DNA from: Arthrobacter sp. ok362
GTDB taxonomy: Bacteria; Actinomycetota; Actinomycetes; Actinomycetales; Micrococcaceae
Assembly (NCBI RefSeq): GCF_900102785.1
Contig: NZ_FNGC01000020.1
Location: forward strand, 1-64,000
Direction of reading: 5' to 3'
DNA: 64,000 nucleotides
The first letter of the stretch is position 1; the number at the start of each line of letters is the position of its first letter. Below, piece after piece: positions 1-64,000 of this stretch. The translations under genes were made by a program, and so were the position numbers. The notes under the pieces are model-generated. The model worked only from the letters and a program-made list of their open reading frames with translations, was not told where the DNA came from and made no database searches.

Positions 1-770
1 CCGAAATCCGCGCCGTCCCCGTCATGCACGGACCGCACACCGTTGGGCGAGGCCGCCATGTCCACGTTCAGGTTCGCCGCGGTCTGGCCGATCTCGGCCT
101 GGCTGAGTTCGTCGACGTAGTGCTGGGACCCGTAGAGGCCGTCCTCCTCGCCGCCCCAGAACGCGAACCGGACCCGGTTGGCCGGGGTGATCCCGGCCTC
201 CTTCATCCACCGTGCGGTCTCCAGGACCGCCGCCACCCCGCTGCCGTTGTCGTTGATGCCCGGGCCCTCCTTCACGGAGTCCAGGTGCGCGCCCACCACC
301 ACGGTGTGCCCGGCATCGCCGCCGGTGTCGGCGAGGATGTTGAAGGACTCCACCCGCGGCTTCTTCCGGCCGCCCCTGAACGTGAAGGTCTGCCGCACCG
401 GTGCATACCCGGCTGCGCGCAGCTGCGCCTCGACGTAGCGGGCCGATTCCTCATACCCGGAAGTCCCCGAAGCGCGGTTTCCGCCGTTGGCATCGGCCAC
501 GCGCTGCAGCGCCTGCATGTGCCCCACCATGCCCCTGGACTTGAACGCCGCCAGCACCGCCCGCGCGTCCACCGCGCTGACAGGCGTTACCTGGGGCACC
601 GAAGCGCTGGGAATGGCGGGCTTGGCAGATTTGCCCGCCGCGGCACTGGAGGGCGAATCGGGCCGGGAGTCGGGCGGCGAACCGGACGGGGTCCCGGGGG
701 TACAGGCCGAGGTCGAGAGCAGAACGAGGGCGAGGACCGAGGGAAGTAGGTGCTTTCGCAGGGTGATCAT
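1..770 (-). CDS. M28-family zinc aminopeptidase, lipoprotein (partial)
   Basis: The gene starts at the ATG at 770 and runs off the left edge, so about 256 N-terminal residues are visible. The N-terminus is a lipoprotein signal: a basic start, a hydrophobic stretch and the lipobox STSAC near residue 23, followed by a Ser/Pro/Asp-rich linker. The M28 metal site is readable: H162 in AHLD, D174 in NDNGSG, E208/E209 in GGEED and D237 in NVDM. These fit a co-catalytic two-zinc exopeptidase of the aminopeptidase Y/S type, probably anchored outside the membrane and releasing amino acids from peptides. Substrate preference cannot be read. The C-terminal part lies outside the window. Confidence 0.9.
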   Translation of the reverse strand, partial: MITLRKHLLPSVLALVLLSTSACTPGTPSGSPPDSRPDSPSSAAAGKSAKPAIPSASVPQVTPVSAVDARAVLAAFKSRGMVGHMQALQRVADANGGNRASGTSGYEESARYVEAQLRAAGYAPVRQTFTFRGGRKKPRVESFNILADTGGDAGHTVVVGAHLDSVKEGPGINDNGSGVAAVLETARWMKEAGITPANRVRFAFWGGEEDGLYGSQHYVDELSQAEIGQTAANLNVDMAASPNGVRSVHDGDGADF

Positions 771-1216
771 GTCGGGCAACCCATCAGTAGTCGGAACAAG
801 TTCGCTTGCCCTCAGGTCGAAAGGCAAGACGCTCGCCACTGACGCTCCAGTAAGTCGCGGCCGTCATCGCCCGGCAAATACTCCTATCAGGTGGAAACCA
901 TTGTCAGTCCTTCGGCTGCATCTGCCATAGGCTCCGAAGCTGTGAATATCCTGAGGAAATCGCGGGTGGGCCCGTCCGTGCCCGGGATGCGGTTCGGAAT
1001 CTGCTCGAGGCCTCCCTGACGGCGGGACAGGCCCTCCTCCGGCGTTCAGGGATGGACATAAGCCCACTGTGTCCATCCCTGCGCCGCCCCGAGGGACATG
1101 TCCATTCCGCGAGGGGGACATGTCCAATCGAGCGCAACCAGCCACAGGTTGCGGTCCGCCACGCGCACCGAGCCACAAAGCCCTGGCTTGGCGGGGCCAG
1201 CCCTAGAATGGTCACG
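771..1216. other. Intergenic region with promoters and one repeat copy
   Basis: This 446-bp gap separates the leftward peptidase from the rightward STAS-like gene. It must hold both promoters. It also holds one copy of the GGACATGTCC-type repeat at about 1053-1115. I see no convincing coding sequence; the open frames here lack ribosome sites and recognisable protein. Confidence 0.5.
1053..1115 (+). repeat. GGACATGTCC-type dispersed repeat, copy C
   Basis: An imperfect dyad (GGACA-N11-TGTCC, about 1053-1073) is followed after a GC-rich spacer by two GGACATGTCC palindromes. The order and spacing (21-bp dyad, spacer of about 17-18 bp, GGRCATGTCC) match the copies at 39999-40048 and 41829-41878. 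The leading GACATGCYCATTCTTG block of those copies is missing here. It lies about 100 bp upstream of the STAS-like gene. Function unknown. Confidence 0.65.
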
Positions 1217-1636
1217 ATGATGCCAGGACATATTGCAGCTGCTGATGGAAAGAACGTGCTGAGCGTCAGCGCGGGCATCATCACATCGGTCTGGCAGCCC
1301 GGCTCGTTTGTTGATGTCCATGACGCCAGGGACGCCATGCAGGCCGTAGCGCAGATCAGCGGCGGAACCCCGATGCCGATGCTCTCCGAAATGACGGATG
1401 TGGAGATCAGCGCGGCCGCCAGGTATGAGTTCGCGCAGACAACAGGGGTTCTGGCGATCGCCGTGCTTGGATCCAGCACCGTGGATCGCGTGATTGCGGC
1501 GGCAATGAGCCGGCACACCGCCTACCCCCACGAGTTCTTCACTTCCAGGAACGACGCCATGGCCTGGCTGAACAACTTCACCGCCAACGGCGGCCAGCCC
1601 GGTGGATACGCGGACGGCATTTCCGCCCTGGCCTGA
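1217..1636 (+). CDS. STAS/SpoIIAA-like protein (DUF7793 type)
   Basis: A 139-residue soluble protein with a small alpha/beta layout: beta strands around VLSVSAGIITSVW, a helix DARDAMQAV, then PMLSEMTDVEIS, AARYEF and a WL near the C-terminus. It resembles the STAS/SEC14-like proteins that actinobacteria carry in several copies. I placed the family from pattern memory; no function is assigned. The hexamer TAGAAT at 1204-1209 overlaps the alternative ATG at 1208 and ends seven bases before the ATG at 1217, so I prefer 1217 and a leaderless transcript. No ribosome site is seen. A dispersed repeat lies just upstream. Confidence 0.7.
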   Translation: MMPGHIAAADGKNVLSVSAGIITSVWQPGSFVDVHDARDAMQAVAQISGGTPMPMLSEMTDVEISAAARYEFAQTTGVLAIAVLGSSTVDRVIAAAMSRHTAYPHEFFTSRNDAMAWLNNFTANGGQPGGYADGISALA

Positions 1637-1659
1637 CAGTTCCGGCCTGCTCCCTGCGG

Positions 1660-2553
1660 TTAGGCCTTGTCCACCGTAGTCGCTGCCTCGGCCTCCTTGA
1701 CCTGCCGGTTGGTCGCGGCCCAGCTGGCCAGCAGCCGCAGCGCGTCCTCCGACGCGGAGCCGGGCTCGGCGTTGTAGACCAGCAGGGACAGCCCGGCGTC
1801 GGCCGAGACATCCAAAGCTTCGAACATCAGGTGGAGCTCCCCGACCACCGGGTGGTGGAAGTGCTTGAGCCCCGTATAGTGCTGGCGCACGTTGTGCGCG
1901 GCCCACAGGGTGCGGAATTCCTCGCTACGGGTCGATAGCTCGCCGACCAGGTCGGTCAGCCCCCGGTCGAAGGGGTCCCTGCCGGCCTCGGTGCGCAGGA
2001 TCGCGACGGTGTCGTTCGCCGCACGCTCCCAGTCCGGGTAGAAGCTGCGCGAGCGGCCGTCCAGGAAGATGAAGCGGGCATGGTTAGCCGGGCGGCCCGG
2101 TCCCACATACATGTCCGAATACAGGGCATAGCCCAGCGGGTTGGCGGCAATGATGTCCATGCGTCCATTCCGGACAAAGGCGGGCGCGTTGGTGATTGCG
2201 TTCAGCGTCAGCTGAACGCTCCGTCGGACGGACTCCGCGGGACGGGGACGACGGCGGGTCCGGCTGCCCGGGGCCGCCGCCCGGGCCAAGTCGAAGAGGT
2301 GGGCGCGTTCGGCGTCGTCGAGCTGCAGAGCTCTTGCCACCGCATCCAGCACACCTTCCGAAACGCCGGACAGGATTCCCCGCTCCAGCCGGGTGTAATA
2401 CTCGACGCTGACGCCGGCCAGCATCGCGACTTCCCCGCGACGCAGCCCCGGCACCCGGCGCTTGGCGCCGTAGACCGGCAGCCCCGACTGCTCGGGGGTG
2501 ATCTTGGCCCGGCGCGAGGCAAGGAATTCGCGGGTCGCGTCTCGATTGTCCAT
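1660..2553 (-). CDS. XRE/MmyB-family transcriptional regulator
   Basis: A 297-residue regulator. Residues about 8-75 form an XRE-type helix-turn-helix (LRRGEVAMLAGVSVEYYTRLERG), and about 100-285 match the MmyB-like ligand domain (ANPLGYALYSDMY, FYPDWERAANDTVAILR, VRQHYTGLKHFHHPVVGEL). Family members sense small, possibly lipid-like ligands and usually control a neighbouring oxidoreductase. It is divergent from the alcohol dehydrogenase at 2698, with 144 bp and a 9-bp inverted repeat between them, so it probably regulates that gene and itself. That link is inference from position. Confidence 0.9.
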   Translation of the reverse strand: MDNRDATREFLASRRAKITPEQSGLPVYGAKRRVPGLRRGEVAMLAGVSVEYYTRLERGILSGVSEGVLDAVARALQLDDAERAHLFDLARAAAPGSRTRRRPRPAESVRRSVQLTLNAITNAPAFVRNGRMDIIAANPLGYALYSDMYVGPGRPANHARFIFLDGRSRSFYPDWERAANDTVAILRTEAGRDPFDRGLTDLVGELSTRSEEFRTLWAAHNVRQHYTGLKHFHHPVVGELHLMFEALDVSADAGLSLLVYNAEPGSASEDALRLLASWAATNRQVKEAEAATTVDKA

Positions 2554-2580
2554 GCCATCAACGTTAGGCCGTACGGCCCC

Positions 2581-2626
2581 CTGAGGGAGACCCTGCCAGT
2601 ACCCCTATCAGCAGTGACTCCCTCAG
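2581..2626. promoter_or_regulatory. Inverted repeat in divergent MmyB-ADH promoter region
   Basis: CTGAGGGAG (2581-2589) is repeated exactly inverted as CTCCCTCAG (2618-2626), with 28 bp between the arms. A second, shorter palindrome, GGCCGTACGGCC, lies at 2567-2578. Both sit between the regulator start and the alcohol dehydrogenase start and are candidate operators for the adjacent regulator. Confidence 0.45.
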
Positions 2627-2697
2627 CGCTGCGAAGAAGGGTTTGATGGATGGTGTTCCGTTGAACAACCCCCAACGATCAACAAGCAGGAGATTCA

Positions 2698-3741
2698 TTG
2701 CCTACCGTCAACGCTTACGCCTCACCTTCCGCGACCGAGCCGCTCGCCCTCACCACCATCGAGCGCCGCGGCGTGGGCCCGCACGATGTCCTGATCGAGA
2801 TCAAATTCGCCGGGATCTGCCATTCGGACATCCACACCGTCCGCGGCGACTGGGGTCCGCAGACGTATCCACTGGTCCCTGGCCATGAAATCGCCGGGAT
2901 CGTCACCAAGATCGGCTCCGCCGTGACCAAGCACACGGTCGGCGACCGCGTCGGCGTCGGCTGCATGGTCAACTCCTGCGGCGAGTGCGTGAACTGCCAG
3001 GCCGGCGAGGAGCAGTACTGCCTGGCCGGAAACACCGGCACCTACGGCGCCGTCGACCGTGACGGCACCATCACCCAGGGCGGCTACTCCACCCACGTGG
3101 TGGTGGCCGAAGACTTCGTGGTCACCATCCCCGAGGGCATCGAGCTCGACGTCGCCGCGCCGCTGCTGTGCGCCGGTATCACCACCTACTCGCCGCTGAA
3201 CCACTGGGGCGCAGGCCCCGGCAAAAAGGTCGCGATCGTTGGCCTGGGCGGCCTGGGCCACATGGCAGTCAAGATCGCCCACGCCATGGGCGCCGACGTC
3301 ACCGTCCTGTCCCAGTCGCTGAAGAAGCAGGAAGACGGGCTTCGCCTGGGCGCGGACCACTACTACGCCACGAGCGACGAAAACACGTTCACTGAACTCG
3401 CCGGCACCTTTGACCTGATCATCAACACGGTCAGTGCCGCGATCGACATCAGCGCCTACCTGCAGCTGCTGTCCCTCGACGGCGCCCTGGTCAACGTCGG
3501 CGCGCCCGCGGAACCACTCCCGGTGAATGTGTTCTCCCTGATCACGGGGCGCCGCTCCTTCGCCGGTTCGGCCATCGGCGGCATCCGCGAAACCCAGGAA
3601 ATGCTCAACTTCTGCGCTGAGCACGGCCTGGGCGCCGAGATCGAGGTTATCCCGGCAGCGAAGATCAACGACGCCTACGAGCGCGTCCTGGCCTCCGACG
3701 TCCGCTACCGCTTCGTGATTGACACCGCGACCCTGAACTAG
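2698..3741 (+). CDS. NAD(P)-dependent zinc alcohol dehydrogenase (YahK/CAD type)
   Basis: A 347-residue medium-chain dehydrogenase that oxidises alcohols or reduces aldehydes with NAD(P)H. The catalytic zinc site is visible as C41-H-S-D44 and G-H63-E64. The structural zinc loop has Cys 94, 97, 100 and 108 ([15 protein letters not shown]). The Rossmann turn VGLGGLGH lies near residue 180. The start is a TTG at 2698 with AGGAG at the expected distance; no better ATG is in frame. It is divergent from the MmyB regulator and followed by a cupin gene remnant, a combination seen in aldehyde-handling loci. The substrate is not determinable. Confidence 0.93.
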
Positions 3742-3782
3742 GAAGCCGAACCGGGCCCCGGGCCAGGGACGCGGCCTCGCGC

Positions 3783-3938
3783 CAGCCCATTAACGCGCAG
3801 ACAAACACATGGCACTGGCACGGCGCCGCGCCGGACCAGTTCATGACCCACCTCGCGATGTGGGAAGCCCCGGCCGAGGGCGCGGAGTCCGAGTGGGGTG
3901 ACCTCGTCACCGACGAGGAATACAACGGCACCAAGTAA
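3783..3938 (+). pseudogene. Remnant of cupin-domain protein (C-terminus only)
   Basis: The frame ending in TAA at 3936-3938 encodes HWHGAAPDQFMTHLAMWEA and then EWGDLVTDEEYNGTK. This matches the C-terminal half of single-domain cupins of the mandelonitrile-lyase-like group, including the metal-ligand strand (W-H-G) and the usual end of the family. About 50 residues remain, and the frame upstream decays into non-cupin sequence without a start or ribosome site. It looks like the tail left by a deletion that joined it to the end of the alcohol dehydrogenase. Confidence 0.7.
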
Positions 3939-3965
3939 CACAACTGAGCTAAAACCGCCGGCGCT

Positions 3966-4004
3966 GCCCGGGCGGGCCCCTGTGAGGGGACGGGCCCGCC
4001 CGGC
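3966..4004. terminator. Strong GC hairpin after the ADH/cupin remnant
   Basis: The arms GCCCGGGCGGGCCCCT and AGGGG-AC-GGGCCCGCCCGGC form a long stem around a short loop. There is no clear T-run. It lies downstream of the cupin remnant and between convergent genes, so it may stop transcription from both sides. Confidence 0.6.
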
Positions 4005-4023
4005 ATGCCAGGTGGCGCTTGCC

Positions 4024-4071
4024 ATGAAGCCGCTGGCCCCGAAGCCGCTTGCCCTGAAGCCGCTGGCACCG
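4024..4071. repeat. Three degenerate 15-bp tandem repeats
   Basis: The unit GAAGCCGCTGGCCCC occurs about three times in tandem with small changes. It is intergenic, just downstream of the leftward lipoprotein gene. No function is evident; slippage is the simplest origin. Confidence 0.6.
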
Positions 4072-4084
4072 AATCGGTGCCCGG

Positions 4085-4648
4085 CTAGGACCCCGGCGCG
4101 GCCGGAACGAGCCAGAAGCCGGCAACTTCGCCGGCGGCGGGGTCGGCGCCGGGACGGAATCCCTGAATCTGGACTGGTCCGGCCCTCAGGTCGACCCGCG
4201 TTGTTGCAGCTGCTCCGCAGTCGAGGTTCATCTCCGCTCTGCCGCCGCCCCGGAGGCCGTCCTGGGACACCGTCAGGAACGCGTTCGGTGCGCCGGTGCA
4301 GGCTGCGGTGAGCGTGTAGGTTCCCTTCGGCACCGCTGCGGTCGAGTAGCGGAAGCCGCTGCCGCCAATCCCGCCCGTTCCGCCGAGGACGAGCCCGTCA
4401 GGCCGGGTGCCGAGGACGGCTCCGAGGTCATCCAGGTTGCGCTGCTCCGCGGTGGCGACTCCCGGGTCCACCGGTGGCGACAGCGAACGCGCCGGCCGGC
4501 CAGTCCTGGTGGGCGCCGCCGTCGGATCTGTTACGTCATCGGGGTATTCGCACCCGGCCAGGCCCGCAGCCGTGCCAGCCATAGCCAACAGCAGCGCGGT
4601 GCCGCGCATCCAGTGTCTTCCCCGGTGGAGTGACTTGCTCAGTGACAT
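4085..4648 (-). CDS. Hypothetical lipoprotein
   Basis: A 187-residue protein with a signal sequence (LLLAMAGTAAG) and lipobox LAGC near residue 33, then a Thr/Pro-rich linker and a small beta-rich domain (GTYTLTAACTGAPNAFLTVSQDG, then two more Cys-containing strands). It should be exported and lipid-anchored. I do not recognise the domain. TAGGCT ends exactly six bases before the ATG, suggesting a leaderless mRNA. It is monocistronic and convergent with the alcohol dehydrogenase. Confidence 0.75.
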   Translation of the reverse strand: MSLSKSLHRGRHWMRGTALLLAMAGTAAGLAGCEYPDDVTDPTAAPTRTGRPARSLSPPVDPGVATAEQRNLDDLGAVLGTRPDGLVLGGTGGIGGSGFRYSTAAVPKGTYTLTAACTGAPNAFLTVSQDGLRGGGRAEMNLDCGAAATTRVDLRAGPVQIQGFRPGADPAAGEVAGFWLVPAAPGS

Positions 4649-4802
4649 GCCCCGAGCCTACTGGCAGAGCTGCGGGCACCCACGCGTCGCCGCTGGTGCG
4701 CCGCGCAGGCAGGCAAACGGTACGCCCTGGCGGCGCCCGCCGTCGGCTGTTGCCGCCGGTCAGGGTCGACTACTGCTGCTGAACCGGCTATTGGTGAACT
4801 GG

Positions 4803-5087
4803 CTATTGCTGAACGGAGAAGACTGCAGCGAAGTAGATCGTGGATGCGAGGGCCAGGGCAGCGATGCCGTAGCCGATCACGAGCGCGGTGAGCGCCAGCC
4901 CGCGTCCCCGCTCGCCGCGTGCCTTAATCTGGCCGAGCGATGCATGGCCGGCTCCGACGGCAAAGACGGCGAGAACTGCCATGCCGGCGAGAACTGCCAT
5001 GCCGGCCACTGCAGCCAAGGCCAGCGACACAATGGCCAGTCGGTTATAGTGCGTGCTCTGACGCATTTGAAGCTCAGACAATCCCAC
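4803..5087 (-). CDS. DUF4190-type small membrane protein
   Basis: A 94-residue protein with two hydrophobic segments around the DUF4190 core GHASLGQIK-RGERGRGLALTALVIGYG. The GTG start at 5087 has AGGGGA upstream. An 18-bp duplication near 4970-5008 produced the repeated AVLAGM peptide in the first membrane segment. DUF4190 proteins are common in actinobacteria and of unknown role. A second member lies at 35522. Confidence 0.82.
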   Translation of the reverse strand: MGLSELQMRQSTHYNRLAIVSLALAAVAGMAVLAGMAVLAVFAVGAGHASLGQIKARGERGRGLALTALVIGYGIAALALASTIYFAAVFSVQQ

Positions 5088-5178
5088 GCGTCCCCTTTTC
5101 TCACGTAGCTGGGACGAGTCTAGTCCTACGGTTCACCGCCGCGGGGGATCCCTCAGAACGCGGCCCGGTGTTCGTGTT

Positions 5179-5499
5179 CTATTGCCCCGGGGGCCGGTAC
5201 GACGGCGTCTTCGTGGACGCCTCGTCGAGATCCTCCGCTGTCATGAGCGGTTTCAGGTGCAGGTTCACGGCACCGGTGGAATTGATCATCAGCGACAGCG
5301 CGACGGCGTTGGCCTGATCGGGGATATCGAAGACCCCCACGACGTCGGTCTCCCCGAAGGCGTAGTAAAAGCTATCGAGTGAGCCGCCCACCGATTTAAG
5401 GGCCTCGACCACCGCGTCACGCCGCTTGGTGCCGCCCTCACGCATGAGGCCCTTGATTCCGTCGCCAACGTAGTTCGCTTCGAAAAGATATTTGCTCAT
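5179..5499 (-). CDS. GYD-domain protein
   Basis: A 106-residue protein matching the GYD family of small ferredoxin-like-fold proteins: N-terminal KYLFEANYVGDGIKGL, then GGTKRRDAVVEALKSVGG, FYYAFGETDVVGVFDIPD and a C-terminal TAEDLDEA. The start at 5499 follows a GGATAGGAAAAACG leader. An upstream in-frame start is possible but adds non-family residues. The family has no settled function. It is divergent from the monooxygenase-like gene at 5745. Confidence 0.82.
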   Translation of the reverse strand: MSKYLFEANYVGDGIKGLMREGGTKRRDAVVEALKSVGGSLDSFYYAFGETDVVGVFDIPDQANAVALSLMINSTGAVNLHLKPLMTAEDLDEASTKTPSYRPPGQ

Positions 5500-5744
5500 C
5501 GTTTTTCCTATCCTGTGACGCCCAGGACATCGGCCTCCCAAGCCTGCCCGCTCCCATTATTGGAAGGTCCGGGGCTGGTCCCCAGAGTGGGGCCTGCCCA
5601 CATGCTAGGCCTTCCACTTCACCCATACAACGGTCTGTTGGTGGGCCCCGAGCGCGCCCGTCGGGCAATCCGGCCCTACCGCCGGCCGGAGGACTGGAAC
5701 ATAATCGCCGTATCAACCCCGTACGGACCATGGAGGCGATCGAC

Positions 5745-6059
5745 GTGTCTGTCTATACGCTCGGAATCTGGCTGGTGCATCCCGGCCGCGAGAACGATTT
5801 TGTGCAGGCCTGGCGGGACCTGGCCAGGAAAACGAAGGAGGATTTTCCCAATGCCAAAGCCGTGTTGATGCACGACCACGACGTCAAGAACCGGTTTATC
5901 AGCACCGGTCCCTGGGAATCCTTGGAACAGATTGAGCAGTGGCGGGACTCTGCCTTGTTCAAGCAGAGCGTCGAGGCAATGAAAGACATGCTGGAACATT
6001 TCGAGTCGCGCACCCTGGACGAGGCGGCCAGCATCGGCTGGGATGCCGCCGACATGTGA
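5745..6059 (+). CDS. Antibiotic biosynthesis monooxygenase-like (ABM fold) protein
   Basis: A protein of about 104 residues with the ABM dimeric alpha-beta barrel pattern: TLGIWLVHPGRENDFVQAWRDLA, then FISTGPWESLEQIEQWRDSALFKQSV. Members include monooxygenases, haem-degrading enzymes and stress proteins of unknown chemistry, so the activity is open. I prefer the GTG at 5745 because GGAGG lies eight bases before it; an in-frame ATG at 5730 overlaps that ribosome site. Confidence 0.72.
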   Translation: MSVYTLGIWLVHPGRENDFVQAWRDLARKTKEDFPNAKAVLMHDHDVKNRFISTGPWESLEQIEQWRDSALFKQSVEAMKDMLEHFESRTLDEAASIGWDAADM

Positions 6060-6113
6060 CATTCACGGGAAACGGGCAGCCGCCGGCCGATCGGCGGCGC
6101 ACGTTCCCGCAGA

Positions 6114-6716
6114 TTACTCGGCCTGCAGCGCCTCGAAAACGGCGGTCAGCAGGACATCGTTCCGGCCCCAGACGGGATCGAAGATTTCCACGTACCAGGC
6201 ATCCGCCAGGACGAGCGCCAATGTCTCGTTGGTCTCGGCCGCCCAGTCCCTGAGCTGGTCTTCCCCAACCGGCCCTTCGCTGCTTCCGAGCACGGTCACG
6301 ACGTCGTCATCCTGGACGGTCACCGGGATAGAGGCGCTGCTCGTCTCACCGGGGGCGTGCGCGACCGTCACCAGTCCGGTCCGGGTGGACAGCGCCAGAA
6401 GCGCCGACGCTGTCTCCGGGCTGCAGAAGGCCGTCACGTAGGCGCGCTGCGCGACGCCCCCGGCCTGAACGCCCGGCTGCGATTCCTTGGTGAAGAGCCC
6501 GTTGCGGTTGAGCCGGGCGAGCTCTCCGGCGAGGGTTGTGGTCTCGTCGTCGAACCCGGGCGAGAAGACTCCCGGCTGGTACTCGCTGTGGCCCTCCAGC
6601 CAGCGGGCGGTCAGCTCGCCGGCCGCGGGGATGGTGGCTGCCTGCCGCCAGACTTCGCGGTCCGCGAGAAGCCGGCCGAAGCTGTCCCTTTCCGTGGTGA
6701 ACCTGACTTCTGACAT
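6114..6716 (-). CDS. DUF6919-type protein
   Basis: A 200-residue soluble protein. The pattern ARWLEGHSEYQPG, DDETTTLAGELARLNRNGLFTKESQPG and QRAYVTAFC matches the DUF6919 family as I remember it from actinobacteria; function unknown. Its start lies 3 bp downstream of the stop of the SRPBCC gene, and the ribosome site AGGAGG or similar lies within the end of that gene, so the two are co-transcribed and probably translationally coupled. Confidence 0.72.
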   Translation of the reverse strand: MSEVRFTTERDSFGRLLADREVWRQAATIPAAGELTARWLEGHSEYQPGVFSPGFDDETTTLAGELARLNRNGLFTKESQPGVQAGGVAQRAYVTAFCSPETASALLALSTRTGLVTVAHAPGETSSASIPVTVQDDDVVTVLGSSEGPVGEDQLRDWAAETNETLALVLADAWYVEIFDPVWGRNDVLLTAVFEALQAE

Positions 6717-6718
6717 TC

Positions 6719-7258
6719 TCAGGCCTCCTTTGCTGTGGACTGCGGGGTGGGATGCGGGGTGGGGTGCGTCTGCGGGGCATGGTGCTGCAGGAGGAGGGAC
6801 AACCGTTCGCAGCTGACCCGGAGCGCCTCCAGTTCACGCCGGCTGTAGTCCTCGATGATCGCATTGATGCGCTCGGCGAGGTGCTCGTCGTCGACCTCGA
6901 ACTCGTGGGTCAGTGTGACCACGGAGAGCCCGTCCGCCGGCCGGATCTCCCAGGCGCCGCCGAGCTCCCGGAGCGGGGGTTCGAGGTCCAGCTGGTGGAA
7001 CTGGGCGCGGTGGCTGGCGGCATCAAAGACACGCCAGCAGTGGCTTGAACTGAGCGAGCCGTTGGAAACCACCGACGTGCGGAGCTCGTGTGCGGCGTCG
7101 TCGCCGCTGACGCGCTCCGAGTACACCGTCAAGCCGTCGAGGTAGGGCCAGTGTGAGGCGTCCCGCAGCATGCTGAAGACAAGGTCCGCCGGGGCGTTGA
7201 TGCCGAGCCGGTGCGTGGTCCGGTGTGTCCTCTGGTGCGTGCTCACTGACAAGTTCAC
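6719..7258 (-). CDS. SRPBCC / aromatase-cyclase-like protein
   Basis: A 179-residue START-like protein: N-terminal APADLVFSMLRDASHWPYLDGL, then HCWRVFDAASHRAQFHQLDLEPPL and a C-terminal helix DEHLAERINAIIEDYSRRELEAL. This resembles the aromatase/cyclase branch used in aromatic polyketide cyclisation, but no polyketide synthase is nearby, so ligand binding of another kind is equally likely. The last residues (QTHPTPHPTPQS) are a low-complexity tail. It is the first gene of a pair with the DUF6919 gene. Confidence 0.78.
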   Translation of the reverse strand: MNLSVSTHQRTHRTTHRLGINAPADLVFSMLRDASHWPYLDGLTVYSERVSGDDAAHELRTSVVSNGSLSSSHCWRVFDAASHRAQFHQLDLEPPLRELGGAWEIRPADGLSVVTLTHEFEVDDEHLAERINAIIEDYSRRELEALRVSCERLSLLLQHHAPQTHPTPHPTPQSTAKEA

Positions 7259-7566
7259 CCCTCCTGTATCGTGCTGTCACCCTGCAGGTCTTCTATGCAG
7301 GCTAGGCCAGTTGCGGGCCGCCGTGAACAATTTCTTCCCGCCACGTCACGCAGGGCAATCTTCGGTAACTCTCGGCGTTCAGGCCGCGTCCGCGGACGAC
7401 CCGGAAACCATCGGACCGCTGGCCTTCACCAAGGACCTGCCGGCCCGGTCACGCCGGGGGCCATCCCGGCGATAGAGTGCAGAACAGGCCGGCGCGACTT
7501 CCGCGCCGTGCCGGTATCGCCTCAGCCGCGGCGCATTCGCGGCGCCGAAGTACCCGGGAGCAATTC
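7259..7566. other. Intergenic region between aromatase-like and LacI-like genes
   Basis: This 308-bp region separates divergent genes. It contains the inverted repeat CCTGCA (7281-7286) / TGCAGG (7296-7301), a possible operator near the promoter of the leftward pair. I see no supported gene. Confidence 0.4.
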
Positions 7567-8142
7567 GTGCGGCATGGATCCAAGCCCACCATCCGCGACG
7601 TCGCGGAGACGGCCGGGGTGTCCCTGACCACGGTCTCCTACGTGCTCTCCGGCCGCTCCGGCGGCACTACCCGGATCAGTCAGGCCACCCAGGACCGGGT
7701 GCACTCCGCGGTCCGCGAACTTGGCTACGTGGCTAACCGTGCCGCCCGGGGAATGCGCCGGGGCCGGACGGAGCTGGTGGCCGTTGCCGTCGCGGACCTC
7801 GAGGAGCCGCGGGACAGGGCCATCGCCACGGTGCTGGCCGGGATCCTGCCGGAGCGCGGCTACCAGGCAGTCATCCTGCTGGGCGGGGGCTGGCGGCAGT
7901 TCATGCTCTCCGGCGGCGCCGACGGCGTGATCCACACCTGCGCGCCGGATACCTCCGACGATTCCGGGACAACGGTGGAGCTCGCCGGCCGCGGCGTGGC
8001 CCAGGTGCTCATTGCGGACGGCGCCGGGGGCGGCCGCCTCGGTGTTCAGGGCGGATACGATGTGGTCCCCGCCGGAACGGACACCCCCGAGGTCCTGGCC
8101 GAGCGCGCCGTGGCGGCACTGCTCGCCCGGCTCCGTAGCTAG
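7567..8142 (+). CDS. Shortened LacI-family regulator
   Basis: About 191 residues. The N-terminus is an intact LacI DNA-binding region: TIRDVAETAGVSLTTVSYVLSGR followed by the hinge-like TQDRVHSAVRELGYVANRAARGM. The remaining sequence keeps only pieces of a periplasmic-binding-like domain and is about 140 residues shorter than the usual 330-340, lacking most of the second lobe. I chose GTG 7567 because GGGAG lies at the right distance. It may be a repressor that no longer responds to a sugar, or a decaying gene. Confidence 0.7.
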   Translation: MRHGSKPTIRDVAETAGVSLTTVSYVLSGRSGGTTRISQATQDRVHSAVRELGYVANRAARGMRRGRTELVAVAVADLEEPRDRAIATVLAGILPERGYQAVILLGGGWRQFMLSGGADGVIHTCAPDTSDDSGTTVELAGRGVAQVLIADGAGGGRLGVQGGYDVVPAGTDTPEVLAERAVAALLARLRS

Positions 8143-8150
8143 TTCCCCGC

Positions 8151-9218
8151 TTAGGCCTTCAGCGCGGCGGCCTCCGGTGCTGTGTCTTGCGTTGCGGTTT
8201 CCCGCGTTGCGGTTTCCCGCAGGGGGCGCCGGGCCAGCCACGCGGCCACGATCGCGCCGGAGACGTTGTGCCACAGGGAGAAGACGGCAGACGGCAGCGC
8301 GGCCAGCGCGCTGAAGTGCGCCGTAGCGAGGGTGGCGGCCAGGCCGGAATTCTGCATCCCGACTTCAAAGGCGAGTGCCCTGCGCGCCTTGTCATCCAGC
8401 CGCCCCAGCTTGCCGGCCAGGTAGCCCAGGCCCAGTCCGAAGCCGTTGTGCAGCACCACGGCGAGGAACACGATTCCGCCCGCGGCGACGATCTTGCTGG
8501 CGCTGCCGGCCACCACGATCGCCACGATCAGGGAAATTACGACGGCGGAGGCCCACGGCAGCGCTGGGAGGACCTTGGCCACGAGCTTGCGGAGGAACAG
8601 GCGGGCCAGCAGGCCCGCGATGACGGGCAGGAGGACGGTCTTGACGATGTCCTGGACCATGCCGCCGGCGTCGATACTCAGGTACGAGCCGGCCAGGAAC
8701 AGCACCAGCAGCGGGGTCACGATCGGGGCGATCAGGGTGGACACGGAAGCGACGGCTACGGACAGGGCGACGTCACCCTTGGCGAGGAACGCCATCACGT
8801 TGGAGGCGGTTCCCGACGGCGCGCAGCCCACCAGGATCAGGCCCACCGCAAGCTCCGGCTCGAGGTGGAGGGCGACGGCGATCAGCCAGCCAGCCCCCGG
8901 CATGATGACGTAGTGCGCCACGATGCCCAGGGCCACCGCCCAGGGACGCTTGGCCACCGAGGCGAAATCGGGCGGGGTCAGCGTCAGGCCCATGCAGAAC
9001 ATGATGATGCCCAGCAGGAAGGGCACGCTGGGCGCGAGAGGCTTGAACGCCCCAGGGAGCAGGAAACCGGCGAGCCCGGCCGCCACAACGAGGATCGGGA
9101 AGACCGTCACCGCGATGCGGGCGATCTTTGCCTCGGCGGCGAGGGCGGGATTGGCCGGGACATCAGCGGCAGCGCCCGCGTCCGGGGCATGATTCGGGGT
9201 TTTAGTTGCCTCAAGCAT
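8151..9218 (-). CDS. Bile acid:sodium symporter-family (BASS) transporter
   Basis: A 355-residue membrane protein with about nine hydrophobic segments. Family signatures are GCAPSGTASNVMAFLAKGD and EVGMQNSGLAATLA. BASS proteins take up organic anions with sodium; bacterial members include pantoate and keto-acid carriers, so the substrate is uncertain. The C-terminal tail carries an RETAT repeat made by two 15-bp DNA repeats at about 8189-8221. CACCAT ends six bases before the ATG, a possible leaderless start. Confidence 0.88.
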   Translation of the reverse strand: MLEATKTPNHAPDAGAAADVPANPALAAEAKIARIAVTVFPILVVAAGLAGFLLPGAFKPLAPSVPFLLGIIMFCMGLTLTPPDFASVAKRPWAVALGIVAHYVIMPGAGWLIAVALHLEPELAVGLILVGCAPSGTASNVMAFLAKGDVALSVAVASVSTLIAPIVTPLLVLFLAGSYLSIDAGGMVQDIVKTVLLPVIAGLLARLFLRKLVAKVLPALPWASAVVISLIVAIVVAGSASKIVAAGGIVFLAVVLHNGFGLGLGYLAGKLGRLDDKARRALAFEVGMQNSGLAATLATAHFSALAALPSAVFSLWHNVSGAIVAAWLARRPLRETATRETATQDTAPEAAALKA

Positions 9219-9437
9219 CCAAGAATGGTGCCACCGCGGTCCGCAGAGTGGCTACTTCGTGACCACCTGTCGGACAAATATGTCAGATTTTTGGGCACCG
9301 GCGCCGGGTTCCCGTGCCCCGCATCCGGGTCCGGGGTCCGGATCCCGAGTTCGCGGGAGCGCTGCCAAGTCGCCGGAACGTTACGGCGATCTCGCAAGTT
9401 TCCAGCGAGTTCGGGTGTGGAGCGCGGCGGCCAGCGG

Positions 9438-9578
9438 GGCGCCTCCGCGACCGCCGCTTTGGATGCCATCACGGAGAAGTACCGACGGCACGGCAAGAGC
9501 GTCGACGTCGTGGGCCTGAACGAGGCCAGCGCCCTGCTGCGCGAACGTCTGGCCGGCAAGCTCTGCGCCGCAAACTAG
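9438..9578 (+). pseudogene. Remnant of SulP anion transporter (STAS tail)
   Basis: The frame ending at TAG 9576-9578 reads ALDAITEKYRRHGKSVDVV and GLNEASALLRERLAGKL. This is the C-terminal STAS end of SulP-type sulfate/bicarbonate transporters. Only about 46 residues survive; the membrane domain is absent and the upstream sequence shows no family similarity or start signal. It appears to be the residue of a deleted transporter. Confidence 0.68.
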
Positions 9579-9706
9579 TCGGCATGGCATCCTCCCCGGG
9601 CCGGTATTAGGTCACGCGTTTGGGTCTTTTTGTTTTGCCCTGGTGCGGCCTACCGTGGAACGACGGAGCCGCCCGTCCGGGGTGGCCGGAGCATGGAGGA
9701 AATCCA

Positions 9707-9991
9707 ATGACGACGCACGTAGCGGACTGCAGCGTGAGCAATTGCTCGTTCAACGATCACTCCAACTGCAACGCGGCGGCCATTACCGTCGGCGGAGCTG
9801 AAGACCATGCCTCCTGCGCCACCTTCGTCGATATCGGTGTGCACGGTGGGCTCCCCAAGGTGCTGGCCGACGTCGGCGCCTGCCAGCGTTCCGAATGCGC
9901 CCACAACGACCATCTGATGTGCAAGGCGCCCGAAGTGCACGTGGGCCCGGGGGTCGACAACGCTGATTGCCTCACCTACGCCCACAGGTAA
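9707..9991 (+). CDS. DUF1540-domain small cysteine-rich protein
   Basis: A 94-residue protein with two copies of the DUF1540 metal-binding-like motif, CSVSNCSFNDHSNC and CQRSECAHNDHLMC, each followed by a further Cys (ASC, ADC). The ATG at 9707 has GGAGGA at ideal distance. The regular Cys spacing suggests a small zinc- or metal-binding fold; function unknown. It stands alone between the SulP remnant and the acquired region. Confidence 0.88.
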   Translation: MTTHVADCSVSNCSFNDHSNCNAAAITVGGAEDHASCATFVDIGVHGGLPKVLADVGACQRSECAHNDHLMCKAPEVHVGPGVDNADCLTYAHR

Positions 9992-10103
9992 GCGGCGTGT
10001 AAGCCGCGTGCGGTGTCCGCGTCCATCGAGCAAAGGATTATCACCCACTTCCACTGGCCCCGCTGGATCTCATCGCCGCCGTCCTGGGGGACGGCTGATG
10101 AGG

Positions 10104-10133
10104 TGGTCCGGGCGACGGATTTGAACCCTGTCA
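10104..10133 (-). other. tRNA 3'-end-like fragment
   Basis: Read leftward, 10127-10117 gives GGTTCAAATCC, the T-loop signature, followed by GTCGCCCGGACCACC, which looks like an acceptor strand ending near CCA. The T-stem does not pair fully and no 5' half is present, so this is not a functional tRNA. It could be a relic of integration into a tRNA gene, or chance. Confidence 0.3.
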
Positions 10134-10268
10134 CCCGTTCTGGTGCGGCTGCCGGGCGGGCCTGGCACCAGGCTGCCCCGGTGCCCGCAACGCGCCCTGT
10201 TCTTTCAGGGCGGCGGGATCTAGTCTGGAGTCTCCTTCCGTTTTGAGGCCAGTCTTTAGGGGCAGTCC

Positions 10269-10451
10269 ATGACTATTCCGCCGCAACGAGAACCCGAGCC
10301 GTTTCCGCCTGACCCCGGGCCGGGCCCCGCCTCTCCGGATCCGACGTCCCCGGTGCCTGAGCCGGGGTCCCCGGACCCGACGTTTCCGGGGCCCGGCCCG
10401 GTGCCAGATCCCGGGCCGAGGCCGTCCGGCCCGGACCCCACGCGCAGCTAG
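10269..10451 (+). CDS. Small proline-rich protein (uncertain)
   Basis: A 60-residue open frame made mostly of Pro, Asp, Gly, Ser and Glu, with repeating PDP, PEP and PGP units. AGGGG lies about eight bases before the ATG, which argues for translation. There is no signal peptide or hydrophobic segment. GC-rich repetitive DNA produces such frames by chance on both strands (a Gly-rich frame lies opposite), so the call is weak. Confidence 0.4.
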   Translation: MTIPPQREPEPFPPDPGPGPASPDPTSPVPEPGSPDPTFPGPGPVPDPGPRPSGPDPTRS

Positions 10452-10563
10452 CAAGCCCCGACTGTCCGGACTTTCGCCCGGTCTCATGCGCTGCGCCTCT
10501 GGCGACCGGCCACCTGATTCCGGCCCAACCGAGCGCTGCGGCTTGTCCAGGGCTCACGCCGCC

Positions 10564-11106
10564 CTACTGGGTCGGTTCCTTCTTTGAGGGTCGGGTTCCC
10601 AGGAGCATGTTCAGGCCCCATCCGGCGGCGGTAATGAGGAGGACCGCTCCTGCGATCGAGAGCAGTTGGATCGGGGTGGTCAGGATGCCGAGGCTGACGA
10701 TAAGGGTCGTTGCTCCGGCCGGAGGGTGCGGCATTCGGATCCATGTGAGGGCGAGTGTCGTCAGCGCTACCGAGAGCGCTCCTGCGAGAACATGCGTGGG
10801 GGTCAGTCCGCCGACGGGCGCAGAGGTATGGTTCTGGAGGCCGAAGCCGTACAGGCACAGGATGCCGGCGAGTAGTCCGACGCCGTGTCCCACGATCGTG
10901 TTTCCCGGCCGGGACGCGGGCTGTTCGGGGGATTCGAAGAAGAGCATGACTGTCGGTCCCAGGCTGGGGAAGAGCCAGGGCAGATGGAGCAGAAGTCCGA
11001 CGGTACCGCTGAGGGCCAGAACCACAAGGGACAGGACGGCGGCGTAGATTCCGGCTCCCAGGGTTTTCTGGCCCTTTTTGAGGCGGTCCAAGACGGAAGG
11101 TTTCAT
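10564..11106 (-). CDS. HPP-family integral membrane protein
   Basis: A 180-residue protein with four to five membrane segments and the motif RMPHPPAGATTLIVSLG, which carries the HPP family's name-giving HPP. It also shows FPSLGPTVMLFFESPEQPASRPGN typical of the N-terminal half. HPP proteins have been linked to nitrite transport in phototrophs; that role is not established here. The nearby molybdo-oxidoreductase remnant is only suggestive. The gene follows the helper-protein gene on the same strand. Confidence 0.87.
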   Translation of the reverse strand: MKPSVLDRLKKGQKTLGAGIYAAVLSLVVLALSGTVGLLLHLPWLFPSLGPTVMLFFESPEQPASRPGNTIVGHGVGLLAGILCLYGFGLQNHTSAPVGGLTPTHVLAGALSVALTTLALTWIRMPHPPAGATTLIVSLGILTTPIQLLSIAGAVLLITAAGWGLNMLLGTRPSKKEPTQ

Positions 11107-11132
11107 GCTTTGCTCCGCTTCTTTGGGGGTCC

Positions 11133-11594
11133 TTAACGCGCCGCTACCGATGCCTTCGGGGCGGCCTGCTTCATCCGAGTCTTGAGCCAGCGTAGTTGGA
11201 CAGCGGTTTCGGCATCACATTTCTCCACCACTGCCAGCAGTTCGTGGTCGCGCAGGGCAGATCCGGCCTGCTTGATTATGGTCCAGGTGACGTCAACGAG
11301 GCTGGCCAGCAGGTAGAGGTCCTCCAGATCGCGCAGCAGCCCGACCCGCCCGCTGCGAGTTTCCGATAGCCCCTCGGCGTGAAGCCGCATCGGTTCGTTG
11401 TCCGAGGTGTCTCGCCGTATCGCTGCAGGACCGGCAGGAGCAGTTCGCGGTGGCCGGTCGCACTGGCCGGCTAGTCTGAGGCAGAGGAAGTCGACATCTG
11501 GCTGCGCGCCGTGGCCGCCCGCGACCTGACGGAAGGAGTCAGCCCGCGTTTGTTCGGCCTGATGGAGCATGCCGAGACAGATGCGAAGGTTCAT
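11133..11594 (-). CDS. Conserved hypothetical protein next to molybdo-oxidoreductase remnant
   Basis: A 153-residue helical protein (MNLRICLGMLHQAEQTRADSF, then GLLRDLEDLYLLASLVDVTW and LRWLKTRMKQAAPKA). It resembles small proteins I remember beside molybdopterin oxidoreductase genes in actinobacteria; its His/Cys/Glu-containing helices suggest a four-helix bundle. Function unknown. The ATG at 11594 is chosen because family similarity begins there and GGAAGGCAGGCC lies just before it. It lies directly downstream of the broken oxidoreductase gene and may have lost its partner. Confidence 0.65.
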   Translation of the reverse strand: MNLRICLGMLHQAEQTRADSFRQVAGGHGAQPDVDFLCLRLAGQCDRPPRTAPAGPAAIRRDTSDNEPMRLHAEGLSETRSGRVGLLRDLEDLYLLASLVDVTWTIIKQAGSALRDHELLAVVEKCDAETAVQLRWLKTRMKQAAPKASVAAR

Positions 11595-11908
11595 GGCCTG
11601 CCTTCCTTTCCGGGCCGGATGGCTTCGGGAACCGGGGCGGCGCTGCAGCGTCGGTGATTTTCTCGACGGCCATGGCGGCATTCTCCCTGCCAGTTGGCAA
11701 ACAGTCCTTGTGGTTCGAGGCGGCCGTGGTTGACCGGATCCCCGGCATGATCACGGGTGCCCACCATGGCACCGTCCTTGACGGCGATGTCACAGGCGCA
11801 GCCATTGCCGCACAGTACACACGCGGACTGCCCCCAGCGGTCCACCGTGTCTTCAGCGCCGCCGCCGTCGAGCGCCTGATCCACACGGACCGGCCACAGG
11901 CCGGGCAT
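11595..11908 (-). pseudogene. Truncated molybdopterin oxidoreductase (N-terminal Fe-S part)
   Basis: Reading leftward from about 11908, the frame gives VRVDQALDGGGAEDTVDRWG, then SACVLCGNGCACDIAVKDG, DHAGDPVNHGRLEPQGL and NWQGEC. This is the start of the [4Fe-4S]-binding domain of nitrate reductase/formate dehydrogenase-like enzymes, with the C-x2-C-x3-C of the cluster. After about 75 residues similarity ends and the frame stops near 11591. More than 90 percent of the enzyme is missing. It is a clear remnant. Confidence 0.72.
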
Positions 11909-12019
11909 ACGGCGTTCTTGTCCCCCGGATATTGGCTATCCGGTCAACCATGACCAACCTCCTTCACGAGCCCACGGCGGGTGTTCGTACCAACGACATT
12001 TCAGCAACTGCGCTTCCGG

Positions 12020-12445
12020 TCAGCCACGGCCCATTCCGGAAGAGGGATCCACATCGGACTCGGACGGATCAGCCCGCAGGTCGTCAGGGTCCGGATCAGG
12101 CAGTCCGCCAGGTCCGGGAACGTCGCGCGACGGCGCGAACGTGTTGGAGTCCGGTGCCTCGCCCGCATCGCCGGACCCTCGCGCCGCGCCGGCGTCTCCG
12201 AATGCGCCATTGCCGCGGACGGTGCTCCCGTTCCTCCCGTCTGCCGCCGCCTGGCCGGGTAACTCGTCGGTACCGCGCGGCTCATCCGCAGCGTTTGATC
12301 CCTCACTGATGGAGGAGTGGACCTTGATTTCTTCCTCAGGGGCACCAGGATCCGGAACATGGCCGTCGTCCGTCGGCTCTGATAGTCCGCCCAGATCCTC
12401 CATGGCATTCTTCGCCGTTTTAGCAATGCTGTCGCCAAGTCCCAT
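12020..12445 (-). CDS. Hypothetical disordered protein, possible stress protein
   Basis: A 141-residue, Asp/Glu/Gly/Pro-rich, probably disordered protein. The first 20 residues (MGLGDSIAKTAKNAMEDLGG) form an amphipathic helix like those of CsbD-type and related stress proteins. GAAGGAG lies seven bases before the ATG at 12445. It is divergent from the sigma factor at 12802 and has an AGCATGCTTA-type dyad in its upstream region. Function unknown; a stress role is inference. Confidence 0.62.
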   Translation of the reverse strand: MGLGDSIAKTAKNAMEDLGGLSEPTDDGHVPDPGAPEEEIKVHSSISEGSNAADEPRGTDELPGQAAADGRNGSTVRGNGAFGDAGAARGSGDAGEAPDSNTFAPSRDVPGPGGLPDPDPDDLRADPSESDVDPSSGMGRG

Positions 12446-12504
12446 GAGCTTGCTCCTTCATTCCATCGATTCCGCTGTCATGCGTAGTTCTGACAAACAC
12501 AGAA

Positions 12505-12522
12505 TTATCAGCATGCTTACAA
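12505..12522. promoter_or_regulatory. Dyad AGCATGCT upstream of the disordered-protein gene
   Basis: TTATCAGCATGCTTACAA is an imperfect palindrome centred on AGCATGCT, about 65 bp upstream of the leftward ATG at 12445. It resembles the dyad at 12719-12738 in front of the sigma factor, suggesting a shared regulator. Confidence 0.4.
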
Positions 12523-12618
12523 CTAGTCCATAGCCCGCGAGTCCTGGAGTCTGAATCAGAGCACCTACCGTCCTGAAAGCGATCTGGAACACCCCAGGCC
12601 TAGAACCTGGTGGGTGAG

Positions 12619-12644
12619 CCGGCGGGAGGCGCCCCTCCCGCCGG
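12619..12644. repeat. Perfect 11-bp inverted repeat (hairpin)
   Basis: CCGGCGGGAGG and CCTCCCGCCGG flank a 4-base loop. It lacks a T-run and lies between divergent promoters, so it does not obviously end any present gene. It could be a terminator left from a lost gene. Confidence 0.55.
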
Positions 12645-12718
12645 GGATCAGATGAGCGGAGATCAGGGATCCGCCGGCACCAGTGGACTCGTTTGCTGAC
12701 GGAGCCCGCCAGCCATTG

Positions 12719-12738
12719 TTTAATAAGCAGGCTTATGG
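12719..12738. promoter_or_regulatory. Dyad ATAAGCAGGCTTAT upstream of sigma factor
   Basis: ATAAGC and GCTTAT arms flank two bases, about 70 bp before the sigma factor start. It is an operator or part of a promoter; related to the dyad at 12505. Confidence 0.45.
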
Positions 12739-12801
12739 TTTTCTACTGCTTAGGTCTTGCCGCAGGCTTTGAACGACTCCGGTTCAGAGGAATGAACGAC
12801 T

Positions 12802-13623
12802 ATGGCAGAACCCCAGCGCCCGCCATCCTGTATGCCGTATGTCCCGGCCGAGTCCGGGCAGCCCGCGGCGACGGGGCGGGCTTCAACAGGTCAGATCCGG
12901 GAGGCATTTGAAACCCGGCTGGTCCTTGACCATCTGGAACTGGCGGAAGCCTTGGCCTTTCGCTTCACAGGGCGTGGTCGGGAACACGATGATCTGAACC
13001 AGGTTGCTTATCTGGGACTGATCAAAGCCGCGCGGCGATTTGACGCGGCCAGGGGAGAAAGCTTCGCGGCCTACGCTGCCCCCACGGTGACGGGCGAGCT
13101 CAAGCGGTATCTGCGCGACCGTTGCTGGGTGGTCAGGCCGCCGCGGAGGATCCAGGACCTGCGAACGGAAATACTGCGGTCCGAACCGGAGCTGACCCAG
13201 GCCCTGGGACATCGGCCGAGTCCCGGTGAACTGGCTCAGCAACTCGGGGTCCCCGTCTCAGCCGTACAGGAGGCGTTGGCCGCGGCGTCGAGCATGCGTC
13301 CGGATTCACTCGACGTCGTGGACGATCACGACGGCGGTCACAGGGCGGAGGCACTGGCCTCGCGGGAACTGCCGCTGGAACGACTGGAGGAACTCCTGTG
13401 CCTTAACCAGGCCATCGGCGAGTTGTCCGGGCAGGAACGCGAACTGCTGTACCACCGCTATTTCTGCGAAGAAAGCCAGGCCGAACTTGGAAGGCGCTTC
13501 GGCGTCTCACAAATGCAGGTCTCGCGACGGCTGTCCAAGGTGCTGATGCGACTGCAGCAACTGCTCGCCGAAGCCGACTCTCAGAGCAATCCCAGAACTC
13601 GGACGGCGTCCGGGACCTCTTGA
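12802..13623 (+). CDS. RNA polymerase sigma factor, SigB/SigF type
   Basis: A 273-residue group 3 sigma-70 factor. Region 2 is HDDLNQVAYLGLIKAARRFDAARGESFAAYAAPTV (split over residues about 65-100), region 3 begins near RRIQDLRTEI and TQALGHRPSPGELAQQLGV, and region 4 ends with SQAELGRRFGVSQMQVSRRLSKVL. Such factors run general stress or osmotic responses and are normally held by an anti-sigma kinase; none is adjacent. Its position beside the disordered protein and paired upstream dyads suggests a linked stress module. Confidence 0.9.
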   Translation: MAEPQRPPSCMPYVPAESGQPAATGRASTGQIREAFETRLVLDHLELAEALAFRFTGRGREHDDLNQVAYLGLIKAARRFDAARGESFAAYAAPTVTGELKRYLRDRCWVVRPPRRIQDLRTEILRSEPELTQALGHRPSPGELAQQLGVPVSAVQEALAAASSMRPDSLDVVDDHDGGHRAEALASRELPLERLEELLCLNQAIGELSGQERELLYHRYFCEESQAELGRRFGVSQMQVSRRLSKVLMRLQQLLAEADSQSNPRTRTASGTS

Positions 13624-13790
13624 ACCCGGACACCCAGCAGGGCCGGATCCCGGTCCCCGCGACGGGACCACCGGCGATTCGGGCAGAAGGGCCGGTAAGC
13701 CCCCGGCGTCGCCGTCTCAATGGTGGGGAGAATCCGCGCCGGCAGGCAGGCAGGAAGGCGGGGGCAGGGCAGGCAGGCGCGGGGCACGGG

Positions 13791-14897
13791 CTAGCCCTGT
13801 GTGAGCCGGTACCGCTCGATCTGCTTGAGCCGCCGGAGCAGGCTGTCGCGCCGGGGGTGCGGGACGGCGTCGGCCGGCTCGGCGGTGAGCTCGATGTGTT
13901 CGGTGCCGTACTGCCACAGCAGCAGGTCATCGAGGAGCCGGTCCGGGCCGGGGGAGTAGCGGTGGTCCAGGGCCTTGCGGACCTCGGTGATCCGGTTGGC
14001 GCTGAGCAGCCCGGCGAGCTGCATGGTCTGATTGAGGCCGTGGGCGGCCATGAGCTCCGCTGCCCAGCCCCAGTCGTCGTCGACCTTCCGGTCCACGTGC
14101 GGCAGCAGGGTCCGCCAGACGTCGCGGATACGGTTGGGCGTCAGCGGCGCGGCGCCCTCGCCGTCCACATCCCAGAAACCGCGGACCTCCTCGTAGCGCT
14201 CATGCAGGTCCGAGAACGCGCTCTCCACGGTCTCCAGCATGGCGGCCGTGGCGGTGAACTGGCGGTCGAAGTGCGGGGTCCAGGCCCGCGGGTCCTCGGC
14301 CTTGAAACGGATGTCGTGCTCGATCTCGCTCCATGCGTGCGCGAACACTGTGCGGATCTGGCACTCGAAGAAGTAGCTGCCGTTCGGCGGGACGTCCGGG
14401 TTGAAGGCCAGCTGGTAGTCCTTGACGGCCTCGTTCTGGATGGTCCGCAGGATCAGGTGCCGGCTGGAGTAGCCGTAGGTGCCGGACTCGATCGAGCCGA
14501 TGTCCTTTTCGCGGTCCCCCCGGCAGTCAAAGAGCTGGCGCTGGCGCTTGATCAGATTGGCCACCACCGCGTTTTCCGCCGGCAGCTTGGTGATCACGCG
14601 GATGCCCACCATGTCGTTCAGGGTCCGGAACGGGTCCGGGAACTTCAACACCAGTGGACCGCCCGGTTCCAGCGGTTCTTCCGTCCGGGAAATCTTCTCG
14701 CGGAAGGATTCAACGGTCTTGGTGCGGCCGGTGACGAACAACGGCGTGACCTCGGTGTCCTTGAGCATGGTCCGCAGCGTGAGCAGGACCTCCCGGGTGA
14801 CCAGCTTCAGGGCAGGCCGGACCCGCTCGTACAGTTCCACGTTCTCCTGCACGGAATCGCGCAGGCTCAAGTCCAAACGGTCCCAGTTGCTCGCCAT
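13791..14897 (-). CDS. RelA/SpoT-domain (alarmone synthetase-like) protein
   Basis: A 368-residue protein. Residues about 40-190 match the (p)ppGpp synthetase fold: VTGRTKTVESFREKI, FRTLNDMVGIRVITKL, YGYSSRHLIL and FECQIRTVFAHAWSEIEHD. There is no HD hydrolase, TGS or ACT domain, so it is a small-synthetase-type protein with an extra C-terminal helical region. It probably transfers pyrophosphate from ATP to GTP or GDP, though RelA/SpoT-fold toxins and other nucleotide synthetases cannot be excluded. TAAGCT ends six bases before the ATG, indicating a leaderless transcript. Confidence 0.87.
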   Translation of the reverse strand: MASNWDRLDLSLRDSVQENVELYERVRPALKLVTREVLLTLRTMLKDTEVTPLFVTGRTKTVESFREKISRTEEPLEPGGPLVLKFPDPFRTLNDMVGIRVITKLPAENAVVANLIKRQRQLFDCRGDREKDIGSIESGTYGYSSRHLILRTIQNEAVKDYQLAFNPDVPPNGSYFFECQIRTVFAHAWSEIEHDIRFKAEDPRAWTPHFDRQFTATAAMLETVESAFSDLHERYEEVRGFWDVDGEGAAPLTPNRIRDVWRTLLPHVDRKVDDDWGWAAELMAAHGLNQTMQLAGLLSANRITEVRKALDHRYSPGPDRLLDDLLLWQYGTEHIELTAEPADAVPHPRRDSLLRRLKQIERYRLTQG

Positions 14898-15031
14898 GGA
14901 TCCAGCTTACGGCGCACCCCCGACGGCGGCCCGCAGGCTCTCCCGCAGCCGCCGCCATCCGGCGGTGTGCAAGGGCGGCGTGCAGGGCCCGCCTCCGCCG
15001 TGCCGCTTGGCGCCCACTGTAGGCTCAGCAC

Positions 15032-15928
15032 ATGGCTGATATGCGGCGGCGGGCTTTGCTCGCGGCCGCAGCGACGGTGACACTGGGGGCAGTCTCCGCC
15101 GTCTGTTCACCGGGCCCCGAGGAGGACGCAGTGAAGAGGCAGAAGTACCAATATGGCGAGGACCCCAGCCAGTGGGGCGAGCTCTTCCTCCCGGAGGTGG
15201 CCGCGCCCAAGGGTGTGGTGGTGGTGATCCATGGCGGGTACTGGCGTTCGCAGTACGGCGCAGAACTGGGGGAGCCCCTGGCCAAGGACCTCGCCGCGCA
15301 CGGCATGGCAGCCTGGAATCTGGAGTACCGGCGCGCCGGCAACGGGGGAGGCTGGCCCAACACCTTTGCCGACGTCCTGGCCGGAATCGACAAGCTCGGG
15401 GAAGTCGCAGACGAGCACGGGCTCGGGCTGGACCGCGTGGTGGCCCTGGGCCACTCGGCCGGCGGTCACTTAGCGGTCTGGGCGGCGGGACGCAGCCGGC
15501 TCGCCGGGCTCGGCGCCCCGGACGCGGACCGTCAGCTCACTCGCCGTGGCGACCACGACGGCGCGGTGCAGCTTACCGGCGTCGTCAGCCAGTCGGGGGT
15601 ACTGGACCTTGCAGCCGCCGAGCGGCTCAACCTGAGCAACGGCGCCGTCAGCAACTTCCTGGGCGGCTCGTCGGAGAAATATCCCAAACGGCATAAATAT
15701 GCGGACCCCATGAGCGCGGTGCCGCTCTGCGTGCCTGTATACGCCGTCCACAGTACGGAGGACGACGACGTGCCTGCCAGCCAGTCCGAGACCTATGCCG
15801 CAGCGGCCAAGGCGGCCGGTGCGCCGGTCCAGCTGCTGAAGGTCCCGGGCGACCACTTTGCGCTCATTGACCCGAAGTCGCTGGCCTACCGGAAATGCCG
15901 TGAACTCGTGCAGCAGCTGCTGGTCTGA
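15032..15928 (+). CDS. Exported alpha/beta hydrolase (kynurenine formamidase-like)
   Basis: A 298-residue protein with an RRR-containing hydrophobic N-terminus (MRRRALLAAAATVTLGAVSA), which may be a signal peptide or a Tat-like leader. The hydrolase signatures are the oxyanion HGGYW, the nucleophile elbow GHSAGG near residue 145, an acid around STEDDDVP and the catalytic His in GDHFALI. This layout is like bacterial kynurenine formamidases and esterases of the HGGX group. TAGGCT ends six bases before the ATG. It is divergent from the alarmone synthetase gene. Confidence 0.85.
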   Translation: MADMRRRALLAAAATVTLGAVSAVCSPGPEEDAVKRQKYQYGEDPSQWGELFLPEVAAPKGVVVVIHGGYWRSQYGAELGEPLAKDLAAHGMAAWNLEYRRAGNGGGWPNTFADVLAGIDKLGEVADEHGLGLDRVVALGHSAGGHLAVWAAGRSRLAGLGAPDADRQLTRRGDHDGAVQLTGVVSQSGVLDLAAAERLNLSNGAVSNFLGGSSEKYPKRHKYADPMSAVPLCVPVYAVHSTEDDDVPASQSETYAAAAKAAGAPVQLLKVPGDHFALIDPKSLAYRKCRELVQQLLV

Positions 15929-16084
15929 AATCCGGCCGGACCCGCGGCCGGCCACGCACCCGCCGGGCTGCCGGCCAGGCACCCGCCGGGCGTCGCCGTG
16001 GCCGGCGAATGCCAATAGACTGGACCCCAGGTGCGCCGGGAAGTCTGGTCGGCATGATTCCGTCGACCCCACTTTGAGGACTCC

Positions 16085-17434
16085 ATGAGCGCCCTGCCAC
16101 CGCCCACACCACCTCGCCTCACCATTTTCGGCCGGGGCAGCTACGCCGAGGCCCTGCGAATCGGCGAAATCCTCCGCAAGGAAACCGTAGGCGGCGCGCT
16201 GCTGGTCACCGCGGCGGCAGTGGCCCTGATCTGGGCCAACTCCGCGGCCTCGGAGAGTTACTTCGCCCTGCGCGACTTCACCATCGGCTACGAGCCCTGG
16301 CATCTTGACCTGAGCCTGGGCGCATGGGCCGCCGACGGCCTGCTGGCCATATTCTTCTTCCTGGTCGGGCTCGAACTCAAGCGCGAATTCGTCGCGGGCG
16401 ACCTGCGCCAGCTGAACAAATCCGTGGTCCCGGTGGCCGCCGCCGTGGGCGGCGTGGCCCTTCCCGCGCTCATCTACGCGGCAGTCAACCTCAGTGGCCC
16501 CGACGCCCTGCGGGGCTGGGCGATCCCCACCGCCACTGACATCGCCTTCGCACTCGCGGTGCTGGCGATCATCGGTTCCCACCTTCCCAGTGCGCTGCGG
16601 ATCTTCCTGCTCACCCTCGCCGTCGTGGACGACCTTCTGGCCATCACCATCATTGCGATCTTCTACACGAGCGAGCTGCATCCCGTGCCGCTCCTGCTGG
16701 CCCTGCTCCCGCTCGGCCTGTATACGTTCCTGGTACAGAAATACCGCCGGTTCTTCGGCCTGCACGCGCTGGCCGCGTGGGTGATCCTGCTGCCGCTCGG
16801 CGCCGCCACGTGGGCGCTCGTCCACGCCTCAGGCATCCACGCCACCGTGGCCGGGGTCCTGCTGGGCTTTGCGGTCCCCGTCAGGCGTTCCCAGGCCAGT
16901 GGCGGGCCCGAGGCCGGACCGGGCCTTGCGGAGATCTTTGAACACCGGTTCCGCCCCATCTCGGCTGGATTCGCCGTCCCGGTCTTCGCGTTCTTTTCCG
17001 CCGGAGTGGCCGTCGGCGGCTGGCAGGGCCTCGGTGCCGCCCTGACGGACCCCGTCGCCGTGGGTATTGTCCTGGCCCTCGTGCTCGGAAAACCGGCCGG
17101 GATCCTCGGCACCACATGGTTCATCACCAAGGCCACGCGGGCCAGGCTGGACCGTTCGTTCAAGTGGATCGACGTCTTCGGGCTGTCCATCCTTGCCGGC
17201 ATCGGTTTCACGGTGTCGCTGCTCGTGGCCGAACTGAGCTTCGGCCAAGGCACTGTCCACGACGACCACGCGAAGGTGGCGATCCTCGCGGCCTCCGTGA
17301 TCGCAGCTCTCCTCGCGACGGCGGTGCTCCGCGCCCGCAACAAGCAGTACCGCCAGGCGGAGGCGGAAGAAAAGATCGACTCGGACCACGACGGGATCCC
17401 GGACGTCTACCAGCAAGACCGTCCGGCAGGCTAG
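16085..17434 (+). CDS. nhaA: Na+/H+ antiporter NhaA
   Basis: A 449-residue antiporter with about 12 membrane segments. The ion-site Asp pair is in [25 protein letters not shown] and the C-terminal [15 protein letters not shown] also match the family. It exports sodium in exchange for protons and helps keep internal pH. The protein is longer than E. coli NhaA: its cytosolic tail carries [14 protein letters not shown], a calcium-loop-like DxDxDG sequence. GAGGA precedes the ATG. It is followed by the persulfide genes after a separate operator. Confidence 0.95.
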
Positions 17435-17516
17435 GTGGTGTCCCGCAGGGTAGGTGGACAGGCTAGGTCGACGGGCTAGATTTGAGGGTGCGGCAGGAGG
17501 TGCCGTCCGGAGCGTC

Positions 17517-17540
17517 AATGATACCCCAAGGGGTATCATT
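17517..17540. promoter_or_regulatory. CsoR/CstR-type operator upstream of persulfide genes
   Basis: A perfect 24-bp palindrome with 11-bp arms: AATGATACCCC, two A bases, GGGGTATCATT. The ATACCCC-N2-GGGGTAT core is the type of site bound by CsoR-family repressors, including persulfide-sensing CstR. It sits 54 bp before the rhodanese gene, whose product fits a persulfide response. No CsoR-family gene is seen in the window, so the regulator would act from elsewhere. Confidence 0.8.
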
Positions 17541-17593
17541 GTCTAGCTGGAATACGCGCGCCGGGCCGTCCGGCGCCCGCGAAAGGAACAGGC

Positions 17594-17896
17594 ATGAAGA
17601 GCATTTCCGTCAAGGACCTGGCCGCCCTGGGCGAGGCCACCGAAATCGTCGATGTCCGCGAGGAAGACGAATACGCCGCTGTCCGCGTTCCTGGCGCCAG
17701 GAGCATCCCACTCTCACGGTTTGTCCAGTCCCTCGACGAGGTTCCGGCCAGCGGAACCGTCTACATCATGTGCGCCGCCGGGGGCCGCAGCGCCCAGGCC
17801 ACCACCTACCTGGAGGACCAGGGGTACGACGCCGTCAACGTCACCGGCGGGATCATGAAGTGGCAGGACGAGGGACACCCCGTCAACCGGGGCTGA
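17594..17896 (+). CDS. Single-domain rhodanese (sulfurtransferase)
   Basis: A 100-residue rhodanese. The active loop is CAAGGRS with the catalytic Cys at residue 60, between the VDVREEDEYAAV start and the VTGGIMKW end of the fold. It carries sulfane sulfur as a cysteine persulfide. It is followed after 15 bp by the persulfide dioxygenase-rhodanese gene, with GGAGGG as its ribosome site, so they form an operon behind the 24-bp palindrome. Confidence 0.93.
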   Translation: MKSISVKDLAALGEATEIVDVREEDEYAAVRVPGARSIPLSRFVQSLDEVPASGTVYIMCAAGGRSAQATTYLEDQGYDAVNVTGGIMKWQDEGHPVNRG

Positions 17897-17911
17897 CCTC
17901 ACGGAGGGATC

Positions 17912-19273
17912 ATGGAAGTCATCGCCATCGAGACCCCGCAGCTCGGGGACCGCAGCTACCTGGTCCACGACGGCTCCGTGGCGCTGGCGATCGACCCGCA
18001 GCGTGACACCGACCGCATCGAGGCGGCCGCACGCGACGCCGGGGTGGCTATCACGCACGTGGCCGAGACCCACCTGCACAATGACTACATCACCGGCGGG
18101 CTGATCCTGGCCCGCGCCCACGGCGCCAGCTATCTCGTGAACGCCGCCGATCCCGTGGCGTTCGAGCGCACCCCCATCACGGACGGCGAAACGGTCCGGG
18201 TGGGCGCGCTCACGGTCAAGGCGGTCGCCACGCCCGGCCACACGCACAACCACATGTCGTTCATCGTGGACGACGGCGAGAAGCAGGCCGTCTTCTCCGG
18301 CGGCAGCCTGCTGTACGGCTCGGTTGGCCGCACCGACCTTGTTGCCGAGGCGGACACGATCGGCTTGACCCATGACCAGTACGCCTCGGTCCGGCGCCTC
18401 GCCGCTGAGGCCGGCCATGACGCCGCGCTGTTCCCGACCCACGGCTTCGGCTCGTTCTGCTCCTCCGGACCCGCAAGCGGCGCCCGGTCCTCGACCATCG
18501 GCGAGCAGCTTGCCGCCAATCACGCCCTGACGGACCCCGACGAGGACCACTTCGTCCGCCAGCTCATTGCCAACCTCACGGACCACCCCTCGTACTACGC
18601 CCACATGAGTCCGGCCAACCTGAGGGGCCCGGGCCCCGCGGAGCTGGCCGTCCCCGAATCGCTCGATGCCGCCGAACTCACCCGGCGACTGGACGATGGT
18701 GAGTGGGTGGTGGACCTGCGGCGCCGCGTCGCGTTCGCCAGCAGCCATCTCAAGGGCGCCGTCAGTTTTGAGTACGGGACCGGCACCAGTTTCACCACCT
18801 ACGTGGGATGGGTACTGCCGTGGGGTGAACCGCTGACCCTCGTGGGCTCGCAGGAGGACCTCGAGAACGCCATCCGCGACCTCTCCCGGATCGGCATCGA
18901 CTCCCCGGATGCCGCCGTCGGAACCGAGCCGCACGCGCTGGCGCCGCGGGCCGGCCTCGCCTCGTATCCGCGCGTGGGCTGGGACGGCGTGCTCGCCGGC
19001 CGGGCCGTCGGGGACACCGTTCTGGACGTGCGCCGGGCCGACGAATTCGCCGCCGCCCGCGTGCTGGGCGCTGTCAACGTGCCGATCCATGAACTGCTGC
19101 TGCGCCTGGACGAGGTCCCGGCCGGGAAGCTCTGGGTGCACTGCGGTTCCGGCTACCGTGCCGGAGTTGCCGCCAGCCTCCTCCAGCGGGCAGGCCGGGA
19201 GGTGGTCCACATCGACGCCAGGTTCGCCGACGCCGCGTCCGCCGGGATCGCACTGGACACCACCGCGGCCTGA
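17912..19273 (+). CDS. Persulfide dioxygenase-rhodanese fusion (CstB-like)
   Basis: A 453-residue protein. The N-terminal metallo-beta-lactamase domain has THLHNDY near residue 52 and ATPGHTHNHMSFIVDD, the metal site of ETHE1/CstB persulfide dioxygenases. Two rhodanese modules follow: one near 265-330 without a catalytic Cys, and a C-terminal one with HCGSGYRAG (Cys 411). It would oxidise glutathione-, bacillithiol- or mycothiol-persulfides to sulfite or thiosulfate. Together with the upstream rhodanese and the CstR-type operator it makes a complete sulfide/persulfide detoxification unit except for the regulator. Confidence 0.92.
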   Translation: MEVIAIETPQLGDRSYLVHDGSVALAIDPQRDTDRIEAAARDAGVAITHVAETHLHNDYITGGLILARAHGASYLVNAADPVAFERTPITDGETVRVGALTVKAVATPGHTHNHMSFIVDDGEKQAVFSGGSLLYGSVGRTDLVAEADTIGLTHDQYASVRRLAAEAGHDAALFPTHGFGSFCSSGPASGARSSTIGEQLAANHALTDPDEDHFVRQLIANLTDHPSYYAHMSPANLRGPGPAELAVPESLDAAELTRRLDDGEWVVDLRRRVAFASSHLKGAVSFEYGTGTSFTTYVGWVLPWGEPLTLVGSQEDLENAIRDLSRIGIDSPDAAVGTEPHALAPRAGLASYPRVGWDGVLAGRAVGDTVLDVRRADEFAAARVLGAVNVPIHELLLRLDEVPAGKLWVHCGSGYRAGVAASLLQRAGREVVHIDARFADAASAGIALDTTAA

Positions 19274-19323
19274 GCCCCGGAGGTCCGCAACACACGGCGC
19301 CGGGCCGGATTCTCTGGCAGAGT

Positions 19324-20283
19324 ATGGTCATGCTCACAGTTATTGGCGAGGGGCTGGTTGATGTCGTCCAGCGGTCCTCCGGCGTCCAGGCCCATGTCGG
19401 CGGCAGCCCCCTCAACGTGGCGGTAGGGCTGGCGCGGCTGGACCATCCCGTCCAGTTCATTGGCCGCTACGGCCGCGATGCCTATGGCGAGGCCCTGGCC
19501 GCGCACCTGAAGTCGAGCTCCGTGCTGCTCCCGGTGGGGCCCGACGAGCTTCCCACGAGCGTGGCCGCCGCCCAGATCGACGACGCCGGCGCCGCCACCT
19601 ACACGTTCGACCTCGCCTGGGAGCTTCCCGGCGTCGCGGCGCGCCTGCCGTTCCTGCTCCAGGGAACTACTCTGCTGCACACCGGATCCATCGCCACCAT
19701 GCTGGCGCCCGGTGCCGCCGAGGTGCTGGCCGCCGTCGAGCGTGCCCACCCGTCCGCCACCATCAGCTTTGACCCCAATTGCCGCCCCAGCATCATCCCG
19801 GACGTGGACTACGCCCGCGGGCAGGCCGAAAAGTTCGTGACTCTCTCTGACGTTGTGAAAGCCTCCGACGAGGACCTCGAATGGCTCTACCCCGGTGTGA
19901 ACCCGCTGGATTCGGCCCGCCGCTGGCTGGCGCTGGGCGGCTCCGAGGGGCCCGCCATGGTGGTGGTGACCCGCGGCGGCAAAGGCCCCTGGGGTATCAA
20001 CGCCGCAGGTGTGGCGCAGTTCCCCGCCCCCGAGATCAGCGTCGCGGACACAGTCGGGGCAGGGGATTCGTTCATGGCCGCGCTGCTGTCCGGCGTGGTG
20101 GACCTCGGCCTGGACGGGGCACAAAACCGCACGGCCTTGCGCGAACTATCCGCCGAAAATCTCCGCGATCTCCTCGCCCATGCCTCCCGGGCAGCGGCGG
20201 TCACCGTGTCCCGCGCCGGCGCCAACCCGCCCACGCGCGCGGAGCTGGCACGGATGGAAATGGGGGCCCAGCCCCTGCAATAA
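19324..20283 (+). CDS. PfkB-family carbohydrate kinase
   Basis: A 319-residue sugar kinase. The N-terminal glycine pair region is VGGSPLNVAVGLARL, with FIGRYGRDAYGEAL following, and the C-terminal signature DTVGAGDSFMAALLSGVV carries the catalytic Asp. These are ribokinase/fructokinase features; the exact sugar is not clear. An in-frame ATG at 19330 (MLTVIGEG) is an alternative start and fits the family slightly better. The next gene starts 14 bp after the stop and is likely co-transcribed. Confidence 0.9.
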   Translation: MVMLTVIGEGLVDVVQRSSGVQAHVGGSPLNVAVGLARLDHPVQFIGRYGRDAYGEALAAHLKSSSVLLPVGPDELPTSVAAAQIDDAGAATYTFDLAWELPGVAARLPFLLQGTTLLHTGSIATMLAPGAAEVLAAVERAHPSATISFDPNCRPSIIPDVDYARGQAEKFVTLSDVVKASDEDLEWLYPGVNPLDSARRWLALGGSEGPAMVVVTRGGKGPWGINAAGVAQFPAPEISVADTVGAGDSFMAALLSGVVDLGLDGAQNRTALRELSAENLRDLLAHASRAAAVTVSRAGANPPTRAELARMEMGAQPLQ

Positions 20284-20296
20284 GAGAAAGGCAGCC

Positions 20297-20809
20297 ATGA
20301 CACACCACGAATTTCCGCAGTTCCCTGTCCGCAGTGAATCCTTCGCCGAGGGCCAGACGCTCCCGCCTGCCCAGCGCAGCGGCAAAATGCGCGCCGGCGG
20401 CCAGGACGAATCCCCGCAGCTGAGCTGGAGCGGCGCCCCGGCCGGCACCAAGGGCTATGCAGTCACCATGTTTGACCCCGACGCCCCGGGACGCGGCGGC
20501 TTCTGGCATTGGGCCGTGGTGGACGTCCCCGCCGATGCCACGTCCCTGCCGGCAGGGGCGGGCGCCGAGGGCGGCAAGCTCCTGCCCGCGGGCGCCATCC
20601 AGTTGAGGAACGACGGCGGGTTTCACGGATACCTGGGCGCCGCGCCGCCTCCGGGGCACGGGCCGCACCGGTACGTCATCACCGTGCACGCGCTCGACAT
20701 CGCACCGTCCGGGTTGAACGAGCACGCTGCTCCCGGCAGCCTGGAAGCGAAGCTGTCGCGGCACACCCTGGGCCGGGGCACGCTCACCGGCATCCTCGAA
20801 CGCCACTGA
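20297..20809 (+). CDS. YbhB/YbcL (PEBP-like) protein
   Basis: A 170-residue phosphatidylethanolamine-binding-protein-like protein. The family pattern is visible: DESPQLSWSGAPAGTKGYAVTMFDPDAP, GGFWHWAVVDVPA and PPPGHGPHRYVITVHALD. Bacterial members are of unclear role. It has a weak GAGAAAGG ribosome site and follows the sugar kinase closely. Confidence 0.9.
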   Translation: MTHHEFPQFPVRSESFAEGQTLPPAQRSGKMRAGGQDESPQLSWSGAPAGTKGYAVTMFDPDAPGRGGFWHWAVVDVPADATSLPAGAGAEGGKLLPAGAIQLRNDGGFHGYLGAAPPPGHGPHRYVITVHALDIAPSGLNEHAAPGSLEAKLSRHTLGRGTLTGILERH

Positions 20810-20838
20810 GCCCGCCGCCCGCCGTCGCCCGCCGCCGC

Positions 20839-20882
20839 CGCCCGCCGCCGTCGAGTCCGCCGCCCGCCGCCGTCGAGTCCGC
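20839..20882. repeat. Two direct repeats of a 22-bp unit
   Basis: CGCCCGCCGCCGTCGAGTCC plus two bases occurs twice in tandem within a very GC-rich stretch after the PEBP-like gene. It resembles other GC-rich slippage repeats of the window and has no evident function. Confidence 0.55.
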
Positions 20883-20991
20883 CGGAAACTCTCCAGATCG
20901 CCGGAATTCTCCGGCGAACCCGACCAGGTCCGGCGATCTCGGCGCATACGGCCGCGAGGGCCGACCGTCCCGGCGCACGTAGACTGGCATT

Positions 20992-21810
20992 ATGCGGCTG
21001 GTAGCAAGTGACATCGACGGAACGATCCTCGGCCATGACGGCAAAATCAGCGACCGGACCGTCCGCGCGTTCCACGCCTGCCGCGACGCCGGGCTGGAAC
21101 TGGTGTTCGTCACGGGACGGCCGCCGCGCTGGCTCCACCCCCTGCAGGACCAATTGGGGCACACCGGAACGGTCATCTGCTCCAACGGCGCCGTCGTGTG
21201 GGACCTCGAGGCAGACCGCATGCTCTCGGCGCGGACATTGGACCTCGACGCCATGTTCGAGGTCCGCCGCATCATCAAGCGGTTGCGCCCGTCCGCGCTG
21301 TTTGCCGCCGAAACTCTGACCGGCTTCCACCTGGAACCGGGCTTTATCGAAAACGGCTCGAGCGAACTGCTCGCGGAATTCACCCCGGCCCCGCTGCACA
21401 CCACCCTCACGGCGGGGGACTCCATTGCGAAGTTCCTGGCCATTGTCCGGGAAGGCGCCGCCGACGAGTTCCTGGCCGAGGTGACGCCCGCCGTCGCCCA
21501 TCTGGCCGCCGCGACGCACTCGGCGCCGAACATGGCCCTGCTGGAGCTGTCCCTGCCCGGCGTGAACAAGGCCGTGGCCCTGGCGGAATATGCGGCGTCC
21601 CTCGGCATCGGCGCCCCGGACGTGGTGGCTTTCGGGGACATGCCCAACGACATCGAGATGCTTCGCTGGGCCGGGCACGGCTACGCGATGGCCAGCGGCC
21701 ACCCGGAAGCGATCCGGGCCGCCGGCCAGCAGGCCCCGCACTTCGACGACGACGGAGTCGCCCAGATCCTCGAGGCCAAACTCGCCGAACTCGGCGTCCG
21801 GCTGCCCTAA
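20992..21810 (+). CDS. HAD-family (Cof-type) phosphatase
   Basis: A 272-residue HAD hydrolase of the Cof/IIB group. Motif I is ASDIDGTI, motif II FVTGRPP, and motifs III/IV lie in VNKAVALAEYAASLG and VVAFGDMPNDIEML. It should dephosphorylate sugar phosphates or cofactors such as FMN or PLP; the target is unknown. TAGACT ends six bases before the ATG, a leaderless arrangement. A homologue lies at 46278. Confidence 0.9.
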   Translation: MRLVASDIDGTILGHDGKISDRTVRAFHACRDAGLELVFVTGRPPRWLHPLQDQLGHTGTVICSNGAVVWDLEADRMLSARTLDLDAMFEVRRIIKRLRPSALFAAETLTGFHLEPGFIENGSSELLAEFTPAPLHTTLTAGDSIAKFLAIVREGAADEFLAEVTPAVAHLAAATHSAPNMALLELSLPGVNKAVALAEYAASLGIGAPDVVAFGDMPNDIEMLRWAGHGYAMASGHPEAIRAAGQQAPHFDDDGVAQILEAKLAELGVRLP

Positions 21811-21983
21811 AGCCATCCGGCGGCCGGCTGTCCGAATGGACACCGCCGGCGCCGCCGTACTCCTCCTCACCCCGGTCCATGTCCCCGCGGACACCGGATT
21901 CCCAGCGGACGGCCAACTGGCGTTCACCTTGGCCTCCTAGGCTGGGAGCTCGCGACAATTCGTTGACCGATAATGGGGACATC

Positions 21984-22232
21984 ATGGCCAGGCACCGCAT
22001 CAGGAACACCGACGAACAACCCCTGCACCCGGTGGAGCCGGACCGGCACTGGAGGCAGCTGCGCCAGGGCGACCGCGTCAGTGTCCGGCTGGGGCCGGGA
22101 TTCGAGACCGGCGGTCTCGTGGACGCCGTCACGGCGGACCACAGCATGGTCTGGGTGGACCTCGACGGCGGCCGCGGCCGCACGCTGCTGCACTGCAGCG
22201 ACGACGTGGAAATCCGCCAGCACGACTCCTGA
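21984..22232 (+). CDS. Small hypothetical protein, SH3-like
   Basis: An 82-residue basic protein: a short charged N-terminus, then a beta-rich part (LRQGDRVSVRLGPG, GGLVDAVTADHSMVWVDLDGGRGRTLLHC) that suggests an SH3-like or Hfq-like barrel. GGGGA lies six bases before the ATG at 21984. I do not recognise a named family. Confidence 0.68.
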   Translation: MARHRIRNTDEQPLHPVEPDRHWRQLRQGDRVSVRLGPGFETGGLVDAVTADHSMVWVDLDGGRGRTLLHCSDDVEIRQHDS

Positions 22233-22341
22233 CACCCCATCCCGCTAAGGCCCGGTCCCCGCTAGGGCCTGCTGAGGCCCGGTCCGGCTCAGCCCCAACT
22301 CCTCGGCCCCGGCAGATCGAGGCCTCGGGTACGCTTCAGGA

Positions 22342-23184
22342 GTGACTGATCCGCACCCCTACTTTGCCCCGCGCGACAACCGCGACGGCGGACCGGAGGA
22401 CCCAGCCGCCCGGGCCCGGGGCGGGGCCCGGGCGCCCCTGGCGATGGCCCACCGGGGCTTCTCGCTGGACGGGCTGGAGAACTCGATGACCGCGTTCCGC
22501 GCCGCCGTCGACCTCGGGTTCCGGCATCTGGAGACGGACGTGCACACAACCGCCGACGGCGTGTTGGTGCTCTTCCACGACAAGACCCTGGACCGAATCA
22601 CGGAGGGCCGGGGCCGGATCGCGGACCTTCCGGCCGCGACCGTGGACCTGGCCAGGATCGGCGGAACCGAACCGATCCCGCGGTTCGAGGAGCTGATCGA
22701 GGCTTTCCCGGAGGTCCGGCTCAATGTCGACGTCAAGGACTGGAATTCGGTGGCCACCCTGGCCTCCGCGATCGAGCGCCACGGATTGCACGACCGCGTG
22801 CTGGTGGCCAGTTTCTCGGACCGGCGGCGCCGCGCAGTGCTGAAGCAGTTGAGCCGTCCGGCCGCGGGCTCGGCCGGCATCGTGTCCAATGCCGTGTTCG
22901 TCCTGCTGGGCGCCGTGCTGCCGACGCCGCTGATGTCCCTCGTGGCGCGCCGGGCACTGCGCGGAGTCCACGCCCTGCAGGTCCCGGTCCGCTACGGCGC
23001 CGTGCCAGTGGTGACGCCCGGCTTCATCCGGCGGGCACACCGGCACGGCCTGCAGGTGCATGTATGGACAGTCAACGAGCCCGCGGAAATGCACCGGCTG
23101 CTGGACCTCGGCGTCGACGGGATTGTCACGGACCGCGCGGACCTGCTCAAGGCGGTCCTCCAGGAGCGCGGGACCTGGTCTTGA
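22342..23184 (+). CDS. Glycerophosphodiester phosphodiesterase
   Basis: A 280-residue GDPD. The catalytic start MAHRGFSLDGLENSM, the metal ligands ETDVHTTADGVLVLFHD and the C-terminal VHVWTVNEPAEMHRLLDLGVDGI are intact. It hydrolyses glycerophosphodiesters to glycerol 3-phosphate and an alcohol. No signal peptide is seen, so it is probably cytoplasmic. The start is GTG, with TACGCT ending exactly six bases earlier, which points to a leaderless mRNA. Confidence 0.93.
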   Translation: MTDPHPYFAPRDNRDGGPEDPAARARGGARAPLAMAHRGFSLDGLENSMTAFRAAVDLGFRHLETDVHTTADGVLVLFHDKTLDRITEGRGRIADLPAATVDLARIGGTEPIPRFEELIEAFPEVRLNVDVKDWNSVATLASAIERHGLHDRVLVASFSDRRRRAVLKQLSRPAAGSAGIVSNAVFVLLGAVLPTPLMSLVARRALRGVHALQVPVRYGAVPVVTPGFIRRAHRHGLQVHVWTVNEPAEMHRLLDLGVDGIVTDRADLLKAVLQERGTWS

Positions 23185-23217
23185 CGGGACCTGGTCTTGA
23201 AGCGAGCGCCCCGGCGC

Positions 23218-24144
23218 TCAGGCGGAAAGTTCCATCATGAGTGGCGGCAGTTCCTCGTTGAGCTCCCGGGCGAGGTAGCCCAGGCCGCCCAGCCGGCTGG
23301 CAAGACGGTCTCCGGCCGCAGCATGCAGATGTGTACCCCAGCAGGCGGCCTGCGCGTTGCCCGTTCCCCTGGCACGGAGGCCGGTGATGGCACCGGAGAG
23401 GACATCTCCGCTGCCCGAGGTGCCCAGTCCGCTGTGCCCGGTGGTGATCTCCCAGAGGCCAGGCCCGGAAGCGGCACCCCTGCCGCTGCTGCGGGGTTCT
23501 GCTATCACCCCCTGGCAGGTGACCACGGCCTGGTATTTGTCGGCCACCTCAGGGAGCTGGCGGGGCAGGTCCTCGACGTCGCGCCCGAGCAGGATGCCCG
23601 CCTCCGTGATGTTCGGGGTCAGGATCAGCCGGCCCGCCCACGGAGCCAGCTCGTCTTCGAGCTCCGGCAGGCTGGCAAGGGCAAAGGCATCCAAGACAAA
23701 GCACGGCCGGCTGCCCGGGGTGGCTTTGAGGAGTTCGCGCAGCAGCGCCGTGGTTTGATCCTTGTCGTCCAGGCCGGGCCCCACCAGGACGGCGTCCGCG
23801 GATTCCAGCTCGGCGGCCAGGGAACCGGCGGCGGAACCCACCACCGTCCCGGCCGTTGTTTCCGGCAGTCCAAGGACGCCAGCTTCGGGCAGGGCGACGC
23901 CGAGCGGTACCGCCACGGAGTCCGCCACGGCCAAGGTCAGCCGGCCCGCACCCGCGCGGAGGGCAGCGACGCCGGCGAGCAACGCCGCTCCGGGCGTCTT
24001 GCGCGCACCGCCGATGACCAGCACAGAGCCGCGGTCGTCCTTCCCGGAGCCGCCGCCAGGAAGCGGCCAGGCACGCAGCAACGTCGGGGTAACGGCCTCG
24101 GCGTGAGGAGGTTTGGCCTGCCGGGACTTAGCGGGGGTGGACAT
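23218..24144 (-). CDS. nnrD: ADP-dependent NAD(P)H-hydrate dehydratase
   Basis: A 308-residue repair enzyme that converts NADHX/NADPHX back to NAD(P)H using ADP. Visible landmarks are VIGGARKTPGAALLAGVAALRAGAGRL, ILTPNITEAGILLG and the C-terminal signature GLGTSGSGDVLSGAITGL. The usual partner epimerase NnrE is not fused here. The start overlaps the end of the upstream histidine phosphatase gene by 17 bp, so the two are translationally linked. Confidence 0.92.
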   Translation of the reverse strand: MSTPAKSRQAKPPHAEAVTPTLLRAWPLPGGGSGKDDRGSVLVIGGARKTPGAALLAGVAALRAGAGRLTLAVADSVAVPLGVALPEAGVLGLPETTAGTVVGSAAGSLAAELESADAVLVGPGLDDKDQTTALLRELLKATPGSRPCFVLDAFALASLPELEDELAPWAGRLILTPNITEAGILLGRDVEDLPRQLPEVADKYQAVVTCQGVIAEPRSSGRGAASGPGLWEITTGHSGLGTSGSGDVLSGAITGLRARGTGNAQAACWGTHLHAAAGDRLASRLGGLGYLARELNEELPPLMMELSA

Positions 24145-24895
24145 CGGCGTCCCCTGAGTGCTGGGTTACTGGGACACCTTCGCTCATGAGGTGGTCGGCC
24201 ATATTGAAAGTCTCCAGCAGCCATTCCCCCCTGCCGTCGGGCCGGACGAAGCGGCTGACGGAGGCATTGAGGATGGTGGACGTGGCCGCGATGTCCAGCA
24301 GCTGCTGCTCCGAGAGCCCCTCCAGGATGTAGCGGATGAGCAGGATCACGGCGTCGTGGCAGACCAGCAGGACGCCCTCGCCGGGATGTTTGTTGTCGAG
24401 GTCGGCGAGCAGCGAGCGAAGCCGCAGCACCACGTCCGCCCAGGACTCGCCGCCCGGGGGCCGGTAGTAGAACTTGCCGAGCCACCGCCGGCGCCCTGCT
24501 TCCTCGGGGAGGCGGGCTTCCACCCCGGCTGAAGTGAGCATGTCCAGGATGCCGAGCTCGCGGTCGCGCAGCCGCTCGTCGATCAGGATTGCCGTTTGCC
24601 AGCCGCCGCTCTGCACGGCGAGTTCGGCGGTCTGCCGTGCCCGCAGATAGGGCGAGGACCAGACTGGGGTGCGCCGGCCGTCCGGGTACCCCGCGAGGAC
24701 CCTGCCCAGGGCCAGCGCCTGCTCCCGTCCCGTGTCCGACAACCCGACATCCGCATCCCGGGCCGGGACATCAATGACATGCGCACCGGCCTGTTGAGCA
24801 AGCGTGGCGGCAACATTGCCCTGGCTTTCACCGTGACGCACCAGCAGCAGCTCAGTCACGCCTGGAACGCTGGCGCCGTGTCCGTGGTGGCTCAC
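24128..24895 (-). CDS. Histidine phosphatase family protein
   Basis: About 255 residues. The phosphoglycerate-mutase-like RHG motif is LLLVRHGESQGN, the second catalytic region is SSPYLRARQTAE and the second His is in LLVCHDAVI. It could be a phosphatase or a mutase. I chose GTG 24895 because GGGGGA precedes it; the alternative GTG 24859 starts directly at the family core (VTELLLVRHG). It overlaps nnrD by 17 bp and is divergent from the glycerate kinase gene. Confidence 0.87.
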   Translation of the reverse strand: MSHHGHGASVPGVTELLLVRHGESQGNVAATLAQQAGAHVIDVPARDADVGLSDTGREQALALGRVLAGYPDGRRTPVWSSPYLRARQTAELAVQSGGWQTAILIDERLRDRELGILDMLTSAGVEARLPEEAGRRRWLGKFYYRPPGGESWADVVLRLRSLLADLDNKHPGEGVLLVCHDAVILLIRYILEGLSEQQLLDIAATSTILNASVSRFVRPDGRGEWLLETFNMADHLMSEGVPVTQHSGDADVHPR

Positions 24896-25051
24896 CGATC
24901 CCCCTGTCCGTTGGTTGCCAACGTCGTCCTCCACCGGGCCGACCCGGGCCGGAATGTCTGTGGCAGCCACGTTACTCCCGGTGGCCCGGATTTGTCGCTG
25001 CACCGGGCAGCCGAGCATGGTCAGGGACCGCCGGACTGGCAGGATAGAGCC

Positions 25052-26176
25052 ATGCGCATCCTCATCGCCCCGGACAAGTTCAAGGGTTCCCTCACCGCCG
25101 TCGAAGCGGCCGCCGCCATTGCCGAAGGCGCTCTGCGCGTCTACCCCGACGCCGAAGCCGTCCAGTTTCCGGTGGCCGACGGCGGCGAAGGGACCCTCGA
25201 GGCGGCCGTCGCGGCCGGCTACGAGGAACGGCTCAACGCAGTTGTTGGCCCCATCCTGGCCCCGATCGGAGCCGCGTGGGCCATCCGCGCGGACGCCTTC
25301 GGCGGGGCCACCGCGGTGATTGAAACGGCGCAGGCCTCCGGGCTGGCGCACATGGAGCCCACACCGGCCAACTCGCTGCGCGCCCACAGTTATGGCTGCG
25401 GCCAGCTGATCGCCGCCGCGCTGGAGGCCGGTGCCACGGAAATCGTGCTGGGCGTGGGCGGTTCGGCCATGAGCGACGGCGGCAGCGGCGCCCTCCGGGC
25501 CCTCGGACTCAAACCGTTGGACGCCGCCGGCAACGTTGTGCCCCTTGGCGGGGGATCGCTCGCCGATGTCGCGTCCGTGGACATCAGCGGCCTGGATCCG
25601 CGGCTGGCCGAGGTCAAGTTCAGGATCGCCGTCGACGTCCAAAACCCCCTGTACGGCAGCGAAGGGGCCGCATACGTGTTCGGTCCGCAAAAAGGGGCCG
25701 ACGCCGATGCGATGGACCTGCTCGACGCCGGCCTGCGCAACTGGGCCTCGGTCCTGCGCGAGTCGACCGGCCGGGACGTCAACGTGCCCGGCGCCGGAGC
25801 GGCCGGCGGCTTCCCGGCGTCGTTCCTGGCCTTCAGCACCGCCGCCCTGGAGGGCGGCTTCGAGCTGGTGGCCGGGCTCACCGGGCTCGCCGCGAAACTC
25901 GCGGTGGCTGATTTGGTCATCACCGGAGAAGGCTCCATGGACAGCCAATCGCTGACAGGGAAGGCACCGATCGCCCTCGCCGACGCCGCCCAGGCCCTCG
26001 GCATTCCGGTGATCGTGGTGGCCGGCCGGATCCTCGTCACCCCGGAGGACCTCGCCCCGCACGGAGTAGTCGCCGCGGCGCAGCTGCTGGACGTCGCAGG
26101 CAGCCCCGAGGACGCCATCGCAAACGCGGCAAAGTACCTTGCCTGGGTCACCAGCCAGGTCCTCGAGGGCGCCTAG
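25052..26176 (+). CDS. Glycerate kinase (GarK/GlxK type)
   Basis: A 374-residue kinase that phosphorylates glycerate for entry into glycolysis. Signatures are IAPDKFKGSLTAVEAAAAI, FPVADGGEGTLEA, GVGGSAMSDGGSGALRALG and DLVITGEGSMDSQSL. CAGGAT ends six bases before the ATG at 25052 and no good ribosome site is present. It is monocistronic and convergent with the DUF6766 gene. Confidence 0.93.
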   Translation: MRILIAPDKFKGSLTAVEAAAAIAEGALRVYPDAEAVQFPVADGGEGTLEAAVAAGYEERLNAVVGPILAPIGAAWAIRADAFGGATAVIETAQASGLAHMEPTPANSLRAHSYGCGQLIAAALEAGATEIVLGVGGSAMSDGGSGALRALGLKPLDAAGNVVPLGGGSLADVASVDISGLDPRLAEVKFRIAVDVQNPLYGSEGAAYVFGPQKGADADAMDLLDAGLRNWASVLRESTGRDVNVPGAGAAGGFPASFLAFSTAALEGGFELVAGLTGLAAKLAVADLVITGEGSMDSQSLTGKAPIALADAAQALGIPVIVVAGRILVTPEDLAPHGVVAAAQLLDVAGSPEDAIANAAKYLAWVTSQVLEGA

Positions 26177-26229
26177 GGGCACCTGCTGGCCGGCTGCCAT
26201 GCCGGCCGGCTTGCCGGCCACCTTGCCGT

Positions 26230-26940
26230 TTAGGCGCCGGTCTCGTAGTGCGGCTCGGCCACGGGTTTTGACTCGGGGGAGCCCTTCTCGCGCAGGTAGA
26301 CCGAGGCGCCCACCAGGACCGCCACGGCGAGGAACTCGCTTTGCCAGTTCTGGAAGGACTCGAACCAGAATCGGCTCGTCGCCAGATAGCCCAGCACCGT
26401 CACGGTGGGCTGTCCGTGCGCCTCCTGGTCACTGTTGTAGTCGTCCGCGCCGCCAACCGCGTGCAGGATGAAGGACGCCAGGAACAGCAGTAGGAACATG
26501 ATCGAGAGCGAGTGTTCGTAGAGCTTGAGCACCCAGCCGCCGCGCCGCACGGGCCACGGGGTGGATGCCTTGAGCGGGGCCTGCCGGGGGTCCTCGTCCT
26601 GCGGGGCGCTGCGGCCCATCGGCTTGGACTCGGAGGACCCCTTCTGGAACAGGAAGACGGTCAAGAGGACATACATGCCCATCTGCAGGAATTCCGATTC
26701 CCAGTTCTCGAATGTCGCCTCCGCGAACGCCCCGGTGCCTAGGTACTGCAGCACGGTTACGGCTGGTTCGCCGTGGGCCAGCTGCTCGTCGCTGTAGGTG
26801 CTTGCGCCGCTCAGGACCATTCCGCCGAAAAACACGACGAACAAACCGATGTTGGCCAGCAGAAGTCCGTGGTCCTTGACCCACTTTCCCATGGTTCCTC
26901 CCGTGCCAGCGGTGGGCCGCTCATGTGAAACGTTTGTCAC
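26230..26940 (-). CDS. DUF6766-family membrane protein
   Basis: A 236-residue membrane protein built as an internal duplication: NWESEFLQMGMYVLLTVFLF with QKGSSESKP in the first half and NWQSEFLAVAVLVGASVYLR with EKGSPESKP in the second. Each half has two membrane segments. Function unknown. The GTG at 26940 overlaps the stop of the upstream gene (GTGA) and has AGGAG, so the two are coupled; an internal ATG at 26892 (MGKW) is also possible. Confidence 0.82.
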   Translation of the reverse strand: MTNVSHERPTAGTGGTMGKWVKDHGLLLANIGLFVVFFGGMVLSGASTYSDEQLAHGEPAVTVLQYLGTGAFAEATFENWESEFLQMGMYVLLTVFLFQKGSSESKPMGRSAPQDEDPRQAPLKASTPWPVRRGGWVLKLYEHSLSIMFLLLFLASFILHAVGGADDYNSDQEAHGQPTVTVLGYLATSRFWFESFQNWQSEFLAVAVLVGASVYLREKGSPESKPVAEPHYETGA

Positions 26941-27437
26941 AGTGACTCCTCTTTGCGAGCCTGCCGGCGGATCCGGGCAGGGACAAGAACTAGTAGCAGT
27001 ACCAGTACGGCCAGCAGTCCGAAGCCGGCTATCACGCCCGCCGTCCGGCCTGCGGTGACGTCGAAGATGAGGGATGTGGTCCCCACGCTCAGGAGCGCCA
27101 CGCCGGTCAATGAAAACTTGGCGATGGTGTCGGCGCTGGCCACGAGCGTGGCCTTCAGCCCTTGCCGGAACAGCCGCCGGTGCACGCTCACGGGCAGCAG
27201 GATGGTGGCCGTGGTGAGGGCGGCCAGGACAACGTTGGCGAGGTACAGGCGGGTCTGGTAGTCATCGAGAGTCTCGAAGCGCGACTGGAACGGTAGCGTC
27301 AAGAGGAAGCCTGCGAGAATCTGGACACCCGTCTGGAGTACCCGCAGTTCCTGCACGAGCTCCGCCCAGTTGCGATCCATCCGCTCAGCGCGCGATTCGT
27401 TCCTGCCGTCATCCCGCGGCGCCGCTGGGCCTGTCAT
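26937..27437 (-). CDS. DUF6328-family membrane protein
   Basis: A 166-residue protein: a charged cytosolic start (RNWAELVQELRVLQTGVQILAGFL) followed by four hydrophobic segments (LTLPFQ, YLANVVLAALTTATILLP, FSLTGVALLSV, VIAGFGLLAVLVLLLVLVP). The ATG at 27437 has GAAGGAG. It forms a two-gene operon with DUF6766, an arrangement I associate with actinobacterial stress islands; function unknown. Confidence 0.82.
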   Translation of the reverse strand: MTGPAAPRDDGRNESRAERMDRNWAELVQELRVLQTGVQILAGFLLTLPFQSRFETLDDYQTRLYLANVVLAALTTATILLPVSVHRRLFRQGLKATLVASADTIAKFSLTGVALLSVGTTSLIFDVTAGRTAGVIAGFGLLAVLVLLLVLVPARIRRQARKEESL

Positions 27438-27447
27438 TGGTGCTCCT

Positions 27448-27481
27448 TCGCGCAATTCTGAAACCAATTCTGAAACCAATT
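27448..27481. repeat. Three 12-13-bp direct repeats
   Basis: CAATTCTGAAAC occurs three times in tandem just upstream of the DUF6328 ribosome site. The third copy ends CAATTCTGAACC. It lies in the 5' region of the operon and could be a regulator site array or slippage. Confidence 0.6.
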
Positions 27482-27634
27482 CTGAACCGGCCGCAGCATG
27501 CGGCCCACCCTCAACCTAGGCTTGAAAGTTACCAAAAGACAAGTTGGTAGTAAGTCTGCTGACGATTTTTGAGGCTAGGGTAGAAACTGATTGCTTCACT
27601 GGGATGGTTTAGAGGGCACGGTTGCACCGGTCCG

Positions 27635-28624
27635 ATGAACTTCCCTGGAAACCGACACATGGTTAGGTGGACTTTGAGCGACTCAAGCACGGCAGCCAGC
27701 GCCTCCGGCGGCGACCCCGGCAAGCAGCAGGACCAGCCCAAGCAGCAAGACCAGCCGCGCGATCCCCGCGCCGGCTACCACTCGGGCCCGTTCCCGGAAC
27801 AGGTCCAGAAACAGCCCGGCCTCACCTCGCCCATGGAGCCCAAACCGGACCATGGCGAGGAAAGCTACCGGGGCAGCGGTGCCCTGAGCGGCAAAGCCGC
27901 CCTGATCACCGGCGGTGACTCCGGAATCGGCAAGGCGGTGGCGATCGCCTTCGCCCGCGAGGGAGCCGACGTCGCCATCTCTTACCTGCCGGGGGAGGAC
28001 GAGGACGCGCAGGACACCGCCGAATGGATCCGGAAAGCCGGCCGGAAAGCCCTGCTGCTTCCCGGCGACGGCCGCACTGAAGACTTCGCGGCGGACATCG
28101 TGAAGGCCACGCTGGCCGAATTCGGGCGCCTGGACGTCCTGGTGCTGAATGCGGCCTACCAGAAGAACCGCGAGAGCTTTGAATCACTGCCCACCGAAGA
28201 GTTTGACCGCGTTTTCAAAACCAACCTGTACTCCCTGCTCTGGACGGCCCGTGCCGCGGTCCCGCATCTGGAAGCGGGTGCATCGATCATCACCACCGCG
28301 TCGATCCAGGCCTTCAACCCTTCCCCGGGACTCATTGACTACGCCATGACCAAGGCGGCCCAGGTGGCTTTCACCAAGGCGCTGGCCCAGGAGCTCGGAC
28401 CCAAGGGGATCAGGGTCAACGCCGTGGCCCCGGGCCCCATCTGGACGCCGCTGATTCCGGCCACCGAATGGCCCGACAAGCTCCCGTCCTTTGGCCAGGA
28501 CACGCCCCTGCAACGCGCCGGCCAGCCGGCGGAACTCGCGGCCGCCTACGTGCTTCTCGCCTCCGACCACGGTTCCTACATCTCCGGGGCCGTCCTACCG
28601 GTCACCGGAGGCAAGGGCCTCTGA
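27635..28624 (+). CDS. SDR-family oxidoreductase (general-stress type)
   Basis: About 329 residues. A disordered Gln/Pro/Asp-rich N-terminal extension (about 70 residues) precedes a classical SDR: cofactor loop TGGDSGIGKAVA, NAA near residue 170 and active YAMTKAAQVAFTKAL with Tyr and Lys. This layout matches the YhdF/GsiB-region 'glucose/ribitol dehydrogenase-like' SDRs that are general-stress proteins. The start is uncertain: ATG 27659 or TTG 27674 are also in frame. A disordered acidic protein follows 59 bp later. Confidence 0.87.
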   Translation: MNFPGNRHMVRWTLSDSSTAASASGGDPGKQQDQPKQQDQPRDPRAGYHSGPFPEQVQKQPGLTSPMEPKPDHGEESYRGSGALSGKAALITGGDSGIGKAVAIAFAREGADVAISYLPGEDEDAQDTAEWIRKAGRKALLLPGDGRTEDFAADIVKATLAEFGRLDVLVLNAAYQKNRESFESLPTEEFDRVFKTNLYSLLWTARAAVPHLEAGASIITTASIQAFNPSPGLIDYAMTKAAQVAFTKALAQELGPKGIRVNAVAPGPIWTPLIPATEWPDKLPSFGQDTPLQRAGQPAELAAAYVLLASDHGSYISGAVLPVTGGKGL

Positions 28625-28683
28625 GCCAGCTTTGAACCCGCTCAATTCCCGAAAGTCCCATTTCCAGCACCAGGAGGAATGAC

Positions 28684-29205
28684 ATGACTGAAAACCAGCA
28701 GGATCCCAAGACCGTCACCGAAGAAGCGGGCGGCTACGGCACGCCGACCGCCGAGCAGGAGATGGGCGGCGATGAGAAGAAATTTGCCCAGCCCCGCGAG
28801 GAAGAGGCCTTCGACGCTGCGGGGCTGAACCAGGACAGCGCCGACGGCGAGACGTATCCGGCCGGCGCCCCGGACCTAAGTCAGTTCGGCGCCGAAGACC
28901 AAGACAGTGCAGGAGAACCCGGAGCAGGACGCTTCGGAGGAACGGAGGAACAAATGAGTTCAGAAAACGCCACCACAACCCCCAGCTTCGACGCCGACGC
29001 CTCGGAGAATTCCGAGGCCGCCGTGCCGTCCTCGGAGGCGGAGATGGACGAGGCCAATACGGAAGAGCCCGACGCCGGGCGCTCTTTCTCCTCCGAGCCC
29101 GGACAGGATGCGGCGGGCCTGCCGGACGGCTCCGGGACGGACCTGCCGGAGAGCAAGTCGCCGAAGGACAGCGACGATGACAAGGACGCCTTCGACGCCG
29201 GCTAG
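28684..29205 (+). CDS. Acidic disordered hypothetical protein
   Basis: A 173-residue protein very rich in Asp, Glu, Ser, Gly and Ala, without hydrophobic segments or Cys, so it should be disordered and highly soluble. CAGGAGGAATGAC gives a strong ribosome site. It follows the stress-type SDR and is probably co-expressed. It resembles desiccation or osmotic-stress hydrophilic proteins in composition only; function unknown. Confidence 0.72.
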   Translation: MTENQQDPKTVTEEAGGYGTPTAEQEMGGDEKKFAQPREEEAFDAAGLNQDSADGETYPAGAPDLSQFGAEDQDSAGEPGAGRFGGTEEQMSSENATTTPSFDADASENSEAAVPSSEAEMDEANTEEPDAGRSFSSEPGQDAAGLPDGSGTDLPESKSPKDSDDDKDAFDAG

Positions 29206-29270
29206 TCCCGGCGCCGTCGCCGTCCGCCGCGGCGGGTGCTGCCGCCCCAAGGAGGGGCCCTGACAGCGAT

Positions 29271-29309
29271 GGAGGCCGGACTCCTGCCTGTGGGCGGAGT
29301 CCGGCCTCC
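29271..29309. terminator. Bidirectional hairpin terminator
   Basis: GGAGGCCGGACTC and GAGTCCGGCCTCC flank an 11-13-base loop, followed by TT on the plus strand. It lies between the convergent acidic-protein and uracil-permease genes and can serve both. Confidence 0.75.
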
Positions 29310-29358
29310 TTCGTCTGCGGGAAGTTGCCCGCTCGCGGTGCTTCCTCAGGGGCGTTCC

Positions 29359-30714
29359 TTAGCGGCGCTTCTTGGAGGCGCGCTTGGAGGCTGCCCTGAC
29401 CGCGGCCGTCGAGGCCGCTGCCGGCGAGAGATCTTCAGTTTCCGGCTCCGCCACCGTGCCGCGCACCTTCGCGATCGCCTTCATGCCGTGGTAGATCACC
29501 AGGGCCGCGGCGGAGCCCAGCGCGATCCCGGTGAACTTCAGGTCGCCGATGGTCCAGGTGTAGTCGGCAATCCCGACAATGAGGGCGACGGCGGCCGTGG
29601 TCAGGTTGATCGAGTTGGAGAAGTTCACCTTGTTCTGGACCCAGATCTTCACACCCAGCACACCGATCATCCCGTAGAGCATCGTGGCCGCGCCGCCGAG
29701 GACGCCGGCAGGGACGGTGGCGATGAGTTCGCCGAACTTCGGCGAGAAGCTCAGGATCACGGCGAAGACGCCGGCAACCCAGTAAGCCGCCGTCGAATAC
29801 ACCTTGGTGGCAGCCATGACGCCGATGTTCTCGGCGTACGTGGTGGTCCCGGACCCGCCGCCAAGCCCGGCAAGCACGGTGGCGGCACCGTCGGCCAGCA
29901 GCGCCCGGCCGGACACGCCGTCGAGGTTCTGTCCGGTCATGGCCGACACGGACTTCACATGGCCGATGTTCTCTGCCACCAGCACCAGCACCACCGGCAC
30001 GAAGAGGCCCACGACGCCGAGGTGGAATTCCGGAGTCTGGAAGTGCGGCAGGCCGACCCACGCCGCGCCGTCCATCTTGGAGAAGTCCACCTCGCCCCGG
30101 ATCACGGCAAAAAGGTAGCCCACCAGGACGCCCACCAGGATGCTCAGCCGGCCCAGCATGCCGCGGAACAGTACACTGACCACGATGATGACCGCCAGCG
30201 TGATGAAGGCAGTCACTGGGGCCTGGTCGAAATTGGCCTTCGCCGCGGGCGCCAGGTTCAGCCCGATCAAAGCCACGATTGCACCGGTTACGATCGGCGG
30301 CATGACCCGGTTGATCCAGCCGGCGCCGAACTTCTGCACCACGGCGCCAACGACGGCGAGGGTCGCGCCGGCCAGCACCACCCCGCCCAGCGCCCCGGGG
30401 ATGCCGAACTGCTGCTGGGAAGCCAGGATTGGGGCGATGAACGCGAAGCTGGAACCGAGGTAGCTCGGCACGCGTCCCTGCGTGATGACCAGGAACAGCA
30501 GGGTGCCGATGCCGGAGAAGAACAAGGTGGTGGCTGGCGGCATGCCCGTGATGATCGGGACCAGGAAGGTGGCACCGAACATGGCCACAACGTGCTGCAT
30601 TCCGATCCCTACCGTCAAGGGCCAGGTGAGCCGCTCATCCGGCCTGACGACCTCGCCGGGGCGCACGGACGTGCCGTTGCCGTGGAGCTTCCATTTGGTG
30701 CCGAGCATGCTCAT
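29359..30714 (-). CDS. uraA: Uracil/xanthine permease (NCS2 family)
   Basis: A 451-residue nucleobase transporter with 12-14 membrane segments. Typical NCS2 blocks are MQHVVAMFGATFLVPIITGM, SSFAFIAPILA, GGSGTTTYAENIGVMAATK and the C-terminal GIALGSAAALVIY. The Gln/His-rich GMQHVVAMFG near the N-terminus and the pyrimidine-type end favour uracil. Start at 30714 or 30708. It is divergent from the malonic semialdehyde reductase, a step of pyrimidine breakdown, which supports the substrate call. Confidence 0.9.
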   Translation of the reverse strand: MSMLGTKWKLHGNGTSVRPGEVVRPDERLTWPLTVGIGMQHVVAMFGATFLVPIITGMPPATTLFFSGIGTLLFLVITQGRVPSYLGSSFAFIAPILASQQQFGIPGALGGVVLAGATLAVVGAVVQKFGAGWINRVMPPIVTGAIVALIGLNLAPAAKANFDQAPVTAFITLAVIIVVSVLFRGMLGRLSILVGVLVGYLFAVIRGEVDFSKMDGAAWVGLPHFQTPEFHLGVVGLFVPVVLVLVAENIGHVKSVSAMTGQNLDGVSGRALLADGAATVLAGLGGGSGTTTYAENIGVMAATKVYSTAAYWVAGVFAVILSFSPKFGELIATVPAGVLGGAATMLYGMIGVLGVKIWVQNKVNFSNSINLTTAAVALIVGIADYTWTIGDLKFTGIALGSAAALVIYHGMKAIAKVRGTVAEPETEDLSPAAASTAAVRAASKRASKKRR

Positions 30715-30840
30715 GCCGGGAGCCTTTCAGAGAATGGGGGGCGGGCGGGGAAGGAATCTTCCGGAGCAACTTTACCGCGCACGGTCTTACCGCCCGCTTC
30801 CCGGGGCGGGACCGGTCCGTGTGCGCCGGACCGGACATCA

Positions 30841-30900
30841 CGGTGTTCGACGTCACAGTGTTCGAGGTCACAGTGTTCGACGTCACAGTGTTCGACGTCA
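30841..30900. repeat. Four tandem 15-bp repeats between uraA and reductase
   Basis: CAGTGTTCGACGTCA occurs four times head to tail with single-base changes (first copy CGGTG, second GAGGTCA). The repeats lie in the divergent region between the permease and the reductase genes, roughly 125 bp from each start. They are neither coding nor CRISPR-like (no spacers). They may be a binding-site array or a slippage product. Confidence 0.85.
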
Positions 30901-30996
30901 CAGGGGAAGGGGGAAGCAGACGCGGCTGGTTGAAGTTGCAACTAAGGACAGCAGAAGAAGCCGGCCGCCAGATGGTGCGCGGGCACAGGGAAAGGG

Positions 30997-31608
30997 ATGC
31001 CAATGACAATCGCCCACGATGAAGCAGTAATCGAGGCAGCCGCCGTCGACGCCATCTTTGCCGAGGCGCGCACCGCCAACGCCTTCACCGGCGACGTCAC
31101 TGAAGACCAGGCCCGCGCCATCTACGAGCTGACAAAGTTCGGCCCCACCGCCTTCAACTCGCAGCCGCTGCGCGTCACCTACGTGCGCTCCGACGAAGCC
31201 CGGACCACGCTCGTGGACGCACTTTCCGCCGGAAACCGCGCCAAGACGGCATCCGCACCCCTCGTCGCCGTCCTGAGCTACGACACCGCTTGGCAGGATC
31301 AGTGGGACAGCTTCCTCCCCGGCTACAACGCCCCCAAGGCCATGTATGACGCCGCGCCGGATCTGGCCGCGGCCACGGGCAACAACAATGCGCACCTGCA
31401 AGCCGGTTACTTCATCCTCGCCGTCCGCTCCCTGGGCCTCGCGGCCGGCCCCATGACCGGTGCTGACTTCGCCAAGATCGACGCCGCCTTCTTCCCCGAC
31501 GGAAGCCAGAAGAGCTTCCTGGTGGTCAACATCGGCCAGCCCGGGGAAGACGCATGGGGCGAAGCCAAGCCGAAATTCGCCTACGAGGACGTCGTCCGTA
31601 CCGTCTAA
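30997..31608 (+). CDS. rutE: Malonic semialdehyde reductase (RutE-like nitroreductase)
   Basis: A 203-residue flavin-dependent nitroreductase-fold enzyme of the HadB/RutE group. The pattern AIYELTKFGPTAFNSQPLRVTYV, NNNAHLQAGYFILAVRSLGLAAGPM and KSFLVVNIGQPGED is characteristic. It would reduce malonic semialdehyde to 3-hydroxypropionate, the last step of Rut-type uracil degradation. No other rut genes are nearby. AAAGGG lies eight bases before the ATG (an internal ATG at 31003 is possible). Confidence 0.9.
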   Translation: MPMTIAHDEAVIEAAAVDAIFAEARTANAFTGDVTEDQARAIYELTKFGPTAFNSQPLRVTYVRSDEARTTLVDALSAGNRAKTASAPLVAVLSYDTAWQDQWDSFLPGYNAPKAMYDAAPDLAAATGNNNAHLQAGYFILAVRSLGLAAGPMTGADFAKIDAAFFPDGSQKSFLVVNIGQPGEDAWGEAKPKFAYEDVVRTV

Positions 31609-31667
31609 GGACCCCGGCACCGTTCTCCGGCACTGTCCTTTTCGCCGGCACTGTTTTTGACGCGGAG

Positions 31668-31703
31668 GTGCCTCCGGCACCATGGGGGACAGGCCGGAGG
31701 CAC
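31668..31703. terminator. Hairpin after the malonic semialdehyde reductase
   Basis: GTGCCTCCGGC and GCCGGAGGCAC form an 11-bp stem around a 14-base loop. There is no T-run. It is the only strong hairpin between the reductase and the next gene and may end the transcript. Confidence 0.5.
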
Positions 31704-31842
31704 GCGGGATGCGATTCTGCGGTTCAGCGCAAGGCCCACATCCAAGGCCACTTCCCATTTTAGTCCGTGCCTTCGCCGGCGGCACTGTGCGTTTGGGTTA
31801 CGCGCCCGGCCCCTGGGCGCCGCGGCGTGGCAAACTTTTCCC

Positions 31843-32415
31843 ATGCGGAACCTGATCGCGGTGGCCTTCGTAGAGCCGGTAGCCGAAGGGCTCGAATTTC
31901 CGCGTGATGACTGGCCGCTGCACCTCACCCTGGTTAAGTTCGACGTGGTCAAGGTCGACGTCGTAAGGGTCGACGTCGTCGAACCCCGCCAGAAAGCCGG
32001 CGCGGAACCCGAACCAGGCTTGCCACCGGCTTCAGGCGATCTGCTCGCCGAACAGATCGCCACCCTCATGACGGATCCGGTGGCCGCTGCGCTGGGCAGC
32101 CGACTCAACGTGGACGGCGAAGCCGGGTTCGGGCGAGCAGGGTCGATCCCGGTCAACCTGATTGAACCCAGCGAACAGCTGCAGGTCCTCCACAACCAGT
32201 TGGTCCGGATCGTGGAGCAGCTGCCCGGCAGGATCTCCACGCCCGCCTTCACCCTGGCCGGGTACCGGCCGCACGTCTCGCACCACGGCGACAAACGGCT
32301 CGAGCAGGGCGACAGCTTCGCCCTTGACCGGATAGCGCTGGTGGATATGGCGCCCGACGGCGGCCACGCCACCCGCCGGATCCTGAAGTTGTGGACCCGA
32401 GGCCCGGCGGCGTAA
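31843..32415 (+). CDS. 2'-5' RNA ligase-like 2H phosphoesterase
   Basis: A 190-residue 2H-superfamily protein with both catalytic signatures: HLTLVKF near residue 28 and RPHVSH near 145. Such enzymes cleave or join 2',3'-cyclic or 2'-5' phosphodiester ends; the physiological RNA is unknown. The insert after the first His motif is (K/R)-x-DVV repeated three times, encoded by 15-bp DNA repeats at about 31939-31984. CAAACT ends six bases before the ATG; no ribosome site is seen. Confidence 0.85.
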   Translation: MRNLIAVAFVEPVAEGLEFPRDDWPLHLTLVKFDVVKVDVVRVDVVEPRQKAGAEPEPGLPPASGDLLAEQIATLMTDPVAAALGSRLNVDGEAGFGRAGSIPVNLIEPSEQLQVLHNQLVRIVEQLPGRISTPAFTLAGYRPHVSHHGDKRLEQGDSFALDRIALVDMAPDGGHATRRILKLWTRGPAA

Positions 32416-32573
32416 GCACCGGAACGGCCTCATAAGAGGGCCTGCACGTCATATCCGCGACTCCGGCGGCCGATTCCTGCGGGCCGGGTGCCATACTTGG
32501 GTCAACTTCGACGGTTTTCGACGACGGAGTGACGTATTTCGGGCAAATCACGGCGGACCGGGGGGACCACTAA

Positions 32574-33734
32574 ATGATGCTTGACACCGCGACACTTCGG
32601 GTCGCATTGGCGCTGGTCGATCTCACACTGCTCATGCTTTTCTACTTCATCACCTTCCGGCGCACCCGGTCGCCCTACAGCGGCTGGTGGTGCATGGCCC
32701 TCTTGCTGTTCCTGGTCGGCAACTCCGTGTACCTGCTGGGCGGTACCGCGCACCAGGGGTGGGCCATCCCTGCCGGCAACGTCCTGCTGGTCGCCGGCGC
32801 CGCCAGCATCTGGGCCGGCGGACGATCGCTGCGGGCCCCCTCACCCCGGCCCTGGCACCTCGCGGCCGGCCCTGCGGCCACCGCCGTCGCTTCAGTTCTT
32901 GACCACCCGGCCACCAACGCCTGGGCGGGAGGCCCGGTGTATCTGGGATTCATGGCCGTGCTGATCGGCCTGGCAGCCCGGGAGCTGTTCCTGCTCGAGC
33001 GCGACTACTCGCGCGTCCACCGTCCCCTCGCCGTGGGCGCCGGCATCCTGGCCGTTTTCTATCTGGGCCGCCTCTTCGCCTACCTGATTAAGGGACCGGA
33101 CGGCCCGGTTTTCACGTCAGCCTTCGGTTCCGTACCCATGACGGTCTTGACGATGGTCACGCTCGTGGTTGCGTCCTTCACCATGGCCGACCTGAGCTAC
33201 GAACAACAGACACGGGAGCTGCGGGCACGCGCCACTGTGGACGGACTCACGGGCCTGCTCAACCGCTCGGCGTTCCTGGATCTCGCGGAAAACGAACTGC
33301 GCCGCTTGCGCCGGACCGGCACCACGGCGTCGCTCATTCTGGCGGACCTGGACCACTTCAAGACGATCAACGACCAGTTCGGACACACGGCCGGTGACGC
33401 CGCCCTGCAGGCGTTTGCCAGGGCCTGCGCCGGGACCGTCCGCTCCACCGACCTCGTTGGCCGCTACGGCGGCGAAGAATTCATCCTCCTGCTGCCCGGC
33501 GTCACGCCGGACAGGGCGCAGGAAATCGCGGCCGACATCAGCGTCCGGCTCCATCAAACCGGCTCGGCAATCATCCCCCGGCTGCCCACCGTGAGCTACG
33601 GCATCGCGGCCACCGGCTCCGGACCGGGCGGCCTCGACGCTGCAGTGGTTTCGGCCGACGCGGCCCTCTACCAGGCAAAGATGCTTGGCAGGGACCGCGC
33701 CGAGGTGGCCGCCGGCGACGGAACTACGAAATAA
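32574..33734 (+). CDS. Membrane diguanylate cyclase (GGDEF)
   Basis: A 386-residue protein with an N-terminal domain of about seven membrane segments (residues about 10-205) and a C-terminal GGDEF domain. The catalytic sequence is GGEEF at 299-303. The inhibitory I-site RxxD (RSTD) lies five residues before it, so product feedback is expected. It should make cyclic-di-GMP in response to a membrane or solute signal. GGGGGA precedes the ATG. It overlaps the end of the convergent phosphoglucomutase gene by 11 bp. Confidence 0.92.
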
Positions 33735-35373
33735 CCCCGTCCACCAGCGCTTTCGCCTCGGCCTGGACCTGCTTGAGGTGCTCGGCACCCTTGAAGGACT
33801 CGGCGTAGATCTTGTAGACGTCCTCCGTGCCGGACGGCCGGGCCGCGAACCAGGCGTTTTCGGTGACAACCTTGAGGCCGCCAATCGCAGCGCCGTTGCC
33901 CGGCGCCTCGGTCAGCTTGGCCGTAATCGTTTCGCCGGCCAGTTCGGTCGCGGTGACGTCCGAGGGTGAAAGCTTGCCCAGGGCCGCCTTCTGCTCCCGG
34001 GTGGCCGCTGCGTCGATCCGGGCGTAGACCGGGTCGCCGAACTGGTCGGTTAGGCCCTTGTACAGCTGCGACGGTGACTTGCCCGTTACCGCCGTGATCT
34101 CCGAGGCCAGCAGGGCCAGCAGGATGCCGTCCTTGTCGGTGGTCCAGACGCTCCCGTCCATCTTGTTGAAGGAGGCGCCGGCGGATTCCTCGCCGCCGAA
34201 GGCACCTTCCCCGGAGAGCAGCCCGGGGACGAACCACTTAAAGCCCACGGGAACCTCCACGAGCTTGCGGCCCAGGCTTTCAGCCACGCGGTCAATGATC
34301 GAGGAGGAGACCAGGGTTTTGCCGATCACGGACTGCGGGTTCCAGCCGGTCCGGTGCCGGTACAGGTAATCGATGGCGACGGCGAGGTAATGGTTCGGGT
34401 TCATCAACCCGCCGTCCGGAGTAACAATCCCGTGGCGGTCGGCGTCTGCGTCGTTACCGGTGGCGACGTCGAACTTGGCGCCGTCGGACATACGGTTGAT
34501 CAGGGAGGCCATTGCCGACGGCGAGGAGCAATCCATCCGGATCTTCTCGTCCCAGTCGAGGGTCATGAAGGCCCACTGCGGGTCGACGGTCGGGTTAACC
34601 ACAGTGAGGTTCAGATGGTGGCGCTCGCCGATCTCGCCCCAGTAGTCCACCGACGCGCCGCCCATGGGGTCGGCGCCGATCCGGACGCCTGCCTCGCGGA
34701 TCGCATTCAGGTCCAGGACCGAGGGGAGGTCGTCCACGTAGCTGCTGAGGAAGTCGAACTTGCCGGTGGTCCCGGCGGCGAGGGCGTCGGCCACCGGGAT
34801 CCGCTTGACACCGCGCAGGCCGTTTTCCAGGAGCTCGTTGGCGCGGTTTGCGATCCAGCCGGTGGCGTCGGTGTCCGCGGGGCCGCCGTGCGGGGGGTTG
34901 TACTTGAATCCACCGTCTCCCGGAGGGTTGTGGCTCGGGGTCACCACGATGCCGTCGGCCTGCGGCGCGCCCGGGGCGGCGTTCCGGTTGTGCGTAAGGA
35001 TGGCGTGGCTCAGGGCAGGGGTGGGCGTGTAGCCGTGGCGGGCGTCGATGAGGACGTGCACGCCGTTCGCTGCCAGCACCTCAAGGGCGGAGTTTTGTGC
35101 GGGCTCGCTCAGGCCGTGGGTGTCCTTCGCCATGTAGAGGGGGCCGGTGATGCCCTGGCCCGCCCGGTATTCCACGATCGCCTGCGTGATGGCGAGGATG
35201 TGGGGTTCGTTGAAGGACGCCTTCAGGCTCGATCCCCGGTGCCCGGAGGTGCCGAAGGCCACCCGCTGGCCCGGGTCCGAGAGGTCCGGCGAAACGTCGT
35301 AGTACGCGTCCAAAAGCGCAGTGAGGTCAACAAGGTCTTGGGGTTGGGCAACAGTGCCCGCGCGGCTAGCCAT
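33724..35373 (-). CDS. pgm: Phosphoglucomutase, alpha-D-glucose specific
   Basis: A 549-residue enzyme that interconverts glucose 1- and 6-phosphate. The phospho-Ser loop is [12 protein letters not shown], the metal loop [12 protein letters not shown], and the sugar and phosphate loops are [11 protein letters not shown] and ARPSGTED. The length and SHNPP type match the actinobacterial/E. coli Pgm family. I trimmed the start to ATG 35373 (MASRAGTV); CATGCT ends six bases before it, a possible leaderless start. It is convergent with the diguanylate cyclase. Confidence 0.94.
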
Positions 35374-35521
35374 GGCACCAGCATGCCAGACGGGGGCGGA
35401 GTGCAACACGGTTTCGCGTCAAACCCGTTCCTGTGACGAAAGAAAACCCGCCGATCGGCCCGGTCCCAAGCCAACCCGGCGGCGGTACGCTGGATCCAGA
35501 GACTTCATAAGGGGACATGCC

Positions 35522-36172
35522 ATGACTGAACAGCCAAAACAAGGCAAAGACGAGACCCCGGAGGGTTACCAGCCGACCCTCCGACTCCCGGACCACCAAC
35601 CGGACGTTCCGCCAGAGCAGGCGCCGCCCGCCAGCCAGGACCAAGGCCAATCAGCGACGCAGCAGTTCGCGCAACCTGAATCCCAGCAGCAGCCCTACAC
35701 GGGCCGGCAGCCTGAGTCCCCCCAGCAGCCCGGCCAGGCGGCACCGGACCATGGCCAGTTCTCAAGCCCGTACCCTCCGGTCTACGGCGAGTCCGGCCGG
35801 ACGCCATATGCCGCGGGCCAGCCGGCCTACGGCCAGCCGCCGTATGGCCAACCGTCGCCGTACGCTCAGCCGGGCAGCCCCAACGCCTATGGCCAGCCCG
35901 CGTACTACGGGGCGCCGTCTGCGCCCAAAACCCTGAGCATCGTCAGCATGTGCTGCGGCATCGCCGCGCTGGTGGGATTCGGATTCTTCCTGCTCCCGCA
36001 GCTGGCCGCCGTCATCCTGGGACACCTCGCCCTGCGGCGCGAACCGGCCGGCCGGGGCATGGCGATCGCCGGCCTCGTGATGGGGTACGTGGGCATCGCC
36101 GTCACCATCCTGGTGCTGGTCATTTTCGGACTGGTCATCGGCACCGCGCGCAACAGCGGATACGGCGTCTAG
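35522..36172 (+). CDS. DUF4190-domain membrane protein with long Q/P-rich head
   Basis: A 216-residue protein. The first about 130 residues are low complexity (Gln, Pro, Tyr, Gly repeats such as AYGQPPYGQPSPYAQ). The rest is a DUF4190 module with two membrane segments: IVSMCCGIAALVGFGFFLLPQ, LGHLALRREPAGRGMAIAGLVMGYVG. Similar head domains occur in actinobacterial envelope proteins. Ribosome site GGGGA. It is an unlinked homologue of the gene at 4803. Confidence 0.88.
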   Translation: MTEQPKQGKDETPEGYQPTLRLPDHQPDVPPEQAPPASQDQGQSATQQFAQPESQQQPYTGRQPESPQQPGQAAPDHGQFSSPYPPVYGESGRTPYAAGQPAYGQPPYGQPSPYAQPGSPNAYGQPAYYGAPSAPKTLSIVSMCCGIAALVGFGFFLLPQLAAVILGHLALRREPAGRGMAIAGLVMGYVGIAVTILVLVIFGLVIGTARNSGYGV

Positions 36173-36203
36173 GCCTGCCCAGCGGCTGAGGGCCGGCGTC
36201 GGC

Positions 36204-37058
36204 TCAGCGTGTCAGCGCAGCCACCAGCGGTCCGGCATTGGCCTCAAGCCACGCGCGCCGGCGGTTGATCAGGCCACCCACGCCGTCCTGCCACATCCGG
36301 GCCCAGCCGCCGCCCAGGGCAGCGGCGTTGTGCCGCATCCGCTCGTAGCTCAGCGCGGCGGCCTCGATCCCGGCACCGGGCACCCGACGTCGTTCATCCT
36401 CGGTCCAGCCGTAGGCGTCGGCGAAGATGCGCAGCCGGTGGAACGGGTCCTGGTCTTCCCAGCCTGGCCACGCGTCGGCGGGGTCGCGGAGCGGCACCCA
36501 GTGCATGGCGGTATTGAGAGAATCATGAAGTGCAGTGGCGGGTCCGGCGAGGTCGAAATCCACCAGCCCCGCGGCCAGGCCGTCCCGGACCACCACGTTC
36601 TGCGGTGTTATGTCCAGATGGCAAATGAGCCCGGCAGCGTCGGTAGGGTTCGGCTGGACCGGCCGCGGCGGGAACGGGTGAGCCTCCGGCACGAAGCCTG
36701 CCGACGCCGTGTGCAGGCGCCGCACCAGGCGCCCCACGGAGACCAATAGGTCCCCGGACTGCACCCAGGCTTCGGGAAAGGCCCCGGAGCACTGTCCCGG
36801 CACGAACGTCAGGACATCCCGGCCCTGTGCGTCGCGGCCGAGGAAGCGCGGGGACCCCGCAAAGCCGGCGTCGTCCAGCCAGTCGAGGTACTCGCCCACG
36901 GCGAGGGATTGCGGTTGGTGCGGGCGGCGGATGGTTCCGCCAACCCGCACCACACCGTCGGTGACATCGCCCGCCGGCATATGTTCGACGTCGGACGCCT
37001 CGCCGGGGGCGGGGGTGTAGACGCGCGAAGCAACCGGGACGCGATGTGCGGGGTTCAT
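36204..37058 (-). CDS. Aminoglycoside phosphotransferase-like kinase
   Basis: A 284-residue protein of the APH/choline-kinase fold. The catalytic loop is LICHLDITPQNVVV (HxDxxxxN) and the metal Asp is in LVDFDLAGPA. The substrate is unknown; most such chromosomal proteins are not resistance enzymes. The start at 37058 lies three bases after the stop of the peptide transporter gene, so it may be its downstream partner. Confidence 0.83.
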   Translation of the reverse strand: MNPAHRVPVASRVYTPAPGEASDVEHMPAGDVTDGVVRVGGTIRRPHQPQSLAVGEYLDWLDDAGFAGSPRFLGRDAQGRDVLTFVPGQCSGAFPEAWVQSGDLLVSVGRLVRRLHTASAGFVPEAHPFPPRPVQPNPTDAAGLICHLDITPQNVVVRDGLAAGLVDFDLAGPATALHDSLNTAMHWVPLRDPADAWPGWEDQDPFHRLRIFADAYGWTEDERRRVPGAGIEAAALSYERMRHNAAALGGGWARMWQDGVGGLINRRRAWLEANAGPLVAALTR

Positions 37059-37062
37059 CGGG

Positions 37063-38568
37063 TCAGCGTACGCCGCCCATGAGCTTCTTGATCGCCGGCG
37101 AGGCGACCGCCAGTCCGACAGCCAGCAGCATCGCGGTTCCACCGATGCCGATGAAGTAGGGCAGCTCGTCCTGCGGGTTGTACAGACCGGACAGGATGCC
37201 GGCCAGGGTAGTGCCCAAGGAGACGGAGAGGAAGAACAGTGCCACCATCTGGGTGTGGAAGGCCTTGGGCGCCAGCTTGGTGGTCACAGACAGGCCGATG
37301 GGGGAGAGGAACAGCTCTGCGAGGGTGAACAGAAGCAGGATTCCAACCAGGGCCAGCAGAGGGGTCTTGCCGCCGCCGGCCAGCGGGATGAAGGCCAGGA
37401 AAGCAAGGCCCATCACGAAGAGGCCTATCGAGAACTTCAGGGCCGAACCGGGCTGCTTTCGGCCGAGCCGGGTCCACAGGGCAGCCATGATGCCGGCAAA
37501 GATGATGATGAACACCGGGTTGATGGACTGGACCCAGGCGGCAGGCATTTCCCAGCCGAAGAGATTCCGGTCCAGTTTCTCCTCCGAGTACACGGCAATG
37601 AACGTGAACTGCTGCTGGAACAGCGCCCAGAATGCGGCCGAGGCGATGTACAGCGGGATAAACGCCGCCACCCGTCCGCGCTCGGTGGGGGTGATCTTCT
37701 TGCTCTTGAAGATCAGGGCGAAGTACAGCACAGACGCGCCAATGGCCGCGTAGGCCATGGACATGGCAAGGTTCTCGGCGTTGACGGTGCCGGTCGCGAG
37801 CAGCACTGCGATGATCACAGCGATGCCGGCGAAGATCAGGCCGTAGCGGGTGCGCTGGGCGGCGGGGAGGGGGTTCGGTACCCGGTGTGCTTCTTCAGGC
37901 AGCTTCTTGCGGCCCAGCGTGTAGATGACCAGGCCTATGGCCATGCCGACGGCGGCGGCGCCGAAGCCCCAGTGGAAGCCCTGGCTTTCCTGCAGCCAGC
38001 CGGTGACCAGCGGGCCGATCAGCGCACCGGCGTTGATGCCCATGTAGAAGATGGAGAACCCCGCGTCGCGGCGTTCGTCCTTCTCGCCGTACAGGCTGCC
38101 GACGAGGGCGGTGGCATTGGCCTTCAGGCCGCCGGAGCCGACGCCCACCAGCACCAGTCCGGCGATCAGGCCGGGTATGCCGGGCACGAGTGCCAGCCCG
38201 ATGTGGCCCGCCATGATCAGGACGGCCGCGCCGAACAGCACCCGCTCCGACCCGAAGAGCCGGTCCGCGAGCCAGGCGCCTAGGATTGTGGAGAGGTAGA
38301 CGCCGCCACCGTAGGCGCCGACGAGGCCGGCCGCCAAGGCCTGCGGAATCTCAAGGCCACCCTGGGCGGCCGTGAAGTACATGTAGTAGAGGAGGATCCC
38401 CTGCATTCCGTAGAAGGAGAAGCGCTCCCACATCTCTACGGAGAAGAGGCTGGCCAGCATCTTTGGGTGGCCAAAAAACGATGTGTCGCCCGGCGTCTTG
38501 GTGGGGGGACTGAATGAGGGATCGCCCGGCGTTGTAGCGGGGGGATTGGATAAATGAGTTGTGCTCAT
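37063..38568 (-). CDS. POT-family peptide/H+ symporter
   Basis: A 501-residue MFS transporter of the proton-dependent oligopeptide group. The hallmark ExxERFxFYG is present as VEMWERFSFYGMQGIL near residue 50, and FSIFYMGINAGALIGPLVTGWLQ matches the PTR2 signature. About 12-14 membrane segments. It imports di- and tripeptides. CACCAT ends seven bases before the ATG. It is followed by the kinase-like gene. Confidence 0.93.
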   Translation of the reverse strand: MSTTHLSNPPATTPGDPSFSPPTKTPGDTSFFGHPKMLASLFSVEMWERFSFYGMQGILLYYMYFTAAQGGLEIPQALAAGLVGAYGGGVYLSTILGAWLADRLFGSERVLFGAAVLIMAGHIGLALVPGIPGLIAGLVLVGVGSGGLKANATALVGSLYGEKDERRDAGFSIFYMGINAGALIGPLVTGWLQESQGFHWGFGAAAVGMAIGLVIYTLGRKKLPEEAHRVPNPLPAAQRTRYGLIFAGIAVIIAVLLATGTVNAENLAMSMAYAAIGASVLYFALIFKSKKITPTERGRVAAFIPLYIASAAFWALFQQQFTFIAVYSEEKLDRNLFGWEMPAAWVQSINPVFIIIFAGIMAALWTRLGRKQPGSALKFSIGLFVMGLAFLAFIPLAGGGKTPLLALVGILLLFTLAELFLSPIGLSVTTKLAPKAFHTQMVALFFLSVSLGTTLAGILSGLYNPQDELPYFIGIGGTAMLLAVGLAVASPAIKKLMGGVR

Positions 38569-38694
38569 TTACTTAATGGTGACATTGTGACGCGCGATTG
38601 TCACATTCGGGCAGGCCCGAGGCAAGCAACCCGGACCGTGTTTTGCCTCTCTTTCGGCGGTTTCCCAGGGCGTGCCGGGCTGGGCGGCCGTGTC

Positions 38695-39828
38695 CTAGGC
38701 GGGCTCCCCGACGGGCTCGCCGGCGTCGAACATGATGATCTGCCGGATGGCATGGCCGTCTGCCAGCTGGTCCATGGCCCGGTTGATATCGGCGAGGGCG
38801 ATGCGGTCCGAGATCAGCTCCTCGACAGGCAGTTTCCCGTCCCGCCACAGCTGGGCGTATTTCGGGATGTCCCGCGACGGGACGGCGGAACCAAGGTAGC
38901 TCCCCACGATCGTCCTGGCTTCGGCGGTGACGGTCAGCGGCGCCAGCTGGGCGCGGGCATCGGGGGAGGGCAGCCCGGCCGTGACGGTGGTCCCGCCGGG
39001 GGCGGTGGCGGCAAACGCGGTTTCGAACGCGCGCGGATTCCCCGCGCATTCGATCACATACCTGGCTTTGACCCCGGCGTCGAGGACCTGCTGCGGAGTG
39101 TACGTTTCGTGCGCGCCGAGGCGGCGGGCGTGATCGAGTTTCTGCTCCAGCGTGTCCACGGCGATGATCCGCGAGATTCCCTGGGAGATGGCGGTGATGA
39201 GCGCCGCCATGCCCACGCCGCCGAGACCGACGACCATGATGCTGTCCTGCGGGCGGGGCCGGGCCGCGTTGAGCACCGCACCGCCGCCGGTCAGCACGGC
39301 GCAGCCCAGGACCGCCGCAATGTCCGCCGGGATGTCGTCGTCCACCGGCACGGCGGAAGCGCGGTCCACCACGGCGTGGGTGGCGAATCCCGAGACGCCC
39401 AGATGGTGGTGGACGGGCTCGCCCCCGCGGCTCAAGCGCCTGGATCCGTGCAGCAGGGTCCCTTCGTTGTTGCTCTGCGAACCGGCCGTGCAGGGCAGCC
39501 GGCCGTCTTCGGCGCAGTTGGCGCAGTTCTCGCACCGGGGCAGGAAGGACATGACCACGCGCTGCCCGGGCTGCAGATCATTGACGCCGGACCCGACCTC
39601 CACGACCCGGCCCGCCGCCTCGTGGCCCAGCAGCATGGGGACTGGCCGGACCCGGTTGCCGTCGACGACGCTCAGGTCCGAGTGGCAGATCCCGGCGGCC
39701 TCCAGCCGGACGAGAATCTCGGTGGGCCCGGGAGCCGCGAGTTCCAGCTCGGAGATGCTGATGGGCCTGGATTCCGCGAAGGGACGCGGGCGGCCGATTT
39801 CCTCGAGTACTGCACCGGTGATCTTCAT
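38695..39828 (-). CDS. Zinc-dependent alcohol dehydrogenase (class III-like)
   Basis: A 377-residue MDR enzyme. The catalytic zinc site is ICHSD and LGHEAAG, the structural loop is CENCANCAEDGRLPC and the coenzyme turn is VGLGGVGMAAL. The extra 20-residue segment after the zinc loop makes it more like long-chain or class III ADH than the shorter enzyme at 2698. It oxidises alcohols or S-hydroxymethyl-type adducts; the substrate is open. GAGGA precedes the ATG at 39828. The upstream region is the repeat array. Confidence 0.9.
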   Translation of the reverse strand: MKITGAVLEEIGRPRPFAESRPISISELELAAPGPTEILVRLEAAGICHSDLSVVDGNRVRPVPMLLGHEAAGRVVEVGSGVNDLQPGQRVVMSFLPRCENCANCAEDGRLPCTAGSQSNNEGTLLHGSRRLSRGGEPVHHHLGVSGFATHAVVDRASAVPVDDDIPADIAAVLGCAVLTGGGAVLNAARPRPQDSIMVVGLGGVGMAALITAISQGISRIIAVDTLEQKLDHARRLGAHETYTPQQVLDAGVKARYVIECAGNPRAFETAFAATAPGGTTVTAGLPSPDARAQLAPLTVTAEARTIVGSYLGSAVPSRDIPKYAQLWRDGKLPVEELISDRIALADINRAMDQLADGHAIRQIIMFDAGEPVGEPA

Positions 39829-39966
39829 TGGTCCTCTTTCGCGGCCGCGTCGGGTTTGAGTGAACGATAGCCGCCGGCCGCAGCCAGCGTCCATTTGGGG
39901 CTCCCGACGGCGGCCGCACTGACGCCGGGCGGAGGGGGTGGGCCGGTTGGTTTCCTTGGCCCAACC

Positions 39967-40255
39967 GGGGGACATGCTCATTCTTGGCGCCCGCGGGTGG
40001 ACAAGATGGCATTGTGCCCAGCGGCCGCGGCAAGGAGTGGGCATGTCCCCGGTGAGCGCTGGACATGTCCCGTGTGCGGCGTGCGGAGTGGGCATGTCCT
40101 CAGCGGTGGAGGTTGGACATGTGGCAGTTGGGCATGTCCCGTGTGCGGCGTGGGGAGTGGGCACGTCCTCAGCGGTGGAGGTTGGACATGTCCCTTGTTC
40201 GACCTGCGCTCCGAACATGTCCCGTGCTCGGCGTGAGGGGCGGGCATGTCCCGGG
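39967..40255 (+). repeat. GGACATGTCC-type repeat array, copy A
   Basis: The left 79 bp (39971-40049) aligns without gaps to copy B at 41801-41879 at roughly 80 percent identity. It contains the 21-bp imperfect dyad at 39999-40019. To its right are nine more GGRCATGTCC half-sites starting at 40039, 40061, 40090, 40115, 40130, 40159, 40184, 40213 and 40242. The part 40061-40129 is repeated as 40130-40198 (69-bp unit). It fills the gap between the alcohol dehydrogenase and amidase genes. Not CRISPR: units are palindromic and spacers repeat. Confidence 0.85.
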
Positions 40256-40273
40256 TGAGCGGCGGGTCCTTGG

Positions 40274-41845
40274 CTAGAACCCCAGTTGGGCGGCCACCTG
40301 GAGCAGCAGCCCCTCGGAGCCTATTGGCCCGATTAGCTGGATGCCCATCGGCAGGCCCGAACCGGCGGCGCCGCCGGTCCAGTGCACCGGGATACTGATT
40401 GCCGGCAGCCCGCAGACGTTCACCATGGACGACCACGGCGCGTATTCGCACTGTTTGCGGTAGTCGTCGTCGGCGTCGCCGGCCCATTCTGCGGCCGGCC
40501 AGTAGTCCCCGCCGTGGGTCGCGCCCGTGAACCAGCCCACCGGGCGGGGCGTCTGCGCCAAGGCCGGCGTAACTATGAGGTCCCATTGGGCGTACTGGGC
40601 GATCGTGTCGCGCTGGAACTGCCGGAGGAACCCGACGGATTCATTGACTTTGGCCGCACTGCGTTGCTGTGCGCGCCGGCGGAACGTCCTTGTGAGCGGG
40701 GTCAGGAGCGCCTCGCGCTGGGGTGAGATTCGCGCGCTGCCAATGCCGGCGGTCCAGGCAGTGGTGAAGGCGTCCGGGTAGCGGTTGTCATAGCGAATCG
40801 CGGCCGCCGACGTCTCGTGTCCCGCCGCCTCCAGCCGCGCGACGCCGTCGGCCAGCGCCTCGAGCGCCTCCCGGTCCGGGACGAAAGGGAACATTGATTG
40901 CCAGGGGCTGTCGAGGCTCATCCCGATCCGCAGCCGGCGCGGCTCCCTGGCGGTCAGTTCGAGATAGCCGGCGTGCGCGCCGCCGACCGCGGCCTGCCTG
41001 TCCGCACTTTGTTGGCCCGGTCCTTGCGGGGTCGCACCGGGCATCAGGGCATCGAGCAACAGGGCGGCATCGGCGGCGGAGCGGGCGAGCGGTCCGGCAA
41101 CCACGAGCTGGGCGGGATCGCCCGCGCTTTCCCCGGCCGGCACGAGCCCGCGTCCGGGCTTCAGCCCGACCAGCCCGCACGCCGCGGCCGGGATCCGCAC
41201 GGAGCCGCCGCCGTCGGACCCGGGGGCGAACGGCAACAGCCCCGCGGCCACGGCGGCAGCGCTGCCGCCCGAGGAGCCGCCCGAACTGCGGCTGAGTGCA
41301 TGCGGATTACGCGACGGCGGAGCGACCCGGTTCTCGCTGTAGGCCGTCAGGCCGAACTCCGGGACCTGAGTCTTGCCCAGCGAGATGACCCCCGCAGTCT
41401 TGAGCGCGACGGGAAGCGCGCCGTCGGCCAGCGCCGGTTTGCGCTCCAGGGCGGCGCTGCCATGCGTGGTCACGACCCCTGCCACATCCGTCAGGTCCTT
41501 GAAGGCGACCGGCATTCCATGCAGCGCGGGCAGAGCGCCGCCGTTCCGGCTCCGGAGGGCGTGGAGCCGGTCCGCCGCCGCGGCGTCCTTCTGCGCCTGT
41601 TCCGCGGTGACGGTAATGAAGGCCCCGAGGTGCGGATTTTGGGCTTCGATGCGGTCCAGGAAGTGATCGGTGGACTGCCTGGCGGACAGCTCCCCGGATC
41701 GGAGCGCGTCGCGGAGCTGGACGGCGGAGAGTTCGTGGATCTCAGCCAAGGAGGCGGGACTCCAGCCGTTCCCCGGGCTGCGCGGCGTGGATCCCGGGGG
41801 GACATGCCCATTCTTGCGCACCGCGGAAGGACACAATGGCATCAT
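40274..41845 (-). CDS. Amidase (AS family), 5' end interrupted by a repeat
   Basis: An amidase-signature hydrolase of about 523 residues. The catalytic Lys is in AFKDLTD, the Ser-rich loop is SSGGSSGGSAAAVAAG and the nucleophile is in GSDGGGSVRIPAA. It hydrolyses amides to acids and ammonia; the substrate is unknown. In the current sequence the longest frame starts at ATG 41845, inside the 85-bp repeat. A much better start (ATG 41927 with AAGGAG) lies upstream but out of frame, and removing 85 nt (41798-41882) joins them. Expression may therefore be lost or altered. Confidence 0.85.
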   Translation of the reverse strand: MMPLCPSAVRKNGHVPPGSTPRSPGNGWSPASLAEIHELSAVQLRDALRSGELSARQSTDHFLDRIEAQNPHLGAFITVTAEQAQKDAAAADRLHALRSRNGGALPALHGMPVAFKDLTDVAGVVTTHGSAALERKPALADGALPVALKTAGVISLGKTQVPEFGLTAYSENRVAPPSRNPHALSRSSGGSSGGSAAAVAAGLLPFAPGSDGGGSVRIPAAACGLVGLKPGRGLVPAGESAGDPAQLVVAGPLARSAADAALLLDALMPGATPQGPGQQSADRQAAVGGAHAGYLELTAREPRRLRIGMSLDSPWQSMFPFVPDREALEALADGVARLEAAGHETSAAAIRYDNRYPDAFTTAWTAGIGSARISPQREALLTPLTRTFRRRAQQRSAAKVNESVGFLRQFQRDTIAQYAQWDLIVTPALAQTPRPVGWFTGATHGGDYWPAAEWAGDADDDYRKQCEYAPWSSMVNVCGLPAISIPVHWTGGAAGSGLPMGIQLIGPIGSEGLLLQVAAQLGF

Positions 41846-41882
41846 GTCCAGCGCTCGCGGCCAGGGGAGGGCATGTCCCGTG
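41798..41882 (+). repeat. GGACATGTCC-type repeat inserted in the amidase gene, copy B
   Basis: An 85-bp element: GACATGCCCATTCTTG, a 21-bp imperfect dyad (41829-41849), a GC-rich spacer and GGGCATGTCC (41869-41878). It aligns without gaps to the start of array A. It lies in the amidase 5' end, 45 nt after the natural ATG at 41927. Its length is 1 mod 3, as needed to explain the present frameshift. Confidence 0.85.
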
Positions 41883-42037
41883 GCGGGGGCCGCGGACGGG
41901 CCGCTCCGCGGGGTGTTCGGCAGCCATCAGGTCTCCTTTGCGGTCTCCAGAAGCGTAACCTGCCGCCAGCGTGGGCGCCCTGGAAGCGGCGGGGGATACG
42001 CTGGGATCGGAGCTTGAATTCCGCGGAAAGGGTGAAC

Positions 42038-42364
42038 ATGAGCGACTTCCAGACCGTAAGCGTGTCCGGCATCCCCGATGGTGCCAAGATCGTGGACGTC
42101 CGCGAGGACTATGAATGGGTTGCGGGCCATGCCGAGGGCGCCCTGCACGTTCCCATGGACCAGCTGCCGGCCCGGATCGAGGAGCTCGACCCGGACGAGG
42201 ACGTCTATGTCATTTGCCGCACCGGCGGCCGTTCCTACCGGGCCACGCAGTGGCTCGTGGGAATGGGATATTCCGCGCTGAATGTGGCCGGCGGCATGGA
42301 CCAGTGGGTCGAGTCCGGCATGCCGCTGGTGTCCGACAACGGCCTCAAACCGGTTGTCCTGTAA
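42038..42364 (+). CDS. Single-domain rhodanese
   Basis: A 108-residue rhodanese with active loop CRTGGRS and catalytic Cys 60, preceded by VDVREDYEWVAGHAEGALHVP. It transfers sulfane sulfur. GGAAAGGG lies before the ATG. It precedes pheA by 18 bp and is probably co-transcribed with it, an arrangement without an obvious metabolic reason. It is unlinked to the persulfide operon at 17594. Confidence 0.92.
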   Translation: MSDFQTVSVSGIPDGAKIVDVREDYEWVAGHAEGALHVPMDQLPARIEELDPDEDVYVICRTGGRSYRATQWLVGMGYSALNVAGGMDQWVESGMPLVSDNGLKPVVL

Positions 42365-42382
42365 CTGAAGAAGGAAGAACTG

Positions 42383-43366
42383 ATGCCCGCACCAACGCTC
42401 ACCTACACATTCCTCGGACCCGAGGGCACCTTCACCGAGGCCGCCTTGATGCAGGTCCCGGACGCGGCGAAGGCTATTCGCATCCCGTCCTCGAATGTGA
42501 ACACGGCGCTGGACAAGGTGCGGGACGGCTCCGTCGATGCGGCCATGGTGCCGATCGAAAACTCGGTCGAGGGCGGCGTCACGGCTACCTTGGACGCCAT
42601 CGCCACCGGCCAGGAACTCAGGATCCTCCGGGAGGCCCTGGTGCCCATCAGCTTCGTCCTGGTGGCCAGGCCCGGCGTGGCGATCGGGGACATCCGGCGC
42701 GTCTCCACCCACGGTCACGCCTGGGCCCAGTGCCGGCTCTGGGTGGACACTAACATTCCCAACGCGGAATATATCCCCGGGTCATCCACCGCCGCTGCGG
42801 CCATGGGCCTGCTGGACGGCGACGGGGCCCACTACGACGCCGCGATCTGCGCCCCGATAGTGGCCACCGAGCAGCCCGCCCTGAAGGTGCTAGCCGAAAA
42901 CATAGGTGACAACCCCGGCGCGGTCACCCGGTTCGTGCTCGTGGGCCGACCGGGCGAACTGCCGGCCCCCACCGGCGCGGACAAGACCACCGTGGTGGTG
43001 CCGCTGCCCGAGGACCGGCCGGGTGCGCTGATGGAGATCCTCGACCAGTTCGCCACCCGCGGCGTGAACCTGAGCCGGATCGAATCCCGGCCGACCGGGC
43101 AGTACCTGGGCCACTACTTTTTCAGCATTGATGCCGATGGCCACGTAGCCGACGCACGGGTGGCCGACGCGCTCGCAGGCCTGCACCGGATCAGCCCGGC
43201 CACCCGCTTCCTCGGCTCCTACCAGCGTGCCGACGGCCACCGGACCAACGTAGCCCCGCACACCTCGGACCAGGCATTCCGCGCCGCGCATGCGTGGGTG
43301 AAAGACATACTGGGCGGCGCATCTGCTGAGGCGGAATATACGCCGGGAGCTTCGCCCAGAGCGTAG
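42383..43366 (+). CDS. pheA: Prephenate dehydratase
   Basis: A 327-residue enzyme of phenylalanine synthesis. The N-terminal catalytic domain shows FLGPEGTFTEAAL, VPIENSVEGGVTATLD and the TRF motif (AVTRFVLVGR). The C-terminal ACT domain (about 200-285) with DRPGALMEILDQFATRGVNLSRIESRPTG is the phenylalanine-sensing part. It makes phenylpyruvate from prephenate and has no chorismate mutase domain. GAAGGAAGAA precedes the ATG. Confidence 0.96.
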   Translation: MPAPTLTYTFLGPEGTFTEAALMQVPDAAKAIRIPSSNVNTALDKVRDGSVDAAMVPIENSVEGGVTATLDAIATGQELRILREALVPISFVLVARPGVAIGDIRRVSTHGHAWAQCRLWVDTNIPNAEYIPGSSTAAAAMGLLDGDGAHYDAAICAPIVATEQPALKVLAENIGDNPGAVTRFVLVGRPGELPAPTGADKTTVVVPLPEDRPGALMEILDQFATRGVNLSRIESRPTGQYLGHYFFSIDADGHVADARVADALAGLHRISPATRFLGSYQRADGHRTNVAPHTSDQAFRAAHAWVKDILGGASAEAEYTPGASPRA

Positions 43367-43460
43367 GCAAATGCCATATGGCGCACTTCCACCCCCTCCC
43401 AACTGTGCGTATGCTTGCCTGATCCATATTGGGGAAGTCCCCTACGGGAGGGAGCGGGTC

Positions 43461-43682
43461 ATGTCAGGCACCAGCACAGAAAATGACGGCCAGGGAATGA
43501 TTGTCAATCCCAAGCCGACTGCTGAGAACCAGGACTGGGACGGCGACGACGCCGACCGCGCGGACCGCCTGCGCTTCGAAGAGGAACAGGCCATGATCCG
43601 GGAGCAGTCCGAAGCCCGGGCCGCCAAGGCTGCAGCAGAGGCAAAAAAGGCGGCAGAGGCGAAGAAGGCCGCCAGCGCCTAG
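43461..43682 (+). CDS. Small charged hypothetical protein
   Basis: A 73-residue protein with an acidic N-terminus (DWDGDDADRADRLRFEEEQ) and an Ala/Lys/Glu-rich C-terminal helix (AKAAAEAKKAAEAKKAASA), likely a single long helix. GGGAGGGAG lies before the ATG at 43461. It is in the pheA-to-kinase gap and has no recognised family. Confidence 0.65.
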   Translation: MSGTSTENDGQGMIVNPKPTAENQDWDGDDADRADRLRFEEEQAMIREQSEARAAKAAAEAKKAAEAKKAASA

Positions 43683-43705
43683 TCCTCGCCCCAGTCGCCG
43701 TCGGC

Positions 43706-44770
43706 CTAGCCGCCTTCGGTACCGGCCTTGACCCGGACCAGCAGGGATCCCGGCGCCACCTCCACGGTGACCTTCGTGGCCTCGCCCGAAGGATCGCCGT
43801 CGACCTGGGTGGGCATAGGTTCGGGGCACCGGATGGTGATCTTGCCGGAGCGGTAATACGTCATGACTGGCAGGTCCTTCTTGTGCTTCAACACGATCTT
43901 TGTGGACATGGCCAGCCAGCCGATTGCACTGCGCGGGCTCATCACCACGATGTCCAGCATCCCGTCATCGATCATGGCCTGCGGGATGAAGTCGATTCCC
44001 CCGGGGATCAGGCCACAATTCGCGAACAAGACGCTGCGGATCTTCCGGGCCTGCTCAGGCTGGTCATCCAGCGCTATCGAGACCTTCTTCCGGCGCCCCG
44101 CAAGGTGCCGGACCCAGGCTTCCGTATACGCCAGCCAGCCCACCGTGTTCTTCAGGCCGACAAGGGTGTCAGTGACCACCTCGGCGTCCATGCCCATGCC
44201 CGCGATCACCAGGAACGTGTGCTGCGCGGATTCCCCGGTGTGTGAATTCTCCAGGCTGAGCCGCGCCGTATCGATGAACCGCTGATGCCCGAACAAGGCC
44301 GCCTGCACGTTGCCGGAGAGGTCGTTCACCTCCAGATGCACATTGCGGGCCAGGAGATTCCCCGTGCCCAGCGGGATCAGGCCCATCGCGGTGTCCGTCC
44401 CGGCGAGGACCTCGGCCACCACACGCACGGTACCGTCGCCGCCGGCGGCCAGGACGACGTCGGCCCCGTAGGCCACCGCCGCCTGCGCCTGCGAGAAGCC
44501 GGGGTCCTCCGCGGTGGTTTCAAAGACACGCGGCGCCGGCCAGCCGGCCTCCGCGCACGCGGCATCAATCAGGCCCCGGGCCTCGACCGACCTCGCCTTG
44601 ATCGGGTTCAGGACCACGGCCACCGTCTGGCGGCCCGGGCCCGGGCTGTGGGTCTCCTCCCACACGGCACGGCGGGTGTGCTTGACCTTCAGCCGGCGCA
44701 CCCCCCACCAACTGGAGGCGGCGAAGACCAGGACCCCAGCGATGACGAGGTAGAGCAGCCAGTCGCGCAT
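43706..44770 (-). CDS. Diacylglycerol/sphingosine-kinase-like lipid kinase
   Basis: A 354-residue protein: an N-terminal membrane anchor ([20 protein letters not shown]), then a DAGK catalytic domain ([60 protein letters not shown]) and a C-terminal beta-rich half. The GGDGT and GTGN motifs bind ATP and lipid. It probably phosphorylates diacylglycerol or a lipid precursor at the membrane. It is divergent from serS. Confidence 0.9.
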
Positions 44771-44848
44771 TGTGATCCAACAGTATCCCGCCAGCGTCCT
44801 CCGCCGGGCTTGCCCGGCAACGGTGGCCGGATTGGATACTCTTGTCTG

Positions 44849-46129
44849 GTGATCGACGTAAAAGACCTCAGCGAATATCCGGACAAGTTCCGTGCCAGCC
44901 AGCGCGCCCGCGGCGCCGACGAATCCGTGGTGGACGCGATCATCGCTGCGGACTCGGCCCGGCGCGCGGCGCTGATCCGGTTCGAGAACCTCCGGGCCGA
45001 ACAGAATGTCTACGGCAAGAAGGTCGCTCAGGCCAAGGGCGAGGAGAAGCAGGCCCTCCTCGCCGAGCTGAAGGTTCTGGCTGCTTCAGTCAAGAGCGCA
45101 TCGGCGGAGGCCGATCTAGCCCAGACAACCCAGGAGGAACTGCTCCGCGCCATCCCCAACCTGATCGAGGACGGCGTCCCGGCCGGCGGCGAGGACGACT
45201 ACATTGTGGTCAAGACGGTGGGCAAGCCGCGCGAATTCCCCGACTTCGAGCCGAAGGACCACCTGGAGATCGGCGAGCTGATCGGGGCCATCGACATGGA
45301 ACGCGGGGCGAAGGTTTCCGGTTCCCGCTTCTACTTCCTGCGCGGCGTCGGCGCCCGGCTGGAAATGGCGCTGCTCCAGATGGCCATGGAACAGGCCATC
45401 GATGCCGGGTTCGTCCCCATGATCACGCCCACCCTGGTCCGCCCGGAAACCATGCAGGGCACCGGCTTCGACGTCAAGCACGACGCCGAGATCTACCGTC
45501 TCGCCGAAGACGACCTGTACCTGGTGGGCACCTCGGAAGTAGCCCTCGCCGGTTACCACGCCGACGAGATCCTGGACCTTTCGGCCGGTCCCATCCGCTA
45601 CGCAGGCCAGAGCTCGTGCTACCGCCGCGAGGCGGGTTCGCACGGCAAGGACACCCGCGGCATCATCCGCGTCCACCAGTTCAACAAGGTGGAGATGTTC
45701 ATCTACACCACCGTTGAGGAGGCCGCCGCCGAGCACGCCCGCCTCCTGGCGTGGGAAGAGGAGATGCTGGCCAAGTGCGAGCTCCCGTACCGCGTCATTG
45801 ACACTGCGGCCGGGGATCTGGGCAATTCGGCGGCCCGGAAGTTCGACTGTGAGGCCTGGGTCCCCACCCAGGGCGCATACCGGGAGCTGACCTCCACCTC
45901 GAACTGCACGACGTTCCAGGCGCGCCGCCTGAACATCCGGGAACGGGTTGTCAACGAGGACGGTGCGCCCAAGGGCACCCGGGCCGTGGCCACGCTCAAC
46001 GGCACCCTGGCCACCACGCGCTGGATCGTCGCCATCCTGGAGCACCACCAGAACCCCGACGGCTCCGTCAACGTCCCCGCCGCACTGCAGAAGTACCTCG
46101 GCGGCATGACGGTCTTCCCCGTCCTCTAA
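44849..46129 (+). CDS. serS: Serine--tRNA ligase
   Basis: A 426-residue class II synthetase that charges tRNA-Ser. The N-terminal coiled-coil tRNA arm is [19 protein letters not shown] to [16 protein letters not shown]. Motif 2 is [24 protein letters not shown] and motif 3 is [16 protein letters not shown]. The start is GTG 44849, with TACTCT ending exactly six bases before it and no ribosome site, so a leaderless mRNA is likely. It is divergent from the lipid kinase. Confidence 0.97.
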
Positions 46130-46181
46130 CCCCCGGTCCCTAACCGCCAGCCAGGCCTCCGGTGGCCGCCGGGTAAACATT

Positions 46182-46201
46182 CACACTGGGGACAAAGTGT
46201 G
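46182..46201. promoter_or_regulatory. CACACT/AGTGTG dyad
   Basis: CACACT and AGTGTG flank eight bases, about 80 bp before the HAD phosphatase gene. It may be an operator or a weak hairpin after serS. Low confidence. Confidence 0.3.
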
Positions 46202-46277
46202 GGTGTTTACCGCAAGTTCACGCCCTGCTGTGGCGTGTGTCCTAGCGGCCGTCGGGGGTGTCTGCTCTACTTGTGAG

Positions 46278-47213
46278 ATGACAACCATGACTGAATCCTC
46301 AGTCGCCGGCAACGATGACCGGCGCACCACACACCAGAACACGACAGAGAAGAACACGGCAGACCGGAACGCGGCAGCCCCGACCAGGTCGGCCCGGGAC
46401 AAAAGCGCCCGGAACGGCGCCGGCGAAAAGATGCTGATCGCCTTGGACGTCGACGGCACCCTCGTGGACCACGATGGGCACATGTCGGATCCTGTCCGCG
46501 AGGCCGCCCAGGCCGTCGTGGCTGCCGGCCACCACGTCATGATCGCCACCGGCCGGTCCCTCAACGCCACGTTGCCCGTCATCGAACACATCGGGATCGA
46601 CAACGGCTACGCCGTGTGCTCCAACGGCGGTGTGATCCTGCGTGTCGACTCCGGGCTGCCGGACGGCTACGAAATCCTCCACAAGGCAACATTTGACCCC
46701 GGGCCGGTGCTTCGCGCCCTGCGCAAGCGGCTGCCCACGGCCAAGTACGCGCTCGAGGACGGGGACGGCAACTTCCTGTCCACCGAACGCTTCCAGGACG
46801 CCAGCTTCGGCGTCGAAGCGGTCGGCGTCGACTTCCAGACCATGCTGGAGGCAACTGCCGTGCGCGTGGTGGTCTTCAGCTCTGAGAACACGCCCGAAGA
46901 GTTCAACACCGCGATCCGCCACATCGGGCTCGCCGGCGTGACGTATTCGGTGGGCTGGACGGCATGGCTGGACATTGCCGCCGCCGGTGTCACAAAGGCC
47001 AGCGCGCTGGAGCAGCTCCGGGACCGGCTCAGCATTGAAGCCCACCGCACTGTCGCCGTCGGGGATGGCCGCAACGACATCGAGATGCTGACCTGGGCGC
47101 GGCGCGGCGTGGCCATGGGCCAGGCCCCCGTTGAAGTGATTGCCGCCGCAGATGAAGTGACGAAATCGGTCTACGACGACGGCGCCGCGCACGTACTTCG
47201 CAGCCTCCTCTAA
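46278..47213 (+). CDS. HAD-family (Cof-type) phosphatase
   Basis: About 311 residues. A 50-residue Thr/Asn/Arg-rich head precedes the HAD core: LIALDVDGTLVDHDG (motif I), MIATGRSLNATL (motif II) and AHRTVAVGDGRNDIEML (motif IV). It should act on sugar or cofactor phosphates. Start candidates are ATG 46278 and ATG 46287. It follows serS and is convergent with the SatD-like gene. Confidence 0.87.
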   Translation: MTTMTESSVAGNDDRRTTHQNTTEKNTADRNAAAPTRSARDKSARNGAGEKMLIALDVDGTLVDHDGHMSDPVREAAQAVVAAGHHVMIATGRSLNATLPVIEHIGIDNGYAVCSNGGVILRVDSGLPDGYEILHKATFDPGPVLRALRKRLPTAKYALEDGDGNFLSTERFQDASFGVEAVGVDFQTMLEATAVRVVVFSSENTPEEFNTAIRHIGLAGVTYSVGWTAWLDIAAAGVTKASALEQLRDRLSIEAHRTVAVGDGRNDIEMLTWARRGVAMGQAPVEVIAAADEVTKSVYDDGAAHVLRSLL

Positions 47214-47255
47214 GCGCCGCGCGGGACGGGAGGTTCCAGGGCGGGACCGGGCCGG

Positions 47256-47855
47256 CTAGCGGACGTCCAGGATGAGGCTCAGGAGCCTTGCCGCAGCGGG
47301 CCGGGCCGCGTGCTCTTCGTTCCACTGGGAGCGGGCCACGGCCTTGCTCACCGCCTGCGTGGTGATCCCGAGTTCCTCGGCGACTGCCTTCTGCTGACCC
47401 CGCACCCCTGGAGTGAGCAGGTCCAGCACCCGCCATTCGGCGTGACTCCGGTCGTGCACAATGTGGCCCAGCAGACGCAGGACGGCTTCGGCCTCAGCCG
47501 CAATATCGGCCAGCGGTCCCTCCACGGCCACCCGAACGCGGTCCTTGCCGTTCCGGAGGCGATCCACGGCGCGCCGGGCATAGATCAGCCCGTGTCCGGA
47601 GGCGTCCTTGATCTGGTTCGGCAGGGGTTCATTGACCGGCCCCACGCCAATGCCCACGTACCAGCTGCCGCTGCGCAGGGCGACCATGGCCGCTTCCACC
47701 GCCTGATGCGGACAGTCCAGGATCCCTTGGACCTCGTCCTCGACGGACCGGTCGAAATCGAGGCGCGCCGGAATGTGCCGCAGGTCCTTGAGGAGCTGCG
47801 GCACACGGTCGCCGTCGCGCCGGCTGTCGGTTTGATTGATGGTCAGCGTGAACAT
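47256..47855 (-). CDS. SatD-family / HTH regulator-like protein
   Basis: A 199-residue protein. The N-terminal part ([53 protein letters not shown]) resembles SatD-type proteins; the C-terminus carries a helix-turn-helix ([23 protein letters not shown]). It may be a DNA-binding regulator. I place the start at ATG 47855, where homologous sequence begins. It is divergent from the phosphoketolase gene with 140 bp between starts, a possible control link. Confidence 0.72.
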
Positions 47856-47995
47856 TCTGGATGACACACTACCTGCTGGCACTTGGGGGGCAAGTCGCCG
47901 GCGGCGCCGGTGGACCGGAGTTGTGTCCCGTCCGCCTGACGTGTTGCGATGGACAAAATACGCCGAGGCAGGACCAAGCAAAGCGAGGACCCCTA

Positions 47996-50416
47996 GTGAG
48001 CAGTGACGTGAATGGAACCACCCGCACTCAGATGCCAGCCGACGGCCCGATCCTGGACACAACAGCCATGGACCTGGTGGACCGCTGGTGGCGCGCGGCG
48101 AACTATGTCTCAGTGGGGCAAATCTACCTTCGGTCCAATCCGCTGCTGCGTGAACCCCTCAGCGCGGAACACACAAAGTCCCGGCTCCTTGGCCACTGGG
48201 GGACCACACCCGGACTGAATTTTGTCTATGCCCACCTGAACCGGGCGATCCGCCGGGACAACCAGCAGATGCTGTTCGTCGCCGGCCCCGGCCATGGCGG
48301 CCCCGCATTGGTGGCCAACGCCTGGCTGGAAGGCACCTATTCGGAGATTTACGGCCACGTCAGCGACGACGAAGCCGGCCTGGCCGAGCTGTTCCGGCAG
48401 TTCTCCTATCCGGGAGGCATACCAAGCCACGCCGCCCCGGAGACCCCCGGCTCGATCAGCGAAGGCGGCGAGCTCGGCTACTCACTCGCACACGCGTACG
48501 GGTCCGTCTTCGACAACCCGGAGCTGATCACCGCCGTCGTCATCGGGGACGGCGAGGCCGAGACCGGGCCGCTGGCCGCCAGCTGGCATTCACACAACTT
48601 CCTGGACCCGGCGGCCGACGGCGCGGTGCTGCCCATTCTGCACCTGAATGGCTACAAGATTGCCAACCCCACGATTTTGGCCCGCATGCCAGAAGCCCAG
48701 CTGGATCAGCTGCTACGCGGCTACGGGCACGTCCCCCATTTCGTCACGGTGGCCGACCCGGCGGACACAGCCGCGGCGCACCGGGATTTCGCGGCCGCAC
48801 TGGACACCTGCCTGGCCCAGATCCGGACCATCCAGCAGCGCCACCGCAGCGGCGGGACGGCGCAGGATGGCGCTCCGCAGTGGCCGATGATCGTGCTGCG
48901 TTCGCCCAAGGGCTGGACCGGGCCCAAGAAAGTTGACGGGAAGCAGGTGGAGGGGACCTGGCGCAGCCACCAGGTCCCGCTGGACGAGGTCCGCACCAAC
49001 CCTGAGCACCTGAGCCAGCTGGAGCAGTGGCTCGAGTCCTACCGGCCGGAGGAACTCTTCGACGGCCGCGGACGCCTGCTGCCGGAGACGGCCGGGAACG
49101 CCCCTGCCGGTCCGCTGCGGATGAGCGCAACCCCTCATGCCAACGGCGGGCTCCTGCTGCGTCCGCTCACCCTGCCGGACTACCGCCGGCACGCCGTCGA
49201 CGTTGCCGAACCCGGAGCTGAACGGATCAGTCCCATGATGACGCTCGGTCCCTGGCTGCGGGATGTGATTGCGCTGAACCCGGACACCTTCCGGCTTTTC
49301 GGCCCCGACGAGACCGCGTCGAACCGGCTGCAGGACGTCTACGAGGCCACCGACAAGGTCTGGCAGTACAGGATTGATGCGCTGGATGAGCATATTGCCC
49401 GGGCCGGGCGGGTGATGGAGGTCCTGAGCGAACACCTCTGCCAGGGCTGGCTGGAGGGCTACCTGCTGACCGGCCGGCACGGGGTGTTCAACTGCTATGA
49501 GGCGTTCATCCACATTGTCGATTCGATGTTCAACCAGCATGCCAAATGGCTCAAGGTCCACCGGCAGTTGCCGTGGCGCCAGCCGGTGGCCTCCCTGAAC
49601 TACCTGTTGTCCTCCCATGTGTGGCAGCAGGACCACAACGGCTTTTCGCACCAGGACCCCGGCTTCATCGACCACGCCGTCAACAAGAAGGCCGAGATCA
49701 TCCGGGTCTACCTGCCGCCGGACGCCAACACACTGCTGGCCGTGATGGAGCACTGCCTGGGCTCCCGCGACTACATCAACATCGTGGTCAGCGGAAAGCA
49801 GCCCTCGCCAACCTGGCTCGGGCCGGACGCGGCCTCGCACCATTGCCGCCGGGGCCTGGGAATCTGGGAGTTCGCCGGCTCCGAAGTCAGCGGTGAGGAG
49901 CCCGACGTCGTCCTGGCCTGTGCCGGCGATGTCCCCACGGTCGAGACCGTTGCCGCGGCCGAGCTCCTAAAGCAGGGGGCGCCGGGGCTGAAAGTGCGGG
50001 TGGTCAACGTGGTGGACCTCATGCGGCTCCAGGACGCCAGCGAGCACCCGCACGGGCTGACGTCCCGGGACTTCGACGGCATTTTCACGGCAGACAAACC
50101 GGTGATCTTCGCCTACCACGGCTATCCCGCGCTGATCCACCGGCTCACGTACCGGCGCACCAACCGGGAGGGCCTGCATGTGCGCGGCTATAAGGAGGAA
50201 GGCACCACCACGACCCCGTTCGACATGGCCATGCTGAACGGGATCGACCGGTTCCAGCTGGCAATTGACGCGATCGACCGGGTCCCCGGGTTGTCCGAGA
50301 AGCACTCGCTGTTGCGCCAGTCCCTGCAGGACAGCCGCATGCGCGCCCGGGACCACACCCGGGAGCACGGCGAGGACCCGGCCGAGATCAGCAACTGGTC
50401 GCTGCGAATTGGGTAG
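47996..50416 (+). CDS. xfp: Xylulose-5-P/fructose-6-P phosphoketolase
   Basis: An 806-residue thiamine diphosphate enzyme that cleaves xylulose 5-phosphate or fructose 6-phosphate with phosphate to acetyl phosphate. The signatures [14 protein letters not shown] and [19 protein letters not shown] and [19 protein letters not shown] are intact, and the length is normal. I trimmed to GTG 47996 with GCGAGGACC before it; the open frame extends 45 codons upstream without family similarity. It gives a shortcut from pentose and hexose phosphate to acetate-level carbon. Confidence 0.94.
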
Positions 50417-50430
50417 CCCTTCCGTCGGGG

Positions 50431-51180
50431 CTAGCCAGGGAGCTCTTGCAGCCCGCCCCGGGGGAGGTGGATCCAGCCCTCGGTCAGGGCGGCCCCGGGA
50501 GGTCCGTCGGGGCGCAGCGTCCTGCCGAGGGCGACTGCCCGGCCGGTCAGGGAGGCGATGAGGGCGTCGAACATGTCATCGGAGGCGGCCAGCCGGTCAT
50601 CGTGTCCGGCCAGGTCCAGCCACGGTGCCGCCGTCGACAGCGCGTCAAGGGCCACTGCCAGCCGCTCCGTTTCCGGTGTGCCCCGCCCCTTGTAGCCGCG
50701 GGTCGGCAGGCCCCACAATTTCAGCGAAGCCGCCGGGTACACCTCGGCAAGCCGGCCGCTGCCGTCCCTGGCCTGCGGCCCGTACTCCCGGGCGATCTTT
50801 GCCTGGATGACGGCGCAACGCATCGCCGGGTGGGCCAGCCGGTCCGCGGAGACGCTGAGCGGGATCAGGCCGGTTTGACCGGTGACGAATCTGTCTGTGT
50901 CCCGGTAGGCCAGCAGCCGGCGGCCTGCGATCCCGTCATGGTCCAGCACCGGATGGGCGTCGAAGTTCAAGTGCCCGGCGATAAAGGGAAGAAACGCGTC
51001 CGGCCAGCCCAAGGGGCAGTCGATCCCCGTCATGTCGCTGGTGCCGAAGAGGCGCAGGATCTCCTCGTCACCCACGTCCAGGGACAGATGCTCCAGGCGT
51101 GCCGCGCCGTCGGCCCAATCGGTGACGGCCACCGCCGTCTTCTTCGCGGCGGCAGCGAGGTCGACGCCGAGGGTCCTCAT
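50431..51180 (-). CDS. DUF429-domain protein
   Basis: A 249-residue protein of the DUF429 family, which has an RNase H-like fold. Landmarks are GVDLAAAAKKTAVAVTDW, TGIDCPLGWPDAF, RLLAYRDTDRFV, EVYPAASLKLWGLP and HDDRLAASDDMFDALIASLTG. The conserved acidic residues suggest a nuclease-like active site, but no activity is established. It is separated from ppa by a terminator. Confidence 0.88.
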   Translation of the reverse strand: MRTLGVDLAAAAKKTAVAVTDWADGAARLEHLSLDVGDEEILRLFGTSDMTGIDCPLGWPDAFLPFIAGHLNFDAHPVLDHDGIAGRRLLAYRDTDRFVTGQTGLIPLSVSADRLAHPAMRCAVIQAKIAREYGPQARDGSGRLAEVYPAASLKLWGLPTRGYKGRGTPETERLAVALDALSTAAPWLDLAGHDDRLAASDDMFDALIASLTGRAVALGRTLRPDGPPGAALTEGWIHLPRGGLQELPG

Positions 51181-51200
51181 CGTCGGGCTCCCGCCAATCG

Positions 51201-51263
51201 AAAAAACGCGGGGTCAATTGCCGCCCGTTCCGGAGGTCCGGATGAGCGGTAATCGACCCCGCG
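51201..51263 (-). terminator. Intrinsic terminator after ppa
   Basis: An 18-bp stem (51207-51224 with 51246-51263, two mismatches) is followed, reading leftward, by six T residues (A-run at 51201-51206 on the plus strand). It lies immediately after the ppa stop and ends its transcript before the DUF429 gene. Confidence 0.88.
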
Positions 51264-51280
51264 TTGGAGTGCAGGAACGG

Positions 51281-51772
51281 TCAGTGGCCAGCTGCCGGAA
51301 CGTAGCGCTTGATGGAAGCAGCCAGTTCGGCTTCGGCGGCGGCGCGGTCGCCCCAACCCTCGGCCTTGACCCACTTGCCCGGCTCCAGGTCCTTGTAGCG
51401 GGTAAAGAAGTGCTCGATTTCCTTGATCAGGAACTCGCTGACATCGCTGATCTCTTTGATGTGGTCGAACCGGGCATCGGTCGGGACGCACAGGACCTTG
51501 GCGTCTCCGCCGCCGTCGTCGGTCATGTTGAAAACGCCGATCGGGCGGGACTCGACGATCACGCCGGGGTAGAGGTCGTAGTCCTGGAGGAGCACCAGTG
51601 CGTCCAGCGGATCTCCGTCCTCACCCAGGGTGTTTTCGAAGAAACCGTAGTGGGTGGGGTACTGCATCGACGTAAACAGGACGCGGTCCAGGCGGACGCG
51701 GCCGGTCTCGTGGTCGACTTCGTACTTGACGCGCGATCCCTTGGGGATCTCGATGGTCACGTCATGCTTCAT
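51281..51772 (-). CDS. ppa: Inorganic pyrophosphatase
   Basis: A 163-residue family I pyrophosphatase. The metal signature is [10 protein letters not shown], with VKYEVD and [13 protein letters not shown] near the substrate site. It hydrolyses pyrophosphate from biosynthetic reactions. The ATG at 51772 has AAGGAG at ideal distance; an in-frame upstream start adds unlikely residues. It ends at a T-run terminator and is divergent from dacB. Confidence 0.96.
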
Positions 51773-51913
51773 GGAATGCTCCTTGACGAATTCAGGGGTG
51801 CGCGGCACGTGCATCAGGGCTGTCGGTGCCGCCGACTACTATTGAGGATATAGCGAGAGGCGCTGGTTTCAGGAACTAGTGGGGACATTTCAGAACTAAG
51901 GACCAGCAGCAGC

Positions 51914-53419
51914 ATGAAACCGAGAACCAGCCGCGCGGGCACCGGACAGGCGCCCGGCAGGCTTCGCGGGATCCCCGCGCTGCTGCTCCAGACCCTCCTG
52001 GTGGTGGCGGTGGCACTGCCTGCCGGCATCGCCATCGCCCCGGCATTCCTCGGCCCGGACCGGTCCTCCAACGCCTCGCAGACAGCGCTGCCGTGGCAGC
52101 AGATCCCCGCCACGCTGAGCGTCCCCGGCAGCAGTGCCGGCGGAATCGGGCCCCTCAGCGATGCCGCGCCAGTCCCGGCCGGCGCCGCCCTCGCGGCGGA
52201 GCTCAACAGGACCCTCAAGCCTGACGGCGCCGGCACCTTCACCGGGATCGTCCAGGACGCCACCACGGGGCAGGTGCTCTTTGACCGGGGGGCGGACCAG
52301 GCCCGCATTCCGGCGTCGAACATGAAGCTGCTCACAGCCGGCGCGGCCTTGCGCGTCCTTGGCCCGGACCGCCGCTTCAGCACCCGGGTGGTGGCAGGGC
52401 CCACCCCCGGCTCTGTGGTCCTGACCGGCGGGGGCGACGTCCTCCTGGGCGCCGGAGAATCCGCCCCCGGGGCCGTGCTGGGCCGCGCCGGGCTCGCCAC
52501 GCTCGCCGAGGCCACGATCCACGCCCTCAAGACCGGCGGCGTGACCGGCGCCGTGAGCGTCCTGCTGGATGACTCCCTCTTCAGCGGCCCGTCGCTCAGC
52601 CAGGCGTGGAGCCCCGAGGACGTCGCCGCCGGGGAGATGGCCCCGCTGTACCCGCTGGCATTGAACTCCGCCAGGTTCGATCCCGCCAAGACCACCGGAC
52701 CCCGCCCGCAGGACGCCGCCATGACCGCTGCCGAGGCGTTCGCCGCCCGGCTCACGGCGGCCGCGGCGGCCGCGGGGCTGTCCGTGGCCCCCGGGGTCGC
52801 CCGGATCGAGCCCGGCAGCGCAGCGGACAGTGCACCGGACAGCGGACACGCCAAGGTCCTGGCCGAGGTCCAGTCCGCCACGGTGGGGCAGCAGGTGGAC
52901 TTCATGCTGCAGACCTCGGACAACTACCTCGCCGAGGTGATGGGACGGATGACCGCCCGCGGCGTCGGACGGCCCGGCAGCAGCGCCGACGCCATTGCCG
53001 CCGTGCTGGCGCAGGTCCAGGACATGGGCGTTCCCACTGACGCCCTCCGGGCCGCGGACGTCTCCGGCCTGGCCCTGGCCAACCGGGTCTCGGCCCGGCA
53101 GCTCACGGACGTGGTCCGGGCCATGACCTCGGGGACAGACACCCGGCTGCGCGCCGCCCTCACCGGGTTCCCGGTCGCTGGGCTCACCGGCACCCTGGGG
53201 GACCGGTACACGGACGCGGCTTCGGCCGCGGGCGCCGGGCTGGTCCGCGCCAAGACGGGCACGCTGAACACGGTCATTGCGCTCAGCGGTTACGTCGTCG
53301 ACGCCGACGGCCGCCTCCTGGTCTTTTCCTTCGTCGGCAACGGACTGACCCCCGGCGCCGCGAACAAGGCCGCGCTGGACCGCTCCGCCGCCGTCCTCGC
53401 CGGCTGCGGCTGCCGCTGA
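51914..53419 (+). CDS. dacB: D-alanyl-D-alanine carboxypeptidase/endopeptidase (PBP4 type)
   Basis: A 501-residue penicillin-binding protein. An N-terminal hydrophobic segment (LLLQTLLVVAVALPAGIAIA) anchors or exports it. The active Ser is S135 in SNMK, the SxN is in SDN and the KTG triad is at K447 (AKTGTL). It trims or cuts peptidoglycan side chains. It is divergent from ppa and leads the conserved cluster that runs to folK. Confidence 0.94.
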   Translation: MKPRTSRAGTGQAPGRLRGIPALLLQTLLVVAVALPAGIAIAPAFLGPDRSSNASQTALPWQQIPATLSVPGSSAGGIGPLSDAAPVPAGAALAAELNRTLKPDGAGTFTGIVQDATTGQVLFDRGADQARIPASNMKLLTAGAALRVLGPDRRFSTRVVAGPTPGSVVLTGGGDVLLGAGESAPGAVLGRAGLATLAEATIHALKTGGVTGAVSVLLDDSLFSGPSLSQAWSPEDVAAGEMAPLYPLALNSARFDPAKTTGPRPQDAAMTAAEAFAARLTAAAAAAGLSVAPGVARIEPGSAADSAPDSGHAKVLAEVQSATVGQQVDFMLQTSDNYLAEVMGRMTARGVGRPGSSADAIAAVLAQVQDMGVPTDALRAADVSGLALANRVSARQLTDVVRAMTSGTDTRLRAALTGFPVAGLTGTLGDRYTDAASAAGAGLVRAKTGTLNTVIALSGYVVDADGRLLVFSFVGNGLTPGAANKAALDRSAAVLAGCGCR

Positions 53420-53501
53420 CGGTCGGCGGGCCGCCTGGAAGCCGGTGCCCGCCTGGGACTTGGGCCCGGCTGGTTCGCCGGTCAGCGAAAATTAAGGCGG
53501 A

Positions 53502-54704
53502 ATGTCGGGCCCCTGTGATCTGATGGATCCCATGGAGCCCTCTGCACGCGAGACATCAAGCAATCCGTCACCAAAGACGCCGAGCGGGACATCAAGCGAG
53601 ACCTCGGTCCAGGCCCAAGATCTCATCAACTGGGAGCTCGCCGCGTCCACGGCAGCCCGTCTGACGCCGGCGGGCCCTGTCCTGGGCGCCGCCGAGATCG
53701 GCGCCGCCGTCGAAAACCTGCGGCTCATGGCGGACATTTCCGTGCCGCACGTCCACCACATCACCGGCCTTGACGCCGCCCGGGACCTGCGCGACTCCGA
53801 GGTCCTCGTGGTGGACAGGGCCTCATGGGCCAAGGCCAACACTCAGAGCTTCGCCGTCATGCTCAAGCCCGCCATGCAAAAGCTGCTGGAGGGCCGCGGC
53901 TCCTTCAGCCCCGGAGCTGCCGGCGTCAGCGCGGCCATCACCGGCAGCCAACTCGGCGCCATCCTGGCCTTCCTTTCCAGCAAAGTCCTGGGCCAGTACG
54001 ACCCCTTCTCCGCGTTGGCCGAGAACTCCACGGCCCCCGCATCCGGCCGCCTGCTGCTCGTTGCGCCGAACATCATCTCCGTGGAACGCGAACTGAACGT
54101 CGAGCCCGCGGACTTCCGGCTCTGGGTCTGCCTCCACGAACAGACCCACCGGGTGCAGTTCGCCGCCGCCCCGTGGCTGCGGCACCACATGCTCCAAGAG
54201 ATCGAAAACCTCAGCGGGCTGCTGCTGGGCAACGTCGATTCCCTGATGGAACGGGCCTCCGCGGCCGCGAAGTCGCTGAAGGACCGCGCGGCACCCGGTG
54301 CCGCGCCCGGACGCGGCGCAATCCTGGACCTGCTCCAGAACCCGGAAGAAAAGGCGGCCCTGTCCCGCCTGACGGCCCTCATGAGCCTTCTTGAGGGCCA
54401 CGCCAATGTGGTCATGGACGCCGTGGACGCCAGCATCGTCCCGTCGGTGCAGACCATCCGGCAGCGTTTCAACGCCCGCGGCCAGGACCGCGGCATGATC
54501 GAAAAGTTCATCCGCAACCTGCTCGGCCTCGACGCCAAGATGCGCCAGTACAGTGACGGCGCCAAGTTCGTGCGGGAAGTGGTGGCCGCCGCCGGCATGT
54601 CAGGCTTCAACAAGGTCTGGGAGTCCGCTGCGAATCTCCCCAGCGAACCCGAGATCCACGACTCCAAGCTCTGGCTCGACCGGATGGGCCTCTTGCCCTC
54701 ATGA
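53502..54704 (+). CDS. Zinc-dependent metalloprotease (DUF2342 type)
   Basis: A 400-residue protein with the gluzincin HExxH as LHEQTHRVQF near residue 210 and further acidic helices toward the C-terminus (MDAVDASIVPSVQTIRQRF). It is the DUF2342/hydrolase protein conserved upstream of tilS in actinobacteria. ATG 53502 and ATG 53523 are both possible; the first 35 residues are disordered. Its end overlaps tilS by four bases. Confidence 0.85.
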   Translation: MSGPCDLMDPMEPSARETSSNPSPKTPSGTSSETSVQAQDLINWELAASTAARLTPAGPVLGAAEIGAAVENLRLMADISVPHVHHITGLDAARDLRDSEVLVVDRASWAKANTQSFAVMLKPAMQKLLEGRGSFSPGAAGVSAAITGSQLGAILAFLSSKVLGQYDPFSALAENSTAPASGRLLLVAPNIISVERELNVEPADFRLWVCLHEQTHRVQFAAAPWLRHHMLQEIENLSGLLLGNVDSLMERASAAAKSLKDRAAPGAAPGRGAILDLLQNPEEKAALSRLTALMSLLEGHANVVMDAVDASIVPSVQTIRQRFNARGQDRGMIEKFIRNLLGLDAKMRQYSDGAKFVREVVAAAGMSGFNKVWESAANLPSEPEIHDSKLWLDRMGLLPS

Positions 54705-55828
54705 CTGCCCGCAACGCCGGTTCCACCTCAGTCTCCAGCGGACGACGCCGGCCCGGCCGCCTCGCTCCGGTGCTCGGCACGGCGCGAAAAATGCTGCAGG
54801 ACGCCCTCGCCGGGGCCGGCTACCCGGACCGTGTCCTTATCGCCTGCAGCGGAGGCCCGGACTCGCTGGCTCTAGCCGCCGTCGCCGCCTACTTCGCCCG
54901 CCGCGGTCATGTGGACGGCCACCCTGTGTCCGTTGGCGCCGTCGTCGTGGACCACCAGCTGCAGCCGGGCTCGGCCGGGGTCGCCGCAACCACCGCCCGG
55001 ACCCTCGAGGACCTCGGCCTCTCTCCCGTGCAGGTCAGGACCGTCGACGTCGCCGCCACCGGCGTGGGCCCCGAGGCGGCTGCCCGGGACGCCCGCCACG
55101 CGGCCCTCGAGGCCGCCGGGGACGAGGCAGGTGCAGGCGCGATCCTGCTCGGCCACACCCTCGATGACCAGGCCGAGCAAGTGCTGCTCGGCCTGGCGCG
55201 GGGGTCGGGCACCCGGTCCCTCGCGGGAATGCGGCCCTCCCGGGGCCGGCTGCTGCGCCCGTTCCTGGGCCTGCGGCGTGCGGACACCTTGGAGATCTGC
55301 CGGGTGGAGGCCCTGGTGCCCTGGCACGACCCGTCCAACACGGATCCGGCGTACGCGCGCTCCCGGACGCGGGTTGAAGTGCTGCCCCTGCTTGAGAACA
55401 AGCTCGGCCCCGGCGTGGCCGAATCCCTCGCCCGCACGGCCGCGATCCTGCAGCTGGACGCCGACTACCTGGAGGACGTGGCGAAAGACACCTTCGACCG
55501 GCTGCGCCAGCAGACCGGAGAGGAGCTCAGCCTCCCGGAGGCTGAGCTGCGCGATCTTGCCCCGGCCGTGAGGTTCCGCGTGATCGCCAAGGCCGCCGCC
55601 GCCGTCGGAGGTCAGCAGCCCAGCTACCAGCGCCTGCTCGCGGCCGAGGCGCTGCTGCGCCGGCAGGGATCGGCCGGCCCGGTGGAGCTTCCCGGCGCGG
55701 TCAGCGTCTACCGGCTCTCGCTCGCGCAGCTCCTTGCTGCGGAGCCGTCCGCCGGAGCCGGTGTTCCCCGCGAAGCCGCCCGCTGTGGGAAGCTTGTATT
55801 CCGGCCTCAACAGCCGCCCCGAAATTAG
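54701..55828 (+). CDS. tilS: tRNA(Ile)-lysidine synthetase
   Basis: A 375-residue PP-loop enzyme with SGGPDSLALAAVAAY as the ATP-binding loop near residue 48. It changes C34 of tRNA-Ile(CAU) to lysidine, which converts AUG reading to AUA. The four-base overlap with the upstream gene (ATGA) shows translational coupling. It is followed after 30 bp by hpt. Confidence 0.94.
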   Translation: MTARNAGSTSVSSGRRRPGRLAPVLGTARKMLQDALAGAGYPDRVLIACSGGPDSLALAAVAAYFARRGHVDGHPVSVGAVVVDHQLQPGSAGVAATTARTLEDLGLSPVQVRTVDVAATGVGPEAAARDARHAALEAAGDEAGAGAILLGHTLDDQAEQVLLGLARGSGTRSLAGMRPSRGRLLRPFLGLRRADTLEICRVEALVPWHDPSNTDPAYARSRTRVEVLPLLENKLGPGVAESLARTAAILQLDADYLEDVAKDTFDRLRQQTGEELSLPEAELRDLAPAVRFRVIAKAAAAVGGQQPSYQRLLAAEALLRRQGSAGPVELPGAVSVYRLSLAQLLAAEPSAGAGVPREAARCGKLVFRPQQPPRN

Positions 55829-55858
55829 TCGCACCCCGCATCTACACAGGAGCCATTG

Positions 55859-56410
55859 GTGGATTCAAACGACGTCCAGGCAGACCTCAAACACGTTCTC
55901 TACACCAAGGAACAGATCCAGGAACGGATCACCGAACTCGCGGCGCAGATCGACAAGGACTACGCGGGCCGCGACCTCCTGATCGTCGGCGTGCTCAAGG
56001 GCGCCGTCATGGTCATGGCGGACCTGGCCCGTGCACTGCACAGCCACGTCTCCATGGACTGGATGGCCGTCTCCTCGTACGGCTCCGGCACGCAGTCCTC
56101 AGGCGTGGTCCGCATCCTGAAGGACCTCGACACCGACCTCATGGGCAAGGACGTCCTGATCGTCGAGGACATCATCGATTCCGGCCTCACACTGTCCTGG
56201 CTCAAGACGAACCTGGAATCCCGAGGCACGGCGTCGGTGGAAATCTGCACCGCCTTCCGCAAGCCGACGGCCGCCAAGGTCAAGATCGACGTCAAGTACG
56301 TCGGCTATGACATTCCCAACGAATTTGTCGTAGGCTACGGCCTGGACTACGCCGAGAAGTACCGCAACCTGGACTTCGTCGGCACCCTGGCCCCGCACGT
56401 CTACGAGTAA
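55859..56410 (+). CDS. hpt: Hypoxanthine phosphoribosyltransferase
   Basis: A 183-residue purine salvage enzyme. The PRPP motif is [17 protein letters not shown] and the N-terminal part has [14 protein letters not shown]. It makes IMP and GMP from hypoxanthine and guanine. I chose GTG 55859 because AGGAG lies six bases before it; TTG 55856 is too close. It sits between tilS and ftsH as in most actinobacteria. Confidence 0.95.
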
Positions 56411-56610
56411 ATCGTTCACGCAGAGGCACCCCCCGCCCGGGACCCGGGCGCCGGGGAAGCCCGGCCCCGCTACGCCCACAGGGAACTTTTGCCCTCCGCC
56501 GTGCGTGAGTTAGTGCGACGGTGTATAGCTAGAAGCTGAGGCAGCACCACACGTGCGCAGAACGGTCGCCGTGCAGCACTACCAGGAGGGACGGGGCCAG
56601 CCCCGAACAG

Positions 56611-58677
56611 ATGAAAGCTAAGAGTTTCTTCAAGGGCCCCGGCATCTGGATTGTCGTCGTGGTGGCCATGCTGCTGCTGGCATTTGCCACTCTGGCGCCG
56701 GGCGGCGCGAGTCGGATCGACACCGACAAGGGCCTTGAACTGCTGAGTGCCGGCGGCAAGGTTGAACAGGCCAAGATTTTCGACGCCGAGAACCGGGTGG
56801 ACCTGGTCCTGAAGGACAACCTGCAGGTCGACGGGCAGGACAAGGGCAAGAACGTCCAGTTCTACTTCGTCAACGCCCGCGCCCAGGACGTCGTCAAGGC
56901 GGTCACGGACTCCAAACCGTCGGGCGGTTTCACCGACCAGCCGATCGAAAACAACTGGTTCTCCGGGCTCTTCTCCCTGCTGGTGCCTGTGCTGTTGCTC
57001 GGGGTCCTGTTCTGGTTCCTGCTCTCCCGGATGCAGGGCGGCGGGTCCAAGGTCATGCAGTTCGGCAAGTCCAAGGCCAAGCTCGTCAACAAGGACATGC
57101 CCCAGGTGACCTTCAGCGATGTCGCCGGCGCCGATGAGGCCGTGGAGGAACTCGAGGAGATCAAGGAATTCCTGCAGGAGCCGGCCAAGTTCCAGGCCGT
57201 CGGCGCCAAGATCCCCAAGGGCGTGCTGCTCTACGGCCCTCCGGGCACCGGCAAGACCCTCCTGGCCCGCGCGGTTGCCGGCGAGGCCGGCGTTCCCTTC
57301 TTCTCCATCTCCGGTTCCGACTTCGTGGAAATGTTCGTCGGTGTGGGCGCCTCCCGCGTCCGCGACCTCTTCGAGCAGGCCAAGTCCAACGCGCCGGCGA
57401 TCATCTTCGTTGATGAGATCGACGCCGTCGGCCGGCACCGCGGCGCCGGCATCGGCGGCGGCAACGACGAGCGCGAGCAGACCCTGAACCAGCTGCTGGT
57501 GGAAATGGACGGCTTCGACGTCAAGACCAACGTCATCCTGATTGCCGCCACCAACCGCCCCGACGTCCTGGACCCCGCACTGCTGCGTCCGGGCCGCTTC
57601 GACCGGCAGATCTCGGTCGAGGCCCCCGACTTGGTCGGCCGCGACCAGATCCTGCAGGTGCACGCCAAGGGCAAGCCGATGGCCACCGGCGTCGACCTCA
57701 AGGCTGTTGCCAAGAAGACCCCCGGCTACACCGGCGCGGACCTGGCTAACGTTCTGAACGAGGCCGCCCTGCTGACGGCCCGCTCCAACGCCAACCTGAT
57801 CGATGACCGCGCCCTCGACGAGGCGATCGACCGCGTCATGGCCGGCCCGCAGAAGCGCAGCCGGGTCATGAAGGAACACGAACGCAAAGTCACCGCCTAC
57901 CACGAAGGCGGCCATGCCCTCGTCGCGGCTGCCCTGCGGAACTCCGCCCCGGTCACCAAGATCACCATCCTGCCCCGCGGCCGTGCCCTCGGCTACACCA
58001 TGGTGGTCCCGGAAAACGACAAGTACTCCATCACCCGCAACGAGCTGCTCGATCAGATGGCCTACGCCATGGGCGGCCGCGTCGCAGAGGAACTCGTCTT
58101 CCACGATCCGTCCACCGGTGCGTCCAATGACATCGAGAAGGCCACCGGGATCGCCCGGAAGATGGTCACCGAATTCGGCATGAGCGAAAGGGTCGGGTCG
58201 GTGCGCCTCGGCCAGGGCGGCGGCGAGCCGTTCCTGGGCCGCGACGCCGGCCACGAGCGCAACTACTCGGACCAGATCGCCTACATCGTCGACGAGGAGG
58301 TGCGCCGCCTCATCGACGGCGCGCATGATGAGGCCTACGCCATCCTGACCGAAAACCGGGACGTACTGGACGAGCTGGCGCTGGAACTGCTCGAACGCGA
58401 GACGCTGAACCAGTCCGAAATCGCGCAGATTTTCACCAACATCCGCAAGCGCGACTTCCGCGACGTCTGGCTCTCCAAGGAGACCCGCACGCTCCAGTCC
58501 GCCGGCCCGGTGGAGTCGCGCCGCGAAAAGGCGGAGCGTGAAGCGCAGGAGGAAGCCACCCAGGCCCGGCTCGAAGAGCCCCTGGATGCCCAGGCCCCGC
58601 ATGCCCAGGGCGTCGGCGGACAGGAGTCCTTCCAGGGCGGTGCTACGGATATCGGGACTGATGGTCATCCCGGCTAG
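56611..58677 (+). CDS. ftsH: ATP-dependent zinc metalloprotease FtsH
   Basis: A 688-residue membrane AAA protease. Two N-terminal membrane segments ([18 protein letters not shown] and [21 protein letters not shown]) flank an external domain. Walker A is GPPGTGKT at about 209-216, the second region is [13 protein letters not shown] and the zinc site is HEGGH at 431-435. It degrades damaged membrane and regulatory proteins. The disordered C-terminus is Glu/Gln/Gly-rich. Its stop codon is part of a TAGGCT hexamer in front of folE. Confidence 0.97.
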
Positions 58678-58686
58678 GCTTCTTCT

Positions 58687-59328
58687 GTGACTTCTAACTT
58701 CGACGACGACGTTCCCGCCCCCGCTGCTTCGGCGGGGGACGGGGAAGCCCCACATTCAAGGACCAAGGTGGACCGCCCCAGGATCGAAGCCGCCGTGCGG
58801 GAAATCCTGCTGGCCATCGGCGAGGACCCGGATCGCGGTGGCCTCCTGGACACCCCGAAACGGGTGGCCAAGGCGTATACGGAAATGTTCGCCGGCCTGC
58901 ACCACGACCCCGCCGAGATCCTGGCCACCACCTTCGACCTGGACCACGAGGAACTCGTGCTGGTCAAGGACATCCCGTTCTACTCCACTTGCGAGCACCA
59001 TCTGGTGCCGTTCCACGGTGTGGCGCATGTGGGTTACATTCCGTCCCACGACGGCAAGGTCACAGGCCTGAGCAAGCTGGCCAGGGTCGTGGACATGTTC
59101 GCTAAGCGCCCGCAGGTACAGGAACGCCTGACCACCCAGATCGTCGAGGCCCTCGTCACGCACCTCCAACCGCGCGGTGCGATCGTCGTCGTCGAATGTG
59201 AACACCTGTGCATGTCCATGCGGGGAATCCGCAAGCCCGGCGCCAAGACCGTCACCAGCGCAGTGCGCGGGCAACTGCATGACCCGGCCACCCGTGCCGA
59301 AGCCATGAGCCTCATCCTCGGAAGGTAA
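58687..59328 (+). CDS. folE: GTP cyclohydrolase I
   Basis: A 213-residue enzyme for the first step of folate synthesis. Visible motifs are [30 protein letters not shown] (zinc ligands) and the C-terminal [12 protein letters not shown] and [16 protein letters not shown]. The start is GTG 58687. TAGGCT, which includes the ftsH stop, ends six bases before it and suggests an own leaderless promoter within the operon. Confidence 0.96.
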
Positions 59329-59339
59329 GAACACAGACT

Positions 59340-60290
59340 ATGGACTCCCTAGCCGCAGCCCCGGGGACCGGGCCCGCCACCTCGCCCCTGCCCATCCTGC
59401 GCAAACCGCGCCCGGCGGCGAAGTTCCAGGACCTGCCCGCGGACCGGACACTCGTGATGGGAATCCTCAATGTCACCCCTGACTCCTTCAGCGACGGCGG
59501 AGCACACGCGACCCCGGACACGGCGATCGCAGCCGGGCTGCGGATGTTCTACGCCGGGGCGGACATCATCGACGTCGGCGGCGAATCCACCCGCCCGGGC
59601 GCCACGGCGGTCGGCGTTGACGAGGAACAGCGCCGGGTCCTGCCGGTCATCGAGGCCCTGGTCAAGGCCGGCGCCCTCGTCAGCATCGACACCACCCACG
59701 CCGTGACGGCGGCTGCGGCCCTGAAAGCCGGCGCCGCGATCATCAACGACGTCTCGGGCCTGACCATGGAGCCGGAAATGGCCGAACTGGCCGCCCGCAC
59801 CAAGGTCCCCTACATCCTGACGCACCGCCGCGGCGACGCCAGCACCATGAACTCCCTGACCGACTACCGCGACGTCGCCGGGGAAGTCGTGACGGAACTC
59901 GCCGGCGTCCGCGACAAGCTCTACGCCGCCGGCGTCACTCCGGAGCAGATCATTGTGGACCCGGGACTGGGCTTCGCCAAGAATGAGGTCCAGAACTGGG
60001 AGCTCCTGCAGCACCTGGATGTGCTGCAGGCGATGGGCCACAAGGTCCTCGTCGCCGGCTCACGCAAGCGCTTCCTCGGCAGCCTGCTGACCGTGGCCGG
60101 CAAGGCCGCCCAGCCCGTGGAACGCGACGCCGCCACCGCCGCCGTGACCGCCATCAGCGCCTACCGCGGCGCCTGGGCGGTGCGCGTACACGACGTCGGC
60201 GCCAGCCTCGACGCCGTCAAAGTCGCCGCCCGCATGGTACCCCCGACGCGCCCGGCGACGGCTGCTGCCGCCGACGCCGGCACCAACTGA
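59340..60290 (+). CDS. folP: Dihydropteroate synthase
   Basis: A 316-residue enzyme that joins pterin pyrophosphate and p-aminobenzoate. Signatures are MGILNVTPDSFSDGG, DVGGESTRPGA and the C-terminal GSRKRFLGSLL; DPGLGFAKN lies between. It is the sulfonamide target. The gene follows folE after 11 bp. Confidence 0.96.
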   Translation: MDSLAAAPGTGPATSPLPILRKPRPAAKFQDLPADRTLVMGILNVTPDSFSDGGAHATPDTAIAAGLRMFYAGADIIDVGGESTRPGATAVGVDEEQRRVLPVIEALVKAGALVSIDTTHAVTAAAALKAGAAIINDVSGLTMEPEMAELAARTKVPYILTHRRGDASTMNSLTDYRDVAGEVVTELAGVRDKLYAAGVTPEQIIVDPGLGFAKNEVQNWELLQHLDVLQAMGHKVLVAGSRKRFLGSLLTVAGKAAQPVERDAATAAVTAISAYRGAWAVRVHDVGASLDAVKVAARMVPPTRPATAAAADAGTN

Positions 60291-60303
60291 TCCGGCCGGC
60301 GCC

Positions 60304-60663
60304 ATGGACCAGATCACGCTGAGCGGCGTAACCGCCGTTGGCCATCACGGTGTGTTCGATTTCGAGCGCCGCGACGGGCAGCCGTTCGTTGTTGACGCTG
60401 TGCTGCACCTGGATTTCAGCAAGGCCGCGGCTTCCGACGACGTCCTGGACACCGCGCACTACGGCGAAGTAGCCAACAGCATCCGGGACTGGATCACCGG
60501 CGAACCGCTGAACCTGATCGAGGCCCTCGCCGTGCGGATTGCCGAGGACGTGCTGCAGAAATTCCCCGTGGCCGCCGTGGACATCACCGTGCACAAGCCC
60601 AAGGCCCCGATCGAAGTCGACTTCGGCGATGTCTCCGTCAGCGTGCACCGGAGCCGGCCGTGA
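60304..60663 (+). CDS. folB: Dihydroneopterin aldolase
   Basis: A 119-residue aldolase with the family start LSGVTAVGHHGVFDFERRDGQ and HYGEVANSIRDWI, which contain the pterin-binding Glu and Tyr. It cleaves dihydroneopterin to the hydroxymethyl pterin used by folK. Its stop overlaps the folK start by four bases. Confidence 0.94.
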   Translation: MDQITLSGVTAVGHHGVFDFERRDGQPFVVDAVLHLDFSKAAASDDVLDTAHYGEVANSIRDWITGEPLNLIEALAVRIAEDVLQKFPVAAVDITVHKPKAPIEVDFGDVSVSVHRSRP

Positions 60664-61229
60664 GCCCGCTCTACACCCGCGCCGTGATCGCGCTCGGCAG
60701 CAACCTGGGGGAGCGCAGCGACACGCTCTCCGCCGCCGTCGCAGACCTCGTCGACCTGCCGGAGGTGCGCCTGCTGGCCATCTCGCCGATCGTCCAGACG
60801 AAGGCCGTGGGTGGGCCGCCGGGCCAGCCGGACTTCCTCAACATGGTGATTGCCGTCGAGACGTCCCTGCCGCCGCGCGGACTGCTGGCGCACTGCCACG
60901 CCGTCGAGCAGAAGCATTTGCGCGTGCGCGAGGTCCGGTGGGGGCCGCGGACCCTGGACGTGGACATCATCACCTACGGGGACGTGGTGAGCTCCGATCC
61001 CGAGCTCACCCTGCCCCACCCCCGGGCCGCGGAACGGGCGTTCGTGCTCTACCCGTGGTCGCTGATCGATCCCGCGGCGGAGCTCCACGGCGAACACGTG
61101 GGCGACCTCGCCGCGAAAGCCGCCGATTTCGGCGACCTCGCGACGTTTGACGGCTTCCAGGCCCGCGCCGCGGCGGATGTCACAACCACAGAGCGTACCG
61201 GCGTATCCGGTGCGGCGGAGCGGCCGTGA
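60660..61229 (+). CDS. folK: HPPK (2-amino-4-hydroxy-6-hydroxymethyldihydropteridine diphosphokinase)
   Basis: A 189-residue kinase. The signature VRWGPRTLDVDIITYG holds the catalytic Asp pair and GSNLGERSDTLSAAV starts the fold. It pyrophosphorylates hydroxymethyl dihydropterin. The start is GTG 60660, overlapping folB by four bases. A longer C-terminal tail than usual overlaps the next gene by four bases. Confidence 0.95.
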   Translation: MSPLYTRAVIALGSNLGERSDTLSAAVADLVDLPEVRLLAISPIVQTKAVGGPPGQPDFLNMVIAVETSLPPRGLLAHCHAVEQKHLRVREVRWGPRTLDVDIITYGDVVSSDPELTLPHPRAAERAFVLYPWSLIDPAAELHGEHVGDLAAKAADFGDLATFDGFQARAAADVTTTERTGVSGAAERP

Positions 61230-61750
61230 AGCTGACCAGCCCCCTGCTCCTGCTGGCCATTTGCGTGGTCCTGGCCGTGGCCGGCTGGTTCGCCACCGTG
61301 CTCGCGGGCCGGTATGGCCTGGCCACCCCGGTGCTGCCACTGACGGGGCTGCTGACCATGGGCGTGATCGTGGCACTCACCCTGGTGCTGGGCATCCGCG
61401 TGCTCCGGTGGCGCAACGGCAAGAAGAAGAAAATCCTCAACCCCATCCTGGCGGCCTGGACCCTGGTCCTCGCCCAGGCCTGCGCCTACACCGGCACGGT
61501 CCTGCTGGGCTGGCACGCGGGAATCGTGGTGGAGCAGCTGCGGCTGTGGAACCTGGGCAGCAACCACGACCTCACCTGGCAGGCCCTGGCCATGGCCGGC
61601 GGCGGGCTGATCATGGTGATCGTGGGGCTCGTCGTCGAGCGGTTCTGCCGGATTCCGCCCGAGGACGGCGACGCCGAATCCCGGCCCGGCGTGCAGGAAA
61701 AGCGCAGCAAGCCCTCGGCGGAAGGCGAATATGCGTACCGAAGCGATTGA
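61226..61750 (+). CDS. DUF3180-family membrane protein
   Basis: A 174-residue protein with four membrane segments (LLLLAICVVLAVAGWFA, LLTMGVIVALTLVLGI, AAWTLVLAQACAYTGTVLLG, AGGGLIMVIVGLVVE) and a basic KKKK loop. DUF3180 follows folK in actinobacteria and has no known role. Its ends overlap folK by four bases and the PH gene by 20 bases, so the cluster is one operon. Confidence 0.88.
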   Translation: MKLTSPLLLLAICVVLAVAGWFATVLAGRYGLATPVLPLTGLLTMGVIVALTLVLGIRVLRWRNGKKKKILNPILAAWTLVLAQACAYTGTVLLGWHAGIVVEQLRLWNLGSNHDLTWQALAMAGGGLIMVIVGLVVERFCRIPPEDGDAESRPGVQEKRSKPSAEGEYAYRSD

Positions 61751-62243
61751 TCCTCCGGGCATCGACTGGCTCAGGGTGTCACCGAAGTACGTCACGGTGC
61801 GCCTCGCCGGGTGGGCTCTGGGAAACCTGATCGCAGTGTCCCTTCTGTCGCTTCCCCTGGTCCTGGTGCTGACCGGCGTGTGGACCTGGCCGCCGGTCTG
61901 GCTGGGCGTCGCCATTCCCGCCGCCTGGCTGCTTCTGGCGTTGTGGCGGCTCCTGCTGATTCCCCGGCAGGTGCGCTCGATCGGCTATGCCGAGCGGGAG
62001 GACGACCTCCTGATCCGGCGGGGCATCTTCTTCCAGCGCACCCTCGTGGTCCCCTACGGTCGGATGCAGTACGTGGACATCGCGGTGGGCCCGGTCGAGC
62101 GTCCGCTGGGCCTGTGCACCCTGAAGCTTCACACAGCCTCCGCCACGACCAACGCCGAGATTCCCGGTCTGCCCGCCAGTGAAGGGGCCCGGCTCCGCGA
62201 ACAGCTTTCCGCCCGCGGCGAAGCCCGGCTGGCCGGGCTGTGA
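61731..62243 (+). CDS. PH-domain (bPH2/YdbS-like) membrane protein
   Basis: A 170-residue protein with two N-terminal membrane segments and a bacterial PH domain of the YdbS type (ADGIFFQRTLVVPYGRMQYVDIAVGP-like, with the VPYGRMQYVDI core). Such proteins and their YdbT partners are encoded together; function unknown. It is followed by the larger partner after 18 bp. Confidence 0.86.
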   Translation: MRTEAIDPPGIDWLRVSPKYVTVRLAGWALGNLIAVSLLSLPLVLVLTGVWTWPPVWLGVAIPAAWLLLALWRLLLIPRQVRSIGYAEREDDLLIRRGIFFQRTLVVPYGRMQYVDIAVGPVERPLGLCTLKLHTASATTNAEIPGLPASEGARLREQLSARGEARLAGL

Positions 62244-62261
62244 CGGGAAGAACGTGACGGG

Positions 62262-63836
62262 ATGGCGCTGACACCGGAGGGTGCCGGACGCGCCGGTGCC
62301 GACACAGCTGGTAACGAAGGAAATGTCGACGCCGGCTGGTTGCGCGTGCACCCGGCATCGCCCTTTGTCCGTGGCTGGGTGGCGCTGGCTGCACTGTTGT
62401 TCTTTTTTGGACGCGACAGTTTCGAACGTCTGCTCCAGGGCGACCCGGTCTTTGACGAGCGGTTGGCCGGACGGGCGCCGTGGCTGCTGCTCGGCGGCGG
62501 CACCCTGCTGCTGCTGACCGTTCTCGGTTACGTCCTGAGCTGGTACTTCACCCGCTACCAGGTGGCGGGCGGCTACGTGCGCGTCAATACCGGTTTCCTC
62601 TTCAAGCAGCAGCGGCAGGCCAGGCTGGACCGGGTGCAGGCAATCGACGTCATACAGCCCCTGCTGGCGCGGATCTTCGGACTGGCTGAACTCAGGTTTG
62701 AAGTCGCCGACGCCGGCGAATCCGCCGTGCGCCTCGCGTACCTGCGCGCGGACGAGGCCCGACAGCTCCGCGCGACAATCCTGGCTCGCGCCTCCGGTGC
62801 GGCAGACGGGACGCCGTCGCCGGAACCGGGACAACGGGAGACCGCCGCCGAGGAGGCCCCCGAACAGGTGGTGCTGACCGTGCCGCCGCCGCGCCTGGTG
62901 GGCTCGCTGCTCCTGAGCGAACAAAGCGTCGCGATCGTGGCCGGCGGCATCGCCTCCGTGCTGCTCTCCGCCGTCACCGAAAACCGGAACTTCGCGGTCT
63001 TCCTGATCCCTGCCGCGATCGGACTCGTCGCCTCCTACTGGTCCTCGTTCAACAAGGGCTACAACTTCACGGCCGCCGTTTCCCCGGACGGCATCCGGCT
63101 GCGCTACGGCCTGCTGGACACGCAGGCGCAGACCGTGCCGCCGGGCAGGATCCAGGCGCTGAAGGTCAGCCAGCCGCCGCTGTGGCGGATGTTCGGCTGG
63201 TACCGGGTCCAGGTCAACGTGGCCGGCTACGGCCTGGCCGCCAGTGCCGGCGAGGGATCGGCCCGGACCACGCTGCTTCCGGTGGGATCCCTCGCCGACG
63301 TCCTGGAAATCCTCTCGCTGGTGCTCCCGGACCCCGGAACCCAGGATCCGCTGGGTGTGTTCACCGCAGGGATCACCGGTCTCGCCGACGCCGCCGGGAC
63401 TCCCAGCAGCGGAGACGGCCAGGACACCGACGGCGGCTTCGTCACCAGCCCGCGCCGGGCCCGGTTCCTGGCACCGCTGGGCTGGCGGCGCAACGGCTTC
63501 ACAGCAACGGAGACCGCCCTGCTCCTGAGGTCGGGCCGGTGGTGGCGGAGCTTCGTGGTGGTGCCGCACCAGCGCACCCAGTCCATGGCGCTCCAGCAGG
63601 GCCCGCTCGCCCGCAGATTCCGGGTGGCGGACCTGGTCCTGCACACCACGGCAGGTCCGGTGGCCCCGCGGCTCATCCAGGCCGGCCTCGACGAAGGCCG
63701 GGCCCTGCTCGATGCCCAGTCCGCCCGTGCCCGCGCCGCGCGCAAGCGCCAGAAGAGCGAGCACTGGATGGAGCCGGCGGCCAAGCCGGCCGCACCACCC
63801 GCAGACGACCCTCAGGAAGGCCCACATCATGGCTAA
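62262..63836 (+). CDS. PH-domain (YdbT-like) membrane protein
   Basis: A 524-residue protein with several membrane segments and three repeated bPH2 modules, visible as KQQRQARLDRVQAIDVIQPLLARIFGLAEL, QAQTVPPGRIQALKVSQPPLW and PHQRTQSMALQQGPLARRF. It is the usual partner of the YdbS-like protein. Function unknown. It overlaps the next gene by eight bases. Confidence 0.86.
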   Translation: MALTPEGAGRAGADTAGNEGNVDAGWLRVHPASPFVRGWVALAALLFFFGRDSFERLLQGDPVFDERLAGRAPWLLLGGGTLLLLTVLGYVLSWYFTRYQVAGGYVRVNTGFLFKQQRQARLDRVQAIDVIQPLLARIFGLAELRFEVADAGESAVRLAYLRADEARQLRATILARASGAADGTPSPEPGQRETAAEEAPEQVVLTVPPPRLVGSLLLSEQSVAIVAGGIASVLLSAVTENRNFAVFLIPAAIGLVASYWSSFNKGYNFTAAVSPDGIRLRYGLLDTQAQTVPPGRIQALKVSQPPLWRMFGWYRVQVNVAGYGLAASAGEGSARTTLLPVGSLADVLEILSLVLPDPGTQDPLGVFTAGITGLADAAGTPSSGDGQDTDGGFVTSPRRARFLAPLGWRRNGFTATETALLLRSGRWWRSFVVVPHQRTQSMALQQGPLARRFRVADLVLHTTAGPVAPRLIQAGLDEGRALLDAQSARARAARKRQKSEHWMEPAAKPAAPPADDPQEGPHHG

Positions 63837-64000
63837 ACCAGGACGCCTCGGCGTCGGAATCATTGGCGCAGGGAAGGTCGGTGCCGTCCTGGGGGCGGCG
63901 CTGCGCGGAGCCGAGCACGCCGTCATCGGGGCGTCCGCCGTTTCGGACGCCAGCCGGGAACGCGTCGAAACACTGCTGCCCGGCGTCCCGATCCTGGAGG
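63829..64000 (+). CDS. Rossmann-fold DUF2520-type protein (partial)
   Basis: The first 57 residues are visible before the window ends. They read VGIIGAGKVGAVLGAALRGA, the start of an NAD(P)-binding fold, as in the Rossmann-like/DUF2520 protein that usually precedes panC in this cluster. The ATG at 63829 overlaps the end of the YdbT-like gene by eight bases. Confidence 0.85.
   Translation, partial: MAKPGRLGVGIIGAGKVGAVLGAALRGAEHAVIGASAVSDASRERVETLLPGVPILE

Follow-up and report, generated by a model that had tools for sequence, protein, structure and literature searches.

The window analysed here, a stretch of 64,000 nt from Arthrobacter sp. ok362 (contig NZ_FNGC01000020.1), carries on its minus strand an amidase gene at 40274-41749, whose most likely start is TTG 41749 rather than ATG 41845. 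The product is a member of Pfam family PF01425 (286.8 bits against a cut-off of 27, E 4.4e-85), and its closest relatives are found in Arthrobacter sp. Bi26, ES3-54 and ov407. Directly upstream on the same strand lies a leader ORF of 61 codons (41742-41927), which runs from ATG 41927 to a TGA at 41744-41742 that overlaps TTG 41749. The initial annotation had noted a strong start at ATG 41927 with the ribosome-binding site AAGGAG; this is present as AAAGGAG (41933-41939, minus strand). Further upstream on the minus strand is a GTTACGCT box (41952-41959), a putative promoter -10 region found before most leader ORFs and before pepE in 12 of the 24 loci that have this gene. The divergent rhodanese-domain gene that follows (PF00581; 42038-42364, plus strand) serves as a syntenic anchor. 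Within the leader ORF, and in frame with it, lies a full copy of a palindromic element. The frame from ATG 41927 had been described as running out; in fact it stays open through the repeat until the TGA on TTG 41749.

A dispersed repeat of 85 bp had been placed at 41798-41882, and a dispersed repeat is indeed present there, with a core of 79 bp at 41800-41878 in forward orientation on the plus strand. This core is an imperfect palindrome built from site A (41800-41809), half-site B (41829-41834), half-site B' (41844-41849) and site A' (41869-41878), giving four ATGTCC-type sites at constant spacing. A second full copy lies downstream of the amidase (39970-40048, plus strand) and is followed to about 40251 by an array of short GGACATGTCC-type sites (40060-40251, no strand assigned), several of which are 29 bp apart (40183, 40212 and 40241). 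With up to three mismatches allowed, the central 21-mer has one match in the window besides its own, against an expectation of 0.00 from shuffles. A further half-element and a pair of GGGACATGTCC sites are found at 1070-1126, and a 15-bp tandem repeat, TCACAGTGTTCGACG, extends over about five units at 30838-30912. At the L009 locus (1501-1745), an element copy lies between a tRNA gene (1092-1176, minus strand) and the gene for the bacterial small SRP RNA (1649-1745, plus strand), about 60 nt before the latter. GGACATGTCC is the same as a p53 test site used in several papers, which is taken as coincidence; among the open PMC papers listed as containing it, several concern p53 sites and none is bacterial by title. 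The titles and abstract openings listed from open PMC held nothing on the repeat itself.

BLAST with the element against its own genome (G000) gave 35 matches; these include at least three places that matched on both strands and so appear twice. Defined as site A, then 17-19 bases, then half-site B, the half-element pattern was found at 104 places in this genome; the gap between A and B is exactly 18 nt in 95 of these, as it is in 38 of the 41 half-elements in G031. Among 67 distinct copies collected, 61 are exactly 79 nt long, four are 78 and two are 80; the pattern used for this collection set the three spacers at 18-26, 5-11 and 17-26 nt, which by design excludes a first spacer shorter than 18. 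The four sites are near-invariant across the collected copies, which partly reflects how the pattern was built. Identity between the spacers of different copies is only 49%, yet the element length is fixed.

The half-element counts in five genomes were 104 (G000), 72 (G010), 41 (G031), 1 (G016) and 0 (G020), and the pattern read backwards was found 0 times in four of them and once in G016. When 245 genomes of the family were scanned, five had at least 19 matches (G000, G031, G143, G163 and G243), all of them among the 18 genomes of the own genus, and every other genome had 0 to 2. BLAST over 59 relatives found the element in nine, own genome included, all again in the own genus. The element family is confined to part of the genus Arthrobacter. 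Three further sites with copies were searched in 12 genomes; the L016 site was read in 11, including G000, and the L026 site in G019 and G000. The L016 site lies between convergent genes and holds a single copy in G000, G031 and G032, a mutated form in G019, and two near-identical copies in G014, G024 and G010. No copy is present there in G028, G020, G016 and G036; in these four the alignment is largely confined to the left flank, and they do not count as clean empty sites. Tandem neighbours are 81-99% identical (14 pairs) and copies that share a site across genomes 65-87%, identities from which local copy number would appear to change by tandem duplication and homogenisation.

The palindromic layout raised the question of an RNA hairpin, acting as a terminator or 5'-UTR regulator that controls the amidase. 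The transcribed strand does fold better than shuffles (-43.2 kcal/mol, z -3.4), which may be explained by the arms alone, and single pairs covary: 19/61 (z 3.5), 24/56 (z 2.3), 29/51 (z 4.6) and 38/42 (z 3.7), the last two belonging to the central part. The outer sites hardly vary and so are uninformative on covariation. Against a hairpin, spacer positions 11-28/52-69, taken together, showed no excess of pairing in the 61 copies (-0.027), no better than shifted registers, element length is constant despite the divergent spacers, and no Rfam family reached its gathering score at the element. A hairpin role is thus considered quite improbable. Assignment to a known RNA family was also rejected, the two weak Rfam matches being located elsewhere and far below the cut-offs of their families. 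The element most likely acts instead as a set of double-stranded sites, at which a protein would bind the four ATGTCC motifs at their fixed spacing.

How the copies were spread was considered by comparison with known mobile repeats. REP/BIME elements are dispersed, mostly extragenic repeats that form tandem arrays with homogenisation, and the Arthrobacter element is likewise dispersed, mostly extragenic and found in homogenised tandem arrays. It differs from them in having four sites at fixed spacing rather than one hairpin, with no overall stem covariation. The Y1 transposase (PF01797) was absent from all seven element-bearing genomes among the 39 searched (element-bearing G031 and G032 lie outside these 39), with 5 of 14 controls positive. 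Given this absence from the seven genomes and the lack of overall compensatory changes, REP/RAYT membership and mobilisation by a RAYT were rejected. The comparison with REP/BIME elements also drew on the available part of PMC2817692. MITEs and enterobacterial RU elements are described, in the parts of PMC10969869 and PMC2759123 that were available, as short, non-autonomous elements with inverted terminal symmetry that are occasionally intragenic; to that extent the Arthrobacter element resembles them in being short and non-autonomous, in its terminal symmetry and in its occasional intragenic position. It could accordingly be a minimal MITE, in which two transposase-end modules (A-B and B'-A') stand back to back and were once moved by a transposase since lost or undetected. 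Its inverted symmetry, fixed module length, dispersed copies and occupation of the amidase site in one clade only agree with such an origin. However, no target duplication was seen by eye at the insertion, where divergence of the empty sites blurs the exact junctions, a full-length element bounded by these ends was not noticed among the half-elements listed from five genomes, and the Y1 transposase, the one family searched, is missing as stated. The MITE origin is retained as a possible but rather doubtful account. At its L026 site, G019 has an extra segment of about 1 kb, which was considered as a candidate parent transposon and rejected, since it reads like ordinary gene sequence.

To place the start of the amidase, the own locus was compared with those of 80 named relatives, giving 81 loci. 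In 24 of these a peptidase S51 gene (pepE) directly precedes the amidase, in 43 a leader ORF ends on the overlapping TGA, in 11 the amidase is fused, being in frame with an upstream start (L075, L094, L102, L106, L111, L122, L123, L126, L128, L129 and L131), and 3 are of other structure. The codon at the position of TTG 41749 is TTG, GTG or ATG in all 70 unfused loci. The 11 fused loci never have one of these three there, but GGG, CCC, CTG (two), ACC, ACA, AGC or CCG. Moreover, position 1 of NCBIfam model PRK07042 aligns to residue 1 of the protein starting at TTG 41749, at a score below the model's cut-off, and a GGAG is present upstream of this TTG. In the repeat-bearing loci L083, L089 and L117, a stop in the amidase frame ends 3-6 nt before the downstream NTG, and a start inside the repeat is therefore unusable there. 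These comparisons suggest that the amidase is most likely intact and starts at TTG 41749, downstream of the repeat.

The initial annotation had read the locus differently: the repeat would have been inserted into an amidase gene that began at ATG 41927, broken its frame, and left the gene to start at an ATG within the repeat (ATG 41845). ATG 41845 is in the amidase frame, most repeat-bearing loci have an amidase-frame NTG in the repeat region, and fused amidases do exist in 11 of the 81 loci. Removal of 85 nt does join ATG 41927 to the amidase frame, as had been claimed. This is true by arithmetic, but no ancestral state is restored by it, because the frame of pepE itself already differs by one from that of the amidase. 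Any deletion with a length of 1 modulo 3 joins the two frames, so the fit of 85 nt is an accident with a chance of about one in three. The same offset is found in 24 of 24 pepE loci and in leaders without the repeat, and none of the 11 fused loci belongs to the repeat-bearing clade. Together with the NTG kept in unfused loci and lost in fused ones, and the stops between repeat and amidase start in three relatives, this makes a broken amidase very unlikely. An amidase N-terminus that reads through MMPLCPSAVRKNGHVPP would be at odds with the start at TTG 41749, and a start call at the ATG inside the repeat would mis-annotate the gene.

The origin of the leader becomes apparent from the loci in which pepE is present. 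In L068 and L069, the start region of pepE matches the sequence around ATG 41927, with box and ribosome-binding site alike, and the leader end GERLESRLLG* matches the pepE end EERLEPRFLG*. G000:C32:41745-41879 shares 60% identity with residues 240-284 of the pepE product of L070. The pepE stop overlaps the amidase start in 23 of the pepE loci; in the 24th, L134 from Paenarthrobacter, pepE ends just upstream, and this locus was assigned by hand after the first test had recognised 23. Of the 23 recognised automatically, 22 have the opposite-strand rhodanese gene further upstream, the exception being cut at a contig end, and the own locus has this same gene. From these matches, ATG 41927 is identified as the old pepE start and the leader as a pepE stub. 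The protein of L070 belongs to the Peptidase S51 family (99.4 bits against PF03575, cut-off 23.9), and its score of 21.8 against the NCBIfam pepE equivalog (cut-off 156) does not fix the exact enzyme, so that the gene is best called pepE-like. The presence and absence of pepE needs 9 changes on the amidase tree. No pepE was found elsewhere in G000, G019, G032, G010 or G024. In repeat-bearing G014 and G031, a pepE lies about 26-27 kb from the amidase (G014:C55:17942-18634 and G031:C1:3679195-3679899), and was therefore moved or duplicated there rather than simply lost; the match of these distant genes stops before the insert region.

Of the 57 loci without pepE, 54 have either a coupled ORF or a fusion. 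The automatic start finder called 37 coupled leaders, 11 fusions and 3 others among them and left 6 uncalled (a seventh uncalled locus, L134, has pepE). By hand, one of the others and five of the uncalled loci were placed with the coupled leaders and the uncalled L115 with the others, which makes 6 manual placements among the 43 leader starts; another 10 are simply the first ATG and lack a ribosome-binding site. The lengths of all 43 leaders are 1 modulo 3 and take 20 different values between 13 and 295 nt. Related loci do not count as independent cases, but no new length can arise without an insertion or deletion. The three misfits are L083, whose leader stops 3 nt before its GTG, L089, which stops 92 nt before, and L115, whose start is ambiguous. 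Selection on the leader peptide was rejected, as substitutions are not concentrated at third positions (ungapped comparison of four equal-length leaders in six pairs, plus one further pair). Between the own locus and L063, substitutions at the three codon positions number 9/7/8 in the leader and 47/49/71 in the first 900 nt of the amidase; against L065 they number 7/7/11 and 34/16/65, respectively. The frame and the terminating codon are kept and the peptide is not, and these frame statistics suggest translational coupling.

It might also be supposed that the leader is an unselected deletion scar, its frame kept by chance and the amidase translated from TTG 41749 by way of its own GGAG. The missing third-position bias would be expected of a scar, and L089 and L115 do not keep the frame. 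Shuffled leaders of six loci were open in 22-45% of trials; an open frame thus often arises by chance in GC-rich leaders, which leaves the frame offset as the one strong piece of evidence. It is this offset, held over 20 distinct lengths, that speaks against a scar, along with the 9 tree changes in pepE and the 54 of 57 pepE-less loci that remain coupled or fused. A scar is regarded as unlikely, and a stub kept in frame for coupling is preferred.

The element was scored as recognisable where two or more arms, or the complete pattern, lie within 350 nt upstream of the amidase; 21 of the 22 loci in one clade qualify, and 0 of the 59 outside it. The earlier claim that the repeat is mobile or was copied in is borne out as to copying, the same site lacking it in relatives. 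On the tree, which was built from the amidase gene and not from species, this clade has a support of 100/94, and the distribution of the element at this site takes two changes, interpreted as a single gain and a single loss, the latter in L124. In several relatives (e.g., L081, L087 and L113) the leader holds two tandem copies 105 nt apart. L070, from Arthrobacter sp. SO5, sits inside the repeat-bearing clade and has a pepE gene (L070 1654-2508) with the element in frame near its 3' end (L070 2372-2450). The gene is otherwise intact, and the element falls at about residues 240-266, past the end of the S51 domain (38-209). An extra arm is also found just before the element. Because pepE is intact around an in-frame repeat in L070, insertion probably predates the loss of pepE. 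The simplest order would be insertion into pepE first, followed by loss of the pepE body; alternatively, L070 could have regained pepE by recombination. As the frame from ATG 41927 is that of pepE, it was pepE, and now its relic, that the repeat changed, and not the amidase as had been proposed.

Rickettsia palindromic elements are small palindromic repeats of about 150 bp that lie in frame in protein-coding genes, according to the available portion of PMC10969869. On that description they show the closest described behaviour, with a palindrome in frame in a gene, in this case pepE of L070, where it lies outside the catalytic domain. The present element differs in its size of 79 bp and its occurrence in Actinomycetota. 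Rickettsia elements are recognised by in-frame insertion in many unrelated genes, and here one coding site, pepE, was found; the other copies examined in G000 look extragenic. In six G000 loci the open frame of the downstream gene extends back through the copy, yet none of 21 loci gave a convincing in-frame copy within another gene, and a crude codon-composition test covering 21 of 30 loci found no copy with a coding signal running in from upstream.

Taken as a whole, the locus is quite probably explained by an in-frame repeat in pepE, loss of pepE to a stub, and an amidase that starts at TTG 41749. In the clade's ancestor, a copy of the element would have been inserted, in frame, into the 3' end of pepE. 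An internal deletion would then have removed pepE from this place in most lineages of the clade, so that what is left is a short leader ORF made of the pepE start codon, the element and the final pepE codons. Ribosomes translating pepE or its relic may stop at the TGA and reinitiate at the overlapping TTG 41749, and this need for reinitiation would keep the stub in frame although its peptide is not conserved. In translationally coupled leader ORFs and overlapping operon genes, an upstream stop overlaps a weak start. The arrangement here is the same (TTGGCTGA), as it is between pepE and the amidase; it differs in that the leader of this locus would be the relic of a lost operon gene that carries a repeat. 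A bolder version is offered tentatively and is more doubtful than not: that pepE was lost repeatedly in the genus, that the stub is selected solely to deliver ribosomes to a weak TTG and has absorbed one or two repeat copies only in frame-preserving sizes, and that the repeat is a double-stranded site array with a periodicity of 29 bp for an Arthrobacter protein that also drives its spread.

Read in this way, an apparent gene disruption becomes a clear record of gene loss, in which an operon partner was removed repeatedly. The pepE frame, kept as a stub or fused where it was not kept, would provide a natural test of translational coupling. The element adds to the small palindromic repeats an actinobacterial family whose four sites stand at fixed spacing and which has a single insertion in frame in a coding gene.
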